DNA of 64,000 bases from Spartobacteria bacterium (GTDB lineage: Bacteria; Verrucomicrobiota; Verrucomicrobiia; Chthoniobacterales; UBA10450), in NCBI GenBank assembly GCA_003167365.1, contig PMTM01000006.1, positions 516,391 through 580,390 on the forward strand, read 5' to 3'. The position numbers and the translations under genes were made by a program. Of this stretch, positions 1-64,000 are shown in pieces. The notes beneath the pieces are model-generated. The model searched no databases. It had not been told where the DNA came from and saw only the letters and a list, made by a program, of their open reading frames with translations. The stretch's first letter is position 1, and each line of letters opens with the position of its first letter.

Positions 1-41
1 GCGGCATTGCCATTCCGTTTGCGTCATGAGTCACAGGTTCT

Positions 42-362
42 TCATTGGATGTTGAGCGTTGAGCGTTGAGCGTTGGGCGTTGAACGTTTCCTTTCTTCTT
101 TCTTGGGGACAAGCGTCATCCCGCATTTCGGACATTTACCGGGATGATCCGTCACCACTTCGGGGTGCATCGGGCAGGTGTATTTTTGTTTCGCAGCCGT
201 GGCCGACGGCGAAACAGTTGATGACTGCGCGGTTTGCGCGCGAACTGCGTTAGTTACGCAGAGCATTGCTAAGATCGACAACGTTAAAATTTTGGTTATC
301 AAGTTGAAATTGGGTTGAATTGAAAGGTCGGGAGAAAGCGACCGGAGTGGTCGCTTGGACAT
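42..362 (-). CDS. Secreted heavy-metal-binding-domain protein
   Basis: The 106-residue product has a hydrophobic N-terminal segment (about residues 20-42, ending in AVRA) that reads as a signal peptide, then a Ser/Thr/Ala linker. A compact motif follows at about residues 61-87, YTCPMHPEV...[11 protein letters not shown]. This is the short heavy-metal-binding domain often found on copper/zinc efflux proteins and their secreted partners; its Cys, Met and His residues are the expected ligands. The last dozen residues are encoded by a 7-bp tandem repeat and are probably not functional. The role is likely periplasmic metal binding, but the metal is unknown. Confidence 0.75.
51..88. repeat. 7-bp tandem repeat (gttgagc-type, about five units)
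   Basis: Five consecutive near-identical heptamers (GTTGAGC three times, then GTTGGGC and GTTGAAC) lie at the 3' end of the metal-binding protein gene. They encode part of its C-terminal tail on the minus strand. Unit boundaries and slight divergence are visible directly. Confidence 0.85.
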
Positions 363-430
363 GTGGGTGTAGAGGCGACTGTCTCAGTCGCGGTTCTTCT
401 TTGCGCGTGAGGGCGCGCCCCTACACCTAA
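363..430. repeat. Intergenic inverted repeat, GTGTAG-armed family
   Basis: The outer arms GGTGTAG and CTACACC enclose a second small palindrome (GCGACTG..CAGTCGC). The element fills the gap between two minus-strand genes. It belongs to a loose family that starts with TGTAG(A/C/T)GGC and recurs near 38.8, 46.9, 51.7 and 59.8 kb. It may act as a transcript-end hairpin, though no T-run follows. Confidence 0.6.
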
Positions 431-855
431 ACGCGAGAAGGCGGAGCGTTCGCGAGAATGCTCCCAATCAATTCAACGAATAAAGTTTTCCCGGGGGGAC
501 CGGTATCGAGCAACAACGGCGCAGCATTATGCGACTCCGTCAGAACAATTCGCAATACGACGCTAAGATCGACATCGGAAAAATTAGCATCATCGCGCGC
601 CCAATCTTTCGCGACGGCGGCAAAGACGGCGCGCAAAATTTTGCAGCACAGCAGATTCGAAGAATTCCCTGGTTGCTTTGCTGGCTTGGAATGAAACGGG
701 CATTCGCTCTCGCTTGTATCCGTTTTGGTGGCGACAGCGCCGAGCGCGCAGTGATTGGAAATTGCGATCCAGGAACTGATCGCAATTGCGACGGTCACGC
801 ATCTCGTGATTGCCTTCACGCTGGCTTCAATCGTCGACCTGCCGCCAAGTCTCAA
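427..855 (-). CDS. Hypothetical secreted Cys-containing protein
   Basis: I do not recognise a family. The protein has a hydrophobic segment near residues 18-40 that could be a signal peptide. It then has a short Cys/His-containing stretch (CPFHSKPAKQPG about residue 52, and an LCCK pair about residue 69) and a C-terminal half without obvious domains. The start is uncertain. TTG at 855 overlaps the stop of the upstream MFS gene by four bases (TTGA), which would couple the two. GTG at 819 gives a more typical signal peptide. The overlap suggests co-transcription with the efflux gene. Confidence 0.55.
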   Translation of the reverse strand: MRLGGRSTIEASVKAITRCVTVAIAISSWIAISNHCALGAVATKTDTSESECPFHSKPAKQPGNSSNLLCCKILRAVFAAVAKDWARDDANFSDVDLSVVLRIVLTESHNAAPLLLDTGPPGKTLFVELIGSILANAPPSRV

Positions 856-2168
856 ACGTTTTCTTCCGGCTCGACGATCGGCACCACATCCGGCGCGATT
901 CCTGACGGCGGAATCATATTCCCGGAAACTGCCGGCGCCGGGGACGTGGATTCGGCGTCGGCGCTCACGCGCGGGATACGTGTAGACATGATCATCGCGA
1001 AAAACAGAAGCAGCGCGGCCAAATACCAGGGCGCGCCTGGAACGTTCCAGCCATGTTTCGCATCGATGAAATAGGCAAACGTGAAAGTAAATAGTGCGGG
1101 ACCGATGATGACCGCGATCGCGCGCAGGCTGCTGATCGCACCCTGCAATTCGCCTTGCTCACGTTCGCTCACGCGCCGCGTCATCATTCCCTGGGCGGCC
1201 GGGCCGGAAATGGACCAGATCATCATGACCGGAATGGAAATGAAATAACCCAATCCAGTGCGGGCGAGACCGGCGATGGCCATGCCGAGGCCGCCGAAAA
1301 ATTGGCCGACATAAAGTGTCCGGCGTTCGCCCAGACGCGCCACGATCGGTCGGACGAGCGCAGCGGAGATTACCACCGAACAGGCGCCAACGACGGCGAG
1401 CGACAAACCAATTGTTCCTTCTTTCCAGGCGTAACGAAAAATCGCATAGAGCGCCCAAACGTTAAAAACTTCGTGTGCGACGTAGCCGATGAATTGGATG
1501 GTCGCGAGCTGGAACAATTCCGGGTGCGAGCGAAGCAGGACGAGCGAGCCGACCGGATTAGCGCGGCGCAAGGTAAAGTCTTGGCGACGATCTTTCGGCA
1601 GCGATTCCGGCAGGACAAAGAAACCGTAGAGCGCGTTCGCGAGACTCAGGCCACCCGCGACCCAGAATGGGAGTCGGGGATCGGAATTGCCGAGCAATCC
1701 GCCGAGCGCGGGACCAAGAATAAATCCCACTCCGAAGGCTGCGCCAATGAGACCGAAGGCGCCCGCTCGTTTTTCCGGTTCTACGACGTCGGAGATGTAA
1801 GCCATGCCCGTGGAGATGCTCGCGGCAGTAATTCCAGAAATGACGCGGCCGAGAAAAAGCCAGCCGATGGTCGGCGCCATCGCCATGACGAGATAATCAA
1901 GACCGAGTCCGAGATTCGAGAGGAGCACGACCGGTCGTCGCCCAAATCGATCGGAGAGTACGCCGAGCACCGGCGAGAAAAAAAACTGCATCAATGCGAA
2001 GACGGTGCCGAAAATACCGAACCACTTCGCCGCGCTCGTAGCGTCGCCCCCGAGAAAATTCAAAACCAGCTTGGGCAACACCGGCGCAATCAATCCGAGC
2101 GCAAGCATGTCGAGCGTGACGGTGACGAAAATAAAGATGACGGCGGCTTTACGTGGTTTCAGCATCAT
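852..2168 (-). CDS. MFS efflux transporter, TetA/TCR-like
   Basis: A 438-residue inner-membrane protein with about twelve hydrophobic segments. The loop between helices 2 and 3 carries the major-facilitator signature (GVLSDRFGRRPVVL, about residues 70-83). The helix 4-5 region (GRVISGITAAS...GMAYISDV) and the glycine-rich motif C (GAAFGVGFILGPALGG) match the drug:proton antiporters of the tetracycline-resistance type. This family exports small molecules using the proton gradient; the substrate cannot be read from sequence. The C-terminal 30 residues are a hydrophilic tail. The gene is probably transcribed together with the downstream secreted protein. Confidence 0.85.
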   Translation of the reverse strand: MMLKPRKAAVIFIFVTVTLDMLALGLIAPVLPKLVLNFLGGDATSAAKWFGIFGTVFALMQFFFSPVLGVLSDRFGRRPVVLLSNLGLGLDYLVMAMAPTIGWLFLGRVISGITAASISTGMAYISDVVEPEKRAGAFGLIGAAFGVGFILGPALGGLLGNSDPRLPFWVAGGLSLANALYGFFVLPESLPKDRRQDFTLRRANPVGSLVLLRSHPELFQLATIQFIGYVAHEVFNVWALYAIFRYAWKEGTIGLSLAVVGACSVVISAALVRPIVARLGERRTLYVGQFFGGLGMAIAGLARTGLGYFISIPVMMIWSISGPAAQGMMTRRVSEREQGELQGAISSLRAIAVIIGPALFTFTFAYFIDAKHGWNVPGAPWYLAALLLFFAMIMSTRIPRVSADAESTSPAPAVSGNMIPPSGIAPDVVPIVEPEENV

Positions 2169-2216
2169 CTGCGGGTTGTTTCTCTTTTTTTAATCTGTGA
2201 AGATTTGCGTTAGGCT

Positions 2217-2732
2217 GTGGATACAAATTTGATCACGCGACTCTCATACCTCTCGCCCAAGACTCAAGTGCGCGAGAGCCCGATTCACGGACGCGGATTG
2301 TTTGCCACTGCGAATATTGCGAAAGGCGAGGTCGTTGCCGTCAAGGGTGGGCACATCATCACCCGCGAAGAAGTGCGCGACGTTAACGCGCGGCTCGGAC
2401 CAGTGGAGATTCAGATTGGCGACGATTTGTTCATCGCGCCGGTGAGGGATGAAGAACGAGAGCCGTCGATGTTGTACAGCAATCATTCGTGCGATCCGAA
2501 CCTCGGCCTCCGGGGCGAGATTACGTTCGTAGCCATGCGCGACATTCGCGGGAGCGAAGAACTTACTCACGATTGGGCGATGACCGATGACGACGATTCA
2601 TCAACGAAGTGCAGCTGTGGCTCACGAAACTGCCGCGGCACACTGACCGGCAAAGATTGGCAGCGTCCGGAATTGCAAAAGCGTTACGCAGGATATTTCT
2701 CGGCGTATCTGGCGGAGAAAATCGCGCAGTGA
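2217..2732 (+). CDS. SET-domain protein methyltransferase
   Basis: A stand-alone 171-residue SET domain. It shows the opening motif SPIHGRGLFA (residues 21-30), the cofactor motif NHSCDPN (89-95), the ELTHDWA motif (115-121, where many family members have ELTYDY) and a post-SET zinc cluster, C132-x-C134-x4-C139. SET enzymes move a methyl group from SAM to lysine side chains; bacterial substrates are mostly unknown. The start is GTG at 2217, as no ATG fits. The gene overlaps the following glycosyltransferase gene by four bases (GTGA), so the two are probably translated as a pair. Confidence 0.8.
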   Translation: MDTNLITRLSYLSPKTQVRESPIHGRGLFATANIAKGEVVAVKGGHIITREEVRDVNARLGPVEIQIGDDLFIAPVRDEEREPSMLYSNHSCDPNLGLRGEITFVAMRDIRGSEELTHDWAMTDDDDSSTKCSCGSRNCRGTLTGKDWQRPELQKRYAGYFSAYLAEKIAQ

Positions 2733-3979
2733 AACCTTCGCACCAGACGCCGAAAGTATCGGTTATCATTGCAACTTATAATTATAGTTCGGTTTTGCGC
2801 TACGCGATCGCCACGGTGTTGTGGCAGACATTTCAAGACTTCGAACTCATCGTCGTCGGCGATTGCTGCACCGATGACTCGGAAGAGGTGGTACGCTCAT
2901 TCGGAGATCCGCGTGTCCGCTGGTCAAACCTGAAGGAGAACTCTGGCAGTAAAGGGCTGCCGCTAAATGCGGGCCTCGAGATCGCCCGCGGTGAATTGAT
3001 CGCTTACATTGCACACGATGATCTATGGCATCCGGAGCATCTCCAGATAATCGTCGACGCGATCAATAGCGACGATGGCGACCTGGCCTATAGCGTTGCT
3101 CTGTACGTGCCTCCGCCGGGAGAATTGGAGCGCCGCTTATCGGGAGTTTTTCCCGAAGAGGTCTTTTCTCCAGGCAATTGCCTTATTCATTCAACTGTAG
3201 TGCATCGCAAGAGCTTGATCGACGACTTGGGCGCATGGCCCGACTACAGAACAACGCAGCTTCCGCCGGATTATGTCTTCTTCGATCGCGCCGCTGCAGC
3301 AGGTAAGCGACTTGTGCCGGTTCCGAGACTTACCGTCTGGAAATTTAACGCGAGCAGCCGGCCAGGGTGTTATCAGGAGAAGCGATGGGACGAGCAAGCG
3401 CATTATTTCGAACTGCTACGCGACGATCCGGCGCTAGCAGAGAAGGAGCTCATTGCTGTCGCTCGTTCAGCGATGATTTACGGGTTGGAACCGCTCCGTA
3501 TGCAACGGCCGGGTCGCGATGCGCCGCCAGGAGCCTATGTTCACCACCTTCGGCAGATCCGCGGACTGGAAAAAATCGAGCCGACGGAGCGGCTGCCGCT
3601 CTTTCCGGAAGGGGCGCCTTTCGGGATTGAGCTAGCGCAACCGATGCCAAAAGAAGTCGACCCCGGCCAACGCCTCGAACTGGAGGTGCGCGTCCGCAAC
3701 GACAGCGACTTCTTCCTTAGCAGTGAAGCTCCATTTCCGTTGCACCTAAGTTACCACTGGCTAAATGCCGATTCCTCGCACGCAGTGTTCGACGGTCTGC
3801 GGTCGCGATTCATGCCTCCCTTGGAGCCACACACCACGCTCCATTACTTCATCACGGTGCTGGCACCAGCTGAATCGGGGTTTTACCGTCTGCAACCCGC
3901 TCTCGTGCAGGAGAACGTGCGTTGGTTTGATGGAGTCGCGCGCGGAGAATTTCCTGTTGTGAAGGTCGGCGCGGAATGA
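2729..3979 (+). CDS. Family 2 glycosyltransferase with C-terminal beta-sandwich-like domain
   Basis: The 416-residue protein begins with a GT-A fold: VSVIIATYN (residues 10-18), the acidic DCCTDDSEE stretch and the metal-binding HDD (about 96-98). After about residue 285 comes a separate region of roughly 130 residues rich in beta-type sequence (PGQRLELEVRVRNDS...), resembling the sugar-recognition domains on some polysaccharide exporters. GTG at 2729 was chosen because it overlaps the SET gene stop; the frame stays open further upstream inside the SET gene. It probably adds a sugar to a cell-surface glycan. The substrate and the function of the C-terminal domain are not known. Confidence 0.78.
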   Translation: MKPSHQTPKVSVIIATYNYSSVLRYAIATVLWQTFQDFELIVVGDCCTDDSEEVVRSFGDPRVRWSNLKENSGSKGLPLNAGLEIARGELIAYIAHDDLWHPEHLQIIVDAINSDDGDLAYSVALYVPPPGELERRLSGVFPEEVFSPGNCLIHSTVVHRKSLIDDLGAWPDYRTTQLPPDYVFFDRAAAAGKRLVPVPRLTVWKFNASSRPGCYQEKRWDEQAHYFELLRDDPALAEKELIAVARSAMIYGLEPLRMQRPGRDAPPGAYVHHLRQIRGLEKIEPTERLPLFPEGAPFGIELAQPMPKEVDPGQRLELEVRVRNDSDFFLSSEAPFPLHLSYHWLNADSSHAVFDGLRSRFMPPLEPHTTLHYFITVLAPAESGFYRLQPALVQENVRWFDGVARGEFPVVKVGAE

Positions 3980-4044
3980 GCACCGTTGTCGGCGGATACG
4001 CTTTGCGCTTGCTTGTTTGAAGCGACGTTCTTTCTTATCGAAAC

Positions 4045-4569
4045 ATGACGTCACAGCCGTCGAAGGATCCACCACTAGTCACTGCCAAAGGTGAGCCGCT
4101 AGTTCCTTTGCCCGCGGGCATCAACTTTCGTCCAGCAATCACGCATCTGGATGCGCGGGGGAGTGTTTGCGAAATGCTTGATCCTCGCTGGCAATGGCAT
4201 CCCGATCCGCTTGTTTTTGTCTATATGTTTACGCTTAGGCCCGGCATGGTGAAGGGCTGGGGCCTTCACAAAAAACATGAGGACCGTTACTTCGTTCTCG
4301 CTGGAGAAATGGAGATCGTCTTCTTTGACACGCGCCCGGGCTCGCCCACCGTGAATCAAGTCTCCAATTTCGTTCTTTCCGAATATAATCGCGGGCTCCT
4401 TAACATTCCGGCCGGCATCTGGCATGCTAACCGCAACCTGGGAGAGAAGGATGTAATCTGTGTGAATTTTCCTACCCAACCGTACCAACACGACGATCCG
4501 GACAAATACCGTTTGCCCCTCGATACCGATCAGATTCCGTACAAGTTTGAAAATTTGAGCGGCTGGTAG
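4045..4569 (+). CDS. Cupin-fold protein related to dTDP-sugar 3,5-epimerases
   Basis: The 174-residue sequence fits a single RmlC-like jelly roll: GMVKGWGLHKKHEDRYFVLAG (about residues 69-89), with His residues in the barrel, then a second barrel strand with PAGIWHAN. Sugar-nucleotide epimerases and their cupin relatives share this layout. The family's catalytic His/Tyr pair cannot be confirmed here, so a specific epimerase name would be too strong. Its position just after the glycosyltransferase favours a role in making or modifying activated sugars. Confidence 0.6.
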   Translation: MTSQPSKDPPLVTAKGEPLVPLPAGINFRPAITHLDARGSVCEMLDPRWQWHPDPLVFVYMFTLRPGMVKGWGLHKKHEDRYFVLAGEMEIVFFDTRPGSPTVNQVSNFVLSEYNRGLLNIPAGIWHANRNLGEKDVICVNFPTQPYQHDDPDKYRLPLDTDQIPYKFENLSGW

Positions 4570-4599
4570 TTTAGCGACGACCATTCCGCGTCGCGGCTC

Positions 4600-5217
4600 A
4601 TGTACATTCCTCCGTTCAACCGCGTGGAAGATCGACAGGCGATCAACGGGTTCATTCATGCGCACGGCTTCGCGACGCTCATTACCGACAACGGTGGCCA
4701 ACCGTGGGCGAGTCATTTGCCGGTCTTGTTAGAGGAAAACGCGAATGGATGGGGAACGTTGCGCAGTCATATGGCCCGCGCTAACGAGCAGTGGCGCGAA
4801 TTGGAATCAGAACAAGAGGTGCTCTGCATTTTTCATGGGCCGCACGCCTATATTTCGCCGTCCTGGTACGTGATGCAGCACACCGTGCCGACTTGGAACT
4901 ACGCCGCGGTGCATGTTTACGGCATTCCCCGGCTCGCGGACGAGATCGTGCTCAAGCAAATTGTGATCGAGACGACGAACAAGTACGAATCGTCGATGCC
5001 GAAGCCATGGACGATCCCGCTGTCCGAACGGGAGATGGACGCGATGCTGAAAGCCATCGTTGGCTTCACCATCGAAATCACGCGGGTGGAAGCGAAGTTT
5101 AAGTTTGGTCAAAATCGCTCTAAAGAAGATCAGGAAAGTATGTTGAGCGCCTTGCAGCAATCGACGGATTCGGGCAGCCGGGATTTGGCCGAATTCATAC
5201 GCAGTCACACCGACTGA
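4600..5217 (+). CDS. PaiB-family FMN-binding protein
   Basis: The 205 residues match the PaiB-type flavin-binding split barrel throughout: an opening MYIPPFNR, the central FHGPHAYISPSWY (about residues 79-91) and TWNYAAVHVYG, and the C-terminal K-P-W-T...IVGFTIEITR. In Bacillus the family founder was described as a negative regulator of sporulation and protease genes. The biochemical activity is still unclear, though FMN binding is expected. It starts 30 bases after the cupin gene and may share its transcript. Confidence 0.85.
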   Translation: MYIPPFNRVEDRQAINGFIHAHGFATLITDNGGQPWASHLPVLLEENANGWGTLRSHMARANEQWRELESEQEVLCIFHGPHAYISPSWYVMQHTVPTWNYAAVHVYGIPRLADEIVLKQIVIETTNKYESSMPKPWTIPLSEREMDAMLKAIVGFTIEITRVEAKFKFGQNRSKEDQESMLSALQQSTDSGSRDLAEFIRSHTD

Positions 5218-5241
5218 ACATGAAGCGACTATCCGACGAAG

Positions 5242-6672
5242 TTAGTACCGGTAATGCTCTGACTTAAACGGGCCGTCGACGGGGACGCCGAGGTAATCGG
5301 CTTGCTCCTTGGTCAACTTTGTGAGCTTAACGCCGATCTTTTCCAGGTGCAGGCGCGCGACTTCTTCGTCGAGTTTCTTAGATAAAACGTAAACGCCGAC
5401 TTTGTAGGTGTCTTTGTTCTTCCAGAGATCGAGTTGCGCGAGCACTTGATTGGAAAATGAATTCGACATGACGAAGCTCGGGTGACCGGTGGCGCAGCCG
5501 AGATTCACCAGGCGGCCTTCCGCGAGCATGAAAATCTCGTGGCCATCCGGGAATGTATATTTATCTACCTGCGGCTTGATGTTGGTGTGCTTCACACCTT
5601 TCGCGTCGTTAAGCGCATCGACCTGAATCTCATTATCGAAGTGCCCGATGTTGCAAACGATTGCCTGGTCTTTCATCCGCTCCATATGCGTGAGCTTGAT
5701 GATGTCGACATTACCCGTGGCAGCGACGTAAATGTCGCCGCGGCCGAGCGTGTCTTCGATGGCGGTAACTTCGTAGCCTTCCATCGCCGCTTGCAACGCG
5801 TTGATCGGATCGATCTCAGTAATGACAACGCGCGCGCCCTGGCCGCGCAATGATTGCGCGCAACCTTTGCCGACGTCGCCATAGCCGCACACGACCGCGA
5901 TTTTACCGGCGATCATGACATCGAGCGCGCGATTCAATCCATCGACCAGCGAATGCCGGCAGCCGTAGAGATTGTCGAACTTCGACTTCGTGACCGAATC
6001 GTTCACGTTGATCGCCGGAACGAGCAGCTTCTTTTCCTGGTGCATCTTGTAGAGACGATGCACGCCGGTCGTCGTTTCCTCGGAAACGCCGCGCCAATCT
6101 TTGACGATTTCATGCCAGCGATACGGATTCTCGCGTTGCACTTCGATCAACAAATCCTTGATGACCTGTTCTTCCTTATTTGCGGATTTCGATTTCGCCC
6201 AGTCACTGCCCTCCTCAAGCTCGTAACCTTTGTGAATGAGAAGTGTCGCGTCGCCACCATCATCTACGATCAGCTGCGGGCCTTTGCCGTCAGGATGCGA
6301 GAGCGCCTGATAAGTGCACCACCAGTATTCCTCCAGGCTTTCGCCTTTCCATGCGAATACGGAAACGCCCGTTTTCGCGATGGCGGCGGCAGCATGATCT
6401 TGCGTCGAAAAAATATTGCAGCTCGCCCAGCGAATACTCGCGCCAAGATCGACGAGCGTTTCGATCAACACCGCGGTCTGGATCGTCATGTGCAACGAAC
6501 CGGTCACCCGCACCCCGGCCAGCGGCTTGGTCTTCGCGTATTTTCCGCGGATCGACATCAATCCCGGCATTTCCTTTTCCGCGATGGAAATCTCTTTCCG
6601 GCCCCAGTCCGCCAAACTGATGTCGGCGACTTTGTAATCCTGTTTTGTGTTCGTTTTTGTTGTGCTGATCAT
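5242..6672 (-). CDS. ahcY: Adenosylhomocysteinase
   Basis: This NAD-dependent enzyme splits S-adenosylhomocysteine into adenosine and homocysteine and so relieves inhibition of methyltransferases. The 476-residue sequence is full length. It has [12 protein letters not shown], the NAD-binding [17 protein letters not shown] (about residues 263-279), CNIGHFDNE and the family C-terminus ending SEHYRY. It lies five bases downstream of metK, on the same strand. Together they form a SAM-recycling operon read away from the SahR-like regulator. Confidence 0.97.
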
Positions 6673-6677
6673 AAAAT

Positions 6678-7856
6678 TTATTTCGCCGCGGCCCTAAGCG
6701 CGTCGGCTTTGTCGGTTTTTTCCCACGTGATGACGTCAAGATCATCAACCCGTCCGAAATGACCGTAGTTGGTGGTCTTGCGATAAATCGGTCGCAGCAA
6801 ATTCAATTGCTTGATGATGTTAGCTGGTTTGAAACTAAAAACCTCGCACACAGCGCGTTCGAGCTTATCATCGCTTACTTTGCCGGTGCCAAAGGTATCG
6901 ATGCTGACGCTGACCGGTTCCGGATGACCGATGGCGTAGGCGAACTGCACTTCGCACCGATCGGCCAGACCGGATGCGACCACGTTTTTCGCGACCCAGC
7001 GTCCCATGTATGCAGCCGAGCGATCGACCTTGCTCGGATCTTTCCCCGAAAAAGCGCCACCGCCATGGCGTCCCATTCCACCGTAAGTATCGACAATGAT
7101 TTTGCGGCCGGTGATACCGGCGTCGCCTTCAGGACCGCCGACGACGAAGCGTCCGGTCGGGTTAATCAAGTAAGTCGTCTTTTTATCGAGCCATTCGGCC
7201 GGCATTACCTTTTTGATGAGCAATTCGGTCAACGTTTCGTGAATTTCTTTTTGTTTAACGTCGGCCGCGTGCTGAGTGGAAACGACCACTGCGGAAGCGC
7301 GCACCGGTTTGTGTCCGTCGTATTCAATTGAGACTTGCGTCTTCGCGTCCGGTCGCAGCCACGGAATCTCGCCCGATTTGCGGAGCCGCGCCAGTTCACG
7401 CCCAAGTTTATGCGCAAACGAAATCGGCGCTGGCATCAGCTCCGGCGTTTCGTTGCAGGCAAAACCAAACATGAGCCCCTGATCACCCGCGCCTTGTTCG
7501 GCGGTGCCTTTGCCTTCCGCCGCTGCTTGATCGACACCTTGTTTAATGTCGCGCGATTGCTCCGTGATTTCGCATACGACCCGACAGGTATCGGCGTGAA
7601 AAATGCAATCATTGTTCACATAACCAATGCTGCGGACTGCGTCGCGAACTTGGTCGGTGAAATCGAAGCGCGCGTTACTCGTGATCTCGCCGGCCAGCAC
7701 GACGAGATTGCCCTTGGCCAGTGTTTCGCACGCGACGCGGCTGAGCGGGTCCTGCTCGAGACAAGCATCGAGAATGTAATCGCTGATGGTGTCGCAAACC
7801 TTATCGGGATGACCTTCGGTTACCGATTCGGAGGAAAAAATAAAACGACGAGACAT
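6678..7856 (-). CDS. metK: S-adenosylmethionine synthetase
   Basis: MetK makes SAM from methionine and ATP. The 392-residue protein carries the family signatures [11 protein letters not shown] near the N-terminus, [12 protein letters not shown] (about residues 121-132) and the phosphate-binding [16 protein letters not shown] (about 265-280). It is the first gene of the metK-ahcY operon. The 129-base divergent gap to the SahR-like gene holds two short palindromes that are candidate operator half-sites. No SAM-binding riboswitch could be drawn in that leader. Confidence 0.97.
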
Positions 7857-7951
7857 GGTGAAATATTGAAACGTTAAAAAGTTGAACCGAAGCCTAAAGC
7901 TGAGTCCGGAAACCCGAATCCCAGAAGTTCAGGCCTGGATCATATTGACCA

Positions 7952-7972
7952 ATCATGATACGTAGATATATC
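7952..7972. promoter_or_regulatory. Candidate operator between metK and the SahR-like gene
   Basis: Two perfect 8-bp palindromes, ATCATGAT (7952-7959) and GATATATC (7965-7972), have centres 13 bp apart. They sit in the only AT-rich part of the divergent gap, just upstream of the regulator start codon. ArsR-family repressors bind short AT-rich inverted repeats of this kind. The assignment rests on position and symmetry only. Confidence 0.4.
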
Positions 7973-7985
7973 GTTTCCCATCCGA

Positions 7986-8921
7986 ATGACGTCAACCATA
8001 AATTTGCTGCGCATCCTCGCGGACCCGACGCGGCTTCGTTTGCTTCTCTTGCTCGAACAGGAGGAGCTCTCCGTCGCGGAATTGCAGGAGATTCTGAGCA
8101 TGGGCCAATCCCGCATTTCGAGTCATCTCGCGCAATTGAAGCGGGCTGGAGTTGTGGACGATCGCCGTGCGGGAAAGAATGTTTACTACGGGCCGGCCAA
8201 GCGCGGCGATCGAAGCGGTGCGCTGACGCGAGTGAATGAAATGGTGCGGACGCTTGCCCGCGAACTGCCGGACACAGCGCGAGATCGGACGGCGCTGAAA
8301 TTGACTTTGCGGAAGCGTCAGGACAAAGCGCGCGAATATTTCGACGAGCTCGCCGGAAAATTCGGACGCAGTCATTGTCCCGGTCGCTCGTGGGAAGCGC
8401 TGGCGCACACGCTCATCTCGCTCTTGCCCGCGCTGAGCGTGGCCGATCTCGGTGCGGGCGAAGGGACACTCTCACAGCTACTCGCAAAGAAGGCGCGGAA
8501 AGTCATCGCGATCGATAACTCGCCCAAGATGGTCGAGTTCGGTTCGCAATTGGCCAAGCGGCACGGTTTCAAAAATCTCGAATACCGGCTGGGCGATATC
8601 GAAGATCCGCCGATTGCCAAGAACCATGTCGATCTTGCTGTGCTCAGCCAGGCCTTACATCACGCCATTCGCCCGGAGCGCGCGATCGCCAGCGCGCATC
8701 GCATTTTAAAAAAAGGCGGGCGGCTCGTCGTGCTCGATTTACTTAGCCACAGTTTCGACAAAGCGCGCGAGCTTTACGCCGATCACTGGATGGGTTTCAG
8801 CGAAGTGCAATTGCACGAGTTTCTCGAGAAGGCGGGATTTAAGGAGATCGACGTCCGGGTTGTTTCTCGGGAGAAGCAAAGTCCGCAGTTTCAGACGGTC
8901 TTCGCGACCGGAGTGAAGTAA
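7986..8921 (+). CDS. SahR-type ArsR-family regulator fused to a methyltransferase-like domain
   Basis: Residues 1-90 form an ArsR winged helix (LLRILADPTRLRLLLLLEQE, then the recognition region SMGQSRISSHLAQLKRAGVV). From about residue 115 a class I methyltransferase fold follows, with the SAM/SAH-binding VADLGAGEGTLSQLL, IAIDNSPKM and GGRLVVLDL. Proteins of this architecture include SahR, an S-adenosylhomocysteine-responsive repressor of methionine-cycle genes. The divergent position opposite metK-ahcY fits that role. The methyltransferase half probably senses SAH, but true methyl transfer cannot be excluded. A 33-bp copy of its 3' end recurs at 12895-12927. Confidence 0.85.
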   Translation: MTSTINLLRILADPTRLRLLLLLEQEELSVAELQEILSMGQSRISSHLAQLKRAGVVDDRRAGKNVYYGPAKRGDRSGALTRVNEMVRTLARELPDTARDRTALKLTLRKRQDKAREYFDELAGKFGRSHCPGRSWEALAHTLISLLPALSVADLGAGEGTLSQLLAKKARKVIAIDNSPKMVEFGSQLAKRHGFKNLEYRLGDIEDPPIAKNHVDLAVLSQALHHAIRPERAIASAHRILKKGGRLVVLDLLSHSFDKARELYADHWMGFSEVQLHEFLEKAGFKEIDVRVVSREKQSPQFQTVFATGVK

Positions 8922-9007
8922 TCCGTTCCTGCTTTGCCGAACTAAGAGGTGTTTCGATTCCAGGCTAACTGGGTGAGTTCTTTGTCATCGACTCCCGGAA
9001 AAAGCGT

Positions 9008-9019
9008 GAGCTATAGTTC
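9008..9019 (+). promoter_or_regulatory. Conserved upstream patch shared by both cyclase genes
   Basis: GAGCTATAGTTC here and GAGATATAGTTC at 13035-13046 lie 39 and 35 bases before the two cyclase start codons, in otherwise diverged leaders. TATAGT could be a -10 element. No convincing -35 hexamer sits at a normal distance in either copy. Confidence 0.35.
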
Positions 9020-9046
9020 CTTCAGTCGGGCGAGCGTTCCCATGCC

Positions 9047-11146
9047 ATGTCCGCTGAGGAAAAATCAGAACTCGAGTTAGAAATTGCCCACATCCTGTTC
9101 ATCGACACGGTGGGCTATTCCAAACTGCTAATGAACGAGCAGCGCGAGCTGCTGGACCTGCTGAATCAGATCGTGCGAAACACGGAGTGCTTTCGCAGCG
9201 CTGAAGCAGCGGGGAAATTAATTCGGTTACCCACGGGAGACGGCATGGCGCTCGTGTTCTCGGACAATATCGAAGCTCCGCTTAAATGTGCATTGGAGAT
9301 CAGCAAAGCGCTTCTGGGTTATCCGCAATTACCGGTCCGGATGGGCATTCACACTGGCCCAGTTAGCCGTGTGGTGGACGTGAACGATAGGACAAACATT
9401 GCTGGAGCAGGGATCAACATCGCGCAACGGGTAATGAACTGTGGCGACGGCGGGCACATTCTTTTGTCGAAACGAGCGGCCGAGGACCTGGTTCACTACC
9501 GGCATTGGCAGCCGTATTTGCATGAGCTCGGTGAGTATGAAGTGAAGCATGGAATAAAGCTCAACCTGGTAAATCTCTGGAACGAGGAACTGGGGAATCG
9601 CGAAATCCCGAAGCATCTCAAGCAATTTACGCAGGAACAAGCCGTAGCGGCTGCCGCCCGCGATGCTTCTCGTCGCCGCAAGTTGAAGATGGCGATCGCC
9701 TCATCCGGTCTTCTGATTTGTGTGGCGACGGCTGCATTTTTCTTTCTGCCACGTGCGTCCACTAGAGCGGCCGAGCGTTCAATCGCCGTGCTGCCATTTG
9801 TCGATCTCAGCCAGAGCAAGGATCAGGAATATTTCAGCGATGGAATTACCGAACAGATTATCAATTCCATCTCCAAAATTCGTGGATTGTTTGTCGTCGC
9901 GCGGACCTCAGCATTTGCTTTCAAAAATAAAAATGAGGACATCCGCGAGGTTGGCCGACAGCTTCATGTAAGTCATGTGCTGGAAGGAAGCGTAAACCGC
10001 GGCACCGGTAAGGTGCGGGTCGACATCCGTCTGGTTGATGTCACCAACGGTTATCAGCTTTGGTCGGAGACGTACGACTCAAACGACCAGGATGCCTTGT
10101 CCTTACAAAGTGACGTCGCGCAAAAAGTGGCGGGAGCGCTCCAAGTAGAGCTGCATTTGGCGGACGCGAAACAAATTGAGAAACCGGTTACGCGAGATCC
10201 GGAGATCTACGACTTGTATCTGCGCGGACGCTATTTCCTGAACAAGCGGACGACTGATTCGATTCAAAAAGGACGCGCACTTTTCGAACAGGCAGTGGCG
10301 AAAGACGCCGGCTTTGCATTGGGACACGCTGGAATCGCCGATTCGTATCTCTTGCTTGGCAAGATCGGCGCAATTACGGGTCAAGAAGCAGCGGCGCTGG
10401 CTTGGCCCGAAGCGTCATCAGCGCTCGCCATCGACGATCAGTTGGCCGAAGGCTATGTTTCGCGTGGAATTTTGCTGACCGATTTCGAGTGGAATTGGTC
10501 AGCCGCCGAGGAGGACTACCGCAAGGCGCTCGCGTTGGATCCGAACAGTGCCGCGGCGCACAATTGGTACGCCCGGCATCTCGCGCAAATCGGCCGCTTC
10601 GAGGAAGCGCTCCGGGAGGTTGCCGCGGCCGAAAAACACGATCCGCTCTCACCGGCGATTCAGGTGACAAAAGCAAAAATTCTTTTCGTATCGCGACGCT
10701 ACGATCAAGCGATTCATCCATGCCTCACGGCGCTCGAGTTAGAACCAAACTTCTCGTCGGCATTTTCCCAACTTGGACAGTCTTATGTCCACCTTGGCGA
10801 TTATCCCAATGGGATCGAAGCAGTGAAAAAGTATGTCGAACTCTCTGCAGGCACCGGTTGGGCGAAGTTGGAATTAGCTTACGCCTACGCCGTCGCCGGG
10901 AATAAGCAGGAGTCAGACAGGATCGTCGAGGAAGTGACCAAACGTCCCGGGCAATTCTCGCCCTATGATATGGCGACCATCCGCGCCGCCTGGCACGACA
11001 ATGCCGGCGCGCTGGCCTGGCTGGAAAAAGCTGTCGAGCAACGCTCGGTGGATGTTATTTGGATCAGGGTCGATCCGAGACTTCATAACGTCCAATCTGA
11101 CCAGCGCTTTCGCGAAATTTTAGCTCGCATGGTCCCGCGCCGCTGA
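9047..11146 (+). CDS. Membrane class III nucleotide cyclase with TolB-like and TPR domains
   Basis: Residues 10-180 form a class III adenylate/guanylate cyclase domain with the metal-binding Asp20 (FIDTVGYSK) and Asp65 (LPTGDGMALVF). A single membrane helix lies at about 217-237. A periplasmic FlgO/TolB-like domain follows (SIAVLPFVDLS..., about 243-370), then TPR-type helical repeats to residue 699. The layout suggests outside signals are read by the TolB-TPR part and converted to cyclic nucleotide in the cytoplasm; whether it makes cAMP or cGMP is not clear. The gene at 13070 is a close paralogue with the same order of domains. Confidence 0.85.
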   Translation: MSAEEKSELELEIAHILFIDTVGYSKLLMNEQRELLDLLNQIVRNTECFRSAEAAGKLIRLPTGDGMALVFSDNIEAPLKCALEISKALLGYPQLPVRMGIHTGPVSRVVDVNDRTNIAGAGINIAQRVMNCGDGGHILLSKRAAEDLVHYRHWQPYLHELGEYEVKHGIKLNLVNLWNEELGNREIPKHLKQFTQEQAVAAAARDASRRRKLKMAIASSGLLICVATAAFFFLPRASTRAAERSIAVLPFVDLSQSKDQEYFSDGITEQIINSISKIRGLFVVARTSAFAFKNKNEDIREVGRQLHVSHVLEGSVNRGTGKVRVDIRLVDVTNGYQLWSETYDSNDQDALSLQSDVAQKVAGALQVELHLADAKQIEKPVTRDPEIYDLYLRGRYFLNKRTTDSIQKGRALFEQAVAKDAGFALGHAGIADSYLLLGKIGAITGQEAAALAWPEASSALAIDDQLAEGYVSRGILLTDFEWNWSAAEEDYRKALALDPNSAAAHNWYARHLAQIGRFEEALREVAAAEKHDPLSPAIQVTKAKILFVSRRYDQAIHPCLTALELEPNFSSAFSQLGQSYVHLGDYPNGIEAVKKYVELSAGTGWAKLELAYAYAVAGNKQESDRIVEEVTKRPGQFSPYDMATIRAAWHDNAGALAWLEKAVEQRSVDVIWIRVDPRLHNVQSDQRFREILARMVPRR

Positions 11147-11218
11147 GTCCACGTAAAATCGAGATAAAGCTTGTCTTCTTGAGAACCGACCCATCTAATT
11201 GCATCGGAGGTTCCCAAT

Positions 11219-11560
11219 ATGGCTGCAAAGAAAACAACCCGTAGAAAAGCAAAGACTTCGCGAAAGGCGAAACGACCCGGATACGCTTGTCCAAACCCCG
11301 GTAAATCACTCGGTTTAAAGGCGATCATTCACAAAATTCTAAACGACCCTGCATTTGCTAGTTTCATCCGCAAGCAGTTGTGCGCCGCTTATCATGGCGA
11401 CAAAGATGCCACTAAGTGTGTCGAGTCTTACTTTGGTGGACCCAGCAATGCCGAACTGGATGAGCTTTGCATTAACAACCCGAGTATAAGAAGCCTCCTA
11501 ATGAAGTGCACAGAGCATGGCCTGCTCATCAATGCCGTTGCCGTGTACGGCCATTCCTGA
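11219..11560 (+). CDS. Small Cys-containing protein, candidate RiPP-type substrate of the adjacent lyase/kinase
   Basis: No family is recognised with certainty. The 113-residue protein has a Lys/Arg-rich start (residues 3-19), a helical-looking middle (LKAIIHKILNDPAFASFIRKQL, 33-54) and a Cys/Ser/Thr-bearing C-terminal half. Cysteines are at 24, 55, 67, 84 and 97. The NDPAF stretch recalls leader regions of large RiPP precursors (Nif11/NHLP type), but the similarity is weak. An excellent ribosome site (GGAGG, 8 bases upstream) supports translation. The lanthipeptide-synthetase-like gene begins 35 bases downstream, so this is the obvious candidate substrate. Confidence 0.6.
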   Translation: MAAKKTTRRKAKTSRKAKRPGYACPNPGKSLGLKAIIHKILNDPAFASFIRKQLCAAYHGDKDATKCVESYFGGPSNAELDELCINNPSIRSLLMKCTEHGLLINAVAVYGHS

Positions 11561-11595
11561 GAACGTTAGAAGGGTTTTCCAATTTACAAATAATT

Positions 11596-12882
11596 GTGCG
11601 GCGGCCGTCGCGACATTGGCTCGCGCTGGTAAAAAAGCTCCATCGCTCTGACGGCAGTTGGTGCTATTCCCGACGCGCGCGTCCGGAGGATCCGGCCCAA
11701 GGCTGGAAAATCCACGTTTCGGCAACGGTTGTTTCCGCCGGGGAAATCTTGGCCCGGGTATATCCGATTTTGCGCAGGCGTGACGCGCTTTTTAAGGTTC
11801 CATGCCGGCTCGAACTTTTGATGTCCATGAACTCGGGCATTTCCGATTTTGCGCAGATCGGAAAATTCCTGACCGTTTACCCGCGCTCTACTGACGAGGC
11901 CGTTGCTCTGGCCCGTGAGCTGCACCGCGTCACGCACGGGTTGGCTGCACCGCGAATCCCATTTGATGAGCAGTACCGCCGGAATAGCCTGGTCTATTAT
12001 CGCTATGGTACATTTCGCGCATCGTCGAAGAATGATTATGGCGTAGTTCGCGGTCCGACCGGAAGGCGCTATCTGGATCGGCGCGCACCGGGGAAAGCCA
12101 TCCCGCGCTGGGTGGTCGATCCTTTCAAAAAACTGCACGAAAAACTTTCAAAATCAAAGGGCCCGATCGGCAAAGATTTCCTGGCCTTCAAAGCGAAAAT
12201 GCAACGCGGCAAGGGAGGCGTTTACGAAGCGGTCGATTTATCGGTTTCGCCTGCGCGAGTAGTGATCATCAAAGAAGGCCGCCGGCACGGAGAGACGGAC
12301 TGGAACGGGAAGGACGGATACGCGCGGGTAATGAACGAAGCTCGCGTTCTTCGCTTATTGCGCAAGGTTGGCCTGCCGGTGCCGGAAATTTTTCGTGAAT
12401 TCGTGCAGAATGGGAAACGTTATCTCGTGCTCGAAAAAATTCCAGGGCGGTCCTTAATCCCGTCAAATCGAATGCAGCCTGTGAACATTTCCTGGCGCCG
12501 AGCGGCGAAAATTCTGAAGCGGATCGAACCGCTTCTTTCGAAAATACATGGGGCGGGCTGGGTCTGGCGTGATTGCAAACCGTCGCACATTTTTGTTCAT
12601 CGTGGTCAACTCCGGCTGATTGATTTTGAAGGCGCGTGCCCAATCGGCGATACCTCAGCGTTGCCTTGGGGATCTCCCAATTACGTGCCCGAAGTTTATC
12701 CCAAGAAATTTCCGCGGTATGCCGGAACGCTGGAGGACGATTACGCGCTGGGTGTGACTGCTTTTCAATTTGTCACGGGAAAGTTTCCGCCCCGCACATC
12801 GCGCGGACGGGCCATTTTTTACCAACGATGCGGATGTCCCGAATCTTTGCGGACCCAGATCGAATCTTTGCTTAATTTTTAG
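11596..12882 (+). CDS. LanKC/LanL-like lyase-kinase protein without a cyclase domain
   Basis: From the GTG at 11596 (428 residues) the first 150 or so residues match the phospho-Ser/Thr lyase part of class III/IV lanthipeptide synthetases. GWKIHVSA (residues 36-43, with the K-x-H pair), IGKFLTVYPRS and YYRYGTFR are all present. A kinase fold follows: GKGGVYEA (about 205), the likely ATP-binding Lys in VVIIKEG (about 226), the catalytic Asp in VWRDCKPSHIFV (about 326, with His where Asn is usual) and LRLIDFEGA (DFE instead of DFG, as in LanKC). The protein ends there, so the C-terminal zinc-dependent LanC cyclase is absent. The start is uncertain; the frame is open back to 11506. Confidence 0.75.
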   Translation: MRRPSRHWLALVKKLHRSDGSWCYSRRARPEDPAQGWKIHVSATVVSAGEILARVYPILRRRDALFKVPCRLELLMSMNSGISDFAQIGKFLTVYPRSTDEAVALARELHRVTHGLAAPRIPFDEQYRRNSLVYYRYGTFRASSKNDYGVVRGPTGRRYLDRRAPGKAIPRWVVDPFKKLHEKLSKSKGPIGKDFLAFKAKMQRGKGGVYEAVDLSVSPARVVIIKEGRRHGETDWNGKDGYARVMNEARVLRLLRKVGLPVPEIFREFVQNGKRYLVLEKIPGRSLIPSNRMQPVNISWRRAAKILKRIEPLLSKIHGAGWVWRDCKPSHIFVHRGQLRLIDFEGACPIGDTSALPWGSPNYVPEVYPKKFPRYAGTLEDDYALGVTAFQFVTGKFPPRTSRGRAIFYQRCGCPESLRTQIESLLNF

Positions 12883-12885
12883 CGA

Positions 12886-12927
12886 TCCGAGAATTTTCAA
12901 ACGCTCTTCGCGACCGGCCTGAAATAG
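12886..12927 (+). pseudogene. Remnant of the 3' end of a SahR-like gene
   Basis: Positions 12895-12927 match 27 of 33 bases at 8889-8921, the end of the SahR-like gene, including an unbroken TCTTCGCGACCGG. Read in the same frame it encodes FQTLFATGLK and a stop, against FQTVFATGVK and a stop in the intact gene. In both places a cyclase-TPR gene follows. This is a scar of a block duplication that began inside the SahR-like gene. Confidence 0.7.
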
Positions 12928-13069
12928 TTTGCCCGAACAGGTCGATTTTGCAGTTGTCTGATTGATAACGAACTTGCGTTCTGTGCTGGCAAGGCGTTCA
13001 AATTACTGACGATGAGCGGCTTCTTCGATGAATTGAGATATAGTTCGCATAATTCTTGCGAGATACCCA

Positions 13070-15436
13070 ATGTCCGCTGAATCCAAAGTCAATCTTCGGC
13101 TTGAAATAGCACATGTGCTGTTCATCGACATCGTGGGTTACTCCAAGTTGTTGATCAATCAGCAGAGCGAGTTACTCCGGGAGTTAAACGACATCGTGCG
13201 TGGGACGGCCCAATTCCTTTCGGCGGAGGCGGAAAGCAAATTGGTGCGGTTGCCCACTGGCGATGGGATGGCGCTGGTTTTCCGCAACAGCCCGGAAGAG
13301 CCTACGCGTTGCGCTTTGGAGATTAGCAAGGCCCTCAAAGCTCATCCGGCACTGCAGGTCCGGATGGGCATTCACAGCGGACCGGTCAACGAAGTACCTG
13401 ATGTCAATGAACGGGCGAACATGGCGGGGGCAGGAATTAACATTGCGCAGCGGGTGATGGATTGCGGCGATGCGGGCCACATCCTGATGTCAAAACATGT
13501 CGCCGAAGATCTGCAGCACTATTCTGAATGGCGACCCTACCTCCATGATCTCGGTGAGTGTGCAGTAAAGCACGGCGAGATCATTTCCGTTGTTAACCTT
13601 TACACGAGCGATCTGGGCAATGCGGCGCCGCCTCAGAAAATTAATCAGGCCAGGCAAAACCGAGCCGGTACTTTAAGGAACGTTGCCTTCGGGCGCCGCA
13701 GAAATGCCATTCTACTTGGCGCGTCGGCTCTGGTGATCCTGGCGGCGGTCGGTTTTTTCCTTCTGCCACGCGCCTCGGCCCACAAGATCGACAAGTCGAT
13801 CGCGGTGCTTCCGTTTGAGAATCGAAGCGACGAAAAGGAGAACGCCTACTTTGCTGACGGTATCCAGGACGATATTCTGACGAATCTCTCGAAAATCAGC
13901 GACCTCAAGGTGATCTCTCGCACCTCAGTCATGTCCTATCGAGGGAAGACGCCGAATGTGCGCGACATCGGTAAGGCGTTGGGCGTCTCCACCATTCTCG
14001 AGGGCAGCGTCCAGCGTTCGGGTAACCGCGTCCGCGTGAATGTACAGTTGATCGACGCGACCACCGACCGACACATTTGGGCGAATGATTACGATCGCGA
14101 TCTCACGGATGTTTTTGCCATTCAAACTGATCTCGCGCACGAAATCGCCAATGCGCTCCAGGCAAAACTCTCTCCTGCGGAAAAAGCGCAGATCGAGCGA
14201 AAGCCAACTCGGAATCCCGATGCGTACCTTCTTTTTGTGCAAGCGCACGATCTGTTCACGCGCCCGGACAGGTTTCGGGAAGATTCGACAAAGGCCGCGG
14301 AGCTTTATGAAAAAGCTACCCAACTCGATCCGGATTTTGTCCTGGCCTACGCGATGCAGAGTATCGTCGAGAGCTGGATTTATCACGGCTACGATCCTTC
14401 ACCAGCGCGCCGCGACCAGGCGCGCACACTGGCGGACAAAGCATTGAAATTGCAACCTAACCTTCCGGAAGCGCATCTCGCGCTCGGCTATTGTTATTAT
14501 TATGGCGAACTCGATTATGAACGTGCGCTGGCCGAGTTTGCCATCGCTCAACGCGGATTGCCCAATGCCGCCGATGTTTATGTGTCGATCGCTGCGATCG
14601 AGCGCCGTCAGGGCAAATGGGAGCAATCGACCAAGAATTTCGAGAAAGCAGTATCGCTCAATCCGAAAGACCCGTTTTTGCTGCAAAATCTCGCGATCAA
14701 CTATATAGCGACGAAAAATTATGAGGTCGCGGCAAAAACGGTGGATCGCGGAATTGAAATCGATCCACATTCATTCAGCTTGCGCGCGATACGGGCGAAG
14801 CTTGCGATCGATTGGAAAGGCGATCTAAGCGTGACCGAGCGCGAGCTCGAGCATGTCCCGGCGGGAGTGGATCCCGAAGGCCTCGTTACCCTCGCTCGTA
14901 TTAACTTCGCGATCTTGCAGCGAAAATTTTCAGATGCTCTCGCGATCCTGGAACAGACGAATCTGGACGCATTTCACGGAGAAAGTGCGGTGCCAATGCC
15001 GAAATCAGCAGTGGAAGGCAGTATTTATTTTTACATGAACGATCAAGCCAAGGCGCGCCCAGCGCTCGAACGCGCGCGTCCAGTTTTGGAGCAATCCGTG
15101 CGCGAAGCTCCAGACAGTGCCGCACGCCACGCCGAGTTCGGCGCAATCCTGGCGGCGCTGGGACGGAAGGAAGAAGCGATTCGTGAAGGCAAGCGCGCGG
15201 TCGAGCTGTTGCCCGAATCCAAAGATGCGTTGGAGGGCCCGATGATGACACTCGCGCTTGCCCAAATCTATGCCTGGACGGGCGAAAACGAGGAGGCGCT
15301 GCGGTTGCTCGAGCATTCGCTTTCCAACCCGGACGGAATCACAGCGCCAGATCTCAAGCTCGATCCGGCTTGGGACCCGATTCGCAAAGATCCGCGCTTT
15401 CAAGCTTTGATTGAAAAGTACAGTGCGAAAATTTAG
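13070..15436 (+). CDS. Membrane class III nucleotide cyclase with TolB-like and TPR domains (second copy)
   Basis: The order of parts is the same as in the gene at 9047. A cyclase domain (Asp20 in FIDIVGYSK, Asp65 in LPTGDGMALVF) is followed by a membrane helix at about 222-240, a TolB-like domain starting SIAVLPFENRSDEKEN (about 245) and a longer TPR array up to residue 788. The cyclase halves are very similar between the two copies, while the TPR halves have drifted. This suggests the same output with different inputs. The gene sits at the end of a duplicated block and overlaps the start of the next gene. Confidence 0.85.
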   Translation: MSAESKVNLRLEIAHVLFIDIVGYSKLLINQQSELLRELNDIVRGTAQFLSAEAESKLVRLPTGDGMALVFRNSPEEPTRCALEISKALKAHPALQVRMGIHSGPVNEVPDVNERANMAGAGINIAQRVMDCGDAGHILMSKHVAEDLQHYSEWRPYLHDLGECAVKHGEIISVVNLYTSDLGNAAPPQKINQARQNRAGTLRNVAFGRRRNAILLGASALVILAAVGFFLLPRASAHKIDKSIAVLPFENRSDEKENAYFADGIQDDILTNLSKISDLKVISRTSVMSYRGKTPNVRDIGKALGVSTILEGSVQRSGNRVRVNVQLIDATTDRHIWANDYDRDLTDVFAIQTDLAHEIANALQAKLSPAEKAQIERKPTRNPDAYLLFVQAHDLFTRPDRFREDSTKAAELYEKATQLDPDFVLAYAMQSIVESWIYHGYDPSPARRDQARTLADKALKLQPNLPEAHLALGYCYYYGELDYERALAEFAIAQRGLPNAADVYVSIAAIERRQGKWEQSTKNFEKAVSLNPKDPFLLQNLAINYIATKNYEVAAKTVDRGIEIDPHSFSLRAIRAKLAIDWKGDLSVTERELEHVPAGVDPEGLVTLARINFAILQRKFSDALAILEQTNLDAFHGESAVPMPKSAVEGSIYFYMNDQAKARPALERARPVLEQSVREAPDSAARHAEFGAILAALGRKEEAIREGKRAVELLPESKDALEGPMMTLALAQIYAWTGENEEALRLLEHSLSNPDGITAPDLKLDPAWDPIRKDPRFQALIEKYSAKI

Positions 15437-16190
15437 CGCGGCGCTGCTTTTTCTATTCCTCGCGACGGCAGCGCGCGGGGAGTGGAAGATCGTTTCCGCC
15501 CAAAGCGAACCATCAGCCGCGCCAGGTCTCGAACATCGACAGGTGGTTCTGGAAAATTCTGAAGACGGCAATCGCGCCACGATCGATCTCGCGCTGTTTT
15601 CGGCAAAGTCCTGTGCTTTGCGCGTCATCGACAACGCTGATGGCGCGAGCAATCTGGCCGAAACGATGCTGCGGGAAAAATGCGTTGCCGGTGTAAATGG
15701 CGGCTATTTCGATACCAATTTCGCGCCGATCGGTTTGCGGATTCTAAGTGGTAAAGTGCTTGTGCCTCTGATCCGTGCGCGCCTGTTGACCGGAATTTTG
15801 ACTTCATCTTCGCGCGGAATCCAGATTGTGCGGGTTGGCGAATTTTCACGGGGGCAAAGACTAGACGCTGCGATTGAGTGTGGACCATGCCTTGTCGATC
15901 TTGCACTGCCCGTTCGTGGTCTCGACGGTACTCGCTCCGCTCGCCGCACCTTCGCCGCAATCGATCGGCACGATCGCGCGGCGCTCGGATTTTGCACGGA
16001 CGTTTCCTTGGCCGAGCTCGGAAGAATTTTGTCAACCGCGGCGCCGGCCGGCGACTTCAAAATCTGGCGCGCCTTGAATTTTGACGGCGGTTCATCGAGC
16101 GCTTTTTGGCTTAAGCGAAAAGATGGGGCCGCTATTTCAATTTCCGAGCAGAAAACTGTGCGCGATTTCGTTGTCGTGGTCCCGAAATAA
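15423..16190 (+). CDS. Secreted phosphodiester glycosidase (NAGPA-like) domain protein
   Basis: A signal peptide (KFSAALLFLFLATAARG) leads into a domain of the type found in the mammalian uncovering enzyme and in bacterial exopolysaccharide proteins. It shows GVNGGYFDTNFAPIGL (about residues 85-100), a central ECGPCLVD, the DRHDRAALGFCTDV strand and the C-terminal NFDGGSSSAFWL. Family members remove or rearrange sugar-phosphate linkages outside the cytoplasm. GTG at 15423 was chosen; TTG at 15411 is also open. Either way the start lies within the end of the cyclase gene, so the two are probably co-translated. Confidence 0.75.
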   Translation: MRKFSAALLFLFLATAARGEWKIVSAQSEPSAAPGLEHRQVVLENSEDGNRATIDLALFSAKSCALRVIDNADGASNLAETMLREKCVAGVNGGYFDTNFAPIGLRILSGKVLVPLIRARLLTGILTSSSRGIQIVRVGEFSRGQRLDAAIECGPCLVDLALPVRGLDGTRSARRTFAAIDRHDRAALGFCTDVSLAELGRILSTAAPAGDFKIWRALNFDGGSSSAFWLKRKDGAAISISEQKTVRDFVVVVPK

Positions 16191-16198
16191 AACGCGAT

Positions 16199-16304
16199 GT
16201 CATCCCGAGCGAAGCGAGGGACCGCACGTTCGGAGTTTGGAGTACACAAATTTCGAGAGAATATTTTCCAGCCTGTGCGAGATCTTCGCTTCGCTCAGGA
16301 TGAC
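16199..16304. repeat. Inverted repeat with GTCATCC-GAGCGAAGCG arms
   Basis: A 19-bp arm at 16199-16217 pairs with 16286-16304 with one mismatch, enclosing about 68 bp. A single arm of the same family (GTCATCTTGAGCGGAGCGA) is at 52829-52847. This looks like a REP/MITE-type mobile hairpin without its own genes; it fills most of the gap before the FAH-family gene. Confidence 0.8.
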
Positions 16305-16309
16305 TCGCG

Positions 16310-17077
16310 ATGAGAATGTTTGGTGGATTTAGAGTGGGCAGCAATTTTTTTTACGGCGAAGTGCGTGGCGACGAAGTGCACGTGCTCGCCAAACCATTTT
16401 GGATCGACATCGCCCCGACAGGCGAAGTCGCAAAGCTCGCAGATGTAGATGTCGATCTTCCAGTCGCGCCGTCGAAGTTGATCGCGGTCGGACTCAACTA
16501 CGCCGATCACATCGCGGAGATGAAACGGACGCCGCTCGGCACTCCGCTGATTTGGTTCAAAGCGCCAAGCTCGCTTCTTTCGCACAACGGCACGATCGAG
16601 ATCGCCTTTCCCGAACATCAGACAGATTTCGAAGTGGAACTCGCGATCGTCATCGGCGCGGAAGCAAAAAATGTCAGCGAGGATCGCGCGCTCGATTTTG
16701 TATTTGGCTACACCGTAGGCCTCGACATTAGCGACCGCGATTTGCAAAAGACCGAAAAGCAATTCGCCCGTTGTAAGTCGTTCGACACTTACACGCCGGC
16801 CGGACCATTCGTCTGTTCCGATGTCGATGTCGTCGATTTGCCCATCGAGCTAAAGCAAAACGGTGAGGTCAGGCAGAAGGCGCGCACGAGTCAGATGATT
16901 TATTCGCCGGCGCAAATCGTCTCTTTTGCCAGCCATGGCATAACGTTGTTGCCGGGCGATTTGATCTTAACCGGCACGCCCTCGGGCGTGGGACCGATTC
17001 GCGATGGCGACCAGATCGAAGCTCGGATCGGCGACTGGCCGTTACTGCGCAATCGCGTCCGGGATGTGCGTCGCTGA
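16310..17077 (+). CDS. Fumarylacetoacetate hydrolase family protein
   Basis: The 255 residues form one FAH fold. The lid and ligand motif LIAVGLNYADHIAEM (about residues 57-71), the acidic metal site TDFEVELAIVIG (about 105-116), GLDISDRD and the closing LTGTPSGVGPIRDGD are all present. FAH-family enzymes hydrolyse, decarboxylate or isomerise C-C bonds in keto acids from aromatic or sugar breakdown; the exact reaction is not evident. It stands alone, with the start just after the hairpin repeat. Confidence 0.88.
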   Translation: MRMFGGFRVGSNFFYGEVRGDEVHVLAKPFWIDIAPTGEVAKLADVDVDLPVAPSKLIAVGLNYADHIAEMKRTPLGTPLIWFKAPSSLLSHNGTIEIAFPEHQTDFEVELAIVIGAEAKNVSEDRALDFVFGYTVGLDISDRDLQKTEKQFARCKSFDTYTPAGPFVCSDVDVVDLPIELKQNGEVRQKARTSQMIYSPAQIVSFASHGITLLPGDLILTGTPSGVGPIRDGDQIEARIGDWPLLRNRVRDVRR

Positions 17078-17301
17078 TTGATTGATTCAACGGCAGTGCC
17101 GAAAAATTCGCGTTTGTTCGATTTGATTTGCTTGTCCTACATCCCTTGGGCGCAGATAATCCGAAATAAAGGCGCGACCTTCGGTGGGAGCCTTGAAAAA
17201 TAAGGTGAAAAGTTTTGCTGGACTCAGCCCAAGGAGCTTTGGGATAAGAGAGGAAGACCGTCACCGGAAACCGAGCTGGTAACGGAACATCTGCCGCAAC
17301 T

Positions 17302-18297
17302 ATGAAAACATTGCTTACTGTCTGCTTCTGTTACATCACGCTCACATTAATTGCGTTTGGCCAAACTCCCCCCGTGCCGCCATCCGGTGCTCCTGCCGCC
17401 ACGGCAGCGCCCGCGAACCCGGCCGTTCCTGCTAACCCTGCTACGCAAATGCCGCCGCCAGCGGCCGGGATGTCGCCTGCAATGGCGCCCGCAACCGCGC
17501 CGGGGATGTCGCCCGTAACTGCCCCGGGAATGGCGCCCGCAACCGCGCCAGGAATGTCGCCAGCTCCAGGATCGACGGTGGCGGCAACACTGAGCGCGTC
17601 GCCAGCCGCTTCGATTAGCGCATCGCCCAGTGCTTCGCCTGCCGCGGAAAAAGGGAGCGAGAATTTCCTGATCGATAATTTCCGTAAGGGCGGCCCGATC
17701 ATGTGGCCGATCCTGATCGTTTCGCTCGTTGGGCTAACGGTTGTGATCGAGCGAGCGTTCTGGTGGGCTGGCCGCTGGTACCGGCGCGATCCGAAACGCA
17801 TCGAGAAAGTATTCACCGCGATTGAAGTCGGCGATGTGGCCGAAGCGTCACGCCTTTCTCGTGATTCGCGCGATCCGGTTCTGCGCATGATGTGGAACGG
17901 TCTCAACCATCAGCACGCCTCACTGCAAGGCGCGCTACAAGTCGCCGCCGGCATCGAGATCAAACGCGCCGGCCGTTTCCTCGTGGTAATGGATACATTG
18001 GTGACTCTCGCCCCGTTGCTCGGTTTGTTGGGCACGATCACCGGTTTGATTCGGTCGTTCAGCTTTCTCGGCAACGAAGAGCTGGCCGTGCAAGCCGTCA
18101 CCGGTGGTATCGCGGAAGCGCTCATCGCCACTGCCTGCGGTCTTGGCATCGCCATTTTCGCATTGATTCCGTTTAACTTTTTCACGTCTCGAGTGTCTAA
18201 CTTGGAGTTCGAACTGCAGACCGCTGCGACGAACTTGGAGGTGATGCTTGAAGCGAACTCAAAGGAAAAACGCGAAGCCGAAATGGCATCGAGATAG
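17302..18297 (+). CDS. exbB: ExbB/TolQ-type proton channel with long Pro/Ala periplasmic extension
   Basis: ExbB forms the proton channel that powers TonB-dependent uptake. The N-terminus is a signal-like segment followed by about 100 residues of Pro/Ala/Met-rich low complexity (PGMSP and PGMAP units). Then come three membrane helices: IMWPILIVSLVGLTVVIERAF (about 134-154), LVTLAPLLGLLGTITGLIRSF and ALIATACGLGIAIFALIPF. The LLGLLGTITGLI segment is diagnostic. It is the first gene of exbB-exbD-tonB-exbD. The repeat-rich extension is unusual and may act as a periplasmic spacer. Confidence 0.9.
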   Translation: MKTLLTVCFCYITLTLIAFGQTPPVPPSGAPAATAAPANPAVPANPATQMPPPAAGMSPAMAPATAPGMSPVTAPGMAPATAPGMSPAPGSTVAATLSASPAASISASPSASPAAEKGSENFLIDNFRKGGPIMWPILIVSLVGLTVVIERAFWWAGRWYRRDPKRIEKVFTAIEVGDVAEASRLSRDSRDPVLRMMWNGLNHQHASLQGALQVAAGIEIKRAGRFLVVMDTLVTLAPLLGLLGTITGLIRSFSFLGNEELAVQAVTGGIAEALIATACGLGIAIFALIPFNFFTSRVSNLEFELQTAATNLEVMLEANSKEKREAEMASR

Positions 18298-18360
18298 AAA
18301 GCCGCCAGTTCAGGCAAAGGAACCGGACATGATGTCGCCAGCGATTCGCGAGGCAAGAAA

Positions 18361-18804
18361 ATGAGAATTGTTACACCAATTCCTCACAAGAAAGCCCGGA
18401 TCGAGATCATTCCGTTGATCGACATCATGTTTTTTCTCCTCGCCAGCTTCATGATGGTGAGCTTGAGCCAGGTCCACATGAAGGGCATCAAGGTCACGCT
18501 GCCCACTGGTGTTTCCGGTGAAACCCAAAACAAGCGCGAATATGTCAGTTTATCGGTCGATAAGGATGGTTACTTTTATTTCGACAAGACGCAGATCGCT
18601 TTAGAAGAAGTTTTGCCGAAACTACAAGCGATCTATCAAACAAGTCCCGACGCGAAGATATTTATTCGCGGCGATCGCGATGCGCTTCACGGCAATGTGA
18701 TTATCTTGCTCGATCGAGTCCGTTCGTCCGGATACAATAGGATCGCGTTCGAGATTAAGAGTGAAGCGGGAAAGGCGATTCCGGCGCCGGGAGCGATCCC
18801 ATAA
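18361..18804 (+). CDS. exbD: ExbD/TolR-type transporter subunit (first copy)
   Basis: The 147-residue protein has one N-terminal membrane helix containing the proton-carrying Asp (IIPLIDIMFFLLASFMMV, about residues 17-34) and a periplasmic C-terminal domain with IFIRGDRDALHG. ExbD works with ExbB as the stator motor for TonB. Its first 45 residues are almost identical to those of the gene at 19446, while the periplasmic halves differ clearly. Confidence 0.92.
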   Translation: MRIVTPIPHKKARIEIIPLIDIMFFLLASFMMVSLSQVHMKGIKVTLPTGVSGETQNKREYVSLSVDKDGYFYFDKTQIALEEVLPKLQAIYQTSPDAKIFIRGDRDALHGNVIILLDRVRSSGYNRIAFEIKSEAGKAIPAPGAIP

Positions 18805-18806
18805 TT

Positions 18807-19436
18807 ATGCCGAATATGCCAAAGCCATTGCTTTATCGGCCTCCCCCGAGATGGCACGTTTGGGCGGCGCTTGGTGGCGCAGTATTGCTCCATTTGACCG
18901 CCGTTGTCGCGGCGATGAAGCGCGAACCTCCGCCGATGGACCTGTCTGCAATTCCAGACGCGGTAGTGATTGGTCTCGACCAGGCACCACCTGACCCCGA
19001 ACCGACTCCGCCGCCCGAGGAGCCGGACGCGCCGCCTCCGCCTCCGCCTCCGACATCGGTACCGGAGTTCGTGGAAGAACAACCGACTCCGCCCCCCAAA
19101 AAGACCACACAGAAGTTTCAGCCCATCGCGCGACCTCAGGTTGCTGCGGCTGGCCCGGTGTCCATTTCGAATGCGAAAGCACTGGCCATCAGTGCGCCGC
19201 GACCGGAATACCCGTACGAAGCGCGGAGTCGTCACATTACCGGCAGCGGGGTTTGCGTCGTGACAGTTGACGCTGGCAGCGGGAGCGTGAACGATGCGAC
19301 CATGGCGGTAAGCATCGGCAACCCGATCCTCGATAATTCTGCGGTTAGCGCGTTCCGACGATGGAAATTTAAGCCGGGAACGGTTTCGAGAGTGAAAATT
19401 CCGATCACATTCACCATGTCCGGCGCGTCGTACTGA
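18807..19436 (+). CDS. tonB: TonB energy transducer
   Basis: A 209-residue protein with the usual TonB plan. A short cytoplasmic start and one membrane helix (WAALGGAVLLHLTAVVAAM, about residues 18-36) precede a Pro/Glu-rich periplasmic spacer (about 55-100). The folded C-terminal domain (RPEYPYEARSRHITGSG...AFRRWKFKPG) contacts TonB boxes of outer-membrane receptors. It starts two bases after exbD. No receptor gene is in the window, so the cargo is unknown. Confidence 0.9.
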   Translation: MPNMPKPLLYRPPPRWHVWAALGGAVLLHLTAVVAAMKREPPPMDLSAIPDAVVIGLDQAPPDPEPTPPPEEPDAPPPPPPPTSVPEFVEEQPTPPPKKTTQKFQPIARPQVAAAGPVSISNAKALAISAPRPEYPYEARSRHITGSGVCVVTVDAGSGSVNDATMAVSIGNPILDNSAVSAFRRWKFKPGTVSRVKIPITFTMSGASY

Positions 19437-19445
19437 TATTTTGCT

Positions 19446-19868
19446 ATGAAAGTCTCTTCACCGATCCCGAAAAAACGAGCGCGTATCGAGATCATTCCGT
19501 TGATCGATATCATGTTCTTTCTGCTCGCCAGCTTCATGATGGTGAGCCTGAGCCAGACGCACATGAAAGGCATTCGCGTTGCTCTTCCGTCGCCTACCGC
19601 CGTGAAGACGACGCCGGATCCGACCGTTGTTAACATTCAAGTGCTCGCCGGCGATGCCACTTACATCAATCGACAATTCGTTGCCGACGACCAGGTTCTC
19701 CCGACGCTTTATCAACTGCACCAGAGCAATCCGGGCGTGAAAGTCTCGATCAGCGCTGATAAGGAAGCGCTGCATGGCGACGTGATCACGCTTCTGGACC
19801 GCGTGCGTTCGACCGGTATTTCCAAGATTGGCTATCAGATAAAAGCGGCGCCGTCGGCCCCGCATTAA
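19446..19868 (+). CDS. exbD: ExbD/TolR-type transporter subunit (second copy)
   Basis: The 140 residues have the same membrane segment as the first copy (IIPLIDIMFFLLASFMMV with its proton-path Asp), followed by a different periplasmic domain ending KIGYQIKA. Two ExbD paralogues on either side of tonB in one operon suggest that ExbD hetero-oligomers, or alternative ExbD partners, serve one ExbB. It closes the operon nine bases after tonB. Confidence 0.92.
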   Translation: MKVSSPIPKKRARIEIIPLIDIMFFLLASFMMVSLSQTHMKGIRVALPSPTAVKTTPDPTVVNIQVLAGDATYINRQFVADDQVLPTLYQLHQSNPGVKVSISADKEALHGDVITLLDRVRSTGISKIGYQIKAAPSAPH

Positions 19869-19936
19869 TCGCGGCCCCACACGCGAGCCTTCGCATCGCG
19901 GTAACATCTCGCAAAGCGCGAATCTGCAAACGCCGA

Positions 19937-20533
19937 TCAGCGCAGAGTACTAAGATGGTGAGCTAGTTTGCGCGCAGCTTGCGCACGGTGGCTGATTTCG
20001 TTTTTCATTTCCGCGGGCAATTCCGCAAACGTCCGATCGAAACCTTTGGGCACGAAAATCGGGTCGTAGCCAAATCCGTGTTCGCCGTGCGGCAGATCGA
20101 TGATGACGCCTTCCGCAACTCCTTCGAACGTGTTCAGCAATTTGCCTTCGCGGGCGAGCGCGATCACACAGCGGAATCGCGCCGTCAGTTTCGGCCTCGA
20201 GACATTCCTGCGTGCGAGCTCGCTTAATAACTTGTCGACATTCTGCTCATCGGTCGCTTCCTGGCCTGCATAACGAGCCGAATAAACTCCCGGAGCGCCG
20301 TCGAGTGCATCGACTTCAAGTCCGGAATCGTCCGCGGCCACGAGCAGATGTCGATCTTGCGAAGCAGCGAGGGCTTTCAAGACCGCATTTTCTTCGAATG
20401 TGGCCCCCGTTTCCTCGATTTCCCGTGCGTCCGGCACGCTCGAAAAATCGCACACCTCAAATTCCTTCCCGAGAATCTCGGCGAACTCGCGCGTCTTGTG
20501 CGCGTTGCGTGTTGCGAGGAGCAAGCGAAGCAT
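19937..20533 (-). CDS. rdgB: Non-canonical purine NTP pyrophosphatase (RdgB/HAM1 family)
   Basis: The enzyme cleans the nucleotide pool by converting ITP, dITP and XTP to monophosphates. The 198-residue protein opens with the family motif LLLATRNAHKTREF. It carries ETGATFEENAVLKA (about residues 41-54), the DDSGLEVDALDGAPGVYSAR core and the C-terminal HGEHGFGYDPIFVP and ISHRAQA. It is a lone gene converging with the Ton operon and divergent from leuS. Confidence 0.93.
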   Translation of the reverse strand: MLRLLLATRNAHKTREFAEILGKEFEVCDFSSVPDAREIEETGATFEENAVLKALAASQDRHLLVAADDSGLEVDALDGAPGVYSARYAGQEATDEQNVDKLLSELARRNVSRPKLTARFRCVIALAREGKLLNTFEGVAEGVIIDLPHGEHGFGYDPIFVPKGFDRTFAELPAEMKNEISHRAQAARKLAHHLSTLR

Positions 20534-20537
20534 GTTT

Positions 20538-20613
20538 GACAGGATTTACAGAATTAACTCGATTAAATTTACAGGAACTTAGTTTTAATCCTGCGAATCT
20601 TGTTAATCCTGTC
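20538..20613. repeat. Inverted repeat with GACAGGATT arms
   Basis: GACAGGATT at 20538-20546 is answered by AATCCTGTC at 20605-20613. Between them lie further degenerate ACAGGATT-like units (TTACAGAATTAA, TTTACAGGAAC, TTTTAATCCTG). It occupies the divergent gap between rdgB and leuS, so it must contain or border both promoters. Confidence 0.7.
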
Positions 20614-20625
20614 TAACTCTTCTTC

Positions 20626-23268
20626 ATGAGCGAGCGACGCAAACCCTATCCATTCGATCAGATCGAGCCGAAGTGGCAGGCGATTTGGGACGAACGCCAA
20701 CTTTTCCACGCGCTCAACCCAGGCGAGGGAAATTTCGATCCGGCCAAACCGAAGTTCTACGTGCTCGACATGTTTCCCTATCCGAGCGGCGCCGGCTTGC
20801 ACGTCGGTCATCCGGAAGGTTACACCGCCACCGACATCGTGGCGCGTTATAAGCGGATGCGCGGCTTCAATGTTCTTCATCCGATGGGCTGGGATGCGTT
20901 CGGCCTGCCGGCGGAACAATACGCGATTAAGACAGGGCAACATCCATCGATCACCACGCGTGACAACGTTGCGAAATTCAAATCGCAGCTAGAACGCATC
21001 GGTTTCTCTTACGATTGGCAGCGCGAGGTCAACACCACCGATCCGCGCTATTTCAAATGGACGCAGTGGATCTTCCTCAAGATTTACAACTCGTGGTTCA
21101 ATCCGGAAACAAACAAGGCCGAACCGATCTCGACTTACAGAGGCGATGATCCCGATAGTGTGAGGCTTGCCTATATCGCCGAGGTTCCGGTGAATTGGTG
21201 CCCGGAGCTCGGGACCGTCTTGGCGAACGAAGAAGTTATTGATGGAAAAAGCGAAGTCGGCGGCTTTCCAGTGGTGCGGCGTCCGATGCGGCAATGGATG
21301 TTGCGTATTACCGCCTTTGCCGAGCGATTGATTGACGAACTCGACGGCCTCGACTGGCCGCAGTCGATCAAATTGTTGCAGCGCAATTGGATCGGTCGCA
21401 GTGAAGGCGCGGAAATTGATTTTGCAGTAGCGGGAGTCGCTGACTCCGGCGCCGCGGTCACCGATCGCGGCCACAAGATCCGGGTTTTCACCACCCGGCC
21501 GGACACGCTTTACGGCGGGACTTATCTCGTGCTCGCGCCGGAGCATTCGCTGGTCGATCTAATCGTGAAGAAAGAGCAATGGCCAGCGATGCGCGAATAT
21601 CGAGAAAAGACCGCCCGCAAAAGCGATTTGGAACGGACCGAACTCTCGAAAGAAAAAACCGGCGTGTTTTCCGGAGCGTTCGCGATCAATCCAGCGACCA
21701 ACCAAAAAATTCCAATCTGGATCGCTGACTATGTGCTGATCGGCTACGGGACCGGCGCGATCGGCGGCGTGCCGGCGCATGACGAACGCGATTTCGAGTT
21801 CGCGAAAAAATTCGATCTGCCGTTCGTCGAAGTCGTCCAGCCGTCCGGCGGCGAACCCGCGATGGGCTTTACCGGCGAAGGCATTGCCATCAATTCGCCG
21901 ATCATCAACGGCCTGAGCACGCGGGAAGCCAAAAGGAAAATCATCGCATGGCTGGAGCAGCGTGGTCAGGCCAAAGGGGCGGTCAATTACAAATTGCGCG
22001 ACTGGTTGTTCTCACGGCAGCGTTATTGGGGCGAGCCGTTCCCGGTTGTCTGGCAAGATGGACACCATCGCGCGCTCGATGAATCGGAGCTGCCGATTGT
22101 TCCGCCGCCACTCGACGATTACAAACCGACTGGCACCGGCGAACCGCCGCTCGCGAAAGCGAAAGATTGGGTTCGTTATTCCGAGAAAGCGTCGCGCGAA
22201 ACCAACACGATGCCGCAATGGGCCGGCTCCTGTTGGTATTATTTAAGGTATTGCGATCCGCAAAACGACCAGCGCTTCGTCGGCGAAGAAGCGGAGCGCT
22301 ATTGGATGGGCGATTCGACTGCGGGAATCGGACTGCAGAATGCGGAAAGAAAGAGCGTTGCCGCCGGCTCAATCCGCAATCAACCAGGCGGGGTCGATCT
22401 TTACGTGGGCGGAACGGAGCACGCAGTGTTGCACCTGCTTTATGCGCGCTTCTGGCACAAGGTGCTCTTCGATCTTGGTTATTTGTCTAAGCCGGAGCCG
22501 TTCCAGCGTTTAGTGAATCAGGGAATTATTCTGGGCGAAGACAATCAAAAGATGTCGAAGAGCCGCGGGAACGTGATCAGTCCCGACGACGTGATCGAGA
22601 GTTACGGCGCGGATGCATTTCGTTGTTACGAGATGTTTATGGGGCCGCTCGAACAAATGAAACCGTGGAGCATGCGCGGCGTCGAAGGCGTGGCGCGCTT
22701 TCTGGCGCGGGTTTGGCGTTTGATGATGAGCGAGAATCAGGCGGGCGAGTGGGAGCTTTCTTCCAAGGTAAAGGATATCGAGCCGGACAAACCGCAACAA
22801 AAAATCATGCACGCGACGATCAAAAAAGTCACCGGAGACATCGAGGCGCTTTCGTTCAACACCGCCATCGCGCAGATGATGATTTTTGTGAACGCGTTTA
22901 CCAACGTGGAAACGATCCCGCTATCCGCGATGCGGACATTCCTAGTCTTGCTCAATCCGTTCGCGCCGCATCTCAGCTCGGAGTTGTGGGAAAAACTAAA
23001 TAAACAATTTGGCAAATCGGATGGCGATATCACGGAGCAGAGCTGGCCTGATTACGACGAGCGGGTGCTCGTTGAAGATGAAGTCGAAATCGCCGTGCAG
23101 GTGAATGGCAAGGTCCGAGACCGAGTGCGATTGTCGATCTCTGCGACGGAAGACGAAGTAAAGGCTGCAGTTCTCGCGAGCCCCAAGATTCAACAACTCA
23201 CCGCCGGCCACACTGTGGCCAAGGTCGTCGTTGTTCCCAAAAAACTTGTAAACATTGTCGTCAATTAA
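20626..23268 (+). CDS. leuS: Leucyl-tRNA synthetase
   Basis: This class I enzyme charges tRNA-Leu. The 880-residue sequence includes the HIGH-type motif in [17 protein letters not shown] (about residues 50-66) and the CP1 editing insertion with [19 protein letters not shown]. It also has the KMSKS loop ([10 protein letters not shown]) and a typical C-terminal domain ending in the [12 protein letters not shown] strand. The length matches the bacterial family. Confidence 0.98.
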
Positions 23269-23285
23269 TTAGGCCACCACGTATC

Positions 23286-23474
23286 ATGTTGAAGGAATTC
23301 AAAGAATTCGCCGCCAAAAGAAATGCAATTGATCTCGCCGTCGGTGTGATTATCGGAGCGGCCTTCGGGAGAATCATCACCTCGGTGGTCGAAGATCTTC
23401 TAATGCCGCCGCTGGGTAAAATCATCGGCAATCTCGACTTTAGTAGTCACCTGACGGAAAACGCGACGCGTTAA
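23286..23474 (+). pseudogene. mscL: Truncated MscL mechanosensitive channel (N-terminal half)
   Basis: The 62 residues match the start of MscL closely: [20 protein letters not shown], then [35 protein letters not shown], covering the N-helix and first membrane helix. Normal MscL is about 130-150 residues with a second membrane helix. Here a stop comes right after the periplasmic loop begins, and no second helix is found in any frame of the next 180 bases. It is probably a decayed gene: a channel needs both helices. It starts 17 bases after leuS. Confidence 0.75.
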
Positions 23475-23656
23475 GCTGCAGCGGACCGGTCATTATCTGG
23501 CTCAAAAAAAACGCGGGACTGTCCGTCGCGAAGAACGTTTCCTGCTCCAAAAGCCTGCACTCGATGATAGTGCGCGTGCCCGAAAGATCGACGATGGCGG
23601 GAAATTATTTCTTGCGCGACCACGCTTCGATGGTATTGACCCCGCGTGATTTACAA

Positions 23657-24178
23657 ATGTCGAACTTCCTGAAGTTTGCCCTTGGGGCGCTGCTGGCATT
23701 TCTCGTGGCCAGTTGCGCAGAACCGCCAACCACAAAACCGGCCGCCACGGCCAGCACCAGCGGTCATCGCCTGCAAAAGGTGCGCACCACCGCGTACACG
23801 CACACCGAAAAAGGAGGAAAGCGTAATGCTGTTGGCACTTATCTGGCCAGCCGCACCGTGAGGAGTGCTGCTTCCGATTGGTCGCGCTATCCGCTCGGCA
23901 CACGGTTCCGCATTATCGATACCAACGAAGTGTATCAGATCGACGATTACGGGACGGCGCTGGTCGGAACCAACACCATCGATCTTTACAAAACGAGTCG
24001 CCTGGAAATGCGTCGCTGGGGTGTGCGCCATGTCGACATCGACATTTTGGCGTGGGGCTCCGAGGCGGAAAGCTTGCGAGTGCTCACGCCGCGCGCAAAA
24101 CACCGTCAGGTTCGGCAGATGATTGTGGCGCTGCAGAAAAAATCGATGGCGCGTTCTTTAGGCGTGCGGGTCGATTGA
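23657..24178 (+). CDS. 3D-domain lipoprotein
   Basis: A lipoprotein signal ends in LVASC at about residues 13-17 of this 173-residue form, followed by a short linker. A 3D domain follows (named for its three conserved Asp), with VRTTAYTHTEKGG (about 41-53), PLGTRFRI, the YQIDDYG core (about 97-103), NTIDLY and VDIDIL. Such double-psi barrels occur in peptidoglycan lytic enzymes of the MltA/YocH type. The ATG at 23657 is chosen because it gives the lipoprotein signal; the frame is open upstream to 23564. Confidence 0.75.
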   Translation: MSNFLKFALGALLAFLVASCAEPPTTKPAATASTSGHRLQKVRTTAYTHTEKGGKRNAVGTYLASRTVRSAASDWSRYPLGTRFRIIDTNEVYQIDDYGTALVGTNTIDLYKTSRLEMRRWGVRHVDIDILAWGSEAESLRVLTPRAKHRQVRQMIVALQKKSMARSLGVRVD

Positions 24179-24209
24179 TTAACTGCGCAGCTGGATCATT
24201 TTCGTCGAA

Positions 24210-25181
24210 ATGAAGATTCTGGTTGTCGGCGGCGCCGGCTATATCGGTAGCGTTTGCGCCGAGCTGCTCCTCAACGAAGGCCACGATGTCGCCATCTTCG
24301 ATAACCTAACCGAGGGGCATCGCGCCGCGGTCGATCCTCGCGCCACGTTTAGCGAGGGCGACCTGTCGGATCGGCAATCGATCGGCGCTGCGATTTCAAC
24401 GGTTCGGCCCGATGCCGTGATGCATTTCGCCGCGAACGCTCTCGTCGGTGAGTCGATGGAGAATCCGTCCAAATATTTCCGCAACAATGTCGGCAACGGA
24501 CTGAACCTTCTGGACGCCATAGTGGAATCGCGCGTTGCGCGTCTCGTGTTTTCCTCGACCTGCGCAATCTTCGGCCCGCCCGATCGCTTGCCAATAGATG
24601 AAACGTTGCCGGCGCAACCGATCAACCCGTACGGCGAATCGAAGCTAGCCTTCGAAAAGATTCTCAGATGGTACGACCAAATTCACGGACTAAAATTTAT
24701 TGCGCTCCGTTATTTCAATGCCGCGGGAGCGTCTGAAAAATTTGGTGAAGATCATCGTGTGGAAACACATCTCATCCCGAATGTTTTGCAGGTCGCGCTC
24801 GGGCAAAAACCGGAAGTGGCGATTTTCGGGACCGATTATGAAACGCCGGATGGGACATGCATCCGAGATTACATTCACATTCTTGATCTGGCCCGTGCCC
24901 ATATTCTCGCGCTCGGGTCCAAGAAAAGTGATTTCTATAATCTGGGGACGGGTGGGGGTTCCAGTGTCCGTGAAGTGATCGACACGGCCGGAAAAATAAC
25001 CGGCCGCAAGATCAACGTCGTCGAAAAGCCGCGCCGTCCGGGCGACCCACCGCGTCTCATCGCTTCCTCGGAAAAGATCCAGCGCGAGCTTGGTTGGAAA
25101 CCGCAATTCCAATCGCTCGACGCCATCATCGAAAGCGCCTGGAAATGGCACCAAAAATTTCCGACCGGCTACGGCGATTGA
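24210..25181 (+). CDS. galE: UDP-glucose 4-epimerase
   Basis: GalE interconverts UDP-glucose and UDP-galactose. The 323-residue extended SDR protein has the NAD-binding GGAGYIGS (residues 7-14), the catalytic Ser region FSSTCAIFG and the YGESKLAFE Tyr-x3-Lys pair (about 147-151). It also has RYFNAAGA and the C-terminal CIRDYIHILDLA that distinguishes GalE from related epimerases. It probably supplies galactose for surface glycans. Confidence 0.92.
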   Translation: MKILVVGGAGYIGSVCAELLLNEGHDVAIFDNLTEGHRAAVDPRATFSEGDLSDRQSIGAAISTVRPDAVMHFAANALVGESMENPSKYFRNNVGNGLNLLDAIVESRVARLVFSSTCAIFGPPDRLPIDETLPAQPINPYGESKLAFEKILRWYDQIHGLKFIALRYFNAAGASEKFGEDHRVETHLIPNVLQVALGQKPEVAIFGTDYETPDGTCIRDYIHILDLARAHILALGSKKSDFYNLGTGGGSSVREVIDTAGKITGRKINVVEKPRRPGDPPRLIASSEKIQRELGWKPQFQSLDAIIESAWKWHQKFPTGYGD

Positions 25182-25237
25182 ATGTGGGAGGGACCTTAGT
25201 GTCCCGATCATCGCCGCACCAAGGGCGACTTCCACCT
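25182..25237. repeat. Short intergenic palindromic element
   Basis: A GGGAGGGACC...TGTCCCGATC core with flanking GTGG..CCAC arms lies between galE and the terminator of the convergent gene. It resembles the other intergenic hairpins of this window, but its boundaries are unclear. Confidence 0.4.
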
Positions 25238-25238
25238 T

Positions 25239-25278
25239 AAAAACAAAAAGCGCCCACGGAGTTTCTTCCGCGGGCGCT
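25239..25278 (-). terminator. Rho-independent terminator for the minus-strand gene at 25304
   Basis: A 12-bp stem (25249-25260 with 25267-25278, one G-U pair) has a 6-base loop. On the minus strand it is followed by TTTTTGTTTTT. The T-run lies only on the minus-strand side, so it stops transcription coming from the gene at 25304-25729. Confidence 0.85.
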
Positions 25279-25303
25279 CTGAATTCTTGAAACTGGATCC
25301 GTC

Positions 25304-25729
25304 TTACGGCTTGGTTGTAGTTGTCGTGGTGGTCTCTTCCTTTTTGTAAACCTCCACTGGTTTCGTCAAGGTCACCCTGGTGACAACCATGCGATCTCCC
25401 TCTTTCACATAGGTGTAGGTCACCGGCATGTCCGGGCGAAGAGTCGTCCATTCGACCACTTTGCCATCCGGGTCGACCAAAACGGTTTTCTTGGTGTAAT
25501 AATATTTCACCGGCGCCGTGGTCGTTTCCGAGCGGAAGCTGATGTTGTCCGATCCGGGCGTATAAGCGGTGATGGTGCCGGCGCCGTTCAAGTCCGTCGT
25601 GCTGGTGCTGACCGCGGTTCCGCCGGCGTTGGTCGTAGTGGTTGTGCTGCTAGTCTGCGCGAAAGCTGTGGCCGCCACTACGCAAGCCATGCCCGTCGCC
25701 AATATTTTCATTAATCTCGTTTGTTTCAT
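25304..25729 (-). CDS. Hypothetical secreted Thr-rich protein
   Basis: No known family is evident. The 141 residues start with a clear signal peptide (MKILATGMACVVAATAFAQ, from residue 7). A Thr/Ser-rich stretch, a core with two similar beta-like segments (YYYTKKTVLVDPDGKVVEW and YTYVKEGDRMVVTRV) and a run of seven Thr at the end follow. The likely location is periplasm or cell surface. It is a single gene with its own terminator. The inner ATG (residue 7) may be the true start. Confidence 0.7.
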   Translation of the reverse strand: MKQTRLMKILATGMACVVAATAFAQTSSTTTTTNAGGTAVSTSTTDLNGAGTITAYTPGSDNISFRSETTTAPVKYYYTKKTVLVDPDGKVVEWTTLRPDMPVTYTYVKEGDRMVVTRVTLTKPVEVYKKEETTTTTTTKP

Positions 25730-25881
25730 ATTTGTTCTTTGCTTTGGTTAAACGGATGCTCTCCGTCGTGAATAGCTTTGACTCATCGCGGCCGGCCTTT
25801 ATTCGACCGCATCTTAGTTTCGTAAATTGCTTGCCGTTTGGTTGCATCGATAATCCGGCGCAATTGCCCGGCACACATTGA

Positions 25882-27123
25882 ATGCAAGCTCTACCAGGTT
25901 TTCGTGATTTTCTTCCGACCGACTGCGCCGCGCGCAATTACATCTTTGCGCACTGGCGCGAAGTCGCCCGGCGCTACGGCTTTGTCGAGTGGGATGGCCC
26001 GGTGCTCGAGCCGACCGAGCTTTACCGAAAAAAAAGCGGGGACGAAATCATCGGTCAGCTTTTCAATTTCACCGACAAAGGCGAACGCGAAGTCGCGTTG
26101 CGGCCGGAACTGACGCCCACGCTCGCGCGCATTATCGCGGCGCACGAACGCGAGTTTAAGAAGCCACTGAAATGGTTTTCGATCGGTTCATGCTTTCGCT
26201 ACGAAAAGCAGCAGCGCGGACGATTGCGCGAACATATCCAACTCAACTGCGACGTTATTGGCGAGCCCGGCCTGGCCGCGGACATCGAGTTGGTCGCTCT
26301 TTCCATCGACATCCTGCGCGTATTCGGTTTCAACGAAAAAGATTTCGTTGTCCGCATTAGCGACCGTGAATTTTGGATCGACTTCCTGAAGTCGCAGAAT
26401 GTTCCCGAAGCGAGCTGGCAGGAGATTCTGCAAACCATCGACAAGTCCGAGCGCGAGCCGCGTGAAAAGACGATCGAAAAACTCGGCGCGCTCTCTGATC
26501 CGGTGCTGGCCATCCTGGAAAAAGGCGGCCGCAGCGAAAAACTGGAGAAACTGGTCGACGGCTTGCGCGCTCGCGGCCTCGCTGATTTTGTCGACGTCGA
26601 TGTCCGGATCGTTCGCGGGCTCGCTTATTACACTGGAATTGTGTTCGAGGTTTTTGACCGTGTCGGAAAGCTGCGTGCGGTTGCTGGCGGCGGCCGCTAC
26701 GACAACTTGATCGAGCAGCTCAGCGACGGCGCAACAAAATTGCCGGCGGTCGGTTTTGCCATGGGCGACGTGGTGCTGGGCGAGCTAATCAAAGATCGCC
26801 CAACCGCGAGCCAAAAGATGGAAACGACCCTGCGCGATGAGAGCAAGATTGATATTTACGTTGTCGTCGCGAAAGAAGAACGTCGCGCGGATGCGCTCGC
26901 CCAGGTTCAGCAATTACGCGATGGCGGCTATCGCGTCGATTACCCGCTCGTACCGGAGAAGGTCGGCAAGCAATTCCAGCTCGCTGAAGATTTAGGTGCG
27001 ACCATCGCGGTTCTCTACGGCGATGAATGGCCGCAGGTGAAAGTGAAGACACTGGCCACACGCGAGGAAAAACTAGTGCCAAACAGCGATCTTTTCGCGC
27101 GTATCGATTCATTGCTCAGGTAG
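25882..27123 (+). CDS. hisS: Histidyl-tRNA synthetase
   Basis: This class II synthetase charges tRNA-His. Visible are the motif 1 start (LPGFRDFLP), motif 2 in FSIGSCFRYEKQQRGR (about residues 99-114), the histidine-binding RGLAYYTGIVFEVF, GGGRYDNL and a C-terminal anticodon-binding domain (IDIYVVVAKEE...). The protein is 413 residues, normal for bacteria. The TAG stop lies inside the arm of an inverted repeat that follows the gene. Confidence 0.96.
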   Translation: MQALPGFRDFLPTDCAARNYIFAHWREVARRYGFVEWDGPVLEPTELYRKKSGDEIIGQLFNFTDKGEREVALRPELTPTLARIIAAHEREFKKPLKWFSIGSCFRYEKQQRGRLREHIQLNCDVIGEPGLAADIELVALSIDILRVFGFNEKDFVVRISDREFWIDFLKSQNVPEASWQEILQTIDKSEREPREKTIEKLGALSDPVLAILEKGGRSEKLEKLVDGLRARGLADFVDVDVRIVRGLAYYTGIVFEVFDRVGKLRAVAGGGRYDNLIEQLSDGATKLPAVGFAMGDVVLGELIKDRPTASQKMETTLRDESKIDIYVVVAKEERRADALAQVQQLRDGGYRVDYPLVPEKVGKQFQLAEDLGATIAVLYGDEWPQVKVKTLATREEKLVPNSDLFARIDSLLR

Positions 27124-27197
27124 GGATGCACCTCCGGGGCGTCCGTCGAAATCCTCTGGTCAACAAGTCGGACGGCTCGGAGATTCCGTCCCTACCT
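27118..27197. repeat. Inverted repeat with AGGTAGGGA arms between hisS and aspS
   Basis: AGGTAGGGA at 27118-27126 is exactly complementary to TCCCTACCT at 27189-27197. The inner part has further complementarity (CGTCCG..CGGACG). The first arm contains the hisS stop codon TAG (27121-27123), so the element has inserted at, or evolved over, the end of the gene. Confidence 0.75.
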
Positions 27198-27239
27198 AAT
27201 CGCTTGCCAGATTCTTCGGTTCGCCCAGAGTGAGAGCGC

Positions 27240-29006
27240 ATGTTTCGCACGCATCACTGCAATTCGCTGCGCAAAACCGATATCGGCCAGCAAGTCACGC
27301 TTGCCGGTTGGGTGCATGTTTCGCGCGATCATGGCGGCGTGATTTTCATCGATTTGCGCGATCGCGAAGGGCTCACCCAAGTTGTCTTTCGTCCCGAAGA
27401 AAACGCGGAGCTTGCCAAGCAAGCGCACGGTTTGCGGAGCGAAGACGTGATTCAGGTGACGGGAAAAGTCGCAGCGCGCGTTCCGGGAACGGAAAACCCG
27501 AAACTCGATACCGGCGACATCGAAGTCGTGCCGACAGAACTGAAAATTCTGAATCGAGCGGACGATCTACCCTTTCCACTCGATACCGAGATCTCAAACG
27601 AAGATTTGCGGCTGACTTATCGCTATTTCGACCTGCGCCGTCCGCGACTTACGCGCAATCTGCAGATTCGTCATCGCGTGGCGAAAGCGACGCGCGATTA
27701 TCTCGACCGTCAGGGTTTCCTCGAAATTGAGACGCCGATTCTATCGAAGAGCACGCCCGAAGGTGCGCGCGATTTTTTGGTTCCGAGCCGGCTGACTCCG
27801 GGAAAGTTTTACGCTTTGCCGCAAGCGCCGCAGCAATACAAACAACTGCTTATGGTCGCGGGTGTCGAAAAATATTTCCAGATCGCCAAATGTTTTCGTG
27901 ACGAAGATTTGCGCGCCGATCGGCAGCCGGAATTCACCCAGATTGATATCGAAGCATCCTTCGTCGAACCAAACGACATTTACGCGCTCACCGAAGGAAT
28001 GCTTGCCGCCGTTTTCAAAGCCGCGCGCGACATCGAAATCAAAACACCGTTTGAGCGAATGACCTATCGCGACGCGATCGGCCGCTACGGCAGCGACAAA
28101 CCCGATCGCCGTTTCGGAATCGAACTTGTCGATCTCGGAGACGTATTTGAAGGCACCCTTTTAAAAGTTTTCCAGAATGCGCTGACGACTGGTGGAGTGG
28201 CCAAGGCGATCAACGCTAAAGGTTTTGCCGGGCTGACCGTCGGGCAATCGGATGAGCTGGCGGAGATCGCCAAGAATTTCGGCGCGAAGGGGCTCGCCTT
28301 CATCAAGGTGGAGAACGGCGAATGGAAATCGCCGATCGTGAAATTTTTCAGCGATGCGGAAAAGAAAGCGCTGAAATCGAAACTAAAAATCGAAGAAGGG
28401 GATTTAGTCCTGTTTGCCGCCGATAAATGGGAGATCGCTTGTGAAGTCCTCGGCCGTATTCGCCTGCGCGTTGCCGAGATTCAAAAACTAACTGAGGGCT
28501 CTGAACAATTAGACTTTCTTTGGGTGACAGATTTTCCGTTGCTCCAGTTCAGTGCGGAGGAAAATAAGTGGAACGCCGTTCACCATCCGTTCACGCGGCC
28601 GAAAGAGGAGGACATATCGCTACTCGAAGCGAAGAAGTTTGGCCAAATCCGCGCCGAAGCTTATGACGTCGTCCTCAACGGCGTCGAGATCGGCGGCGGC
28701 AGCATGCGAATCCACGAACCGGATTTGCAGGAGAAAATGTTCGAAGCGCTCGGCGTCAGCGCGGAAGATCAGCAATCGATGTTTGGCCACTTGCTCAAAG
28801 CATTTAAACTCGGTGCGCCACCGCATGGCGGCATCGCACTCGGCCTCGACCGCCTGGTCATGCTCATCTGTGGCGAAGAATCAATCCGCGACGTCATGGC
28901 TTTCCCAAAAAACAATCGCGGCATGGATTTGATGTCGCAGTCGCCCGCAGAGGTCGACTCGAAGCAGCTGCGTGAACTGCGAATAAAAACGATTCCACTA
29001 GAGTAG
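27240..29006 (+). CDS. aspS: Aspartyl-tRNA synthetase
   Basis: A 588-residue bacterial-type class II enzyme. It has an N-terminal OB-fold anticodon domain (VTLAGWVHVSRDHGGVIFIDL), the catalytic core with QAPQQYKQLLMVAG (about residues 195-208) and FRDEDLRADRQPEFTQ, the bacterial GAD insertion (about 285-410) and the motif 3 region GLDRLVMLICGEESIRDV. Whether it also charges tRNA-Asn cannot be read here. The following gene starts two bases after the stop. Confidence 0.97.
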   Translation: MFRTHHCNSLRKTDIGQQVTLAGWVHVSRDHGGVIFIDLRDREGLTQVVFRPEENAELAKQAHGLRSEDVIQVTGKVAARVPGTENPKLDTGDIEVVPTELKILNRADDLPFPLDTEISNEDLRLTYRYFDLRRPRLTRNLQIRHRVAKATRDYLDRQGFLEIETPILSKSTPEGARDFLVPSRLTPGKFYALPQAPQQYKQLLMVAGVEKYFQIAKCFRDEDLRADRQPEFTQIDIEASFVEPNDIYALTEGMLAAVFKAARDIEIKTPFERMTYRDAIGRYGSDKPDRRFGIELVDLGDVFEGTLLKVFQNALTTGGVAKAINAKGFAGLTVGQSDELAEIAKNFGAKGLAFIKVENGEWKSPIVKFFSDAEKKALKSKLKIEEGDLVLFAADKWEIACEVLGRIRLRVAEIQKLTEGSEQLDFLWVTDFPLLQFSAEENKWNAVHHPFTRPKEEDISLLEAKKFGQIRAEAYDVVLNGVEIGGGSMRIHEPDLQEKMFEALGVSAEDQQSMFGHLLKAFKLGAPPHGGIALGLDRLVMLICGEESIRDVMAFPKNNRGMDLMSQSPAEVDSKQLRELRIKTIPLE

Positions 29007-29008
29007 TA

Positions 29009-29746
29009 ATGGAAACGCGAATCTACCGCTCGGCAAAACATGCGCTTTTGGTCAGCCGTGAAGATATTGAAGGTTTGGCAAACTTCCTTAGTCAGCGTTA
29101 TCAACATCTTAAATTCAGCGCGCATTGTACCGACGGTTCGACCCTTACGACTGCAATTGCGAATGAGCTATTGGATTTCGAAAACCGAAACGATCGCCGA
29201 ATTGACGAACTTAAATTGGAGTTTCGCCAGAATGACTTAGAAGAACGGGGAGACGTTGAGTTTAGTGATCAAGTATTTCGGGTTTGTCGTTGGACGGTAT
29301 GGAGTAATGACGATGGTCTTGCCCAGCAAATTGCTATGGAGCTAAGTCAGCGTATTCGAGCAACTCGCCCGTGGTATTCTTGGATCAGTCGAACCCGTCT
29401 CGCATACTTACTTCCCGCACTTTTGATGCTTCTTGGGGTTGTGACGACGTGGCATCACCTGATTACGACCGGTCGGTTTGCGAGTATTGAACATCCCAGC
29501 CCCGACTTTGGGGAGACCATCAGCATCCTACTGCCAATCGTGCTCGTATTCGTTGTCGGAGTTCTGTTTTTTGACAAAGTTTGGAGTTGGATGTTTCCCA
29601 AGCTTTGGTTCCTGATTGGGCGTCAAAAGCGTGAATTTGAAAAACGCGAACGAGTACGGCGATGGGTATTCGGAGGCGTTATCGGCGCTATAGTTATTGG
29701 ATGCATTGCGAATTACCTTTCCGCAATTTTATTGCCTCGAAAATAA
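29009..29746 (+). CDS. Hypothetical membrane protein of atypical composition
   Basis: I do not recognise a family. The 245-residue product has a soluble charged N-terminal part (1-125, with a KLEFRQNDLEERGD stretch). Three hydrophobic segments follow: LAYLLPALLMLLGVVTTW (about 130-147), ISILLPIVLVFVVGVLFF (about 170-187) and VFGGVIGAIVIGCIANYL near the end. The coding sequence is visibly richer in A and T than its neighbours, which hints at recent acquisition. It is packed two bases behind aspS. Confidence 0.65.
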   Translation: METRIYRSAKHALLVSREDIEGLANFLSQRYQHLKFSAHCTDGSTLTTAIANELLDFENRNDRRIDELKLEFRQNDLEERGDVEFSDQVFRVCRWTVWSNDDGLAQQIAMELSQRIRATRPWYSWISRTRLAYLLPALLMLLGVVTTWHHLITTGRFASIEHPSPDFGETISILLPIVLVFVVGVLFFDKVWSWMFPKLWFLIGRQKREFEKRERVRRWVFGGVIGAIVIGCIANYLSAILLPRK

Positions 29747-29765
29747 GGCGCGTTACGGCCCTATC

Positions 29766-31373
29766 TCACGTAACTGCCGGCGGGTGATGCTCTCGGCCAG
29801 TCCGGAACAGAATCGCCACTGAAAACGTGACAATCGTGCCGAAGCAGATCCACCAGGGGAATTCCATGACCGGCAACCAGCTTGGTTGTGCATAGAACTG
29901 GGTTCCGAACATCTTGGCGATGTTGTTGGGCAGGCCGCTAAGGATGGCGACGACGATGAAGCCAAGAATCATGGCGAGGATATTTCCAAAATCGTTGCCG
30001 CGCCGTTTCGTCAGCATGCCGGCGAAGAAGACGCCGAGGAGCGAACCGTAGGTGTAACCAAAAATCCCGAGCACGATCGGAATGATCCGGACATTGGGAT
30101 GCACGATCACCAGATAAGAGGTGGTCGAGGCGACGACGATCATCAGGACGGAGAACCAGACGGTGGCCCAGCGGACTGCGCGCAAGCTTTGCTGACCGGT
30201 TGCGCCGGGGTTGATGTAGGGCTCGTACCAATCGCGGGTAAAACTGGTGGCGAGCGCGTTGAGCGCTGTGCTCAGAGAGCCCATTGCGGTGGCGAAAATT
30301 CCGGCGAGGAGCAATCCGCGAAGACCCACTGGCATTTGATAGAGGATGAAGTGGCAGAATGTTTCGTTAGGCGTTTTCGACAGCGTCGGATCGGGATGGG
30401 CTTGATAATAAACCCACAGCAGTAGTCCGATGCTGAGAAACGTGAACGCGATCGGGATATCAGCGAGTCCGGAGAAAATGAGGGAGCGGCGGCTGCGGCG
30501 AATATCGCGGGCGGTTAACATTCGTTGCACCATGTCCTGGTCGGTGCCGTGCGTGCCCATGGTGATGAACACGGACCCGATCAGACCGGCAAAAATCGTA
30601 TACTCCGTCTCAAACATGCCTTTCACTTGGTTCCAGCCATGTTTGGCGGGATCGAGACCGGTTGCGATAAGATCCGAAACTTGGAATGCGCCGTGGCGTT
30701 GCACAATTTCGTGCCAGCCGCCCGGAATCGCCGAGTAAAGCAAACCAAGCGCGATCAATGCGCTCCCAATCATGATCGAGGCTTGAATCAAATCGGTCCA
30801 GATGACGGCCTTGATGCCGCCGAGCGTGGTGTAAATCGCGGTGAGAATAACGATGACAATCGTGGCACCGACGTAAATCCAGAGAGTCTGAGTTTGGTTT
30901 GGTCGAGTGCCGCTGATCATTTCGTAGGCAAGGGCGAGTGCGATAGCTGCCACATACAACCGCGCTCCGGACGCGAGCAGACGCGTGATCATGAAAACAG
31001 CGGACGCCGCATTCTTACTCGCGACGCCGAAGCGCGCGGTCAGGTATTCGTAGATCGAGAAGACTTTGTAGTCGTAATAGGGTTTGATGAAAATGTAGCT
31101 GACGAGAACGCGTCCGATGATCGTGCCGAAGGCGAGCTGCAAGTAGGTGTAGTTGCGTTGACTGAAGCCTTCCCCGGGCGTGCCAAAAAATGTGCCGGCA
31201 CTTGTTTCCGCCGCCACCAGCGAGGCGAGCACGGCCCACCACGGAATGCGCCGACCGCCAAGGGCGAAATCTTCGAGGTTGTCTTCCTTTCGGCCCATGC
31301 GCAGGCCGATGAAGATGATGATGAAGAAATAAAGGAGCAGAACTCCGGTATCGATCGCGAGTCGGCTATCCAT
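29766..31373 (-). CDS. Sodium:solute symporter family protein
   Basis: About thirteen hydrophobic helices in roughly 535 residues, with SSS (SLC5) hallmarks. It has GGRRIPWWAVLASLVAAETSA at the first/second helix, YTTLGGIKAVIWTDLIQA (about residues 185-202) and the LLLAGIFATAMGSLSTALNALA segment around the sodium site. It takes up an unidentified sugar, amino acid or organic acid with sodium. ATG at 31373 is used; a TTG 36 bases earlier is also open. The ATG overlaps a copy of the AAGATCGACA motif. Confidence 0.88.
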   Translation of the reverse strand: MDSRLAIDTGVLLLYFFIIIFIGLRMGRKEDNLEDFALGGRRIPWWAVLASLVAAETSAGTFFGTPGEGFSQRNYTYLQLAFGTIIGRVLVSYIFIKPYYDYKVFSIYEYLTARFGVASKNAASAVFMITRLLASGARLYVAAIALALAYEMISGTRPNQTQTLWIYVGATIVIVILTAIYTTLGGIKAVIWTDLIQASIMIGSALIALGLLYSAIPGGWHEIVQRHGAFQVSDLIATGLDPAKHGWNQVKGMFETEYTIFAGLIGSVFITMGTHGTDQDMVQRMLTARDIRRSRRSLIFSGLADIPIAFTFLSIGLLLWVYYQAHPDPTLSKTPNETFCHFILYQMPVGLRGLLLAGIFATAMGSLSTALNALATSFTRDWYEPYINPGATGQQSLRAVRWATVWFSVLMIVVASTTSYLVIVHPNVRIIPIVLGIFGYTYGSLLGVFFAGMLTKRRGNDFGNILAMILGFIVVAILSGLPNNIAKMFGTQFYAQPSWLPVMEFPWWICFGTIVTFSVAILFRTGREHHPPAVT

Positions 31374-31424
31374 GTCGATCTTAGGTGACAGAATTTTGCC
31401 AACCCGCAAAGAGGATTTTCTTCA

Positions 31425-31508
31425 GCCACAGATGAACACAGATTTGCACCGATTCAGAAAAGAATTCCGAGTCAGATCATCTGTGTTTGATCCGTGTTAA
31501 TCTGTGGC
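31425..31508. repeat. Inverted repeat with GCCACAGAT arms
   Basis: GCCACAGATGAACACAGAT at the left pairs with ATCTGTG...GTTAATCTGTGGC at the right (outer arms 31425-31433 and 31500-31508). It fills the divergent gap between the symporter and the DNA glycosylase gene. It argues for the later ATG (31522) as the glycosylase start, because the alternative GTG (31504) lies within the arm. Confidence 0.75.
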
Positions 31509-31521
31509 CAAGAAATCTTTG

Positions 31522-32409
31522 ATGAAGCTGACTGAAATTGATGCGCCAAATTTCGATCTCGCGATGACGCTCGACTCCGGTCAGGTCTTTCATTGGGAAA
31601 AAATCGGAAACCGATTTTATGGAACGATTGGAGATCGCGCGGTTTGGGTGGAGCAGCGTGGAGATGTGGCGCTGGTGGGTCACGGCGCTCCGAGCCAGAG
31701 TGGCGATTCGCCCACCCTATCCGGAATGGTGGTGAATTATTTCGCGTTCGATCATCCGCTGGCGGAAATTTGCCGTTCGTTTCCGGACGATCCGATCATG
31801 AATGCCGCGCGGAGTTATTGCCGCGGGCTGCGGATTATCCGCCAGCCGAGATGGGAATGTCTGGCGACGTTCATTACATCGTCGATGAAGCAGGTCGCGC
31901 ACATCCGCCAGATCTCGAGAAAATTGCGGGAACGCTTCGGTGAACGACGCGAGATCGGGAACTCCGAGTTATTTACGTTTCCGGCGCCGGCACGGTTGGC
32001 GGGAAGTTCGGAGAGGGCGTTGCGCGAATGCGCGCTCGGTTATCGGGCGAAGAATTTGCTGGCCACGGCGCAACTGGTCGAGTCGGGCGCGGTTAATCTG
32101 GAGAAATGGTCCGCGCTTTCCGATGTCGACCTTCGCGCAAACCTGTGCGAACTGCCGGGTGTGGGCGCGAAGGTTGCTAATTGTGTGATGCTATTTGCTT
32201 ACGAACGTTTGCGTGCTTTCCCGATCGACGTCTGGATCGAGCGCGTTCTGAGGGAGCAATATTTCCCGCGAAAGAGAAATATGACGGCGGGCCGTTTGCG
32301 CGCGTTTGCGGAAACACATTTTGGCGAACACGGCGGATACGCGCAGCAGTATTTGTTTCATCATGCGCGGATGGCGGCGCGGGCTAATTTGTCAGCGCCC
32401 CCACGCTGA
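31522..32409 (+). CDS. 8-oxoguanine DNA glycosylase, OGG1-like
   Basis: Base-excision repair enzyme removing oxidised guanine. Residues 12-25 (FDLAMTLDSGQVFHW region) match the OGG N-terminal domain. The helix-hairpin-helix LPGVGAKVANC holds the catalytic Lys (about 217), and FPIDVWIERV holds the activating Asp (about 236). The protein has the glycosylase plus AP-lyase layout of eukaryal OGG1 rather than MutM. The 295-residue form starts at ATG 31522; GTG 31504 is possible but sits in a repeat. Confidence 0.88.
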   Translation: MKLTEIDAPNFDLAMTLDSGQVFHWEKIGNRFYGTIGDRAVWVEQRGDVALVGHGAPSQSGDSPTLSGMVVNYFAFDHPLAEICRSFPDDPIMNAARSYCRGLRIIRQPRWECLATFITSSMKQVAHIRQISRKLRERFGERREIGNSELFTFPAPARLAGSSERALRECALGYRAKNLLATAQLVESGAVNLEKWSALSDVDLRANLCELPGVGAKVANCVMLFAYERLRAFPIDVWIERVLREQYFPRKRNMTAGRLRAFAETHFGEHGGYAQQYLFHHARMAARANLSAPPR

Positions 32410-32432
32410 GATAATGTTCGCTCCTTAAATTC

Positions 32433-33416
32433 ATGGTGACTTCGGAGTTCATAATTGGCCATTCGGCGGACGATGCAGCCGAGAAGAAGGGCGAACCGCG
32501 CAAGATCCTAATTGCGCTCTTGGCGGCGCTTCTCCTTCATCTAGTGATTGGTTATTTGATTGCCGTTTCCGGAGGATTATTTTCGTCGCACGCCGTGGCG
32601 GAGGAAGAGAAGCCGATAGAATTGTCCTTTGTCGATTTGTCCACGCCTGCGCCCGTAACGAAGAAGAATCCGATGTTCATGGAGACGGACGAATCGAAAA
32701 AAACGGTCGAACCGCCTAAGGAACAAACATTTGAATCGAACGCGAATTCGGTCGCGGCCAGTCAGCAGCCTGCGACGGGCGATATCCCGCTGCCGTCGCA
32801 ACAAGGAAAAGACCGTCCCGCAGTGGATTTGGACACGCACCAATATACGTTGGCGAACCAAGGAGCACAGCCGCAGCCGAGCGCGCCTCCGCAGGAAACC
32901 CCCAAACCGAGTGAAGCGCCTACGCCTCAGCCGACGAGCACGCCGCAGGACCAACTTGCCATGCTGCGGCCGACACCGACTCCAACCCCGGAATCGAGGC
33001 CGAGCGCTACGCCACAGCAACGGGCGTCTTCCTATCAAGCGTATAAAGAACAGACTCGTCTTTCGGGGCGAATCACGAACCGCGGCATTTCTTCTGTCAA
33101 CGCGCTGGGAACACCGCGCGGTCGTTACCTAAAATTCCTCTTAGATGCGATTGGGTCGCGCTGGTACTCATACGTTGAGAGACAGGGAGATTTGGTTAGT
33201 ATTGGCACGGCGCGCCTTGTCTTTGATGTTGACCGAAGCGGACAGGTGAAGAATCTCAAGGTCGTCGAAAACACCGCAAACGAAGCATTCGCAAATATCT
33301 GCATTCAATCCGTTCAGGAAGCGCAAATACCTCCTATGTCTGATGATCTCGCGACCACGCTTCCGCCCGAGGGTATGGAAATGGATATTCCATTCACTAT
33401 TTTCGCCAACCGATGA
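32433..33416 (+). CDS. TonB/TolA-like energy transducer
   Basis: 327 residues: a short cytoplasmic start, one membrane helix (ILIALLAALLLHLVIGYLIAV, about 25-45) and about 150 residues of Pro/Thr/Gln-rich spacer (PTPTPTPESRPSATPQ). The C-terminal domain (RWYSYVERQGDLVSIGTARLVFDVD...) has the alpha/beta order of TonB and TolA C-terminal domains. It overlaps the next gene (ExbB-like) by four bases, so it is the transducer of the second motor complex in this window. Confidence 0.8.
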   Translation: MVTSEFIIGHSADDAAEKKGEPRKILIALLAALLLHLVIGYLIAVSGGLFSSHAVAEEEKPIELSFVDLSTPAPVTKKNPMFMETDESKKTVEPPKEQTFESNANSVAASQQPATGDIPLPSQQGKDRPAVDLDTHQYTLANQGAQPQPSAPPQETPKPSEAPTPQPTSTPQDQLAMLRPTPTPTPESRPSATPQQRASSYQAYKEQTRLSGRITNRGISSVNALGTPRGRYLKFLLDAIGSRWYSYVERQGDLVSIGTARLVFDVDRSGQVKNLKVVENTANEAFANICIQSVQEAQIPPMSDDLATTLPPEGMEMDIPFTIFANR

Positions 33417-34138
33417 TAGCCGTTCAGATAATCGCTCAACTCCCGGAATCGTTGCAGACCGTAACAGGATTCTTCACCAAGGGCGGGCTGTTTATGTGGC
33501 CGCTGCTGTTGTGTTCGATCGTTGCGCTGACGACAATCATTTTGCGCACCTTCGCTTTGCGGGAAAAAAACGTGCTGCCGCTGGTGGTTGAAAGTGAAAT
33601 GGAGCGTTTGGTGCCTGGGGCGAGCGCGGAGCGGCTCGCGCGCATCGTGCATTACGATCCATCCTCGCTCGCACGCATCGTACGGGTGGCGTTGGCGCAC
33701 TTGCGCTGGCCGCGTTCGGAAAATGTCGATACCGTCCAGACACGCGCGCGCCACGAAATGGTGCGGCTCGAGAAGGGCCTCGTCTTGCTGGAAGTAATCA
33801 CCGGTATCGCGCCGCTCATCGGATTGATCGGCACGGTCTCGGGTTTGATTCACGTCTTCGCGAGCCTCGGCTTGAGCGCCGGCTCCGCGGACGCAAAACA
33901 GATCGCGCTTGGAATTTCCGAGGCGCTTAGCTGCACGATTTTCGGTTTGGGAATTGCGGTCCCGAGTTTGGTCGCGTTCGTTTACTTCTCGAAGAAAGTA
34001 GAAGTGATGTCGGTGGAAATGGAATCGCTCGTCACCGATCTTCTCTCAAAATGCTACTACGGCCGTCTCGCGGGCGAAACGCCACCGCCGCGACAAGTCA
34101 TTCCGGCGTCACCGCCAGCTCCGGTGCCGATGACGTGA
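33413..34138 (+). CDS. ExbB/TolQ-type proton channel (second system)
   Basis: 241 residues with three membrane helices: LFMWPLLLCSIVALTTIILRTF (about 25-46), LLEVITGIAPLIGLIGTVSGLIHVF (about 127-150) and ISEALSCTIFGLGIAVPSLVAFVYF. The GLIGTVSGLI segment is typical. It lacks the Pro/Ala extension of the first ExbB. It is coupled to the transducer by an ATGA overlap and is followed by ExbD. The set could serve TonB uptake or Tol-Pal function; no tolB or pal gene is near. Confidence 0.9.
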   Translation: MIAVQIIAQLPESLQTVTGFFTKGGLFMWPLLLCSIVALTTIILRTFALREKNVLPLVVESEMERLVPGASAERLARIVHYDPSSLARIVRVALAHLRWPRSENVDTVQTRARHEMVRLEKGLVLLEVITGIAPLIGLIGTVSGLIHVFASLGLSAGSADAKQIALGISEALSCTIFGLGIAVPSLVAFVYFSKKVEVMSVEMESLVTDLLSKCYYGRLAGETPPPRQVIPASPPAPVPMT

Positions 34139-34152
34139 AGTAACGTCGCGCC

Positions 34153-34560
34153 ATGAAATTCGCAGTCCGCAAACGGCGGGCACCGTCGATCATCATTGTT
34201 TCGCTGGTCGATATTTTGACGATCCTTCTCATTTTTTTTGTGGTCTCGACCACGTTCAAGAAAGATCAACCGGAAGTTCAGATCAATCTTCCGGAATCCA
34301 AGACCGCGACCAGCGCGCCCGCTGAACTCGACCATGCGCTCGTGAGCGTGAACCAGGACGACGAGGTCAAGCTGGATGGAAATACTATTGCCGTGGAGGA
34401 ACTGGAAGGCGCCGTGCGAAACCTGTCGCCCACGCAGAAATCTTCCCTTGCTTTGCAGGCTGACAAGAAGGCGTCCTTTGGGATGATCATTAAAGTGATG
34501 GACGCGTTGAAACTGGCGGGCGTGAAAAACCTGCCGGCCTTTACGCACGAGGGAAAATGA
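34153..34560 (+). CDS. ExbD/TolR-type subunit (second system)
   Basis: 135 residues with a single membrane helix (SIIIVSLVDILTILLIFFVV, about 13-32) that carries the proton-path Asp, and a periplasmic domain ending near MIIKVMDALKLAGVKN. The sequence is clearly distinct from the two ExbD copies of the first system. Its stop overlaps the start of def by four bases (ATGA). Confidence 0.9.
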   Translation: MKFAVRKRRAPSIIIVSLVDILTILLIFFVVSTTFKKDQPEVQINLPESKTATSAPAELDHALVSVNQDDEVKLDGNTIAVEELEGAVRNLSPTQKSSLALQADKKASFGMIIKVMDALKLAGVKNLPAFTHEGK

Positions 34561-35156
34561 GATTGTCGATCTTCGAGTACGGCGAGCCGATCTTGCGGGC
34601 CAAAGGCAAACGCATCGACAAGGTTGACGATCGCATTCGCAAGCTTGCCAGCAACATGCTTGAGACGATGCAGGCGGTCAACGGAGTCGGATTGGCCGCG
34701 CAGCAAGTAGGCGAAGCGATTCAGCTCACGGTGCTGGACGTTTCGCCAGTGGAGGACCGGCCGAGCACGATGACTTTCAACGGCGAACATGTCGATCCAA
34801 AGGCGAAGATGCCGCTCGTACTAATCAATCCACGGATCACCTTGGGCGCGGAGACCGAAGTCGGAAGCGAGGGTTGTCTAAGCTTTCCTGATATTACGGG
34901 CGATATAGAGCGGGCGGAGTCCGTGATCGTACACGCCGAAACTCTCGAAAACGAAAAGATTGAGATCGAAGCGACCGGGTTGCTGGCGCGCGCCATCCAA
35001 CACGAGATCGATCATCTTAACGGAATTCTCTTCGTCGATCGGATGAATTCCGCGACGAAAGTGAGTTTGGCCAGCCGGCTGAAGCGATTGCAAAAGGAAA
35101 CGAAACGCGGCCGCGCGAAAGACCGGCGAGTGGTCGTCGATCAGAGTGCTTTGTAA
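34557..35156 (+). CDS. def: Peptide deformylase
   Basis: Removes the N-formyl group from new proteins. All three metal-site motifs are present: GVGLAAQQVG (about residues 42-51), EGCLSFP with the metal-binding Cys (about 104-110) and QHEIDHLNGILF with the two His and catalytic Glu (about 147-158). At 199 residues it is a little longer at the C-terminus than E. coli Def, with a basic tail. It is the last gene of the transducer-ExbB-ExbD operon and overlaps the convergent gene by 16 bases. Confidence 0.95.
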   Translation: MRLSIFEYGEPILRAKGKRIDKVDDRIRKLASNMLETMQAVNGVGLAAQQVGEAIQLTVLDVSPVEDRPSTMTFNGEHVDPKAKMPLVLINPRITLGAETEVGSEGCLSFPDITGDIERAESVIVHAETLENEKIEIEATGLLARAIQHEIDHLNGILFVDRMNSATKVSLASRLKRLQKETKRGRAKDRRVVVDQSAL

Positions 35157-35659
35157 TTGACGCTGATTGTCCGGTAGAGATCGTGGCCGCGTTGGGCTGA
35201 GAAGTAAAAAAGCTCGAGCGTAGTCGTGCCGACGTCCCACTTATATCCGACCAAAGTTTGGATGACGTCGGAATCATTATCACGAGTGCGCGAGACGAGC
35301 GTTCCGGTGCCGAATTTAGAATCAAAGTACCGGCGAACCTCTCCCATCCGCTCGTTGTAACGCTCAATCGTCCAATCCGGATACTCGTATTGCAGCTCGA
35401 CGCCGAAAAGCGATCCTTGTTTGAAGGTAAACAATGTTCGCTGTAGTCCAGGATGAACCAGACCTTCCACGGTCCAGACCTCGCGATTTTCTTTTTTGTC
35501 GCGCGAAACGATTTTCGCCTTGGCCCCATTGAGTACCGCTTCCACTCGCGACATCGGATCGTTCCATCGAAACCCGAAAGGCGGCAGCAGTTCCTCGGCG
35601 GCGCTGACTGAAGAGGCCGCGAGAAGAAAAGCACAGAGCGAAAACAGGACGCGTCGCAT
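35141..35659 (-). CDS. Hypothetical secreted protein
   Basis: No family recognised. The 172 residues start with a clear signal peptide (RRVLFSLCAFLLAASSVSA). The mature part is a single globular-looking domain: an early PFGFRWNDPMSRVEAVLNGAKA, a central VELQYEYPDWTIERYNERM and a last strand TLELFYFSAQRG. It is convergent with def and overlaps its 3' end; its promoter region borders the stretch before dnaA. Confidence 0.7.
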   Translation of the reverse strand: MRRVLFSLCAFLLAASSVSAAEELLPPFGFRWNDPMSRVEAVLNGAKAKIVSRDKKENREVWTVEGLVHPGLQRTLFTFKQGSLFGVELQYEYPDWTIERYNERMGEVRRYFDSKFGTGTLVSRTRDNDSDVIQTLVGYKWDVGTTTLELFYFSAQRGHDLYRTISVNYKAL

Positions 35660-36195
35660 TTCTAGGTGACTCCGAGTTTACAAAGGAAGGGGCGTTTCAC
35701 GGGCGAAGAGGGGGAAAATGCGCGCAGGCACGGTTGCGGTCAACTTCGCTTGTTGGCGCAAAATTTCGGTGCTGGGACGATATCGGTTCGCTTTTTCAGT
35801 CAAGATGTTTTTAATCGGCATCAGAAAATAAAATTCAGATTTTTTCTTGTCGATGTTGATGCCGATTTCTAATCTCAAGCCGCTGGCAGGGCGGAAGGCA
35901 GCGATTGTTAATAAGATGTGAACAGCTTTGAAAAAATTTGCACGCCTAGAATGAACCCAAACATCGCTCGCGGAGATCTCGCTCGAAAGAACATGTCGAT
36001 CTTAGCCACAGAACTCCAGCAGGTCGCCTTGGTGACGAGAGTTTCCCCTCGTATTTCACACGTTTTACAAGCTCATCGCACGATTCTACCAGCGTAATGA
36101 CTCTCGCGATGACAAGACGCAAACTGCGTCTCACCCAGCAATTTCCTTCGATATCTGCCTTTGTGGCAATTGTGTAACGCTGTTAACAAGTCGAC
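35660..36195. other. Gene-free 536-bp stretch upstream of dnaA, possible origin region
   Basis: No supported gene lies here. It contains an AT-rich patch around 35825-35850, a perfect 11-bp inverted repeat (AATCGGCATCA at 35813-35823 with TGATGCCGATT at 35857-35867) and one copy of the AAGATCGACA motif (35994-36003). A gap just before dnaA is the usual place for oriC. However, no exact DnaA box (TTATNCACA) was found on either strand, so the origin call is tentative. Confidence 0.35.
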
Positions 36196-37557
36196 ATGGA
36201 CGAGAAGTGTACTCAACTCTGGAAAGAACTTTCGGCTGCGCTAAAGCCGCAGGTTAGCGCCGATACCTTCAAGCGCTGGTTTTCTGCGGTCGAGCTCGTC
36301 AACGCGACCGACGGAGTGCTCACGTTTCGCGTTCCAAATAATATCTATCAATTCTGGATCGAGAGTAACCACATGTCGGCGCTGCAAGCGGCCATTGTCA
36401 CCGCCTTCGGCGCACCACGGGAGGTCAACTTCCTCTCACCCTCGGAACCGTCGATGGAATCGGACATCGACGGACCAAGCGCCGAGAATGAGAGCAAATC
36501 CGATTCTGTTCGCGAAACAAAGTCGATCGGCAGCGCGCTCGGGCTTAATCCTCGAAATACTTTCGAGTCGTTCGTGGTTGGCCCAAACAACGAGATCGCG
36601 CATGCCGCCAGCCTCGCCGTCGCGCAATCGCCCGCAAAAACTTACAATCCGCTCTTTGTCTACGGCGGAGTTGGGCTTGGCAAGACGCACCTGATGCAGG
36701 CGATCGGCCAATACGTTGTCGCGAAAAAGAGAAATACCAAGGTGATGTATCTCTCGAGCGAGCTTTTCATCAACGAGTTCATCGACGCGATTCAGCACAG
36801 CAATCTGGTCAAGTTCCGGAAACGTTACCGCCAGGCCGATCTGCTTTTGATCGACGACATCCAGTTTCTGGGGGGCAAAGAACGTTCGCAGGAGGAATTC
36901 TTTCACACCTTCAATACCCTGTTCGACGGACATAAACAGATCGTGCTTTCCAGCGATCGACCGGCTTCGGAGATCGCGAACCTCGAGCACCGTCTGGTTT
37001 CGCGCTTCGAATGGGGCCTGACCGCCGAGTTGCAACCACCCGACGTCGAAACGCGCATGGCCATCCTACGCAAGAAGGCGCGCACGATGCAGATCAAGTT
37101 GCGCGACGAGGTTCTTGAGTTTTTGGCGAATCGGATTCGTAGTAACGTGCGGCGTCTGGAGGGTGCTCTGATGCGCGTTGCTTCATTCGCGTCGCTCAGC
37201 GGCAAGGAGCTTACCAATGAGGTGGTCGAGCACCTGCTTAAGGATATTCTGCAAGAGGAAGCACGGCATTCGGTCACGATCGAGCAGATTCAACGGCGCG
37301 TGGCCGAACATTTCGACGTGCGCATCGCCGATATGACGAGTAAGCGCCGGCCGGCCAACATCGCGTTTCCGCGGCAGGTGGCGATGTATCTCGCGCGCGA
37401 GCTGACCAAGGCGTCCTTGAATGAAATTGGCGATGCGTTCGGCGGACGCGATCACGGCACGGTCTTGCACGCGTGCAAGCTGGTGAAGAGGCGCATGACA
37501 GAGCAGGACAGCCTTCGGCAGACGATTTCTTTCATCGACAGCTCACTCAAACGTTGA
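36196..37557 (+). CDS. dnaA: Chromosomal replication initiator DnaA
   Basis: DnaA opens the origin and loads the replicative helicase. All four domains are visible in 453 residues. Domain I is at 1-80, with a linker to about 115. The AAA+ domain has Walker A GGVGLGKTHL (Lys163) and Walker B LLLIDDIQFL (Asp220-221). The DNA-binding domain IV ends with ELTKASLNEIGDAFGGRDHGTV. dnaN follows after 142 bases in the classical dnaA-dnaN order. Confidence 0.98.
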   Translation: MDEKCTQLWKELSAALKPQVSADTFKRWFSAVELVNATDGVLTFRVPNNIYQFWIESNHMSALQAAIVTAFGAPREVNFLSPSEPSMESDIDGPSAENESKSDSVRETKSIGSALGLNPRNTFESFVVGPNNEIAHAASLAVAQSPAKTYNPLFVYGGVGLGKTHLMQAIGQYVVAKKRNTKVMYLSSELFINEFIDAIQHSNLVKFRKRYRQADLLLIDDIQFLGGKERSQEEFFHTFNTLFDGHKQIVLSSDRPASEIANLEHRLVSRFEWGLTAELQPPDVETRMAILRKKARTMQIKLRDEVLEFLANRIRSNVRRLEGALMRVASFASLSGKELTNEVVEHLLKDILQEEARHSVTIEQIQRRVAEHFDVRIADMTSKRRPANIAFPRQVAMYLARELTKASLNEIGDAFGGRDHGTVLHACKLVKRRMTEQDSLRQTISFIDSSLKR

Positions 37558-37699
37558 CTGCCATTGTCCCCTGAGCGAAGCCCGAGAATCTCTTATCAAT
37601 ATTAAGTGTTGCGTGGTAGTAGAACGCAGGCCAACGCACGCGACTTTGCGGTTGCCGAATAAAATCGGAAGCTTTACATCTTAATCGCTCTACTTGTTC

Positions 37700-38797
37700 A
37701 TGAAATTCAGTGTCACGAAAGAGAAACTGCTCGAAGGCCTGCAACAGGTTCAAAATGTAGTCAGCACGCGAACGACGCTGCCGATTCTTTCGAACGTTTT
37801 GCTTCAGGCAAACGGCAACGAAGTTCACCTCACCACGACCGATCTGGACGTTGGTGTGCGCGGGAGTTTTGAGGCACAGGTAGAAAAGGAAGGCGCCACC
37901 ACGCTTCCAGCGCGCCGTCTTTTCACCATCGTGCGCGAGTTGCCTTCCAGCGAAATCCAGGTCGATGTCGATGGGAAGAACGCGGCCTCCATCCGGAGCG
38001 GACAAAGCTTTTTCAAAATCCTGGGTTTGCCCGAGGAGGAATTTCCGCCACTGCCGAAATTCGAAAACGCCAAGGTCGTTACCATTCGCCAAAAAGATTT
38101 GCGGGACGGCCTTCGCAAGACTTCCTATGCGATCTCGACCGATGAGACGCGTTACGTGCTCAACGGCGTGCTCTTCAGTTTCAAGGAAAACAAACTTACG
38201 CTGGTGGCGACGGATGGCCGCCGGCTTGCCATGGTCGATCTGGAACTGGAGTTCCCGCGCAGCCACGAAGCCGATATTATCGTTCCGACAAAAGCGGTGA
38301 CCGAGTTGCAACGCCTGTTGACGGATGACGGCGAGCTCAAGGTCAGCGTCGGCAGTGGGCAGATTGCGTTTGATCTAAACAAGACGCTCCTCGTTTCGAA
38401 GCTGATCGAAGGCAATTATCCGAACTATCGGCAAGTCATTCCCGGAGAAACAAAGGAACGAGTCACGCTCGAGCGCGAAACGTTTCTGAATTCCCTTCGT
38501 CGTGTTTCGCTCCTCGCGAGTGACAAATCGAATTCGATCAAGCTCAGTTTCAGCAAGAACAACATCGAAATTAGCGCCAATACTCCCGAGGTCGGCGAAG
38601 CGAAGGAATCGCTTCCGGTCGTTTACAAAGGACGCGAGTTTTCCATCGCCTTCAATCCCGAATTCCTCATGGCGCCGTTACGCAATCTAACCGAGGACGA
38701 GGTGTTTCTCGATCTCATCGATGAGATGAGCCCCGGCGTCCTCAAGATTCAAACGCCGTTCCTTTACGTCCTGATGCCGATGCGCATCAGCTCCTAA
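37700..38797 (+). CDS. dnaN: DNA polymerase III beta subunit (sliding clamp)
   Basis: The 365-residue protein begins MKFSVTKEKLLEGLQQV and shows three repeats of the clamp fold. It has TTLPILSNVLLQA in domain 1, SYAISTDETRYVLNGVLFSF (about residues 136-155) in domain 2 and a C-terminus ending FLYVLMPMRIS, the usual peptide-binding pocket region. The ATG at 37700 fits other DnaN proteins better than the TTG six bases earlier. Confidence 0.97.
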   Translation: MKFSVTKEKLLEGLQQVQNVVSTRTTLPILSNVLLQANGNEVHLTTTDLDVGVRGSFEAQVEKEGATTLPARRLFTIVRELPSSEIQVDVDGKNAASIRSGQSFFKILGLPEEEFPPLPKFENAKVVTIRQKDLRDGLRKTSYAISTDETRYVLNGVLFSFKENKLTLVATDGRRLAMVDLELEFPRSHEADIIVPTKAVTELQRLLTDDGELKVSVGSGQIAFDLNKTLLVSKLIEGNYPNYRQVIPGETKERVTLERETFLNSLRRVSLLASDKSNSIKLSFSKNNIEISANTPEVGEAKESLPVVYKGREFSIAFNPEFLMAPLRNLTEDEVFLDLIDEMSPGVLKIQTPFLYVLMPMRISS

Positions 38798-38807
38798 ATC
38801 TTCTTTG

Positions 38808-38850
38808 CTGTAGCGGGGCTCTCTGAGCGTCGACTGTTTGTGGCGACAGG
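38808..38850. repeat. Partial TGTAGCGG-type hairpin after dnaN
   Basis: The text CTGTAGCGGGGCTCTCTGAGCGTCGACTG.. resembles the left half of the elements at 46.9 and 51.7 kb. It lies between the convergent dnaN and membrane-protein genes. Pairing is imperfect, so this is a degenerate member at best. Confidence 0.35.
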
Positions 38851-38852
38851 CT

Positions 38853-39404
38853 TTAGTATCGCGTTATCGCCAATGCCAAAATGGCGGCGCCGTAAAGCAA
38901 CGCTGCACCATGCATAAATCGCCAGCGTAAGTTACTGCGGCTACTCCAAGAGATTTGATCGCGCAAAAGGTAAGGCATCGTCACCCACAGGAGCCCGGCG
39001 ATAATGAGCAGGTAAGCAAAAACGGTCACGATCAGACGAGAAGTTTCGTAACGGAAAAACGCTGCGTCCAGTAGCGGTTCCGCAGCCAACAAGCAAAGTA
39101 TCCCGAGCGCGCGCACAGCCAAAAACTCATCGACGAAGCGCAAGGCGAGCAAGTAGCCGATCGGCAACGCGATGAGGAGCGGCCGGCGGAATGAGGAAAA
39201 TTCACCCATCTCCATGGTGGCGAGCAGCCAAAAACTCCAGGCAAGATCGACAGTAAGCAGAACGATTCCAGCTATGCGGGAGCGGGGAAGGCGTTTTGCC
39301 CAACTTTGCGCCAGACCTGGTTTCAATATTCCGGGCAAGCTGAGGAGGACCAAAAAAATCCCCGCGATGAGGCCGACGGTTTGCAGAGGCAAGTGGTAAA
39401 TCAT
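38853..39404 (-). CDS. Hypothetical multi-pass membrane protein
   Basis: No family recognised. The 183 residues contain about six hydrophobic segments, for example LIAGIFLVLLSLPGIL (about 12-27), PLLIALPIGYLLALRFV and LIVTVFAYLLIIAGLLWVTM. A final helix is at ALLYGAAILALAI. Its start overlaps the miaB stop by four bases, so it is translated from the miaB transcript; functional linkage to tRNA modification is not implied. Confidence 0.65.
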   Translation of the reverse strand: MIYHLPLQTVGLIAGIFLVLLSLPGILKPGLAQSWAKRLPRSRIAGIVLLTVDLAWSFWLLATMEMGEFSSFRRPLLIALPIGYLLALRFVDEFLAVRALGILCLLAAEPLLDAAFFRYETSRLIVTVFAYLLIIAGLLWVTMPYLLRDQISWSSRSNLRWRFMHGAALLYGAAILALAITRY

Positions 39405-40789
39405 GATGCGGTCGTTGCTAAGAATGCGCCGGCTTCGTGCATTGGTGTTCCATACAGGCTGAATCCGTTGGCGCGCTCTATTCTAAGATCGACAAGTTCT
39501 CCTGCGAGTTCGTCGTCGCCTTCGAAGACAACTATCTTGTTTGTGCGTGTGCGACCCATCAAACGCGCCGGGTTCGTCTTGCTCGGGCCTTCGCACAAAA
39601 TTTCGAGCTTATGGCCGACAAGGCGTTCATTAGCGCGGAATGCGGATTTATCGATCACGGCGAGCAGATCCTGGTTTCGCTGTTCCTTTACTTGTTCATC
39701 GACTTGTTCGCTCATTTTCGCAGCTGGCGTGTCGCGGCGAGGCGAGTAGCGAAAGACAAAGGCATTGTCGAATTGGAGTTCCTCGACGAGATCGCGCGTC
39801 TGTTTGTAATCGTCTTCAGTCTCGCCGGGGAAACCAACAATGATGTCGGTCGTAAGCGCAATGCCATCACGCACTCTGCGGAGTCGCCGGACAAGATCGA
39901 CATATTTCTCCATGGTGTAAGCGCGGTGCATCGCTTTCAACATTCTGTTGGAACCGGATTGCAACGGCAAATGAATGTGCTCAGCAAGCTTTGGCAGTCG
40001 TGAAAACGCCTCGATCAGATCGTCGCGAAACCCGATCGGATGCGGCGAAGTGAAACGCAGCCGTTCCAGACCGTCAATCGCGTGCACGGCTTCGAGCAAC
40101 TGCACAAACGGGTTCTTGTCGTCGACCTTCGGAAACTCGTGGCGTCCGTACAGGTTCACAATTTGCCCGAGCAAAGTGACCTCTTTCACTCCATGCGCGA
40201 CGAGCGCACCGACTTCGTGGACGATCTCGGCGATGGATCGGCTGCGTTCGGAGCCGCGGGTTTGCGGGACGATGCAAAAAGCGCAATGCATATTGCAGCC
40301 CTGCATGATGGAAACGAACGCGGTCGCCTGTTTCGGTTTCAGTTCCTGTTCGCGGATTGCTTCCTGGGAGCCGGATTCCTCTGCGATATCGACAATCGAC
40401 AGTCGCGGATCATCCATCCGTCGGTCCCGTTTTCTCTCGATCAAGTCTTCGACGTAATCGGCAACGCGATGGAATTTCTGCGTGCCGACGACAAGATCGA
40501 CATGCGGCAGATTCTTGAGTAGCGACTCGCCGCGCGCCTGCGCCATGCACCCGAGAAAACCGAAGACAACGTGCGGCCGATCTTTAGCTACGCGGCCGAG
40601 CATGCCCATTTTTCCGAGCGCCTTTTGATCCGCCATGTCGCGCACGCTACAGGTATTTAAGAGCACAACGTCCGCTTCCGTTTCGCTTGTCGCGCGCTCG
40701 TAACCGCGCGTAATGAGCGAGTGCGCAACTTGTTCCGAGTCGCGCTCGTTCATCTGGCACCCATAGGTCTTGATGAAGAATTTCGGCAT
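39401..40789 (-). CDS. miaB: tRNA-2-methylthio-N6-isopentenyladenosine methylthiotransferase
   Basis: MiaB adds the methylthio group to i6A37 of tRNAs reading U-starting codons. The 462 residues include the N-terminal UPF0004 domain (FIKTYGCQMNERDSEQ, with further Cys in LNTCSVRD and FLGCMAQ). The radical-SAM motif is MQGCNMHCAFCIVPQTRG (CxxxCxxC, about residues 161-178). A C-terminal TRAM domain ends near FSLYGTPM. Length and Cys pattern fit MiaB better than MtaB or RimO. Confidence 0.93.
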   Translation of the reverse strand: MPKFFIKTYGCQMNERDSEQVAHSLITRGYERATSETEADVVLLNTCSVRDMADQKALGKMGMLGRVAKDRPHVVFGFLGCMAQARGESLLKNLPHVDLVVGTQKFHRVADYVEDLIERKRDRRMDDPRLSIVDIAEESGSQEAIREQELKPKQATAFVSIMQGCNMHCAFCIVPQTRGSERSRSIAEIVHEVGALVAHGVKEVTLLGQIVNLYGRHEFPKVDDKNPFVQLLEAVHAIDGLERLRFTSPHPIGFRDDLIEAFSRLPKLAEHIHLPLQSGSNRMLKAMHRAYTMEKYVDLVRRLRRVRDGIALTTDIIVGFPGETEDDYKQTRDLVEELQFDNAFVFRYSPRRDTPAAKMSEQVDEQVKEQRNQDLLAVIDKSAFRANERLVGHKLEILCEGPSKTNPARLMGRTRTNKIVVFEGDDELAGELVDLRIERANGFSLYGTPMHEAGAFLATTAS

Positions 40790-40919
40790 GGACGGGCGAA
40801 ATAATACACGGGCGACCGGCGTTCGCCACGTTCTTCATGGGAAAAAGGGAAGACATCAGGCGCCGCGCGATTATCCACCTTCCAACTTGCCGATCTTTCC
40901 GCTCTAATCGTCCGCTCGC

Positions 40920-41789
40920 ATGAAGAACGATAGTCCCGCGATTGGCGTCATCGGCGGCAGCGGCTTGTACCAAATGGAAGAGCTGCGGGGCACGACCGAA
41001 CTCAAGATCGACACACCATTTGGTCCCCCGTCCGATGTGCTGGTTGGCGGCCAGTTAAGCGGCCGTCAGATTTATTTTTTGCCACGGCACGGACGCGGCC
41101 ATCGCCTGCTACCTCATGAATTGAATCATCGGGCAAACATTTACGCGTTGCGTTCACTGAACGTACGCTGGATTATCGCGGTCACGGCCGTGGGCAGTTT
41201 GCAGGAGAAATATGCGCCACGGGATATTGTTTTGCCGTCGCAGTTTTACGATCGCACCAGCTCGCGGTCGACTCACACCTTCTTTGGTGACGGGATCGCC
41301 GCCCATGTGTCGTTTGCCGAACCAATCAGCACAAAACTGCGGACAATGCTGGCCGAATCGGCGCGGACGGTCGGCATCACAGCTCACAACGGCGGCACTT
41401 ATGTGAACATGGATGGACCCGCGTTTTCGACGCGCGCGGAATCGGAACTAAACCGCCGGCACGGTTTCGACGTGATCGGCATGACGAACTTGCCGGAAGC
41501 GAAGCTGGCCCGCGAAGCGGAGATCGCGCTGGCCACGATGGCGATGATCACGGACTACGACTGCTGGAAGGTGGACGAAGAACCCGTCTCGGCGCAGACT
41601 GTTTTTGGCCATTTGACTGCGAACGCCGAGATGGCAAAGCGTGTTCTTGCCGATGTCATCCCGCGAATGCCGAGCGAGCCTAATTGGCCGGAACACACGT
41701 CCTTGGACTCAGCTTTGATTACCGAACGAAGGCTCTGGCCTCCAGCGACGCTAGAGCGTCTGAACCCAATCTTGGGACGATTTTTATAA
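40920..41789 (+). CDS. mtnP: S-methyl-5'-thioadenosine phosphorylase
   Basis: This enzyme splits methylthioadenosine, a by-product of polyamine and other SAM-dependent synthesis, and so starts methionine salvage. Family motifs: IGVIGGSGLY (residues 7-16), PRHGRGHRLLPHELNHRANI (about 59-78), TYVNMDGPAFSTRAES (about 160-175) and GMTNLPEAKLAREAEI. At 289 residues it fits MTAP/MtnP. Other purine phosphorylases of the family share these motifs, so the substrate is a strong guess rather than proven. Confidence 0.9.
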   Translation: MKNDSPAIGVIGGSGLYQMEELRGTTELKIDTPFGPPSDVLVGGQLSGRQIYFLPRHGRGHRLLPHELNHRANIYALRSLNVRWIIAVTAVGSLQEKYAPRDIVLPSQFYDRTSSRSTHTFFGDGIAAHVSFAEPISTKLRTMLAESARTVGITAHNGGTYVNMDGPAFSTRAESELNRRHGFDVIGMTNLPEAKLAREAEIALATMAMITDYDCWKVDEEPVSAQTVFGHLTANAEMAKRVLADVIPRMPSEPNWPEHTSLDSALITERRLWPPATLERLNPILGRFL

Positions 41790-41878
41790 AAAGGGAAAAA
41801 GGTACTTGCCTTCCGACCTGCGAATATAGTAATTATAAAGACCGTCGGCATAAGCCGGCGTTTGTTACATACGGAGTC

Positions 41879-42145
41879 ATGAAAATCAAAATCGCCATTT
41901 GCTTGCTCGGTCTCGCCTTGCTTCCCGCCTGTTCCACCACTCAGTCTACTGCTCAACACGAGACCCTTGAGCAACGTTTAAAGAACAAATACGCCAACGC
42001 GGACACCACCACGGCGGGAGAACCTGCTCCGCCAGCAGAAGGACCGGAAGATGTTCCAGCGGAAGGTCCGAGCGATCCGGATCATAACCCGAAGATGGTT
42101 CCGACGCCGCTGCTCCGTTACTGGGCATCTTCGCGCACGCCGTAA
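41879..42145 (+). CDS. Small lipoprotein
   Basis: An 88-residue protein with a lipoprotein signal (KIKIAICLLGLALLPAC, Cys at residue 19) and a short helical segment (LEQRLKNKYANA). The rest is a Pro/Glu/Asp-rich tail with little predicted structure. The start is the ATG at 41879 after an AG-rich site (ACGGAG); the frame is open further upstream within mtnP, but the signal peptide fixes this start. Function unknown. Confidence 0.65.
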   Translation: MKIKIAICLLGLALLPACSTTQSTAQHETLEQRLKNKYANADTTTAGEPAPPAEGPEDVPAEGPSDPDHNPKMVPTPLLRYWASSRTP

Positions 42146-42154
42146 GGATCAAGT

Positions 42155-43333
42155 CTATTTCGTCGCGGAAAGCCGGCGTAGCGTGTCACCTAGCCCTTTG
42201 ATCTGCGCTTCGTCGTGTGATGCAGTTAGGGTAATCCGTAGCCTCGCCGATCCTTTGGTTACAGTCGGGTAACGGATTGCAGGGACGAAAAAACCTTCGA
42301 TCTGGAGTCCACTCGACAAGTCGATCGCTGCCTGCTCATCGCCCACTATCCAGGGAAAAATCGCGCTGCCGGCGGCATTCGCGGGTCTTGCCGCATCTGC
42401 CGGCAGGCTCTCGCGCATCCGTTCGATTCGCTTCCAAAGTAGCAGCCGGCGATGTTCTCCCTCGGACGACGCGAGAAACTCGACTGCGGCTCGGGCAGCC
42501 GCCGCGATTGGGGGCGGCGACGCGGTGGAATAGATAAAAGACCGCGCGCGATTGATCAGCCATTCGATCAAGCTGCGGCTTCCACAGATGTAACCGCCGC
42601 TTCCACCGAGCGCTTTGCTCAACGTCCCCATCTGGACATCGACATCTTCATTCAAACCCTCTTCCGCAGCGAGGCCGCGCCCGTTTGGCCCGATCACGCC
42701 GATCGCGTGTGCCTCATCGAGCAGCAAGAGCGCGCCGAAGCGTTTCTTCAATTCGATCAATTCGCGCAGCGGCACGCGATCGCCGTCCATTGAGAAAACG
42801 GATTCGGTTACAATGACAATACGAGAATTGGGATGCTCGCGTTTCGCCCATTCCAAGTGGCTTTCGAGCTTTCCCAAGTGATTGTGCGGAAACACGCGCA
42901 GGATTGCGCCGCTCAATTTCGCGCCGTCGATAAGCGAGGCGTGGCACAACTTATCGAGCAAGAGAACGTCGCTTTTGCCGGCCAGGGCGGGCAACGTCCC
43001 GACGGCGGCAGCGTAACCGCTGCTAAAGCAAAGCGCGGCTTGCGTTTCCTTCCATTTCGCGAGCGCGTTTTCGAGCTTCAAGTGCGGCGATTGCGTCCCG
43101 CTGATCAAGCGTGAGGATCCGGCGCCGACGCCAAATTCTGCAATCGCCGCCGTAGCCGCATCGCGCAGCCGTTGATCGTTCGCCAAGCCGAGATAGTCGT
43201 TCGAAGAAAAATTAATCAGCCGTTTGCCGACAAGATCGACAATCGCTCCCTGAGCACTGCCGATCTCGCGCATCTTGCGATGCAACGAACGGGCGCGAAG
43301 CGCTTGTAGTTGCTCCGCGAAAAGGTCGCTCAT
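42155..43333 (-). CDS. bioF: 8-amino-7-oxononanoate synthase family PLP enzyme
   Basis: 392 residues of the alpha-oxoamine synthase family: an early NFSSNDYLGLAND (about 40-52), GAGSSRLISGTQSPHL, the PLP region LLLDEAHAIGVIGPNGRG (about 203-220) and the Schiff-base Lys in QMGTLSKALGGSGG. BioF joins pimeloyl thioester and alanine in biotin synthesis, while relatives make other amino-ketones. No other biotin gene is near, so the name is the best family guess. The ATG at 43333 lies 21 bases after the carboxypeptidase gene. Confidence 0.82.
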   Translation of the reverse strand: MSDLFAEQLQALRARSLHRKMREIGSAQGAIVDLVGKRLINFSSNDYLGLANDQRLRDAATAAIAEFGVGAGSSRLISGTQSPHLKLENALAKWKETQAALCFSSGYAAAVGTLPALAGKSDVLLLDKLCHASLIDGAKLSGAILRVFPHNHLGKLESHLEWAKREHPNSRIVIVTESVFSMDGDRVPLRELIELKKRFGALLLLDEAHAIGVIGPNGRGLAAEEGLNEDVDVQMGTLSKALGGSGGYICGSRSLIEWLINRARSFIYSTASPPPIAAAARAAVEFLASSEGEHRRLLLWKRIERMRESLPADAARPANAAGSAIFPWIVGDEQAAIDLSSGLQIEGFFVPAIRYPTVTKGSARLRITLTASHDEAQIKGLGDTLRRLSATK

Positions 43334-43353
43334 TGTGTGCAGCGAACGGGCCG

Positions 43354-44301
43354 CTACATCCAGAGGCCCCAGGAAAGCAGGGCCGATGCGTCCCGCCACA
43401 CACCGGATTTGCTGTCGCCCAGCACCACCACAATGATGTCGCGGCCAGGCCGGGAGCCGCTCGCGATCAGGCAATGTCCCGCTGCTTCGGTGTAACCGGT
43501 CTTCATTCCATTGCAGTAAGGAAGTCGTTTCAAAACTTGGTTCGTATTTTCAAGCTCGCGCGTCCGGCCGTTCGCGTAGCGAAAGACAAGTCGAGGAAGA
43601 CAAACAATCGAGCGGATGGTGGGATTGGCGTAAGCAGCCCGCGCAATGAGAGAGAGGTCGCGCGCGCTCGAATATTGCCCGGGCATCGGCAATCCGTTTG
43701 GGTTTATAAAATGCGAATGAGTCGCGCCCAGCGCTATCGCGCGTCGATTCATTACTTCGGCAAATGCTTCGATGCTCTCGGCGTTATCGCGCGCCAGACA
43801 ACGCGCCACGTCGTTTGGACTTTTGACGAGCAGCGCGCGCAGCAAATCGATGCGCTGATAGGTGTCGCCAGGTTTGATGTTCAGTTTCACTGGCTCAGCC
43901 ATGGTATCGATTACTTCGACCTGCACTGGCTGATCGAGCAAACCATGCTCGGCGACAATCAACGCCGTCAGCAATTTTTGCGTGCTCGCTGCCGGTCGCA
44001 ATTCGTCGGCATTTTTTTCATACAGAATTTGGCCGCTGTGCGCATCAACGATCATCACGGATTTGGCGCCCGTTGCCGGAACGCTGCCGCCGGGAACGGT
44101 CGAGACGATAGGCACGTCGTCTTCTGATGATCTAATCGCCGATCTTGCGCGTTTGGGTTTTGACGAATGTTCCTTGGCCGGCGACTTCTCAATGCCGGTC
44201 GGCCGCACCACGTCCGGCTCCGTCTCGGGATCGACGGCGAACGCACGCAACGCAAATGTGACCGCGAACAAAAACGTGATTGAGCGGCGTGGTAGTTTCA
44301 T
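43354..44301 (-). CDS. D-alanyl-D-alanine carboxypeptidase (peptidase S11)
   Basis: Periplasmic low-molecular-weight penicillin-binding protein that trims peptidoglycan pentapeptides. A signal peptide covers about residues 1-22. All three active-site motifs are seen: S106-T-Q-K109, S161-P-N163 and K267-T-G269 (in CNGMKTGYTEAAG). The usual C-terminal membrane anchor is missing (315 residues in total), so it may be soluble. The Ser/Lys-rich stretch between the signal peptide and the catalytic domain is unusually long. Confidence 0.9.
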   Translation of the reverse strand: MKLPRRSITFLFAVTFALRAFAVDPETEPDVVRPTGIEKSPAKEHSSKPKRARSAIRSSEDDVPIVSTVPGGSVPATGAKSVMIVDAHSGQILYEKNADELRPAASTQKLLTALIVAEHGLLDQPVQVEVIDTMAEPVKLNIKPGDTYQRIDLLRALLVKSPNDVARCLARDNAESIEAFAEVMNRRAIALGATHSHFINPNGLPMPGQYSSARDLSLIARAAYANPTIRSIVCLPRLVFRYANGRTRELENTNQVLKRLPYCNGMKTGYTEAAGHCLIASGSRPGRDIIVVVLGDSKSGVWRDASALLSWGLWM

Positions 44302-44360
44302 GGAGTCCGGAAGTTAGCGATAAAGTTTTGTTTCGCGCAAGCAATTGCCCGCGAATTTGC

Positions 44361-44744
44361 TTATCCGACCCGCCCGCGTTCGATCAACTCGATTTCGTAG
44401 CCTTCCGGCGCATCGATGAACGCGATCTTTCCACTGCCGCTTGCGTGGGGTCCGTCCGACAGCGGATAACCTTTCGCGTCCGCTTCGCGGGCAAACGCTT
44501 CTAGATCGTCTACCTCGAAAGCCAGATGGGTCAGATCGGGGCCGACAATCACCGGCCCACTCTCGTCGAACTTGCAGATTTCGATTTCCTCCTCGCTTCC
44601 GGGCGCTTTGAAGAAAACGAGTTGCGAGCCGCGGCCGGAGGTGTGCCGGCGAATTTCCTTAAGACCGAGCACGTCTTTGTAGAAGGAAACCGTCTTTTCC
44701 AAGTCCTTCACGCGGTAACGAGTGTGTAACAACTTTTTGACCAT
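44361..44744 (-). CDS. Glyoxalase I-like VOC family protein
   Basis: The 127 residues contain two beta-alpha-beta-beta-beta modules. Metal ligands line up with glyoxalase I: His in LLHTRYRV (residue 7), Glu in EIEICKF (about 55), His in LTHLAFEV (about 73) and Glu in YEIELIE (about 121). Lactoylglutathione lyase detoxifies methylglyoxal; the sequence fits that family, but other VOC enzymes cannot be excluded. It is a stand-alone gene divergent from ubiX. Confidence 0.85.
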   Translation of the reverse strand: MVKKLLHTRYRVKDLEKTVSFYKDVLGLKEIRRHTSGRGSQLVFFKAPGSEEEIEICKFDESGPVIVGPDLTHLAFEVDDLEAFAREADAKGYPLSDGPHASGSGKIAFIDAPEGYEIELIERGRVG

Positions 44745-44799
44745 GACGTATCTTATTTGCCCCGATTAGTGACTAAATTCAAACTCGGGGTAATTTCTT

Positions 44800-45375
44800 A
44801 TGATGAAACTTGTCATCGCCGCGACCGGCGCGAGCGGAACGATTTACTTGCAACGCTTGCTCGAGCAAATTGATTGCTCTGCGCACGAGGTCCATCTGGT
44901 GATGAGTTCCCACGCCAAACAAGTGGCCGCGCAGGAGCTTGACGACTTCAAAATCCCGGGCGCGGTCAAGCAACACGCGGAGAACGATCTGAACGTGCCT
45001 TACGTAAGCGGCTCGGCCCGTTTCGATGCCATGGTGATTGTTCCCTGCTCGATGGCGACGCTTGGCCGAATCGCGGCCGGCGCGAGCGACAGCGCTTTAT
45101 TGCGCGGGGCCGATGTTTTTCTCAAGGAGCGTCGCAAGCTCATTCTCGTTCCGCGCGAAACGCCGTGGAATTTGATCCACGCCCGCAATATTGTGACCCT
45201 GCTCGAGGCCGGCGCAGTGGTGCTGCCGGCGATTCCATCCTTTTACAGCCGGCCAAAATCGCTTGCCGATCTTGTCGATACCGTGGTTTGGCGAATCCTT
45301 GATCAACTCGATCTTCCCAGTCCGCGTACCTATCGCTGGCCGGATAAGACCGAAAAAGCTGCTCGCAAACGTTGA
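44800..45375 (+). CDS. ubiX: Flavin prenyltransferase UbiX
   Basis: UbiX makes prenylated FMN, the cofactor of UbiD-type decarboxylases. The 191-residue protein shows the FMN-binding start IAATGASGTIY (residues 6-16), VIVPCSMATLGRIAAGASDSALLRGADV (about 79-106), the PRETPWNLIHARN motif and PSFYSRPKSLADLVD. No ubiD gene is in the window. Its stop overlaps the TTG start of the following acyltransferase by four bases. Confidence 0.95.
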   Translation: MMKLVIAATGASGTIYLQRLLEQIDCSAHEVHLVMSSHAKQVAAQELDDFKIPGAVKQHAENDLNVPYVSGSARFDAMVIVPCSMATLGRIAAGASDSALLRGADVFLKERRKLILVPRETPWNLIHARNIVTLLEAGAVVLPAIPSFYSRPKSLADLVDTVVWRILDQLDLPSPRTYRWPDKTEKAARKR

Positions 45376-46016
45376 AGATCGAGGGTTGGCGCGCGCGTTG
45401 GTTGATCGCCATCGGATTTCGCCTGATCAAGCTTTGGTCCGGCACCTTGCGTTTCGAAATCGACGATCGCTCCGCTCTGCTCAGTACTCCCTTGGCCGAG
45501 AACTACATTGGTTCGTTGTGGCATAATCGGCTTCTACTGATCCCGTTTGTGTTAAACAAGTTCGCTCCTCACCGGCCTGGTGCCGGTTTGATAAGTGCAA
45601 GTCGCGACGGAGATTTAATCGCGCCTTTGACCGAGCGGTTCGGTTTTCAGGTCGTGCGCGGTTCCAGTTCGCGAATGGGAGCGAGCGCCACGTTGGAACT
45701 GGCGGGCGTTTTGGCTTCAGGTCGCGATGTCCTCATGACGCCGGACGGTCCACGCGGGCCCATTTACGCGCTTGGACCCGGAATCATCTTCCTCGCGCAA
45801 AAATCGGGTGCTCCGATCCAGCCAATTAACTTGGAATTCTCCAGCTGCTGGCGCGTCAACAGTTGGGACCGATTCATCCTGCCGCGTCCCTTTTCCACAG
45901 TCCGGGTTATTTTTGGTCCGTTGCACCGGATAAAACCAACGACGACTCCGGAAGAATTCGAGGCGGAGCGAGTTCGCTTGCAAGAGGCAATGATGACGCT
46001 GGTTGAACGGCGCTGA
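45372..46016 (+). CDS. DUF374-type lysophospholipid acyltransferase-like protein
   Basis: 214 residues resembling the DUF374 branch of lipid acyltransferases: [12 protein letters not shown] (about 50-61, His as the likely active residue), [29 protein letters not shown] (about 94-108) and [13 protein letters not shown]. Family members transfer acyl chains to lipids at the inner membrane, some acting on lipid A-like molecules. TTG at 45372 is used because it overlaps the ubiX stop. Confidence 0.8.
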
Positions 46017-46033
46017 CTCTTCTAAGTTCGATT

Positions 46034-46921
46034 ATGTCCAAGCTGATCGACGGCCGCGCCATTGGCGAAAAGGTTTATGTCGATCTTCGGCATGAAATCG
46101 CGGAACTGAAATCGCGCGGTCTTACGCCGGGTCTAGCCGTCGTTCTTGTCGGCGACAATCCAGCGTCGCGCGCTTATGTCCGTTCGAAAGACAAGATAAG
46201 TCGCGAGCTCGGTTTGCATTCCGTGAAGCTGGAACTTCCCGCTTCGACCTCGCAATCGGAGTTGCTCGCGCGCGTGGAAGAGCTGAATCGCGATCCGGCG
46301 ATTCACGGAATTCTTGTCCAGTCGCCGCCGCCCAAGCAGATCGATGAAGCCGCGATTGTGCGTGCGCTCGATCCGCGCAAGGACGTCGACGGTTTTCACC
46401 CACTCAACGTTGCGAAGCTCGCGCTCGAGGACCCGACCGGATTCGTTCCGTGCACCCCGCTCGGCGTTTTGCGTTTACTCAGAGAAAGCGAGATCGACAT
46501 CTCCGGCGCGCATGCCGTCGTGCTCGGCCGCAGCATGATCGTGGGTAAGCCGCTTGCCCTTTTGCTCATGCAAAAAGGAACGGACGCGACCGTCACCATC
46601 GTCCATTCGCGCACCCGTGATCTCTCTGCGATCACGCGTTCCGCCGACATTCTGATTGCTGCGATCGGCCAACCGAACTTCGTCAAAGCGGCGCACGTGC
46701 GGGAGGGCGTGGTGATTGTCGATGTGGGAATTAACCGGGTGGAAGACGCGACGAACGAGCGTGGTTATCGGCTCGTTGGTGATGTAGCCTTTGACGAGGT
46801 CGCGGAGAAGGCCTCATCGATTACTCCGGTGCCCGGCGGCGTCGGCCCGATGACAATCGCGATGTTGATGTCCAACACGGTGAAGGCGTGCCGCGGATTG
46901 TGTAGTGGCGGCTGTCCCTAG
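46034..46921 (+). CDS. folD: Bifunctional methylenetetrahydrofolate dehydrogenase/cyclohydrolase
   Basis: FolD links 5,10-methylene-THF and 10-formyl-THF for purine and formyl-Met synthesis. Visible are [13 protein letters not shown] with the catalytic Lys (about residues 50-62), QSPPPKQID (about 96-104), [10 protein letters not shown] and [15 protein letters not shown]. The last residues (CSGGCP) and the stop are encoded inside the left arm of an inverted repeat, so the C-terminal tail is recent and non-conserved. Confidence 0.96.
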
Positions 46922-46963
46922 CCGCAAATGTCCTAGGTGCGGGTGGGGACACGCGCCACTACA
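46901..46963. repeat. Inverted repeat (TGTAGTGGCG arms) that ends two convergent genes
   Basis: TGTAGTGGCG at 46901-46910 pairs exactly with CGCCACTACA at 46954-46963, with inner TGTCCC..GGGACA. The folD stop lies in the left half. The TAG stop of the convergent reductase gene (46959-46961 on the minus strand) lies in the right arm. It probably folds as a bidirectional transcript-end hairpin, although no T-run flanks it. Confidence 0.8.
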
Positions 46964-48040
46964 TCTTCGATCCCGGGACGATTTTCCCTGTGAGTAATCG
47001 CAGGATCGATGGCTGAAATCGCGCGGTTTGTAAAACTAAAGACGCAAAGCGTGGCGACAGAACGGCGGCGCGCGCGATCTGATTGATCCACAATCTTCCG
47101 CGATACATCGCGGCATGTGCACACGAGAATTCGCGCAAAGCTGATTGTCGATCTTCGCCGCGAACGATTTTGGCAATTGCGTGCGCGGCCAGTTCGCCAC
47201 TGCGCAGTGCGTAATAGATTCCTTCGCCTGTGAATGGTTCGACCACGCGCGACGCATCGCCGATCAGAAAAAGATTTTCATGCGCGGGCGGCAGTGCGGC
47301 GCGAGTGAGCGGTGTGATCGTGCGCCATGGATGATCGGCAGTGATGCCGAAATTTTGTTCGGCCCACCGGCGTAAGGAGGAGATACTCGCTGGCACGCCG
47401 ACCAAACAAAGGTTCAATTCGCGATCGTTCACCGGAGCCTGCCCCGAATAGCCTTCAGACAAGAATTGCAAAACCACGCGGTTGCCGAAATTGTGCGGCA
47501 ACGGGATGTGGGTTTGCAGAGCCACTCGCTCGCGCGCCGGCCGCGGCAGCAAATTGCGAAGACGCGCGACCGTCGAGTTGCGTCCGTCGGCGCCGACGAG
47601 AATGCGCGCTTCAATTCTCTCCTGGCCAATTTCGATCATCCAATGAGATGACTTGGTCTTTTCAATGCCGCTGACCGTAGTCACATCGCGCACTCCCGCG
47701 CCGAGTTCTTGCGCGTGCGCCATAAGCAGCTCATCAAACAAACTGCGTTTGATGGCGATCTCGCCTCGTTGCCGCGCGGCAGATCGACCTGAGTTTTTTG
47801 GCCGTCGATGGCAATGAATTCGACGGCATCGAGAATTCCGTGAGGCAGCGCGCGGACTCGCTCGAAAATTCCGAGCTGCCGCAGCACCGGCCAGCACAAT
47901 GGATTTAGACAGTCCCCGCAAACTTTTTCACGCGGGAACTTTTCGCGCTCAATCAGGAGAGTGCGCAAACCGGCCCTGGCGCAAAATGCAGCGCAGGTCG
48001 ATCCGGCGGGACCTGCGCCAACAATGACAACATCGAACAT
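46959..48040 (-). pseudogene. Frameshifted FAD-dependent oxidoreductase, geranylgeranyl-reductase family
   Basis: The N-terminal part (from ATG 48040) reads FDVVIVGAGPAGSTCAAF, then LIEREKFPREKVCGD, and continues to about IDGQKTQVDLPRG near 47770. The homologous continuation (RGEIAIKRSLFDELL..., VGADGRNSTVARL, FLIGDASRVVEPFTGEGIYYAL) is in another frame down to 46959. A one-base slip near 47765-47775 joins them. It is either a recent inactivating mutation or a sequencing error. Intact relatives reduce isoprenoid or quinone side chains with FAD. Confidence 0.8.
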
Positions 48041-48110
48041 CGTTACTCGATCTTGCTCGAAGGCGAGGGCATTTTCCACTCGCGGATTCTCGGGTAAACT
48101 CTTCGCGGTT

Positions 48111-49691
48111 ATGGGGGCATCGAAAAAAGAGAAACCAGATTTGCGTCAGAAGGTGCATGAAGTGCCGCACAAGCCCGGCATTTATCTTATGCGTGACCGT
48201 TTCAACCGCGTGATTTATGTCGGAAAAGCCCGTGATCTGCGCAAACGTGTCAGTTCCTATTTTCTTCCTTCGAAAATCGCGCAGGCCGATTTGAAGACGC
48301 GAGCGATGCTCGACGCGGTTTGGGATTTCGAGACGCACACGGTGCGGAACGACGCGGAGTCACTCTTGCTCGAAGGCAAGCTGATCAAGGAATACCGGCC
48401 GCGTTACAACATCTCATTTCGCGACGACAAACGATTCCTTCTGGTCAAGATCGACCTGTCGGAAGAGTGGCCGCGTTTTCGCTTGGCGCGATTCAAGAAG
48501 GACGACAACGCACGCTATTTCGGACCGTATGCGCACTCCGGCGCGCTTCGGCAGACACTCAATTTTATGCGCAAAAAATTCGGCGTCCTCACGTTTGGAC
48601 GCGGTTCGCCGACTGAGCGCGAATTGAAATCGGCGACGTATCAGGTGCCGGTGCGGTTAAGTGAAATTACCGCCGAGCAATATCGAGAGCGCGCGGCGCA
48701 AGCGTGCGAATTTTTGGAAGGCCATTCGCGCGAGATGATCGAAGCGCTCGAAGGCGAGATGCGGAAAGCAGCCGACAAAACAGATTTCGAAAAAGCGGCC
48801 GAACTTCGCAACATGATCGACGACTTGCGGAACACGACCAGGCCAATGCGCCGATTCACTCGCGGAAGTTTGCCGAGCACAATCGATCCGACGGCCGATG
48901 TGCAAGCATTGGCCGATGCGCTTCAGCTCCCGCGCGTGCCGATAGTCATGGAATGTTTCGACATTTCGAACATTTCCACGACGCACGTGGTTGCTTCGAT
49001 GGTTTGTTTTCGCAACGGCGTGCCGGACAAGGATTTTTATCGGCGATATCGAGTGCGGACGGTGCAGGGCCAGGATGATTTCGCGAGCATGGCGGAGGTG
49101 GTGCGACGGCGTTATTCGCGCGTACTGCTCGAAGCGCGTGAAAAGAATCCGGATGCGGCGGAGTTTTCGCAGGAGGATACGGTTGAGGGTTTGCAGCGTT
49201 TAGAAAAGCAAACGCTCAACGCCGAAGGCGATCGAGAAGCCAAGATGGTTCCGGTGCGTTTACCCGATTTCATTATTGTCGATGGAGGGAAAGGGCAGCT
49301 TTCCTCGGCTTGTCGGGAATTGCAGCGACTCGGTTTGCACGATCTCCCGATCATCGGCCTGGCCAAGGAGCACGAGGAGATTTATCGGCCGGGTCGCGCG
49401 CTGCCGTTGCAACTGCCGGTCGATTCCGGCGCGTTACGTTTACTCCAGCGGATCCGCGATGAGGCGCACCGGTTTGCCAACACTTATCATCAATTGCTGA
49501 TGAAGAAGCGCATCGGCGAAAGTATCCTCGATGATTGCCCGGGCGTAAGTCAGAACCGGAAAAGCTTGTTGCTGCGAAAGTTTGGCTCGGTCAATCGCCT
49601 GCGCAAAGCGAGCATAGAAGAAATTACCTCGACCGAAGGAATCGGGCCGAAGCTGGCGGACGAAGTGTATCGCTTTTTGCAGCGGCATTGA
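48111..49691 (+). CDS. uvrC: Excinuclease ABC subunit C
   Basis: UvrC makes both cuts around bulky DNA lesions. The 526 residues contain the GIY-YIG nuclease (PGIYLMRDRFNRVIYVGKAR, about 17-36), the UVR motif (MRKAADKTDFEKAAELRNMI, about 215-234) that binds UvrB and the RNase H-like 5' nuclease core (VMECFDISNISTTH, FIIVDGGKGQL). C-terminal helix-hairpin-helices (GSVNRLRKASIEEIT) end the protein. The ATG at 48111 starts just before the nuclease domain; the upstream open frame runs antisense to the reductase and is not coding. It is slightly shorter than E. coli UvrC. Confidence 0.95.
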   Translation: MGASKKEKPDLRQKVHEVPHKPGIYLMRDRFNRVIYVGKARDLRKRVSSYFLPSKIAQADLKTRAMLDAVWDFETHTVRNDAESLLLEGKLIKEYRPRYNISFRDDKRFLLVKIDLSEEWPRFRLARFKKDDNARYFGPYAHSGALRQTLNFMRKKFGVLTFGRGSPTERELKSATYQVPVRLSEITAEQYRERAAQACEFLEGHSREMIEALEGEMRKAADKTDFEKAAELRNMIDDLRNTTRPMRRFTRGSLPSTIDPTADVQALADALQLPRVPIVMECFDISNISTTHVVASMVCFRNGVPDKDFYRRYRVRTVQGQDDFASMAEVVRRRYSRVLLEAREKNPDAAEFSQEDTVEGLQRLEKQTLNAEGDREAKMVPVRLPDFIIVDGGKGQLSSACRELQRLGLHDLPIIGLAKEHEEIYRPGRALPLQLPVDSGALRLLQRIRDEAHRFANTYHQLLMKKRIGESILDDCPGVSQNRKSLLLRKFGSVNRLRKASIEEITSTEGIGPKLADEVYRFLQRH

Positions 49692-49732
49692 CGCGTTCGG
49701 CAATCTCGCCAAAGGAAGATGTCGATCTTGTC

Positions 49733-51664
49733 ATGTTAGCCCGCCCTCGTCTTTACCGAACTTTGCTGCTGTTTGCTTTTGTCGCGACCACTCACGGAGG
49801 ACGCGCGCAAACATTGCAGCCCGAAACGGCGCGGAGTTTACAATCAACGCCTTCGCCAAGTGCGACGCCGGCACAAGAAGAAGAAACGATTATTCCAACT
49901 TTCGAAACACAAAAACTGGCGCGCACTTACATTCTCGATGTTCCCGCGCCGCGCGGCCAGATCACGGATCGCAATGGCGTTCCGCTTGCGCAAAACAAAC
50001 TCAGTTACAATCTCGCGATCAATTTTCCGACCCCGCTCGATTTTTCGGATGCCCAGGCGATCAGTTTTGTTCGGGAGAAAATCGACCAGGCGGAAAAGTT
50101 AATCGGCCGCCCGATCAAAATTCCTGACGACGCCATTCTCCGGCATTATCGCAACCGCGGGATTCTTCCGTTCGAGATCACGCCGAACCTGAGCAAGCCG
50201 GAATACGAAGAGGTCAAAGACATGAAGGCGCCGATGGTGGTGCGACCGATCTATGTTCGCACTTATCCGAATGGGAAAGTTGGCGGACAAATTGTCGGTT
50301 ACACAGGCAAGACCGGCCGCAATCTGGACGGTGTCATCGACAATCACGAAACGCTTTGGCCGGAGACGGAAGGCCGCGAAGGGCTCGAGCAGACATTCAA
50401 CGAAATGCTCGCTGGAAAGCACGGCGAGTACAAGCTCACGTTTGATAAAGATGGCCGCAAGACTTCCGAGAAATTAATCGCGCCGCCGGTGCCGGGTAAT
50501 AACGTCGTCACGACTCTCGACCTTCATTTGCAGGAGCTGGCGGAAAAAGCGCTCGAAGCAAAAGCGAAACGCGGCGCGATCGTAATTGTCGATCCAAACA
50601 ACGGCGACATTCTGGCCATGGCTTCGTGGCCGACTTACGACCCGAACGTTTTCATTCCCTCAATCTCGGCAGAAAAATTTAAAGCATTGCAGGACAATCC
50701 GGACATTCCGCTCCTGCCGCGGGCGTTTCGTTCGTCGTATCCGCCGGGATCGACATTCAAAGTCGCAGTTGGCATCGCGGCTTTGGAAAGCGGCACCGTC
50801 CGGGCCGAAGACACCTATGAGTGCGTTCCGTCAATCGATATCGGCAACCTGACTTTTCACAATTGGAAAAAGGACAATCGCGGCGCTCTTAATTTTGTCG
50901 AGGCGCTGACCGAATCGTGCGACACCTGGTTTTACCAAGTCGGGATCAAGACCGGCGCGGAGCCGATTATCGACTGGGCGTTGAAGTTGGGCTTTGGCGA
51001 AAAATGCGGGATTCCGTTGCGTGGCGAAGTCGAAGGGCGTGTGCCAAACGACCAATACATGAAAGCGACTCACGGTCGCAAATTGCTCAACGGCGACATC
51101 GCGAATTTGTCGATCGGCCAGGGAGACATGCTGGTCACGCCGCTGCAAATGGCGCAAGCCATGGCCATCGTCGCGAACGGCGGCACGTTTTATCAGACGC
51201 GCCTCGTGCAACAGGTGCAGACGTTGAACAACGAGATCGTCACCGCGTATCAAGTGCGCGCGAAGAAAACGCTCGATTGTTCGCTTTCAACCATGGACCA
51301 AGTCCGCACCGGTCTGATCGAGGTGGTCAACGGTGCCGGCGGTACCGCGCATCAGGCGAGTCTCGACAATGTGGAAGTCGCCGGGAAAACTGGTACCGCG
51401 CAGTGGGGTCCCAAGAACAAAGAGCGCACGGCCGCGTGGTTCTCCGGGTTTTTGCCGGCGGACAAACCGCAATACGCCTTCGCCGCACTTTACGAAGGCG
51501 ATGTCGGCAGTAAAGTTCACGGCGGCTCGACGGCTGGCCCGATGATAGCCGACATTTTCAAAGAAATTTACAAGGGCCAGAAGGCCAACGGACGTCGCAA
51601 ACGAGAACCACAGCGCGGAGAAGTTCGGCGAGCCGAACCAGTGGAAGAAGACGAATCTAATTAG
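49733..51664 (+). CDS. mrdA: Penicillin-binding protein 2-type D,D-transpeptidase
   Basis: Cross-links peptidoglycan during cell elongation. The 643-residue protein has a hydrophobic N-terminus (LYRTLLLFAFVATTHGGRA), a dimerisation domain starting PRGQITDRNGVPLAQN (about 75-90) and a transpeptidase domain with S340-T-F-K343, S395-C-D397 and K552-T-G554. The 25 or so residues between the hydrophobic segment and the PBP dimer domain are Ser/Thr/Pro-rich. A signal-peptide-like cut site (GRAQT) rather than a long anchor is unusual for PBP2. rodA is not adjacent. Confidence 0.9.
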   Translation: MLARPRLYRTLLLFAFVATTHGGRAQTLQPETARSLQSTPSPSATPAQEEETIIPTFETQKLARTYILDVPAPRGQITDRNGVPLAQNKLSYNLAINFPTPLDFSDAQAISFVREKIDQAEKLIGRPIKIPDDAILRHYRNRGILPFEITPNLSKPEYEEVKDMKAPMVVRPIYVRTYPNGKVGGQIVGYTGKTGRNLDGVIDNHETLWPETEGREGLEQTFNEMLAGKHGEYKLTFDKDGRKTSEKLIAPPVPGNNVVTTLDLHLQELAEKALEAKAKRGAIVIVDPNNGDILAMASWPTYDPNVFIPSISAEKFKALQDNPDIPLLPRAFRSSYPPGSTFKVAVGIAALESGTVRAEDTYECVPSIDIGNLTFHNWKKDNRGALNFVEALTESCDTWFYQVGIKTGAEPIIDWALKLGFGEKCGIPLRGEVEGRVPNDQYMKATHGRKLLNGDIANLSIGQGDMLVTPLQMAQAMAIVANGGTFYQTRLVQQVQTLNNEIVTAYQVRAKKTLDCSLSTMDQVRTGLIEVVNGAGGTAHQASLDNVEVAGKTGTAQWGPKNKERTAAWFSGFLPADKPQYAFAALYEGDVGSKVHGGSTAGPMIADIFKEIYKGQKANGRRKREPQRGEVRRAEPVEEDESN

Positions 51665-51667
51665 CTG

Positions 51668-51726
51668 TAGCGGCCGTCTATGATCGCCGAAAACAAATTA
51701 GATTCGGCGCTCACAGAGCGCCGCTA
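51668..51726. repeat. Nested inverted repeat (TAGCGGC outer, CGCCGAA inner arms)
   Basis: The outer arms TAGCGGC (51668-51674) and GCCGCTA (51720-51726), and the inner arms CGCCGAA (51685-51691) and TTCGGCG (51703-51709), give a double hairpin between the convergent mrdA and aldo/keto reductase genes. It is the clearest member of the TGTAG-type family. Confidence 0.8.
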
Positions 51727-51729
51727 GAG

Positions 51730-52770
51730 TCACGCAGCGCTCGCTTCGGCCGGCAATTCCATCGTGCCTTTAAACTTCGGTTCTTCCGGTTCGAGACCGA
51801 AATTCTCGGAATAGAGATCGTCGATCTTGGCAAGACCATCCGCAGTCAGGGACGGACAATCCGGTACTTTCGCGAATTCGATCAACTGCTCTTCGTTGTA
51901 AATGTTGGGCAGCGTCGAGGCGACACGATCGTCGGCGAGCAACCATTGCAGCGCGGCCTGGCCAAGGGTGCGCTCGGAAGTTTCAAGAAACCGCAACTTG
52001 TCGATCTTCTTGATCCCATTGAGCAGCCAACTGCGCGGCCGATGACTACGATGATCGGTCGGCGGGAAAATTGTGTCGGCCGTGTATTTGCCTTCGAGCA
52101 TTCCCGATGAATGCGTCACGCGAATGAGAAACATTGTGTCCTTGCCCGCCTCGGTCGCCGCATCTTGCATGGCGCGACCGGGATGTTGCTCGAGCATGTT
52201 GTAGATATGCTGCACACTCGTGATCTCCCGTTCGCGGATGCAGTTGATGCCTTCGTAGAGCCAGCCGACTGCCGGACCGAGAGCGATGCCGTAATAGCGA
52301 ATCTTGCCCGAGACTTTCAACCGCTCCAGCGTTGTCCAGAGAGCATCGTCATAAACTTGTTCCATGCGAATATTATGGAGCTGCAAGAGATCGACATGAT
52401 CGGTCTTGAGTCGTTTCAGCGCCGCCTCGGTCGCGCGCATGATCGCCTCCGGCGAAAAATCCTGCGGTATCTCGCGCTGTCCGCGCCCGCGGGTTTCACC
52501 GTGCGTGATGAAATCGTACCCGATCTTGGTCGCGATCACGAGCTGATCGCGCTGTGTCGGAAAAGCTTTGGCAATGAGTTCCTCGCTCAATCCATTTCCG
52601 TAGGTATCGGCGGCATCGAAAAGCGTGACGCCAAGGTCAAACGCCTTGTGCATGAGAGCGATGGCTTCGCCTTCGGTGAAAGTTCCCCACCAACCGGTGG
52701 AAATCGTCCAAAGACCGAACCCAACTTCGCTCACTTTGAGGTCAGTGTTTTTGTAAGTGCGAAAGCGCAT
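51730..52770 (-). CDS. Aldo/keto reductase
   Basis: NADPH-dependent TIM-barrel oxidoreductase of 346 residues. The catalytic tetrad is in place: Asp and Tyr in FDAADTYGNG (about 51-60), Lys in LVIATKIGYD (about 82) and His in LLQLHNI (about 131). The C-terminal coenzyme loop region ALQWLLADDRVASTLPNI is typical. It resembles the general-stress/aryl-alcohol dehydrogenase-like branch; the substrate is unknown. Confidence 0.9.
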   Translation of the reverse strand: MRFRTYKNTDLKVSEVGFGLWTISTGWWGTFTEGEAIALMHKAFDLGVTLFDAADTYGNGLSEELIAKAFPTQRDQLVIATKIGYDFITHGETRGRGQREIPQDFSPEAIMRATEAALKRLKTDHVDLLQLHNIRMEQVYDDALWTTLERLKVSGKIRYYGIALGPAVGWLYEGINCIREREITSVQHIYNMLEQHPGRAMQDAATEAGKDTMFLIRVTHSSGMLEGKYTADTIFPPTDHRSHRPRSWLLNGIKKIDKLRFLETSERTLGQAALQWLLADDRVASTLPNIYNEEQLIEFAKVPDCPSLTADGLAKIDDLYSENFGLEPEEPKFKGTMELPAEASAA

Positions 52771-52828
52771 TGATATCGAAGGTAAACGGCCAGCGTTCCA
52801 TGCTCAACATCCAAGATCGTACTGCCAT

Positions 52829-52855
52829 GTCATCTTGAGCGGAGCGAAGGATCTC
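52829..52855 (+). repeat. Solo arm of the GTCATC-GAGCG repeat family
   Basis: GTCATCTTGAGCGGAGCGA followed by AGGATCTC matches the arms of the inverted repeat at 16199-16304. No partner arm was found before the next gene, so this is a half-element or a relic. Confidence 0.6.
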
Positions 52856-52952
52856 GCAAACGCGGATTGATCACACAAGCTGGTGGAAAGCACGCTCTTG
52901 GATTGGGAGGTCCCTCGCCGTCTGACGCGATTCGGCTTAAACTGGATCGCGA

Positions 52953-53801
52953 ATGGAAAACCGACAAACCACCAGTGCGTTACTCATCGTCGGTCACGGC
53001 TCGACCGTGAATCCGGATTCAAGTGCGCCAACGCTGGCGTACGCGGCCGAGATTCGGCGACGACATTTTTTTGTCGATGTTGCCTGCGCATTTTGGAAAG
53101 AAGAACCAAGTCTCCGTGACGCGCGTTTTTTCTTCGATGATTCTGCGATCAAAGAGGTCTACGTCGTGCCGAATTTCATCAGCGAAGGTTATTTCACGCA
53201 GACGGTCATTCCGCGTGAGCTCGAATTGGGCGGGCGAATTACGAACCGCGGGAATGGGCAAACATGGAAGTATTGCGAGCCGGTTGGAAACGATTCGGAG
53301 ATGACCGAGCTGCTGCTCAAGCGCGCGAAAGAAATCGCGCCTGAAGCGCCAGCAGGATCGACGACTCTCATTATTGCGGCGCACGGCACCGATTTGAATG
53401 AGAACTCCGCGGGGGCAGCGAAACGCGAAGCCGAGAAGATTCGCAAACTTGATCGCTACGCCGCAGTCCTGAACCTTTACATGGAAGAACCGCCGTTGAT
53501 TACCCATTGGATGAAATTGACAGACACAAAGAACGTCGTCGTTGTTCCCTTTTTCATTTCGGACGGACTGCATAGTTACGAGGATATTCCCGTCATGCTC
53601 GGGATCGCCAAGAAAAGGTCCGCATTGAACTTGAGCGCTGCCGCGCGCGACGAAATCTTTCGACAAAATCCATACAAGATCGGCAATCGCTCGTTGTATT
53701 ACGCCAGCGCCATCGGCACCGAACCGCAGCTCGCGGATATCATTATCAAGCAAGTTGCGCGTTTCGATTGCGGCAGCGAAGGTTCCCTCCCAACCTCCTA
53801 A
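52953..53801 (+). CDS. Tandem CbiX-type sirohydrochlorin chelatase-like protein
   Basis: The 282 residues contain two chelatase modules, starting LLIVGHGST (residues 11-19, with the metal-site His) and LIIAAHGTD (about 139-147, second His). CbiX/SirB chelatases insert cobalt or iron into tetrapyrroles. The overall plan resembles DR2241 of Deinococcus, which carries an extra Fe-S domain; here a separate downstream gene may supply it. It is the first gene of a four-gene operon. Confidence 0.78.
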   Translation: MENRQTTSALLIVGHGSTVNPDSSAPTLAYAAEIRRRHFFVDVACAFWKEEPSLRDARFFFDDSAIKEVYVVPNFISEGYFTQTVIPRELELGGRITNRGNGQTWKYCEPVGNDSEMTELLLKRAKEIAPEAPAGSTTLIIAAHGTDLNENSAGAAKREAEKIRKLDRYAAVLNLYMEEPPLITHWMKLTDTKNVVVVPFFISDGLHSYEDIPVMLGIAKKRSALNLSAAARDEIFRQNPYKIGNRSLYYASAIGTEPQLADIIIKQVARFDCGSEGSLPTS

Positions 53802-53809
53802 TTTTCGAA

Positions 53810-54268
53810 ATGGACGCCGCCACAATCAAGAAGTTGCAAGATCTCGGGGCGTTCGTGCTTGCGAGCGGTTGTAAACCGAAACAGATGAAGAGCGTCGCGG
53901 AAATGATCCGGGCGGCGCGCGATTACCGGTGGGTGGGCATTTACAAAGTCACGCAAAAGGAATTTGTGATCATGGCGGCAAGCGATGATGAACCGCCGGC
54001 CTATCCGCGGTTCCCGCTTACCCAGGGCTTATGTGGCGCGGTCCTGGAGACGAAGAAGGCGATCGTGGTGGGCGATGTGCGAAAGGACACGCGCTACCTG
54101 CCAACGTTTCACACGACGCGCTCGGAAATCATCATCCCGATTGTGAATGAGCATAAGCAGGTTGTGGGCATGCTCGACGCCGAAAGCGAAAAGACGAACG
54201 CCTTTCGCGATGTAGATGGACAATTCCTTGAGCGTGCGGCCGGTCTGATCGCGCACTGTCTAAGTTAG
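53810..54268 (+). CDS. GAF-domain protein
   Basis: 152 residues forming a single GAF domain: DYRWVGIYKVTQKEF (about 39-53), LTQGLCGAVLETKKAIVVGDV (about 70-90), SEIIIPIVNEHKQVVGMLDAES and the closing helix. It resembles free methionine-R-sulfoxide reductases in layout but lacks their second and third conserved Cys (only GLCG is kept). Ligand sensing is therefore more likely than enzymatic activity. ATG at 53810, nine bases after cbiX. Confidence 0.75.
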   Translation: MDAATIKKLQDLGAFVLASGCKPKQMKSVAEMIRAARDYRWVGIYKVTQKEFVIMAASDDEPPAYPRFPLTQGLCGAVLETKKAIVVGDVRKDTRYLPTFHTTRSEIIIPIVNEHKQVVGMLDAESEKTNAFRDVDGQFLERAAGLIAHCLS

Positions 54269-54285
54269 CGAAATCAAACGGCGCG

Positions 54286-54945
54286 ATGCCCGATTCGATT
54301 GAGCGAGCTCTTGCAGCCGCGCTGACCGACGCTTGTTACTTCGGACAGATCTTGATTCGAAAGGCAGGCGAGAATGGTTTTGTTCTTTGCCATCGTGACG
54401 ATCAAGGCTTCGACGGACTGCGACTATTTCAAAATCCGGAAGACGCGATTGAAATCTCGAAGTTCGACGACATCGAAAATTACCGCCCGCTGAAAACCGC
54501 ACCCAATTTGAGCCGTGGATGGCAATTGGCGGTTGTCGATCTTTCCGATTTGCGGCGCGCTCTCGATTATTTTTATCCAGGAAGACTGGCGGCGTTGGTT
54601 GCTTGGAAAGAGAATCGCCTTAAGACGACGCCGTTGCGTCAAACATTGGATCGGCAATCAGGGATGTATCGCATCGCCGCGAAGATTTCTGATGCGCAGA
54701 TTAACAGTCTCGTCGGAGATTTCTGTCGATCTGATGGTGGATGTTTGCGGGCGATTCTGTGGAAACGCAATGAGAGTGGAATAATTCCGTCGACAAAGTT
54801 GCCGCCGGAAAAGTTCGAGCCGGCGCACGATCAAGCGCTCGGGCCGGGGCCGACGACCGCGGCTATAGCTGTAATTCCGCTGCTTTGCCAGGAAGCTTGC
54901 AATTTGCTCGTGGCAGCGGCGCGCAAAGTGGTCAAAGGCGAATGA
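54286..54945 (+). CDS. Probable Fe-S-binding protein resembling the DR2241 C-terminal region
   Basis: The 219 residues have four Cys near the C-terminus spaced as C147-x5-C153 and C201-x3-C205, suited to a [4Fe-4S] cluster. An N-terminal half of mixed alpha/beta character (about 15-110) precedes them. The pattern and the position after a CbiX protein recall the iron-sulfur and stabilising domains of the fused chelatase DR2241. That link is from memory of the family and was not searched. The stop overlaps the next gene (ATGA). Confidence 0.6.
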   Translation: MPDSIERALAAALTDACYFGQILIRKAGENGFVLCHRDDQGFDGLRLFQNPEDAIEISKFDDIENYRPLKTAPNLSRGWQLAVVDLSDLRRALDYFYPGRLAALVAWKENRLKTTPLRQTLDRQSGMYRIAAKISDAQINSLVGDFCRSDGGCLRAILWKRNESGIIPSTKLPPEKFEPAHDQALGPGPTTAAIAVIPLLCQEACNLLVAAARKVVKGE

Positions 54946-56165
54946 TCGTCCGGGCGCGTATTGTCGTCACGATGGACGGCCCGCCGATCGAGAACGGCGC
55001 GGTCGTTGTCGAAGGAAATCGAATTGTCAATGTTGGAACGTTGGCCGAAGTCAAAGCGCACAATTCAAATGAAATTGTCGATCTTGGCGAGCAGGCGCTT
55101 TTGCCCGGATTGATCAACGCGCATTGCCACCTGGATTACACCTGTTTGCGTGGGAAGATTCAGCAGCAAGAATCTTTCACTGATTGGATTCGCGCGATTA
55201 ACGCCGCAAAAGCGACACTCTCGCCGAGCGATTACGTGAAATCTATCGCTGCCGGTTTCGCGGAGGCGCAGAGATTCGGCACGACATCGATCGTTAATTA
55301 CGAAGCGTTTCCGGAGTTGATTGCACGAACGCCCGCGCCAATCCGGACTTGGTGGCTGGCTGAGTTGATCGATGTGCGCAATGCAAATCGCGCCGGTGAA
55401 GTTGTCGATCTTGCGATGAATTCGCTAAATGCAATCGAGAATGGGGGATTAGCGCCGCACGCGCCGTTTACGGCTTCGCCCGACTTGTATCGACGCTGTG
55501 CAGAGGTCGCAAGACGCGGGAACTTCGTTTTGAGCACGCATTTGGCGGAATCGCGCGAGGAAATGTCGATGTTTCGAGATGGTTCGGGTCCTCTTTACGA
55601 TTTTCTCAAAGAGATCGGACGCGACATGAACGATTGCGGCGGTGTCACGCCGCTGGCTGCGTTCTTAAAAAGCGTCGGCGCGCCCGGCGGTCGCGCCCTA
55701 CCACCAGAGTGGATCGTCGCGCACTTGAATGAGCTTACGGAAAGCGACTTCGATTTGCTGGCAAGATCGACAACGAAGTTTCACATCGTCCATTCGCCGT
55801 GCAGTCATAAGTATTTCGGACATTCGCCATTTTCGCTCGAGAGATTGCGCGCGTTTGGTTTTAACATTTGCCTCGGCACGGACAGTCTCGCCAGCAATGA
55901 CCACTTGAGTCTGTTCGCCGAGATGCGCGAGTTGCGGCAGAATTACCCGGCGCTCTCTCCGGAGACTGTCGTAGAAATGGTGACGGTCAACGCGGCGCGC
56001 GCGTTAGATCGACAAACGTTACTTGGGCGAATCAAACAGGGCTTTCGCGCAGATATGATAGCGCTGCGGTTTGAAGGGAAAGGCGAGGTCCTCGAGGAAA
56101 TCATCGCGTTCGATAAAACGATGCCATGGGTCATGATCGATGGCCATGCGCGCTCTGAGACGTGA
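54942..56165 (+). CDS. Amidohydrolase, MtaD/SsnA-like
   Basis: The 407 residues include the metal motif LPGLINAHCHLDYT (about 50-63), HAPFTASPDLYRR (about 170-182), STHLAESREE (about 198-207) and the final metal Asp in CLGTDSLASNDHLSLF. Such enzymes deaminate or hydrolyse nucleosides, aminated purines or aminodeoxyfutalosine. The substrate cannot be told from sequence, and the company of a chelatase and an Fe-S protein gives no clear hint. ATG at 54942 overlaps the preceding stop by four bases. Confidence 0.82.
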   Translation: MIVRARIVVTMDGPPIENGAVVVEGNRIVNVGTLAEVKAHNSNEIVDLGEQALLPGLINAHCHLDYTCLRGKIQQQESFTDWIRAINAAKATLSPSDYVKSIAAGFAEAQRFGTTSIVNYEAFPELIARTPAPIRTWWLAELIDVRNANRAGEVVDLAMNSLNAIENGGLAPHAPFTASPDLYRRCAEVARRGNFVLSTHLAESREEMSMFRDGSGPLYDFLKEIGRDMNDCGGVTPLAAFLKSVGAPGGRALPPEWIVAHLNELTESDFDLLARSTTKFHIVHSPCSHKYFGHSPFSLERLRAFGFNICLGTDSLASNDHLSLFAEMRELRQNYPALSPETVVEMVTVNAARALDRQTLLGRIKQGFRADMIALRFEGKGEVLEEIIAFDKTMPWVMIDGHARSET

Positions 56166-56228
56166 CCTCGATTCTCATTTCCGCTTTCTTTTTTCTCAAA
56201 CTTGAAATATTCTCTGCGCTGAGATTTT

Positions 56229-57596
56229 ATGGCAAAGATCATTATCATCGATGACGAACCGGCAATGGTGGAAGTCATCGTGACTCTTTGTCGCGAAAAA
56301 GGGCATCAGGTTTTCCCGTTCAATTCTGCCTCGAAAGCGATTGAACAACTCGACAGCATCAGCCCTCAGGTGGTGATCGCCGACATTAAGATGGAGACGA
56401 TGACCGGGTTCGACGTGCTGCGGCACGTGCGGGAGCATCACCGGCAGACGGCGGTGATTTTGATTACGGCTTACGGCACGGTGGAGACGGCAGTCGAGGC
56501 GATGAAAATGGGCGCATACGATTACGTGACTAAGCCGTTCAAGATCGATGAACTGCAACTGACGGTGCAACGCGCGCTCGATTATCAGGCGGCGCTCCGG
56601 GAGAACGTTTACCTCCGTAAGGAACTCAAGAACCGCTACCGCTTCGAGAACATCATCGGGACGAGCCGAAAGATGCAGAATGTTTACAATCTCATTAACA
56701 AGGTGGCGGACACCGACAGCACGGTCTTGATTCAAGGCGAAAGCGGCACGGGCAAGGAGCTGGTGGCGCGTGGTCTTCATTTCAACAGCAATCGGCAACA
56801 TCACCCGTTTGTAGCGATCAATTGCAGCGCGTTGCCGGAGAATTTACTGGAGTCGGAGTTGTTCGGGCACAAGAAAGGTGCGTTTACCGGCGCCGTTGCG
56901 GACAAGCGAGGATTGTTTGAAGAAGCGAACCTCGGCACCATTTTTCTCGACGAAGTCAACTCGATGGCGCCGCCGTTGCAGACAAAACTTCTGCGTGTGT
57001 TGCAGGAGCGCGAAATACGGCGCGTGGGCGACAACAAGAGCTCACCGGTCAACGTGCGCGTGGTGGGCGCAACGAACGAGCCGTTGATGCCGAAGCTGAA
57101 GGACGGAACCTTTCGCGAAGATCTCTATTATCGATTGGCGGTGATACCGGTCGAAATTCCGCCGTTGCGCGAGCGCTTAGAGGATGTGCCGCTGCTGGTG
57201 AACCACTTTTTGCAAAAGCAAGCGGGCGCGGCGGGTGGGGAGCCGAAGAAGATCGATCCGAAGGCGGTCGATATTTTGTGTCACTACGATTACCCCGGTA
57301 ACGTGCGCGAGCTCGAAAACGCAATCGAGCGCGCGTGTGCATTATGCGAGGAAGATATGATTCTGCCGAGCGATCTGCCGCCGCATCTCGTTAGCCATGC
57401 CCAAGGCGAGGCGGTTGAGGAAGCGAAAGCGGCGATGCCGGTCGGGCAGCCACTGGATGATTTCGTTCAGCAACAAGAGCGCGGTTACATTGAAGCGACC
57501 CTGGCGCATTGCGAGGGCTCGCGCGAGAAGGCGGCCAGCATGCTCGGCATCAGCATGGCGACGCTTTACCGAAAGGTCGAGCCGAAGAAGAAATAG
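56229..57596 (+). CDS. NtrC-family sigma-54-dependent response regulator
   Basis: The 455 residues have a receiver domain with the phosphorylation Asp52 (VVIADIKMETM) and Lys in YVTKPFKID (about 100). The AAA+ domain has Walker A GESGTGKE (about 175) and the sigma-54 contact loop GAFTGA, and a Fis-type helix-turn-helix ends the protein (GSREKAASMLGISMATLYRKV). It activates sigma-54 promoters after phosphorylation. No histidine kinase is adjacent; rpoN lies 0.7 kb downstream. Confidence 0.95.
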   Translation: MAKIIIIDDEPAMVEVIVTLCREKGHQVFPFNSASKAIEQLDSISPQVVIADIKMETMTGFDVLRHVREHHRQTAVILITAYGTVETAVEAMKMGAYDYVTKPFKIDELQLTVQRALDYQAALRENVYLRKELKNRYRFENIIGTSRKMQNVYNLINKVADTDSTVLIQGESGTGKELVARGLHFNSNRQHHPFVAINCSALPENLLESELFGHKKGAFTGAVADKRGLFEEANLGTIFLDEVNSMAPPLQTKLLRVLQEREIRRVGDNKSSPVNVRVVGATNEPLMPKLKDGTFREDLYYRLAVIPVEIPPLRERLEDVPLLVNHFLQKQAGAAGGEPKKIDPKAVDILCHYDYPGNVRELENAIERACALCEEDMILPSDLPPHLVSHAQGEAVEEAKAAMPVGQPLDDFVQQQERGYIEATLAHCEGSREKAASMLGISMATLYRKVEPKKK

Positions 57597-57633
57597 CGGC
57601 TTAGTCGTCGGCTCGACGATGAATTGTCGATCT

Positions 57634-57927
57634 CTAACCGCGTTGACTGAAGGCCTTCACTTGATCCGCAGCCTTTTGTAAATCATCGAGCTGCTGCAAC
57701 GCGGCTTCCTGCTTCTTCAAAGTCTCCTCATTAGTTGCTTCCATTTCCTGAAGCAACTTGATCAACGTTGGAAGCGATTTCGAATCCGAAACCGACGGCG
57801 GCGTCGCAGTTGTCGATGCGATGGGTGCAGGGGAGGCGGCTTGGACTACAACCGTCGGACTTTGCGCGCGGATAATGCCGAAAGCGAGCGGGATGATCAA
57901 ACAGAGCAGAGCGAGCTTGCGGTTCAT
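57634..57927 (-). CDS. Small secreted coiled-coil protein
   Basis: 97 residues: a signal peptide (RKLALLCLIIPLAFGIIRAQ), a Pro/Ala/Thr linker and a C-terminal helix with heptad-like spacing (LIKLLQEMEATNEETLKKQE...). No family recognised. It lies directly after the similar small protein at 57928 (zero-base gap), and the two probably form a unit. Confidence 0.65.
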   Translation of the reverse strand: MNRKLALLCLIIPLAFGIIRAQSPTVVVQAASPAPIASTTATPPSVSDSKSLPTLIKLLQEMEATNEETLKKQEAALQQLDDLQKAADQVKAFSQRG

Positions 57928-58158
57928 TTATCGGCCCCGACCGGCGTAGATTCGCGCGATGCGAATGGCTTCGGCGACATCGGCGAGTTTCGTTTCGATC
58001 TTGACTTGATTGGCGGCGATTTCCAGTTGCTGGGCTTGCACTTCTTTGACGAGCGCCAAGAGTGCTTGGTCATCCTTCTGTGCGGGCGCTTGCGCGCTCG
58101 TTGACGAGATGATGGCAAGCGTGCCGGCGAAGAGAATGGCAGCGACGAATCGTTTCAT
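57928..58158 (-). CDS. Small secreted coiled-coil protein
   Basis: 76 residues: a signal peptide (KRFVAAILFAGTLAIISSTSAQ), then one long helix rich in Gln, Glu and Lys with heptad spacing (LALVKEVQAQQLEIAANQVK). Start ATG 58158; the open frame upstream is not needed. It is the first of two tandem small secreted coiled-coil genes lying antisense between the NtrC-like regulator and rpoN. Confidence 0.65.
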   Translation of the reverse strand: MKRFVAAILFAGTLAIISSTSAQAPAQKDDQALLALVKEVQAQQLEIAANQVKIETKLADVAEAIRIARIYAGRGR

Positions 58159-58297
58159 GGGAAAGAGTTTGACTTCGCTGATTGGGTAGCAAGTCGCATT
58201 CCGTATCCGAGTTTTAGAGAGGTTGCGAAAACGCGTCGCCGCGCGCGGCCCGCAAACTGCTTGCCTGTCGGCGCTCGCTTCGGTAAACTCCCGGGAC

Positions 58298-59713
58298 ATG
58301 GCCGGCCCAGGAATGCATCAGACGCAGAACCTTTCGATGCAGCAGGTCCTGGCGCCGCAACTGCAGCAAAGCCTGCTCATTCTTCAGGCGCCACTTCTCG
58401 AGTTACGCAATCTCGTTCAGCAGGAAATGGAAACCAATCCGGTCCTGGAGGAACTGGCGACCGAGCCGATTATCGAGGGTGAAGAGGCGAAAACCGTGGC
58501 CGATGCGGAGTTCAAGGAGGAGTTCGATCAACTAGCCAAGCTCGATGAAGAATGGCGCGATTACATGGCGCAATCGAGTACGTATTCCGGCCGCTCGCAG
58601 GAGGCGGAGGAAAAACGCCAATTCTTTTTCGATTCGATCCCGACGCAGGAAACTCTGCAGCAACATTTGATGGGGCAATTGAACCAGACGGTTCTTAACG
58701 GCGGCGATCGCAAGACCGCCGAATTGATCATCGGCAACATCGACGACAACGGATTCCTGCAAACAACCCCGGAGGAAATGGCGCTCAACACCGGCATTCC
58801 GCAGGGAGATTTTGAGAACATCCTTACCCTCATCCAGAGCTTTTACCCGCCGGGAGTGGGCGCGCGCGATTTGCGTGAATGTTTGCTCATTCAACTAAAG
58901 CGCGAGGGCAAGCAGAGCAGTTTGGAATACAAAATTATTTCTGAACATATGCAAGACCTTGGAAAACGGCGTTTCCCGGAAATTGCGCGGCGGATGGGAA
59001 TCAGCGTCGAACAGGTGCAGAAGTGCGCGAACAATATTGCGCAGCTCGATCCGCGGCCCGGACAAATATTCGCTGCTGCGCCGCAAAACTACGTTTTGCC
59101 AGATGTTACCGTTGAAAAAATAAATGGCGATTATCAGGTGATTCTAAACGGGGAACAGATTCCGCATCTACGCATTAGCAATACCTACAAAGACATCATG
59201 TCGCAGGACGGAAACGGCAGCGAGGTAAAGGATTACATTCGGGACAAGATCCGCAGCGGAAAATTCCTGATCAAATCGATCCACCAGCGTCAGCAAACCA
59301 TTTCTAACATCGCGCACCAGATCGTGAGCCGGCAGCGCGAGTTTTTCGAGCGCGGCTCCGCGCACTTGAAACCAATGACAATGGTGCAAATCGCGGATGC
59401 GGTCGGCGTCCATGAAACCACCGTGAGCCGCGCTATTTCCGGCAAATATATGTCGACGCCGCAAGGCGTGTTCGAGATGAAATATTTCTTCACGCCCGGT
59501 TATCAAACCGCGACCGGCGAATCGATGAGCAACACCAGCGTGAAAGAGGCCATCATGGATCTCGTGAAAGACGAGGATGGTAACTCGCCCTTGAGCGACA
59601 AAGAAATCGTCGAAATTCTGAGCGAGCGAGGAATCCCAATTGCGCGCCGCACAGTGGCGAAATACCGCACCGAATTAAATATTCTGCCCAGCAACATGCG
59701 GCGGAAATATTGA
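58298..59713 (+). CDS. rpoN: RNA polymerase sigma-54 factor
   Basis: Sigma-54 directs RNA polymerase to -24/-12 promoters that need an AAA+ activator. The 471 residues show the Gln/Leu-rich region I (LSMQQVLAPQLQQSLLIL, about 11-28), the core-binding middle, the MVQIADAVGVHETTVSRAISG helix-turn-helix and the RpoN box ARRTVAKYRTELNI near the C-terminus. ATG at 58298 is used; MHQ five residues later is possible. Confidence 0.96.
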   Translation: MAGPGMHQTQNLSMQQVLAPQLQQSLLILQAPLLELRNLVQQEMETNPVLEELATEPIIEGEEAKTVADAEFKEEFDQLAKLDEEWRDYMAQSSTYSGRSQEAEEKRQFFFDSIPTQETLQQHLMGQLNQTVLNGGDRKTAELIIGNIDDNGFLQTTPEEMALNTGIPQGDFENILTLIQSFYPPGVGARDLRECLLIQLKREGKQSSLEYKIISEHMQDLGKRRFPEIARRMGISVEQVQKCANNIAQLDPRPGQIFAAAPQNYVLPDVTVEKINGDYQVILNGEQIPHLRISNTYKDIMSQDGNGSEVKDYIRDKIRSGKFLIKSIHQRQQTISNIAHQIVSRQREFFERGSAHLKPMTMVQIADAVGVHETTVSRAISGKYMSTPQGVFEMKYFFTPGYQTATGESMSNTSVKEAIMDLVKDEDGNSPLSDKEIVEILSERGIPIARRTVAKYRTELNILPSNMRRKY

Positions 59714-59796
59714 TGCTTGGGCATAGTTGATTTGTTGGGAAATTGAAGGATTGAGGCACCGGATTTCATTTCCTCGCTATCGATCTTCGAGTCGAT

Positions 59797-59874
59797 GGTG
59801 TAGAGGCGGCGACTTAACAAGAGTGTTTGTCCAAAATCTGTGTTCCATCTGTCCAAATTATGGACTAAAAAGAA
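59797..59874. repeat. Partial TGTAG-type element and ATCTGTG-type half repeat
   Basis: A GGTGTAGAGGCGGCGACTT stretch matches the left side of the element at 363. Shortly after, AAAATCTGTGTTCCATCTGTCC recalls the arm of the repeat at 31425. Both are degenerate halves lying in the 161-base leader between rpoN and the DciA-like gene. Confidence 0.35.
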
Positions 59875-60237
59875 ATGGTGAACTCCTCCCTGCGCGCCAC
59901 CGTTATCGCTGAGTGGCGCGGTCTCTCCGAACGCAAGCCACGCGCGGATCGCCTCCAATCCACAACCGACGTGGTGCCGAAGATCATGCAGCGGCTCGGA
60001 CTGCGGGAGCGGCTGCACGAGACCGAAGTGATCGAGGCTTGGGCAAAGATCGTGGGCGATTTTATCGCGGCGCATTCAGCGCCGGTCGCTTTGCGGGAAG
60101 GCATTTTGTACGTCCGCGTTTTGCAGCCGGCGTTGCATTACGAGCTCGATCAAGTTTCCAAGATCGACATCCTCCGAAAATTGAAGCAGCGCTTTGGAGC
60201 GAAAACGATTCGCGATATTCGCTTTCGTGTCGGCTGA
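59875..60237 (+). CDS. DciA-like protein (DUF721)
   Basis: 120 residues of the DUF721 type: an N-terminal helical part, then EVIEAWAKIVGDFIAAHSAPVALREGILYVRVLQPALHYEL (about 51-91), the KH-like core, and a C-terminal KIRDIRFRVG-like ending. The family includes DciA, a loader of the replicative helicase in bacteria without DnaC. The gene overlaps nothing but sits directly before the peroxidase gene. Confidence 0.8.
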   Translation: MVNSSLRATVIAEWRGLSERKPRADRLQSTTDVVPKIMQRLGLRERLHETEVIEAWAKIVGDFIAAHSAPVALREGILYVRVLQPALHYELDQVSKIDILRKLKQRFGAKTIRDIRFRVG

Positions 60238-60255
60238 TTGGGCCCAGTGCGGCCG

Positions 60256-61713
60256 ATGAAACCTTTCTCGACTTCCGCCCCAGATAGGTATTGCAGGCTC
60301 TTACCACCGTGGCAGCAGAGGCCGGCAGCTGGCACCGACGCGTTTCGCCGGCATACGAAAGCGTTGGAAGCGCTTGTCGCGACGATGGTGGATGACAAGC
60401 GACGCGTTTGTCAGCATTTTCCGCCGCATTGGCCGGAAAAGTTGATAACTGCCGGCTACACCTACTTTGGGCAGTTTTTGCATCACGACCTGACGGATGA
60501 TTCATCGTCGCTGGACGAGGCGCTGCGGCTGGCGCCGGAGGAAATTCGGAACGATCAGCTGCCGCGGTTCGATTTGAGCAATCTTTACGGAGACGGTCCG
60601 TTTGCGGGGCGGCACACGGATCTATACGAGCCCGGGGACGCGCGGTTGAGAGTTGGTCCGAAAAATCTGTTGGCGAACGGCACCAGGCATTCTTTCGATC
60701 TCGCAACGAGCAATGGATTGCTACTGAGTGCCGACCGGCGTGCGAGCGAAAACGTCATCCTGCGGCAAATGACCGCATTCTTCGCGCGTCTGCATAATAT
60801 GGCGGTCGAGCAGTTCCGGCCGGAAGCGGGTGGCGATCCGCAGAAACTATTTGCGCGCGCGCGTCGGCAAATGAGTTGGCAATTTCAGCGGCTGATCTAC
60901 GAGGACTATCTGCCGCGGGTGCTTGATCCCGATGTTTACCGAACGGTTTTCCTCGAGAACTCGCCTCGAGTGCAGTGGCAGACGTTCTCCATCCCGGTGG
61001 AATTTTCCGCCGCGGCGATGCGTTTTGGACATAGCATGGTGCGCTCGGAATATTTTCTCTCGCGCACGAGCCGCGACTTGAAACTGCTGGAGTTGGCTAA
61101 TCGATCGCGCGATCCGCGATCACTGGAGCCGGAATGGGCGATCGAGTGGGGACAATTTTTCCAGAGTGCCAGTGCTGATTCGCAAGCGATCACTGTCCGG
61201 CCGATGAATGCAAAGATCACCGCGCCCCTGCACCGCCTTCCGCTCCCCGCCTTGCATGTGTTCAACCTTGGCGCGCCTACCTCGTCCGACGGAACCATCA
61301 ACCTACCGCTGCTCACCTTGCTCCGGGGTGCCGCGCTGGCGTTGCCGAGCGGGCAGGCCGCAGCTCGGGCCTTCGGCGAACCGGAACTCAGCGAGCACGA
61401 ACTGACGTGCGATTGCGCTGGCGCGCCCACTGCGCAGGGCGAAGTCCTGCACGCGCAGGGGCTGCTGCGCGAGACGCCGCTGTTCTTTTACATCCTGAAG
61501 GAATCGGAAGTACGCGCGGCTGGCAACCATCTCGGTCGCACCGGCAGCCACATCGTGGCCGAAGTCTTCCACGCTGCGCTACGCTACGATCCCGACTCCT
61601 ACGTTAATCGTCGCGAGGCACGGGAAGCATGGCCCCAATTGGAGCTACCCGACGGCCGGGTTGCCGGCAAATCGCTCAGCGCGCTCTTCGCGATCGCATC
61701 GCAACTAAACTAG
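60256..61713 (+). CDS. Animal-type haem peroxidase family protein
   Basis: The 485-residue protein follows the animal (peroxinectin-type) haem peroxidase fold. The distal His is in FGQFLHHDLTDD (about 74-82), the catalytic Arg in ARLHNMA and the proximal His in MRFGHSMVRSEY. The residue before the distal His is His rather than the Asp that in myeloperoxidase forms an ester with haem. No signal peptide is visible, so it may be cytoplasmic. Start ATG 60256; TTG 60238 directly after the DciA-like stop is an alternative. Confidence 0.82.
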   Translation: MKPFSTSAPDRYCRLLPPWQQRPAAGTDAFRRHTKALEALVATMVDDKRRVCQHFPPHWPEKLITAGYTYFGQFLHHDLTDDSSSLDEALRLAPEEIRNDQLPRFDLSNLYGDGPFAGRHTDLYEPGDARLRVGPKNLLANGTRHSFDLATSNGLLLSADRRASENVILRQMTAFFARLHNMAVEQFRPEAGGDPQKLFARARRQMSWQFQRLIYEDYLPRVLDPDVYRTVFLENSPRVQWQTFSIPVEFSAAAMRFGHSMVRSEYFLSRTSRDLKLLELANRSRDPRSLEPEWAIEWGQFFQSASADSQAITVRPMNAKITAPLHRLPLPALHVFNLGAPTSSDGTINLPLLTLLRGAALALPSGQAAARAFGEPELSEHELTCDCAGAPTAQGEVLHAQGLLRETPLFFYILKESEVRAAGNHLGRTGSHIVAEVFHAALRYDPDSYVNRREAREAWPQLELPDGRVAGKSLSALFAIASQLN

Positions 61714-61721
61714 GCGCGGCG

Positions 61722-62024
61722 TTAATAAGGCGGCCAAGTGGCGACCCAAGAGTCGCGCCACGGCTCCGCTGGGGGCGTTGCTTTGTCGTCCGGAAGAACG
61801 AAGACAACGAGCCTGTTGCGCGCCTCCGTCGGGGTATCGACGCAGATTACCTCTACCGAAGGTGGAATCGTGATGCCGCCCAGCTCTTGGAAGGCTTCCC
61901 TCGCGTAACTCGGATTCGCGAGGACGTTCTTCCGCAGTTCGGGATCGTTAATCGTGGCGAGCAGAAACTTGTCGGCTGCGTCACGTTTTGCCTGCTTGTC
62001 ATCCTGCCATTGTGTCTCATCCAT
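61722..62024 (-). CDS. NHLP-leader-like small protein, candidate RiPP precursor
   Basis: The 100-residue sequence matches the nitrile-hydratase-like leader family: KFLLATINDPELRKNVLANP (residues 19-38), AFQELGGITIPPSVEV (44-59), then the closing VVFVLPDD (73-80). The C-terminal 20 residues are rich in Trp, Pro and Tyr (PWRDSWVATWPPY) and contain no Cys. The only Cys, at 61, is in the leader part. Its start overlaps the end of the kinase gene by eight bases, so it is the second gene of that transcript. No recognisable modifying enzyme lies beside it inside the window. Confidence 0.6.
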   Translation of the reverse strand: MDETQWQDDKQAKRDAADKFLLATINDPELRKNVLANPSYAREAFQELGGITIPPSVEVICVDTPTEARNRLVVFVLPDDKATPPAEPWRDSWVATWPPY

Positions 62025-64000
62025 GTGGTTTGTTCCTCTGATTTGCTTCCGCGGATTGAATGGATGTGAGCTCTTGTCTCAACTGGGTCTGACGCGCAGT
62101 GATGCCTGAGAGAATCTCCCTGAACCCGGGCGTCTCCGAAACACTATCAAATCGCGGGTCAAGTTTGGGCGAGCGATAGTCGAGCCAACCAGCCGTGGCT
62201 GCGAGCTGCAGATCGCGCAGCGCTTCTTCAGTGCGCCCGATCACCGCTTCCCCTGCCGCCAGCCGATAGAGCGATTCTGCATCATCCGGAGTAGTCGCAA
62301 GATGAGCCTTCTCCGAATTGATCCGGACTTCGGCCAGCGCAACTGCTCGACCCGCGTCTCCTCGTTCCTTGCTCAGCCGCGCTAGGGCCGAACCATAATC
62401 CACGGCCCCGGTGGACGCAGCTCTGCCCCCCCCTGCGGGGTTGGTGGAGGAGAGAGTGCTGTAGAGTTTTTCTGCTTGCGTGTAATTCCGGCCAAAGAAC
62501 TCAACCAACGCCGCCATCTGTGAGGCGGTCGGAGAAGTAGAATACTTCGGCAGCTCGGCGCGGTAAATCGCTCGTGCTGCTTCGATGTCTCCGGACAACA
62601 ATTTCAGTTGGCACAGGCCAATCCAGCCTTCCGGCTGGTCCGGCTGGTGCAACGCCGCCGATTCGAACTCTCGGCGCGCCAAGTCTTCGAGGCCCAGATC
62701 GGCGTAGCAATCGCCGAGCAGCGCGTCGTAATCCGCCGGTTGGCGCTGGCTCACTTTCGCCTTCAAGTACCAACCGATTGCGCGGTCCGCGCGGCCACGC
62801 ATTCGCAATGAGTAGCCAATTTCCCCGAACGAGCGCTCACTTTGGTCGCCATATTCGAGCGCTTGGAAAGCATGTTCTTCTCCTTCAAGATAGCGACCGT
62901 CGGCCACACAAACCATCGCGTAGGCGCAATGCGCGGTGGGATTTTCCGGAGACAGTTGGATGGCGTCTCGCGCACTCTGGAGCGCCCGCGCCAAAGCTCC
63001 CGCATCAGATGAAAGTATATTGCGCCCCATATAAGCCATGGCTAGAAACGACCGGGCATTAATGGACAGCGGTTCCGCCCGAACTGCGCCTTCGAAGCAG
63101 CTAATCGCGCGGTCCATGTCCGCAATGTTGCGCCGCGCGAGTAGGTCGCGCCCTGCGATCATAAACGGGCGGGCACCATCGTTTTTCATCGCAGGGTCGA
63201 CAGGTGTCGTCGCACGCGGAGAGTGTTTGTTGAGAAGCTCGTAGGCGGATGCGCCGACGTCGTGCACGCGGAGAAGGGCGGCGAGGTCGTCGCTTCCTTC
63301 AAAGATCCACGTGTCTAGTAACTCATGGCCCGCCGGATTTATCAGGTGGAGCGAGTAACGCGTGCCGGCCGGGACCTTGCGGCGCGTTCCCGTCAAGATC
63401 GACCGGCAGCCAGATTTTTTCGCGACCTCTTCCACTTCCTCTTGAGTTCCAGCGCCAGTCCACCGCGGCGGTAGTTCCATGTCGCGGACCGCCGATATCC
63501 CTACACTCGACATTTGCTGTTGCAGAATATTCGCAGCCACATGCGTGCCCTGAAGGTCTGGTCCCCCTTCGTCCAAATCAAGGAGCGGCAGGATGGCGAT
63601 AGAATGTGCCGCCAGTTGCTCCAAGTTGAGGGCTGCTTGCAGACGCTGGCTATGAAGTTGGTGAGCGACGCCGATTCCGCCGAGCACAAGACATCCACAA
63701 AGGGCACTCGCCAGCACCCGGTTGCGGCGAGCCGAACGCCAAATTTTGGCGAGCGGCGAGATCGGGCGGGCCAAAATGGATTCGCCCTGTATCCAACGCT
63801 CCAGATCGTCGGCCAAAGCGTCGGCCGAAGAATAGCGTGCGGCGGGATCGCGATCGAGACAACGCGCGCAAATTGTTTCCAAGTCGCGGTCGATCGAGGG
63901 CACCAGGGAGCGCAAAGGAGGCGCGGGCTTTTCGACCGCTTGGGAGACGACCGCCAGCGCGTGTTCGCCGAGAAAGGGCGGGCGACCGGCGAGCAGGTCG
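62017..64000 (-). CDS. Serine/threonine protein kinase with TolB-like and TPR domains (5' end cut off by window edge)
   Basis: The reading frame stays open to the window edge, so the catalytic N-terminus is outside. What remains starts in the last third of an STPK domain (DLLAGRPPFLGEHALAVV...LETICARCLDRDPAARYSS). One membrane helix follows (VLASALCGCLVLGGIGVA), then a TolB/FlgO-like domain (SIAILPLLDLDEGG...) and TPR-like repeats of about 330 residues. The extracytoplasmic part has the same plan as the two cyclase proteins, with a kinase in place of the cyclase. The next gene downstream encodes the NHLP-like peptide. Confidence 0.85.
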   Translation of the reverse strand, partial: DLLAGRPPFLGEHALAVVSQAVEKPAPPLRSLVPSIDRDLETICARCLDRDPAARYSSADALADDLERWIQGESILARPISPLAKIWRSARRNRVLASALCGCLVLGGIGVAHQLHSQRLQAALNLEQLAAHSIAILPLLDLDEGGPDLQGTHVAANILQQQMSSVGISAVRDMELPPRWTGAGTQEEVEEVAKKSGCRSILTGTRRKVPAGTRYSLHLINPAGHELLDTWIFEGSDDLAALLRVHDVGASAYELLNKHSPRATTPVDPAMKNDGARPFMIAGRDLLARRNIADMDRAISCFEGAVRAEPLSINARSFLAMAYMGRNILSSDAGALARALQSARDAIQLSPENPTAHCAYAMVCVADGRYLEGEEHAFQALEYGDQSERSFGEIGYSLRMRGRADRAIGWYLKAKVSQRQPADYDALLGDCYADLGLEDLARREFESAALHQPDQPEGWIGLCQLKLLSGDIEAARAIYRAELPKYSTSPTASQMAALVEFFGRNYTQAEKLYSTLSSTNPAGGGRAASTGAVDYGSALARLSKERGDAGRAVALAEVRINSEKAHLATTPDDAESLYRLAAGEAVIGRTEEALRDLQLAATAGWLDYRSPKLDPRFDSVSETPGFREILSGITARQTQLRQELTSIQSAEANQRNKPHG

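Follow-up and report, generated by a model that had tools for sequence, protein, structure and literature searches.

Class IV lanthipeptide synthetases of the LanL type (VenL, CuvL; NF038150) and class III synthetases of the LanKC type (RamC, ThurKC; NF038151) share a lyase and kinase architecture that is completed by a LanC cyclase domain. Class V systems (LanK and LanY; cacaoidin, rosins) likewise dehydrate by means of a kinase and a phospho-lyase and carry no LanC domain on the same enzyme, the two activities being divided between an APH-type kinase and a HopA1-type lyase, separate enzymes of unrelated types (PMC9486802, PMC12291118), and class Va lanthipeptides involve no LanC at all (PMC12291118). 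Clusters with a stand-alone kinase and lyase were noted in a 2014 survey (PMC4159009). Published mining of classes III and IV required a LanC domain (PMC7268733), and systems in which a fused lyase-kinase occurs without a cyclase would therefore be missed. No description of such an enzyme was found in the open-access literature and, because the search was confined to that literature, its novelty is provisional.

The window, a 64,000-nucleotide stretch from the genome of a soil bacterium of the Chthoniobacterales, encodes an enzyme of this kind at 11596-12882 (forward strand, as for the precursor gene and the upstream cassette gene described below), a protein of 428 aa from a GTG whose use as the start codon is uncertain. 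The initial annotation had assigned class III/IV lyase and kinase hallmarks to this protein, and profile searches bear this out, finding a lyase domain besides the kinase rather than a generic kinase only: the RamC_N phospho-Ser/Thr lyase domain (PF25816, E 5.2e-41) spans residues 16-179 (11641-12132), the protein kinase domain (PF00069, E 8e-15) spans 12178-12879, and the motifs GWKIHVSA, LRLIDFEGA and CKPSHIFV are all present in the translation. The NCBIfam LanL profile matches with 304 bits over profile positions 3-396 of 851 only and the LanKC profile with 230 bits over positions 39-422 of 833 only. The protein thus ends, as had been proposed, where the cyclase domain should start, and the cyclase half is missing. 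An AlphaFold2 model of the enzyme (mean pLDDT 75, with low confidence over much of lyase residues 124-190) has CuvL and ThurKC as its top PDB matches in Foldseek, and the protein looks like a lanthipeptide synthetase from which the ring-forming third has been removed.

Active-site residues were compared with those of ThurKC, whose lyase residues have been probed by mutation (PMC10604976). ThurKC K65, H67, K94, K117, D152, R163 and R191 correspond to K38, H40, K67, K90, D124, R136 and R163 of the window enzyme (alignment to 8sao), and these seven are invariant in an alignment of 13 enzymes, except that D124 is Glu in one. ThurKC K108, which is needed in that enzyme (PMC10604976), is replaced by Gly81. 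In the kinase domain, K226, E248, D326 and the DFE motif (D343-F344-E345) are retained, whereas the catalytic-loop Asn is replaced by His331. The initial annotation had singled out this His in CKPSHIFV as needing attention; it is indeed present, but it is a trait of the whole Chthoniobacterales clade and not an oddity of this copy, being shared with all 11 close relatives aligned, whereas the outer members of the group (L044, L057, L059, L061 and L062) have Asn. Because the replacement is clade-wide, the kinase is probably adapted rather than broken. The window enzyme therefore possesses a RamC_N/OspF-like lyase, except for the K108 position, and a DFE Ser/Thr kinase in which the loop Asn is His. 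It differs from LanKC in its missing cyclase domain, the Gly at the K108 position and a LanKC score below that of LanL, from LanL also in its kinase-loop His and in a precursor of another family, and from class V in that its lyase is of the RamC_N type and fused to the kinase in one polypeptide. In function the system would be expected to resemble the dehydratase portion of class III/IV synthetases. It does not have their defining cyclase feature, however, and is therefore not filed as LanL or LanKC.

The enzyme gene is preceded by 35 bases, and before these by a small gene at 11219-11560 that starts with ATG behind a GGAGG ribosome-binding site (11206-11210) and encodes 113 residues with five Cys, in agreement with the initial annotation. 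Its product has no Pfam or NCBIfam match, including to the NHLP clan (NF038399, TIGR03793), outside whose curated cut-off it falls, and no PDB fold match was found for it; assignment to a known precursor family was rejected on these grounds. The AlphaFold2 model is all-helical (mean pLDDT 75.6), and residues 32-87 (11312-11479) form a leader-like helical region, which the annotation had also anticipated and which profile-profile matching supports. In an alignment of 16 homologous precursors, a helical leader is common to all, and the only invariant columns are Met1, Cys97 and Thr98; no other Ser/Thr or Cys column exceeds 9 of the 16. The earlier emphasis on five Cys is accordingly narrowed to Cys97, which is conserved as part of the Cys97-Thr98 pair (11507-11512), the proposed modification site. 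The tail that follows, EHGLLINAVAVYGHS in the window (11513-11557), is hypervariable and is the proposed core. A conserved leader combined with one fixed hydroxyl residue makes the small protein a plausible substrate of the kinase-lyase, and its gene has the features of a RiPP precursor gene, as judged by its position next to a putative modifying enzyme, its conserved leader and a variable core with modifiable residues.

To survey related genomes, as the annotation had suggested, the precursor and enzyme were sought among members of the same family. The precursor profile matched in 13 of 83 family genomes, each with a single gene or two tandem copies, always directly upstream of the enzyme, and the precursor was absent from the enzyme-free genomes among the 83. 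With precursor P0002 as sole query, matches were obtained in 10 of 98 relatives, every one of them enzyme-bearing. The small gene is thus neither missing from nor distant to the enzyme in these relatives and, because the pair is kept where enzyme identity is 55-65%, the 113-aa gene is judged to be a real partner of the enzyme and not a chance neighbour. The enzyme itself is present in 19 of the 83 genomes, a count that takes in the clade-2 enzymes described below and fragments. The sole clade member whose enzyme first appeared to be without a precursor, G051, carries one as an in-frame extension at the 3' end of the upstream TolB-TPR gene (L037:4-978), with the core KCSNNTKFYMLNFSRYI and Cys-Ser in place of Cys-Thr. 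Such a change from Thr98 to Ser, seen once, is in keeping with modification of the hydroxyl.

The two genes may be translated unequally. All 16 precursors have ATG starts as chosen (manually in L031a and L040b), most of them after a GGAG-like site. Across 13 enzyme loci, no in-frame ATG occurs before the conserved GWK, and the candidate starts are GTG, TTG, CTG, ATT, ATC and ATA; the L031 and L039 enzymes have no ATG, GTG or TTG upstream of GWK. The uncertainty at the window enzyme arises because its frame is open further upstream of GTG 11596, with a GTG at 11506 and ATA/ATT codons just before 11596. At some loci, the enzyme start and the precursor stop would share bases (TTGA in L036, CTGA in L041, ATTAA in L033 and L034). 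Non-ATG and overlapping starts of this kind suggest weak, coupled translation that would limit the amount of catalyst in relation to its substrate. Fusion of precursor and enzyme through programmed frameshifting or readthrough was rejected, given that the frame relation of the two genes varies among relatives.

The absence of LanC extends beyond the enzyme. No match to LANC_like (PF05147) was found in the whole genome (3.13 Mb, rated 100% complete; a control genome gave matches), and LanC is also absent from 16 of the 19 other enzyme-bearing genomes; the matches in the remaining genomes, G010, G026 and G032, sit on contigs other than that of the cassette. A LanC acting in trans from the same genome was rejected for the window system, as none was found there. 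The cassette probably directs a ribosomal peptide modification in which the small gene supplies a precursor comprising a helical leader and, at the C-terminus, a short core beginning at the invariant Cys-Thr, and the enzyme acts as a bifunctional dehydratase guided by that leader. The kinase domain would phosphorylate Thr98 of the core and the lyase domain would eliminate the phosphate to give dehydrobutyrine (Dhb), with no dedicated cyclase involved. Since neither enzyme nor genome offers a LanC cyclase, the product would be either an open-chain unsaturated peptide or one closed spontaneously, by addition of the adjacent or a nearby Cys to Dhb. Retention of the lyase residues, adjacency of the precursor, a conserved chromosomal position, one deletion remnant, and the Thr-rich counterparts and supported LanC-less clade described below all count in favour of dehydration. 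Counted against it are the His at the kinase-loop Asn, which could weaken or alter activity, the Gly at the K108 position and the poorly modelled residues 124-190. In contrast to usual lanthipeptides, the cores of this clade also have only a single conserved hydroxyl, and a secreted peptide would not usually be encoded in a block that has neither protease nor exporter.

When GTDB genomes were scanned, relatives without a LanC domain were identified in Chthoniobacterales, Verrucomicrobia subdivision 3, the cyanobacterium FACHB-502 and a Propionibacteriales MAG. Upstream of the cyanobacterial (L057) and actinobacterial MAG (L061) enzymes, which, like the Salipiger enzyme described next, belong to the same LanC-less clade as that of the window, lie small genes encoding Thr-rich cores such as NTTTTTTFTATTTTLVCTFTTTTTFTTTTTD. 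A Salipiger plasmid (L119) encodes an enzyme 42.6% identical to the cyanobacterial one together with two tandem precursors, whose cores ACTCNSTTVTTTTSPICTGTTTTGSG and ACTCHSRTVITTSTPLCTTTTTTTSA start with ACTC and have three Cys. The first of these tandem precursors is unannotated, a different overlapping ORF being annotated in its place (L119:6149-8521). The leaders of the Thr-rich precursors match the window family with an hhalign probability of 96.2 (E 2.7e-9) in an alignment confined to the leader, indicating that the leaders of the two groups are homologous. The cyanobacterial leader, homologous in this way to that of the window, also matches the NHLP clan profile NF038399 weakly (E 2.3e-4; 21.2 of 40 bits, below the curated cut-off).

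The Thr-rich cores bear on whether a ring is formed. It is conceivable, although somewhat unlikely, that dehydration of Thr98 is followed by LanC-independent closure of a thioether ring, in which Cys97 or a different Cys adds under substrate control, and that the product is therefore a lanthipeptide. Cys97 is conserved as strongly as Thr98, the Salipiger cores have three Cys, and Lan formation in class Va rosins is under substrate control and is accelerated by their kinase and lyase (PMC12291118). However, conservation does not extend to the remaining Cys of the precursor, Thr-rich cores have a single Cys for many Thr, and neighbouring Cys and Dhb would give a strained seven-membered ring. To our knowledge, no such ring occurs in lanthipeptides, and it would be unusual. 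If the peptides are instead left ring-free, Dhb would be the final functional group, many Dhb would be present in Thr-rich cores, and the Thr-rich relatives would rank among the most heavily dehydrated predicted peptides.

More distant LanC-less enzymes occur on plasmids of Firmicutes. Streptococcus salivarius plasmid pSsal-NU10 (L128:2386-4350) encodes a RamC_N-kinase annotated as 'protein kinase', which is accompanied by genes for an ABC transporter and for an 83-aa peptide (tail SGAHSSTCHIVTPDLESA), making the locus a candidate RiPP system; a Planococcus plasmid carries a copy interrupted by an IS. On a midpoint-rooted tree, 19 LanC-less enzymes form one clade (support 100/99) apart from full-length LanKC and LanL, and the Firmicutes pair joins this clade with weak support; two branches of the tree are long. 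The LanC-less system is rare: among 387 Verrucomicrobiota genomes only the window system was found (1/387), and a survey of 386 cyanobacterial genomes returned only the known LanC-less enzyme plus one full-length enzyme. That the cassette is the relic of a decaying LanL or LanKC after cyclase loss is very improbable. Decay would fit its patchy distribution (19 of the 83 genomes of the family), the remnant seen in G054 and the copies elsewhere that are split or interrupted by an IS, but the LanC-less enzymes form a deep, supported clade across several phyla, keep intact active sites at 55-65% identity, and have precursors conserved in parallel. The G054 remnant (G054:C64, L046), in which a deletion joins the start of a nucleotide cyclase gene in frame to the last 90 enzyme residues, is a sign of cassette loss.

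More tentatively, the cyclase-less fused lyase-kinases may be a rare, widespread and ancient lineage that makes ring-free dehydropeptides, a RiPP class separate from lanthipeptides I-V that LanC-anchored mining has missed. If dehydration without cyclisation does occur, the two halves of lanthipeptide biosynthesis would be separated in nature, which would bear on which half arose first or was lost, and an enzyme of about 430 aa could serve as a small, leader-guided tool for putting dehydrobutyrine into peptides.

The initial annotation had also drawn attention to flanking cyclase-TolB-TPR genes as possible regulators; of the two, only the upstream one travels with the cassette. The upstream gene (9047-11146; 699 aa) encodes a class III nucleotide cyclase domain, a TolB-N-like domain and TPRs by Pfam, and its orthologue lies directly upstream in enzyme-bearing relatives (49-64% identity). 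Enzyme-free relatives in which the whole block could be read have no orthologue-level match to it (at most 36%, common to the downstream paralogue). Because of these orthologues, the G051 fusion and its absence from enzyme-free blocks, the upstream gene is considered the third member of the cassette, where it may serve in regulation or peptide handling. In several relatives a membrane segment replaces the cyclase domain at its N-terminus. Its TolB/TPR part matches TIGR04510, a putative peptide modification system cyclase, with 38 bits, far below the cut-off of 400, which generic TPR similarity may explain. The cassette occupies a fixed chromosomal site between SAM synthetase/ArsR-methyltransferase on one side and a phosphodiesterase-like gene, FAH and exbB on the other. 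Seven enzyme-free relatives have the same block with the downstream TPR gene but without the precursor, the enzyme or the upstream orthologue, and in an eighth only the SAM synthetase/ArsR-methyltransferase end was found; the downstream cyclase-TPR gene was thus rejected as a cassette member. The cyclase domains of both window genes (9047-11146 and 13070-15436) may be active, since the characteristic Asp, Asn and Arg motifs (FID, GDG, NIAQR) are retained in both. No exporter or protease gene is present in the conserved block. Phage records gave no match, and a phage origin was rejected.

This gene content bears on a further explanation, in which the activity of the enzyme is limited to phosphorylation, or lost altogether, and the small protein serves as a regulatory substrate or an adaptor instead of giving rise to a peptide product. 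A cyclase-TPR gene in the cassette suggests signalling, and the clade-wide His and the lack of a nearby exporter or protease point the same way. The explanation is nevertheless improbable, as the retained lyase residues are needless for a plain kinase, the hypervariable tail after Cys-Thr and the tandem duplication resemble RiPP cores, and the usual Asn is present in the enzymes of those relatives whose cores are Thr-rich.

Other peptide genes were observed alongside related enzymes. A Haematobacter plasmid (L121:2336-2776) encodes a full-length, LanC-bearing synthetase and a precursor with two near-identical core repeats (ELAGCDVTCTSSCGATCAQSCGYTTN). The enzymes of clade 2, a second verrucomicrobial LanC-less clade, lie near short ORFs of 44-76 aa in varied orientation that share LSDLTPKKDxKGG and have variable tails (L044:6355-6799, L059, L060, L089, L090, L091), and these perhaps represent a different precursor family. 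A second, broken copy of a clade-2 enzyme lies on the opposite strand of the same contig at L059:10490-11660.
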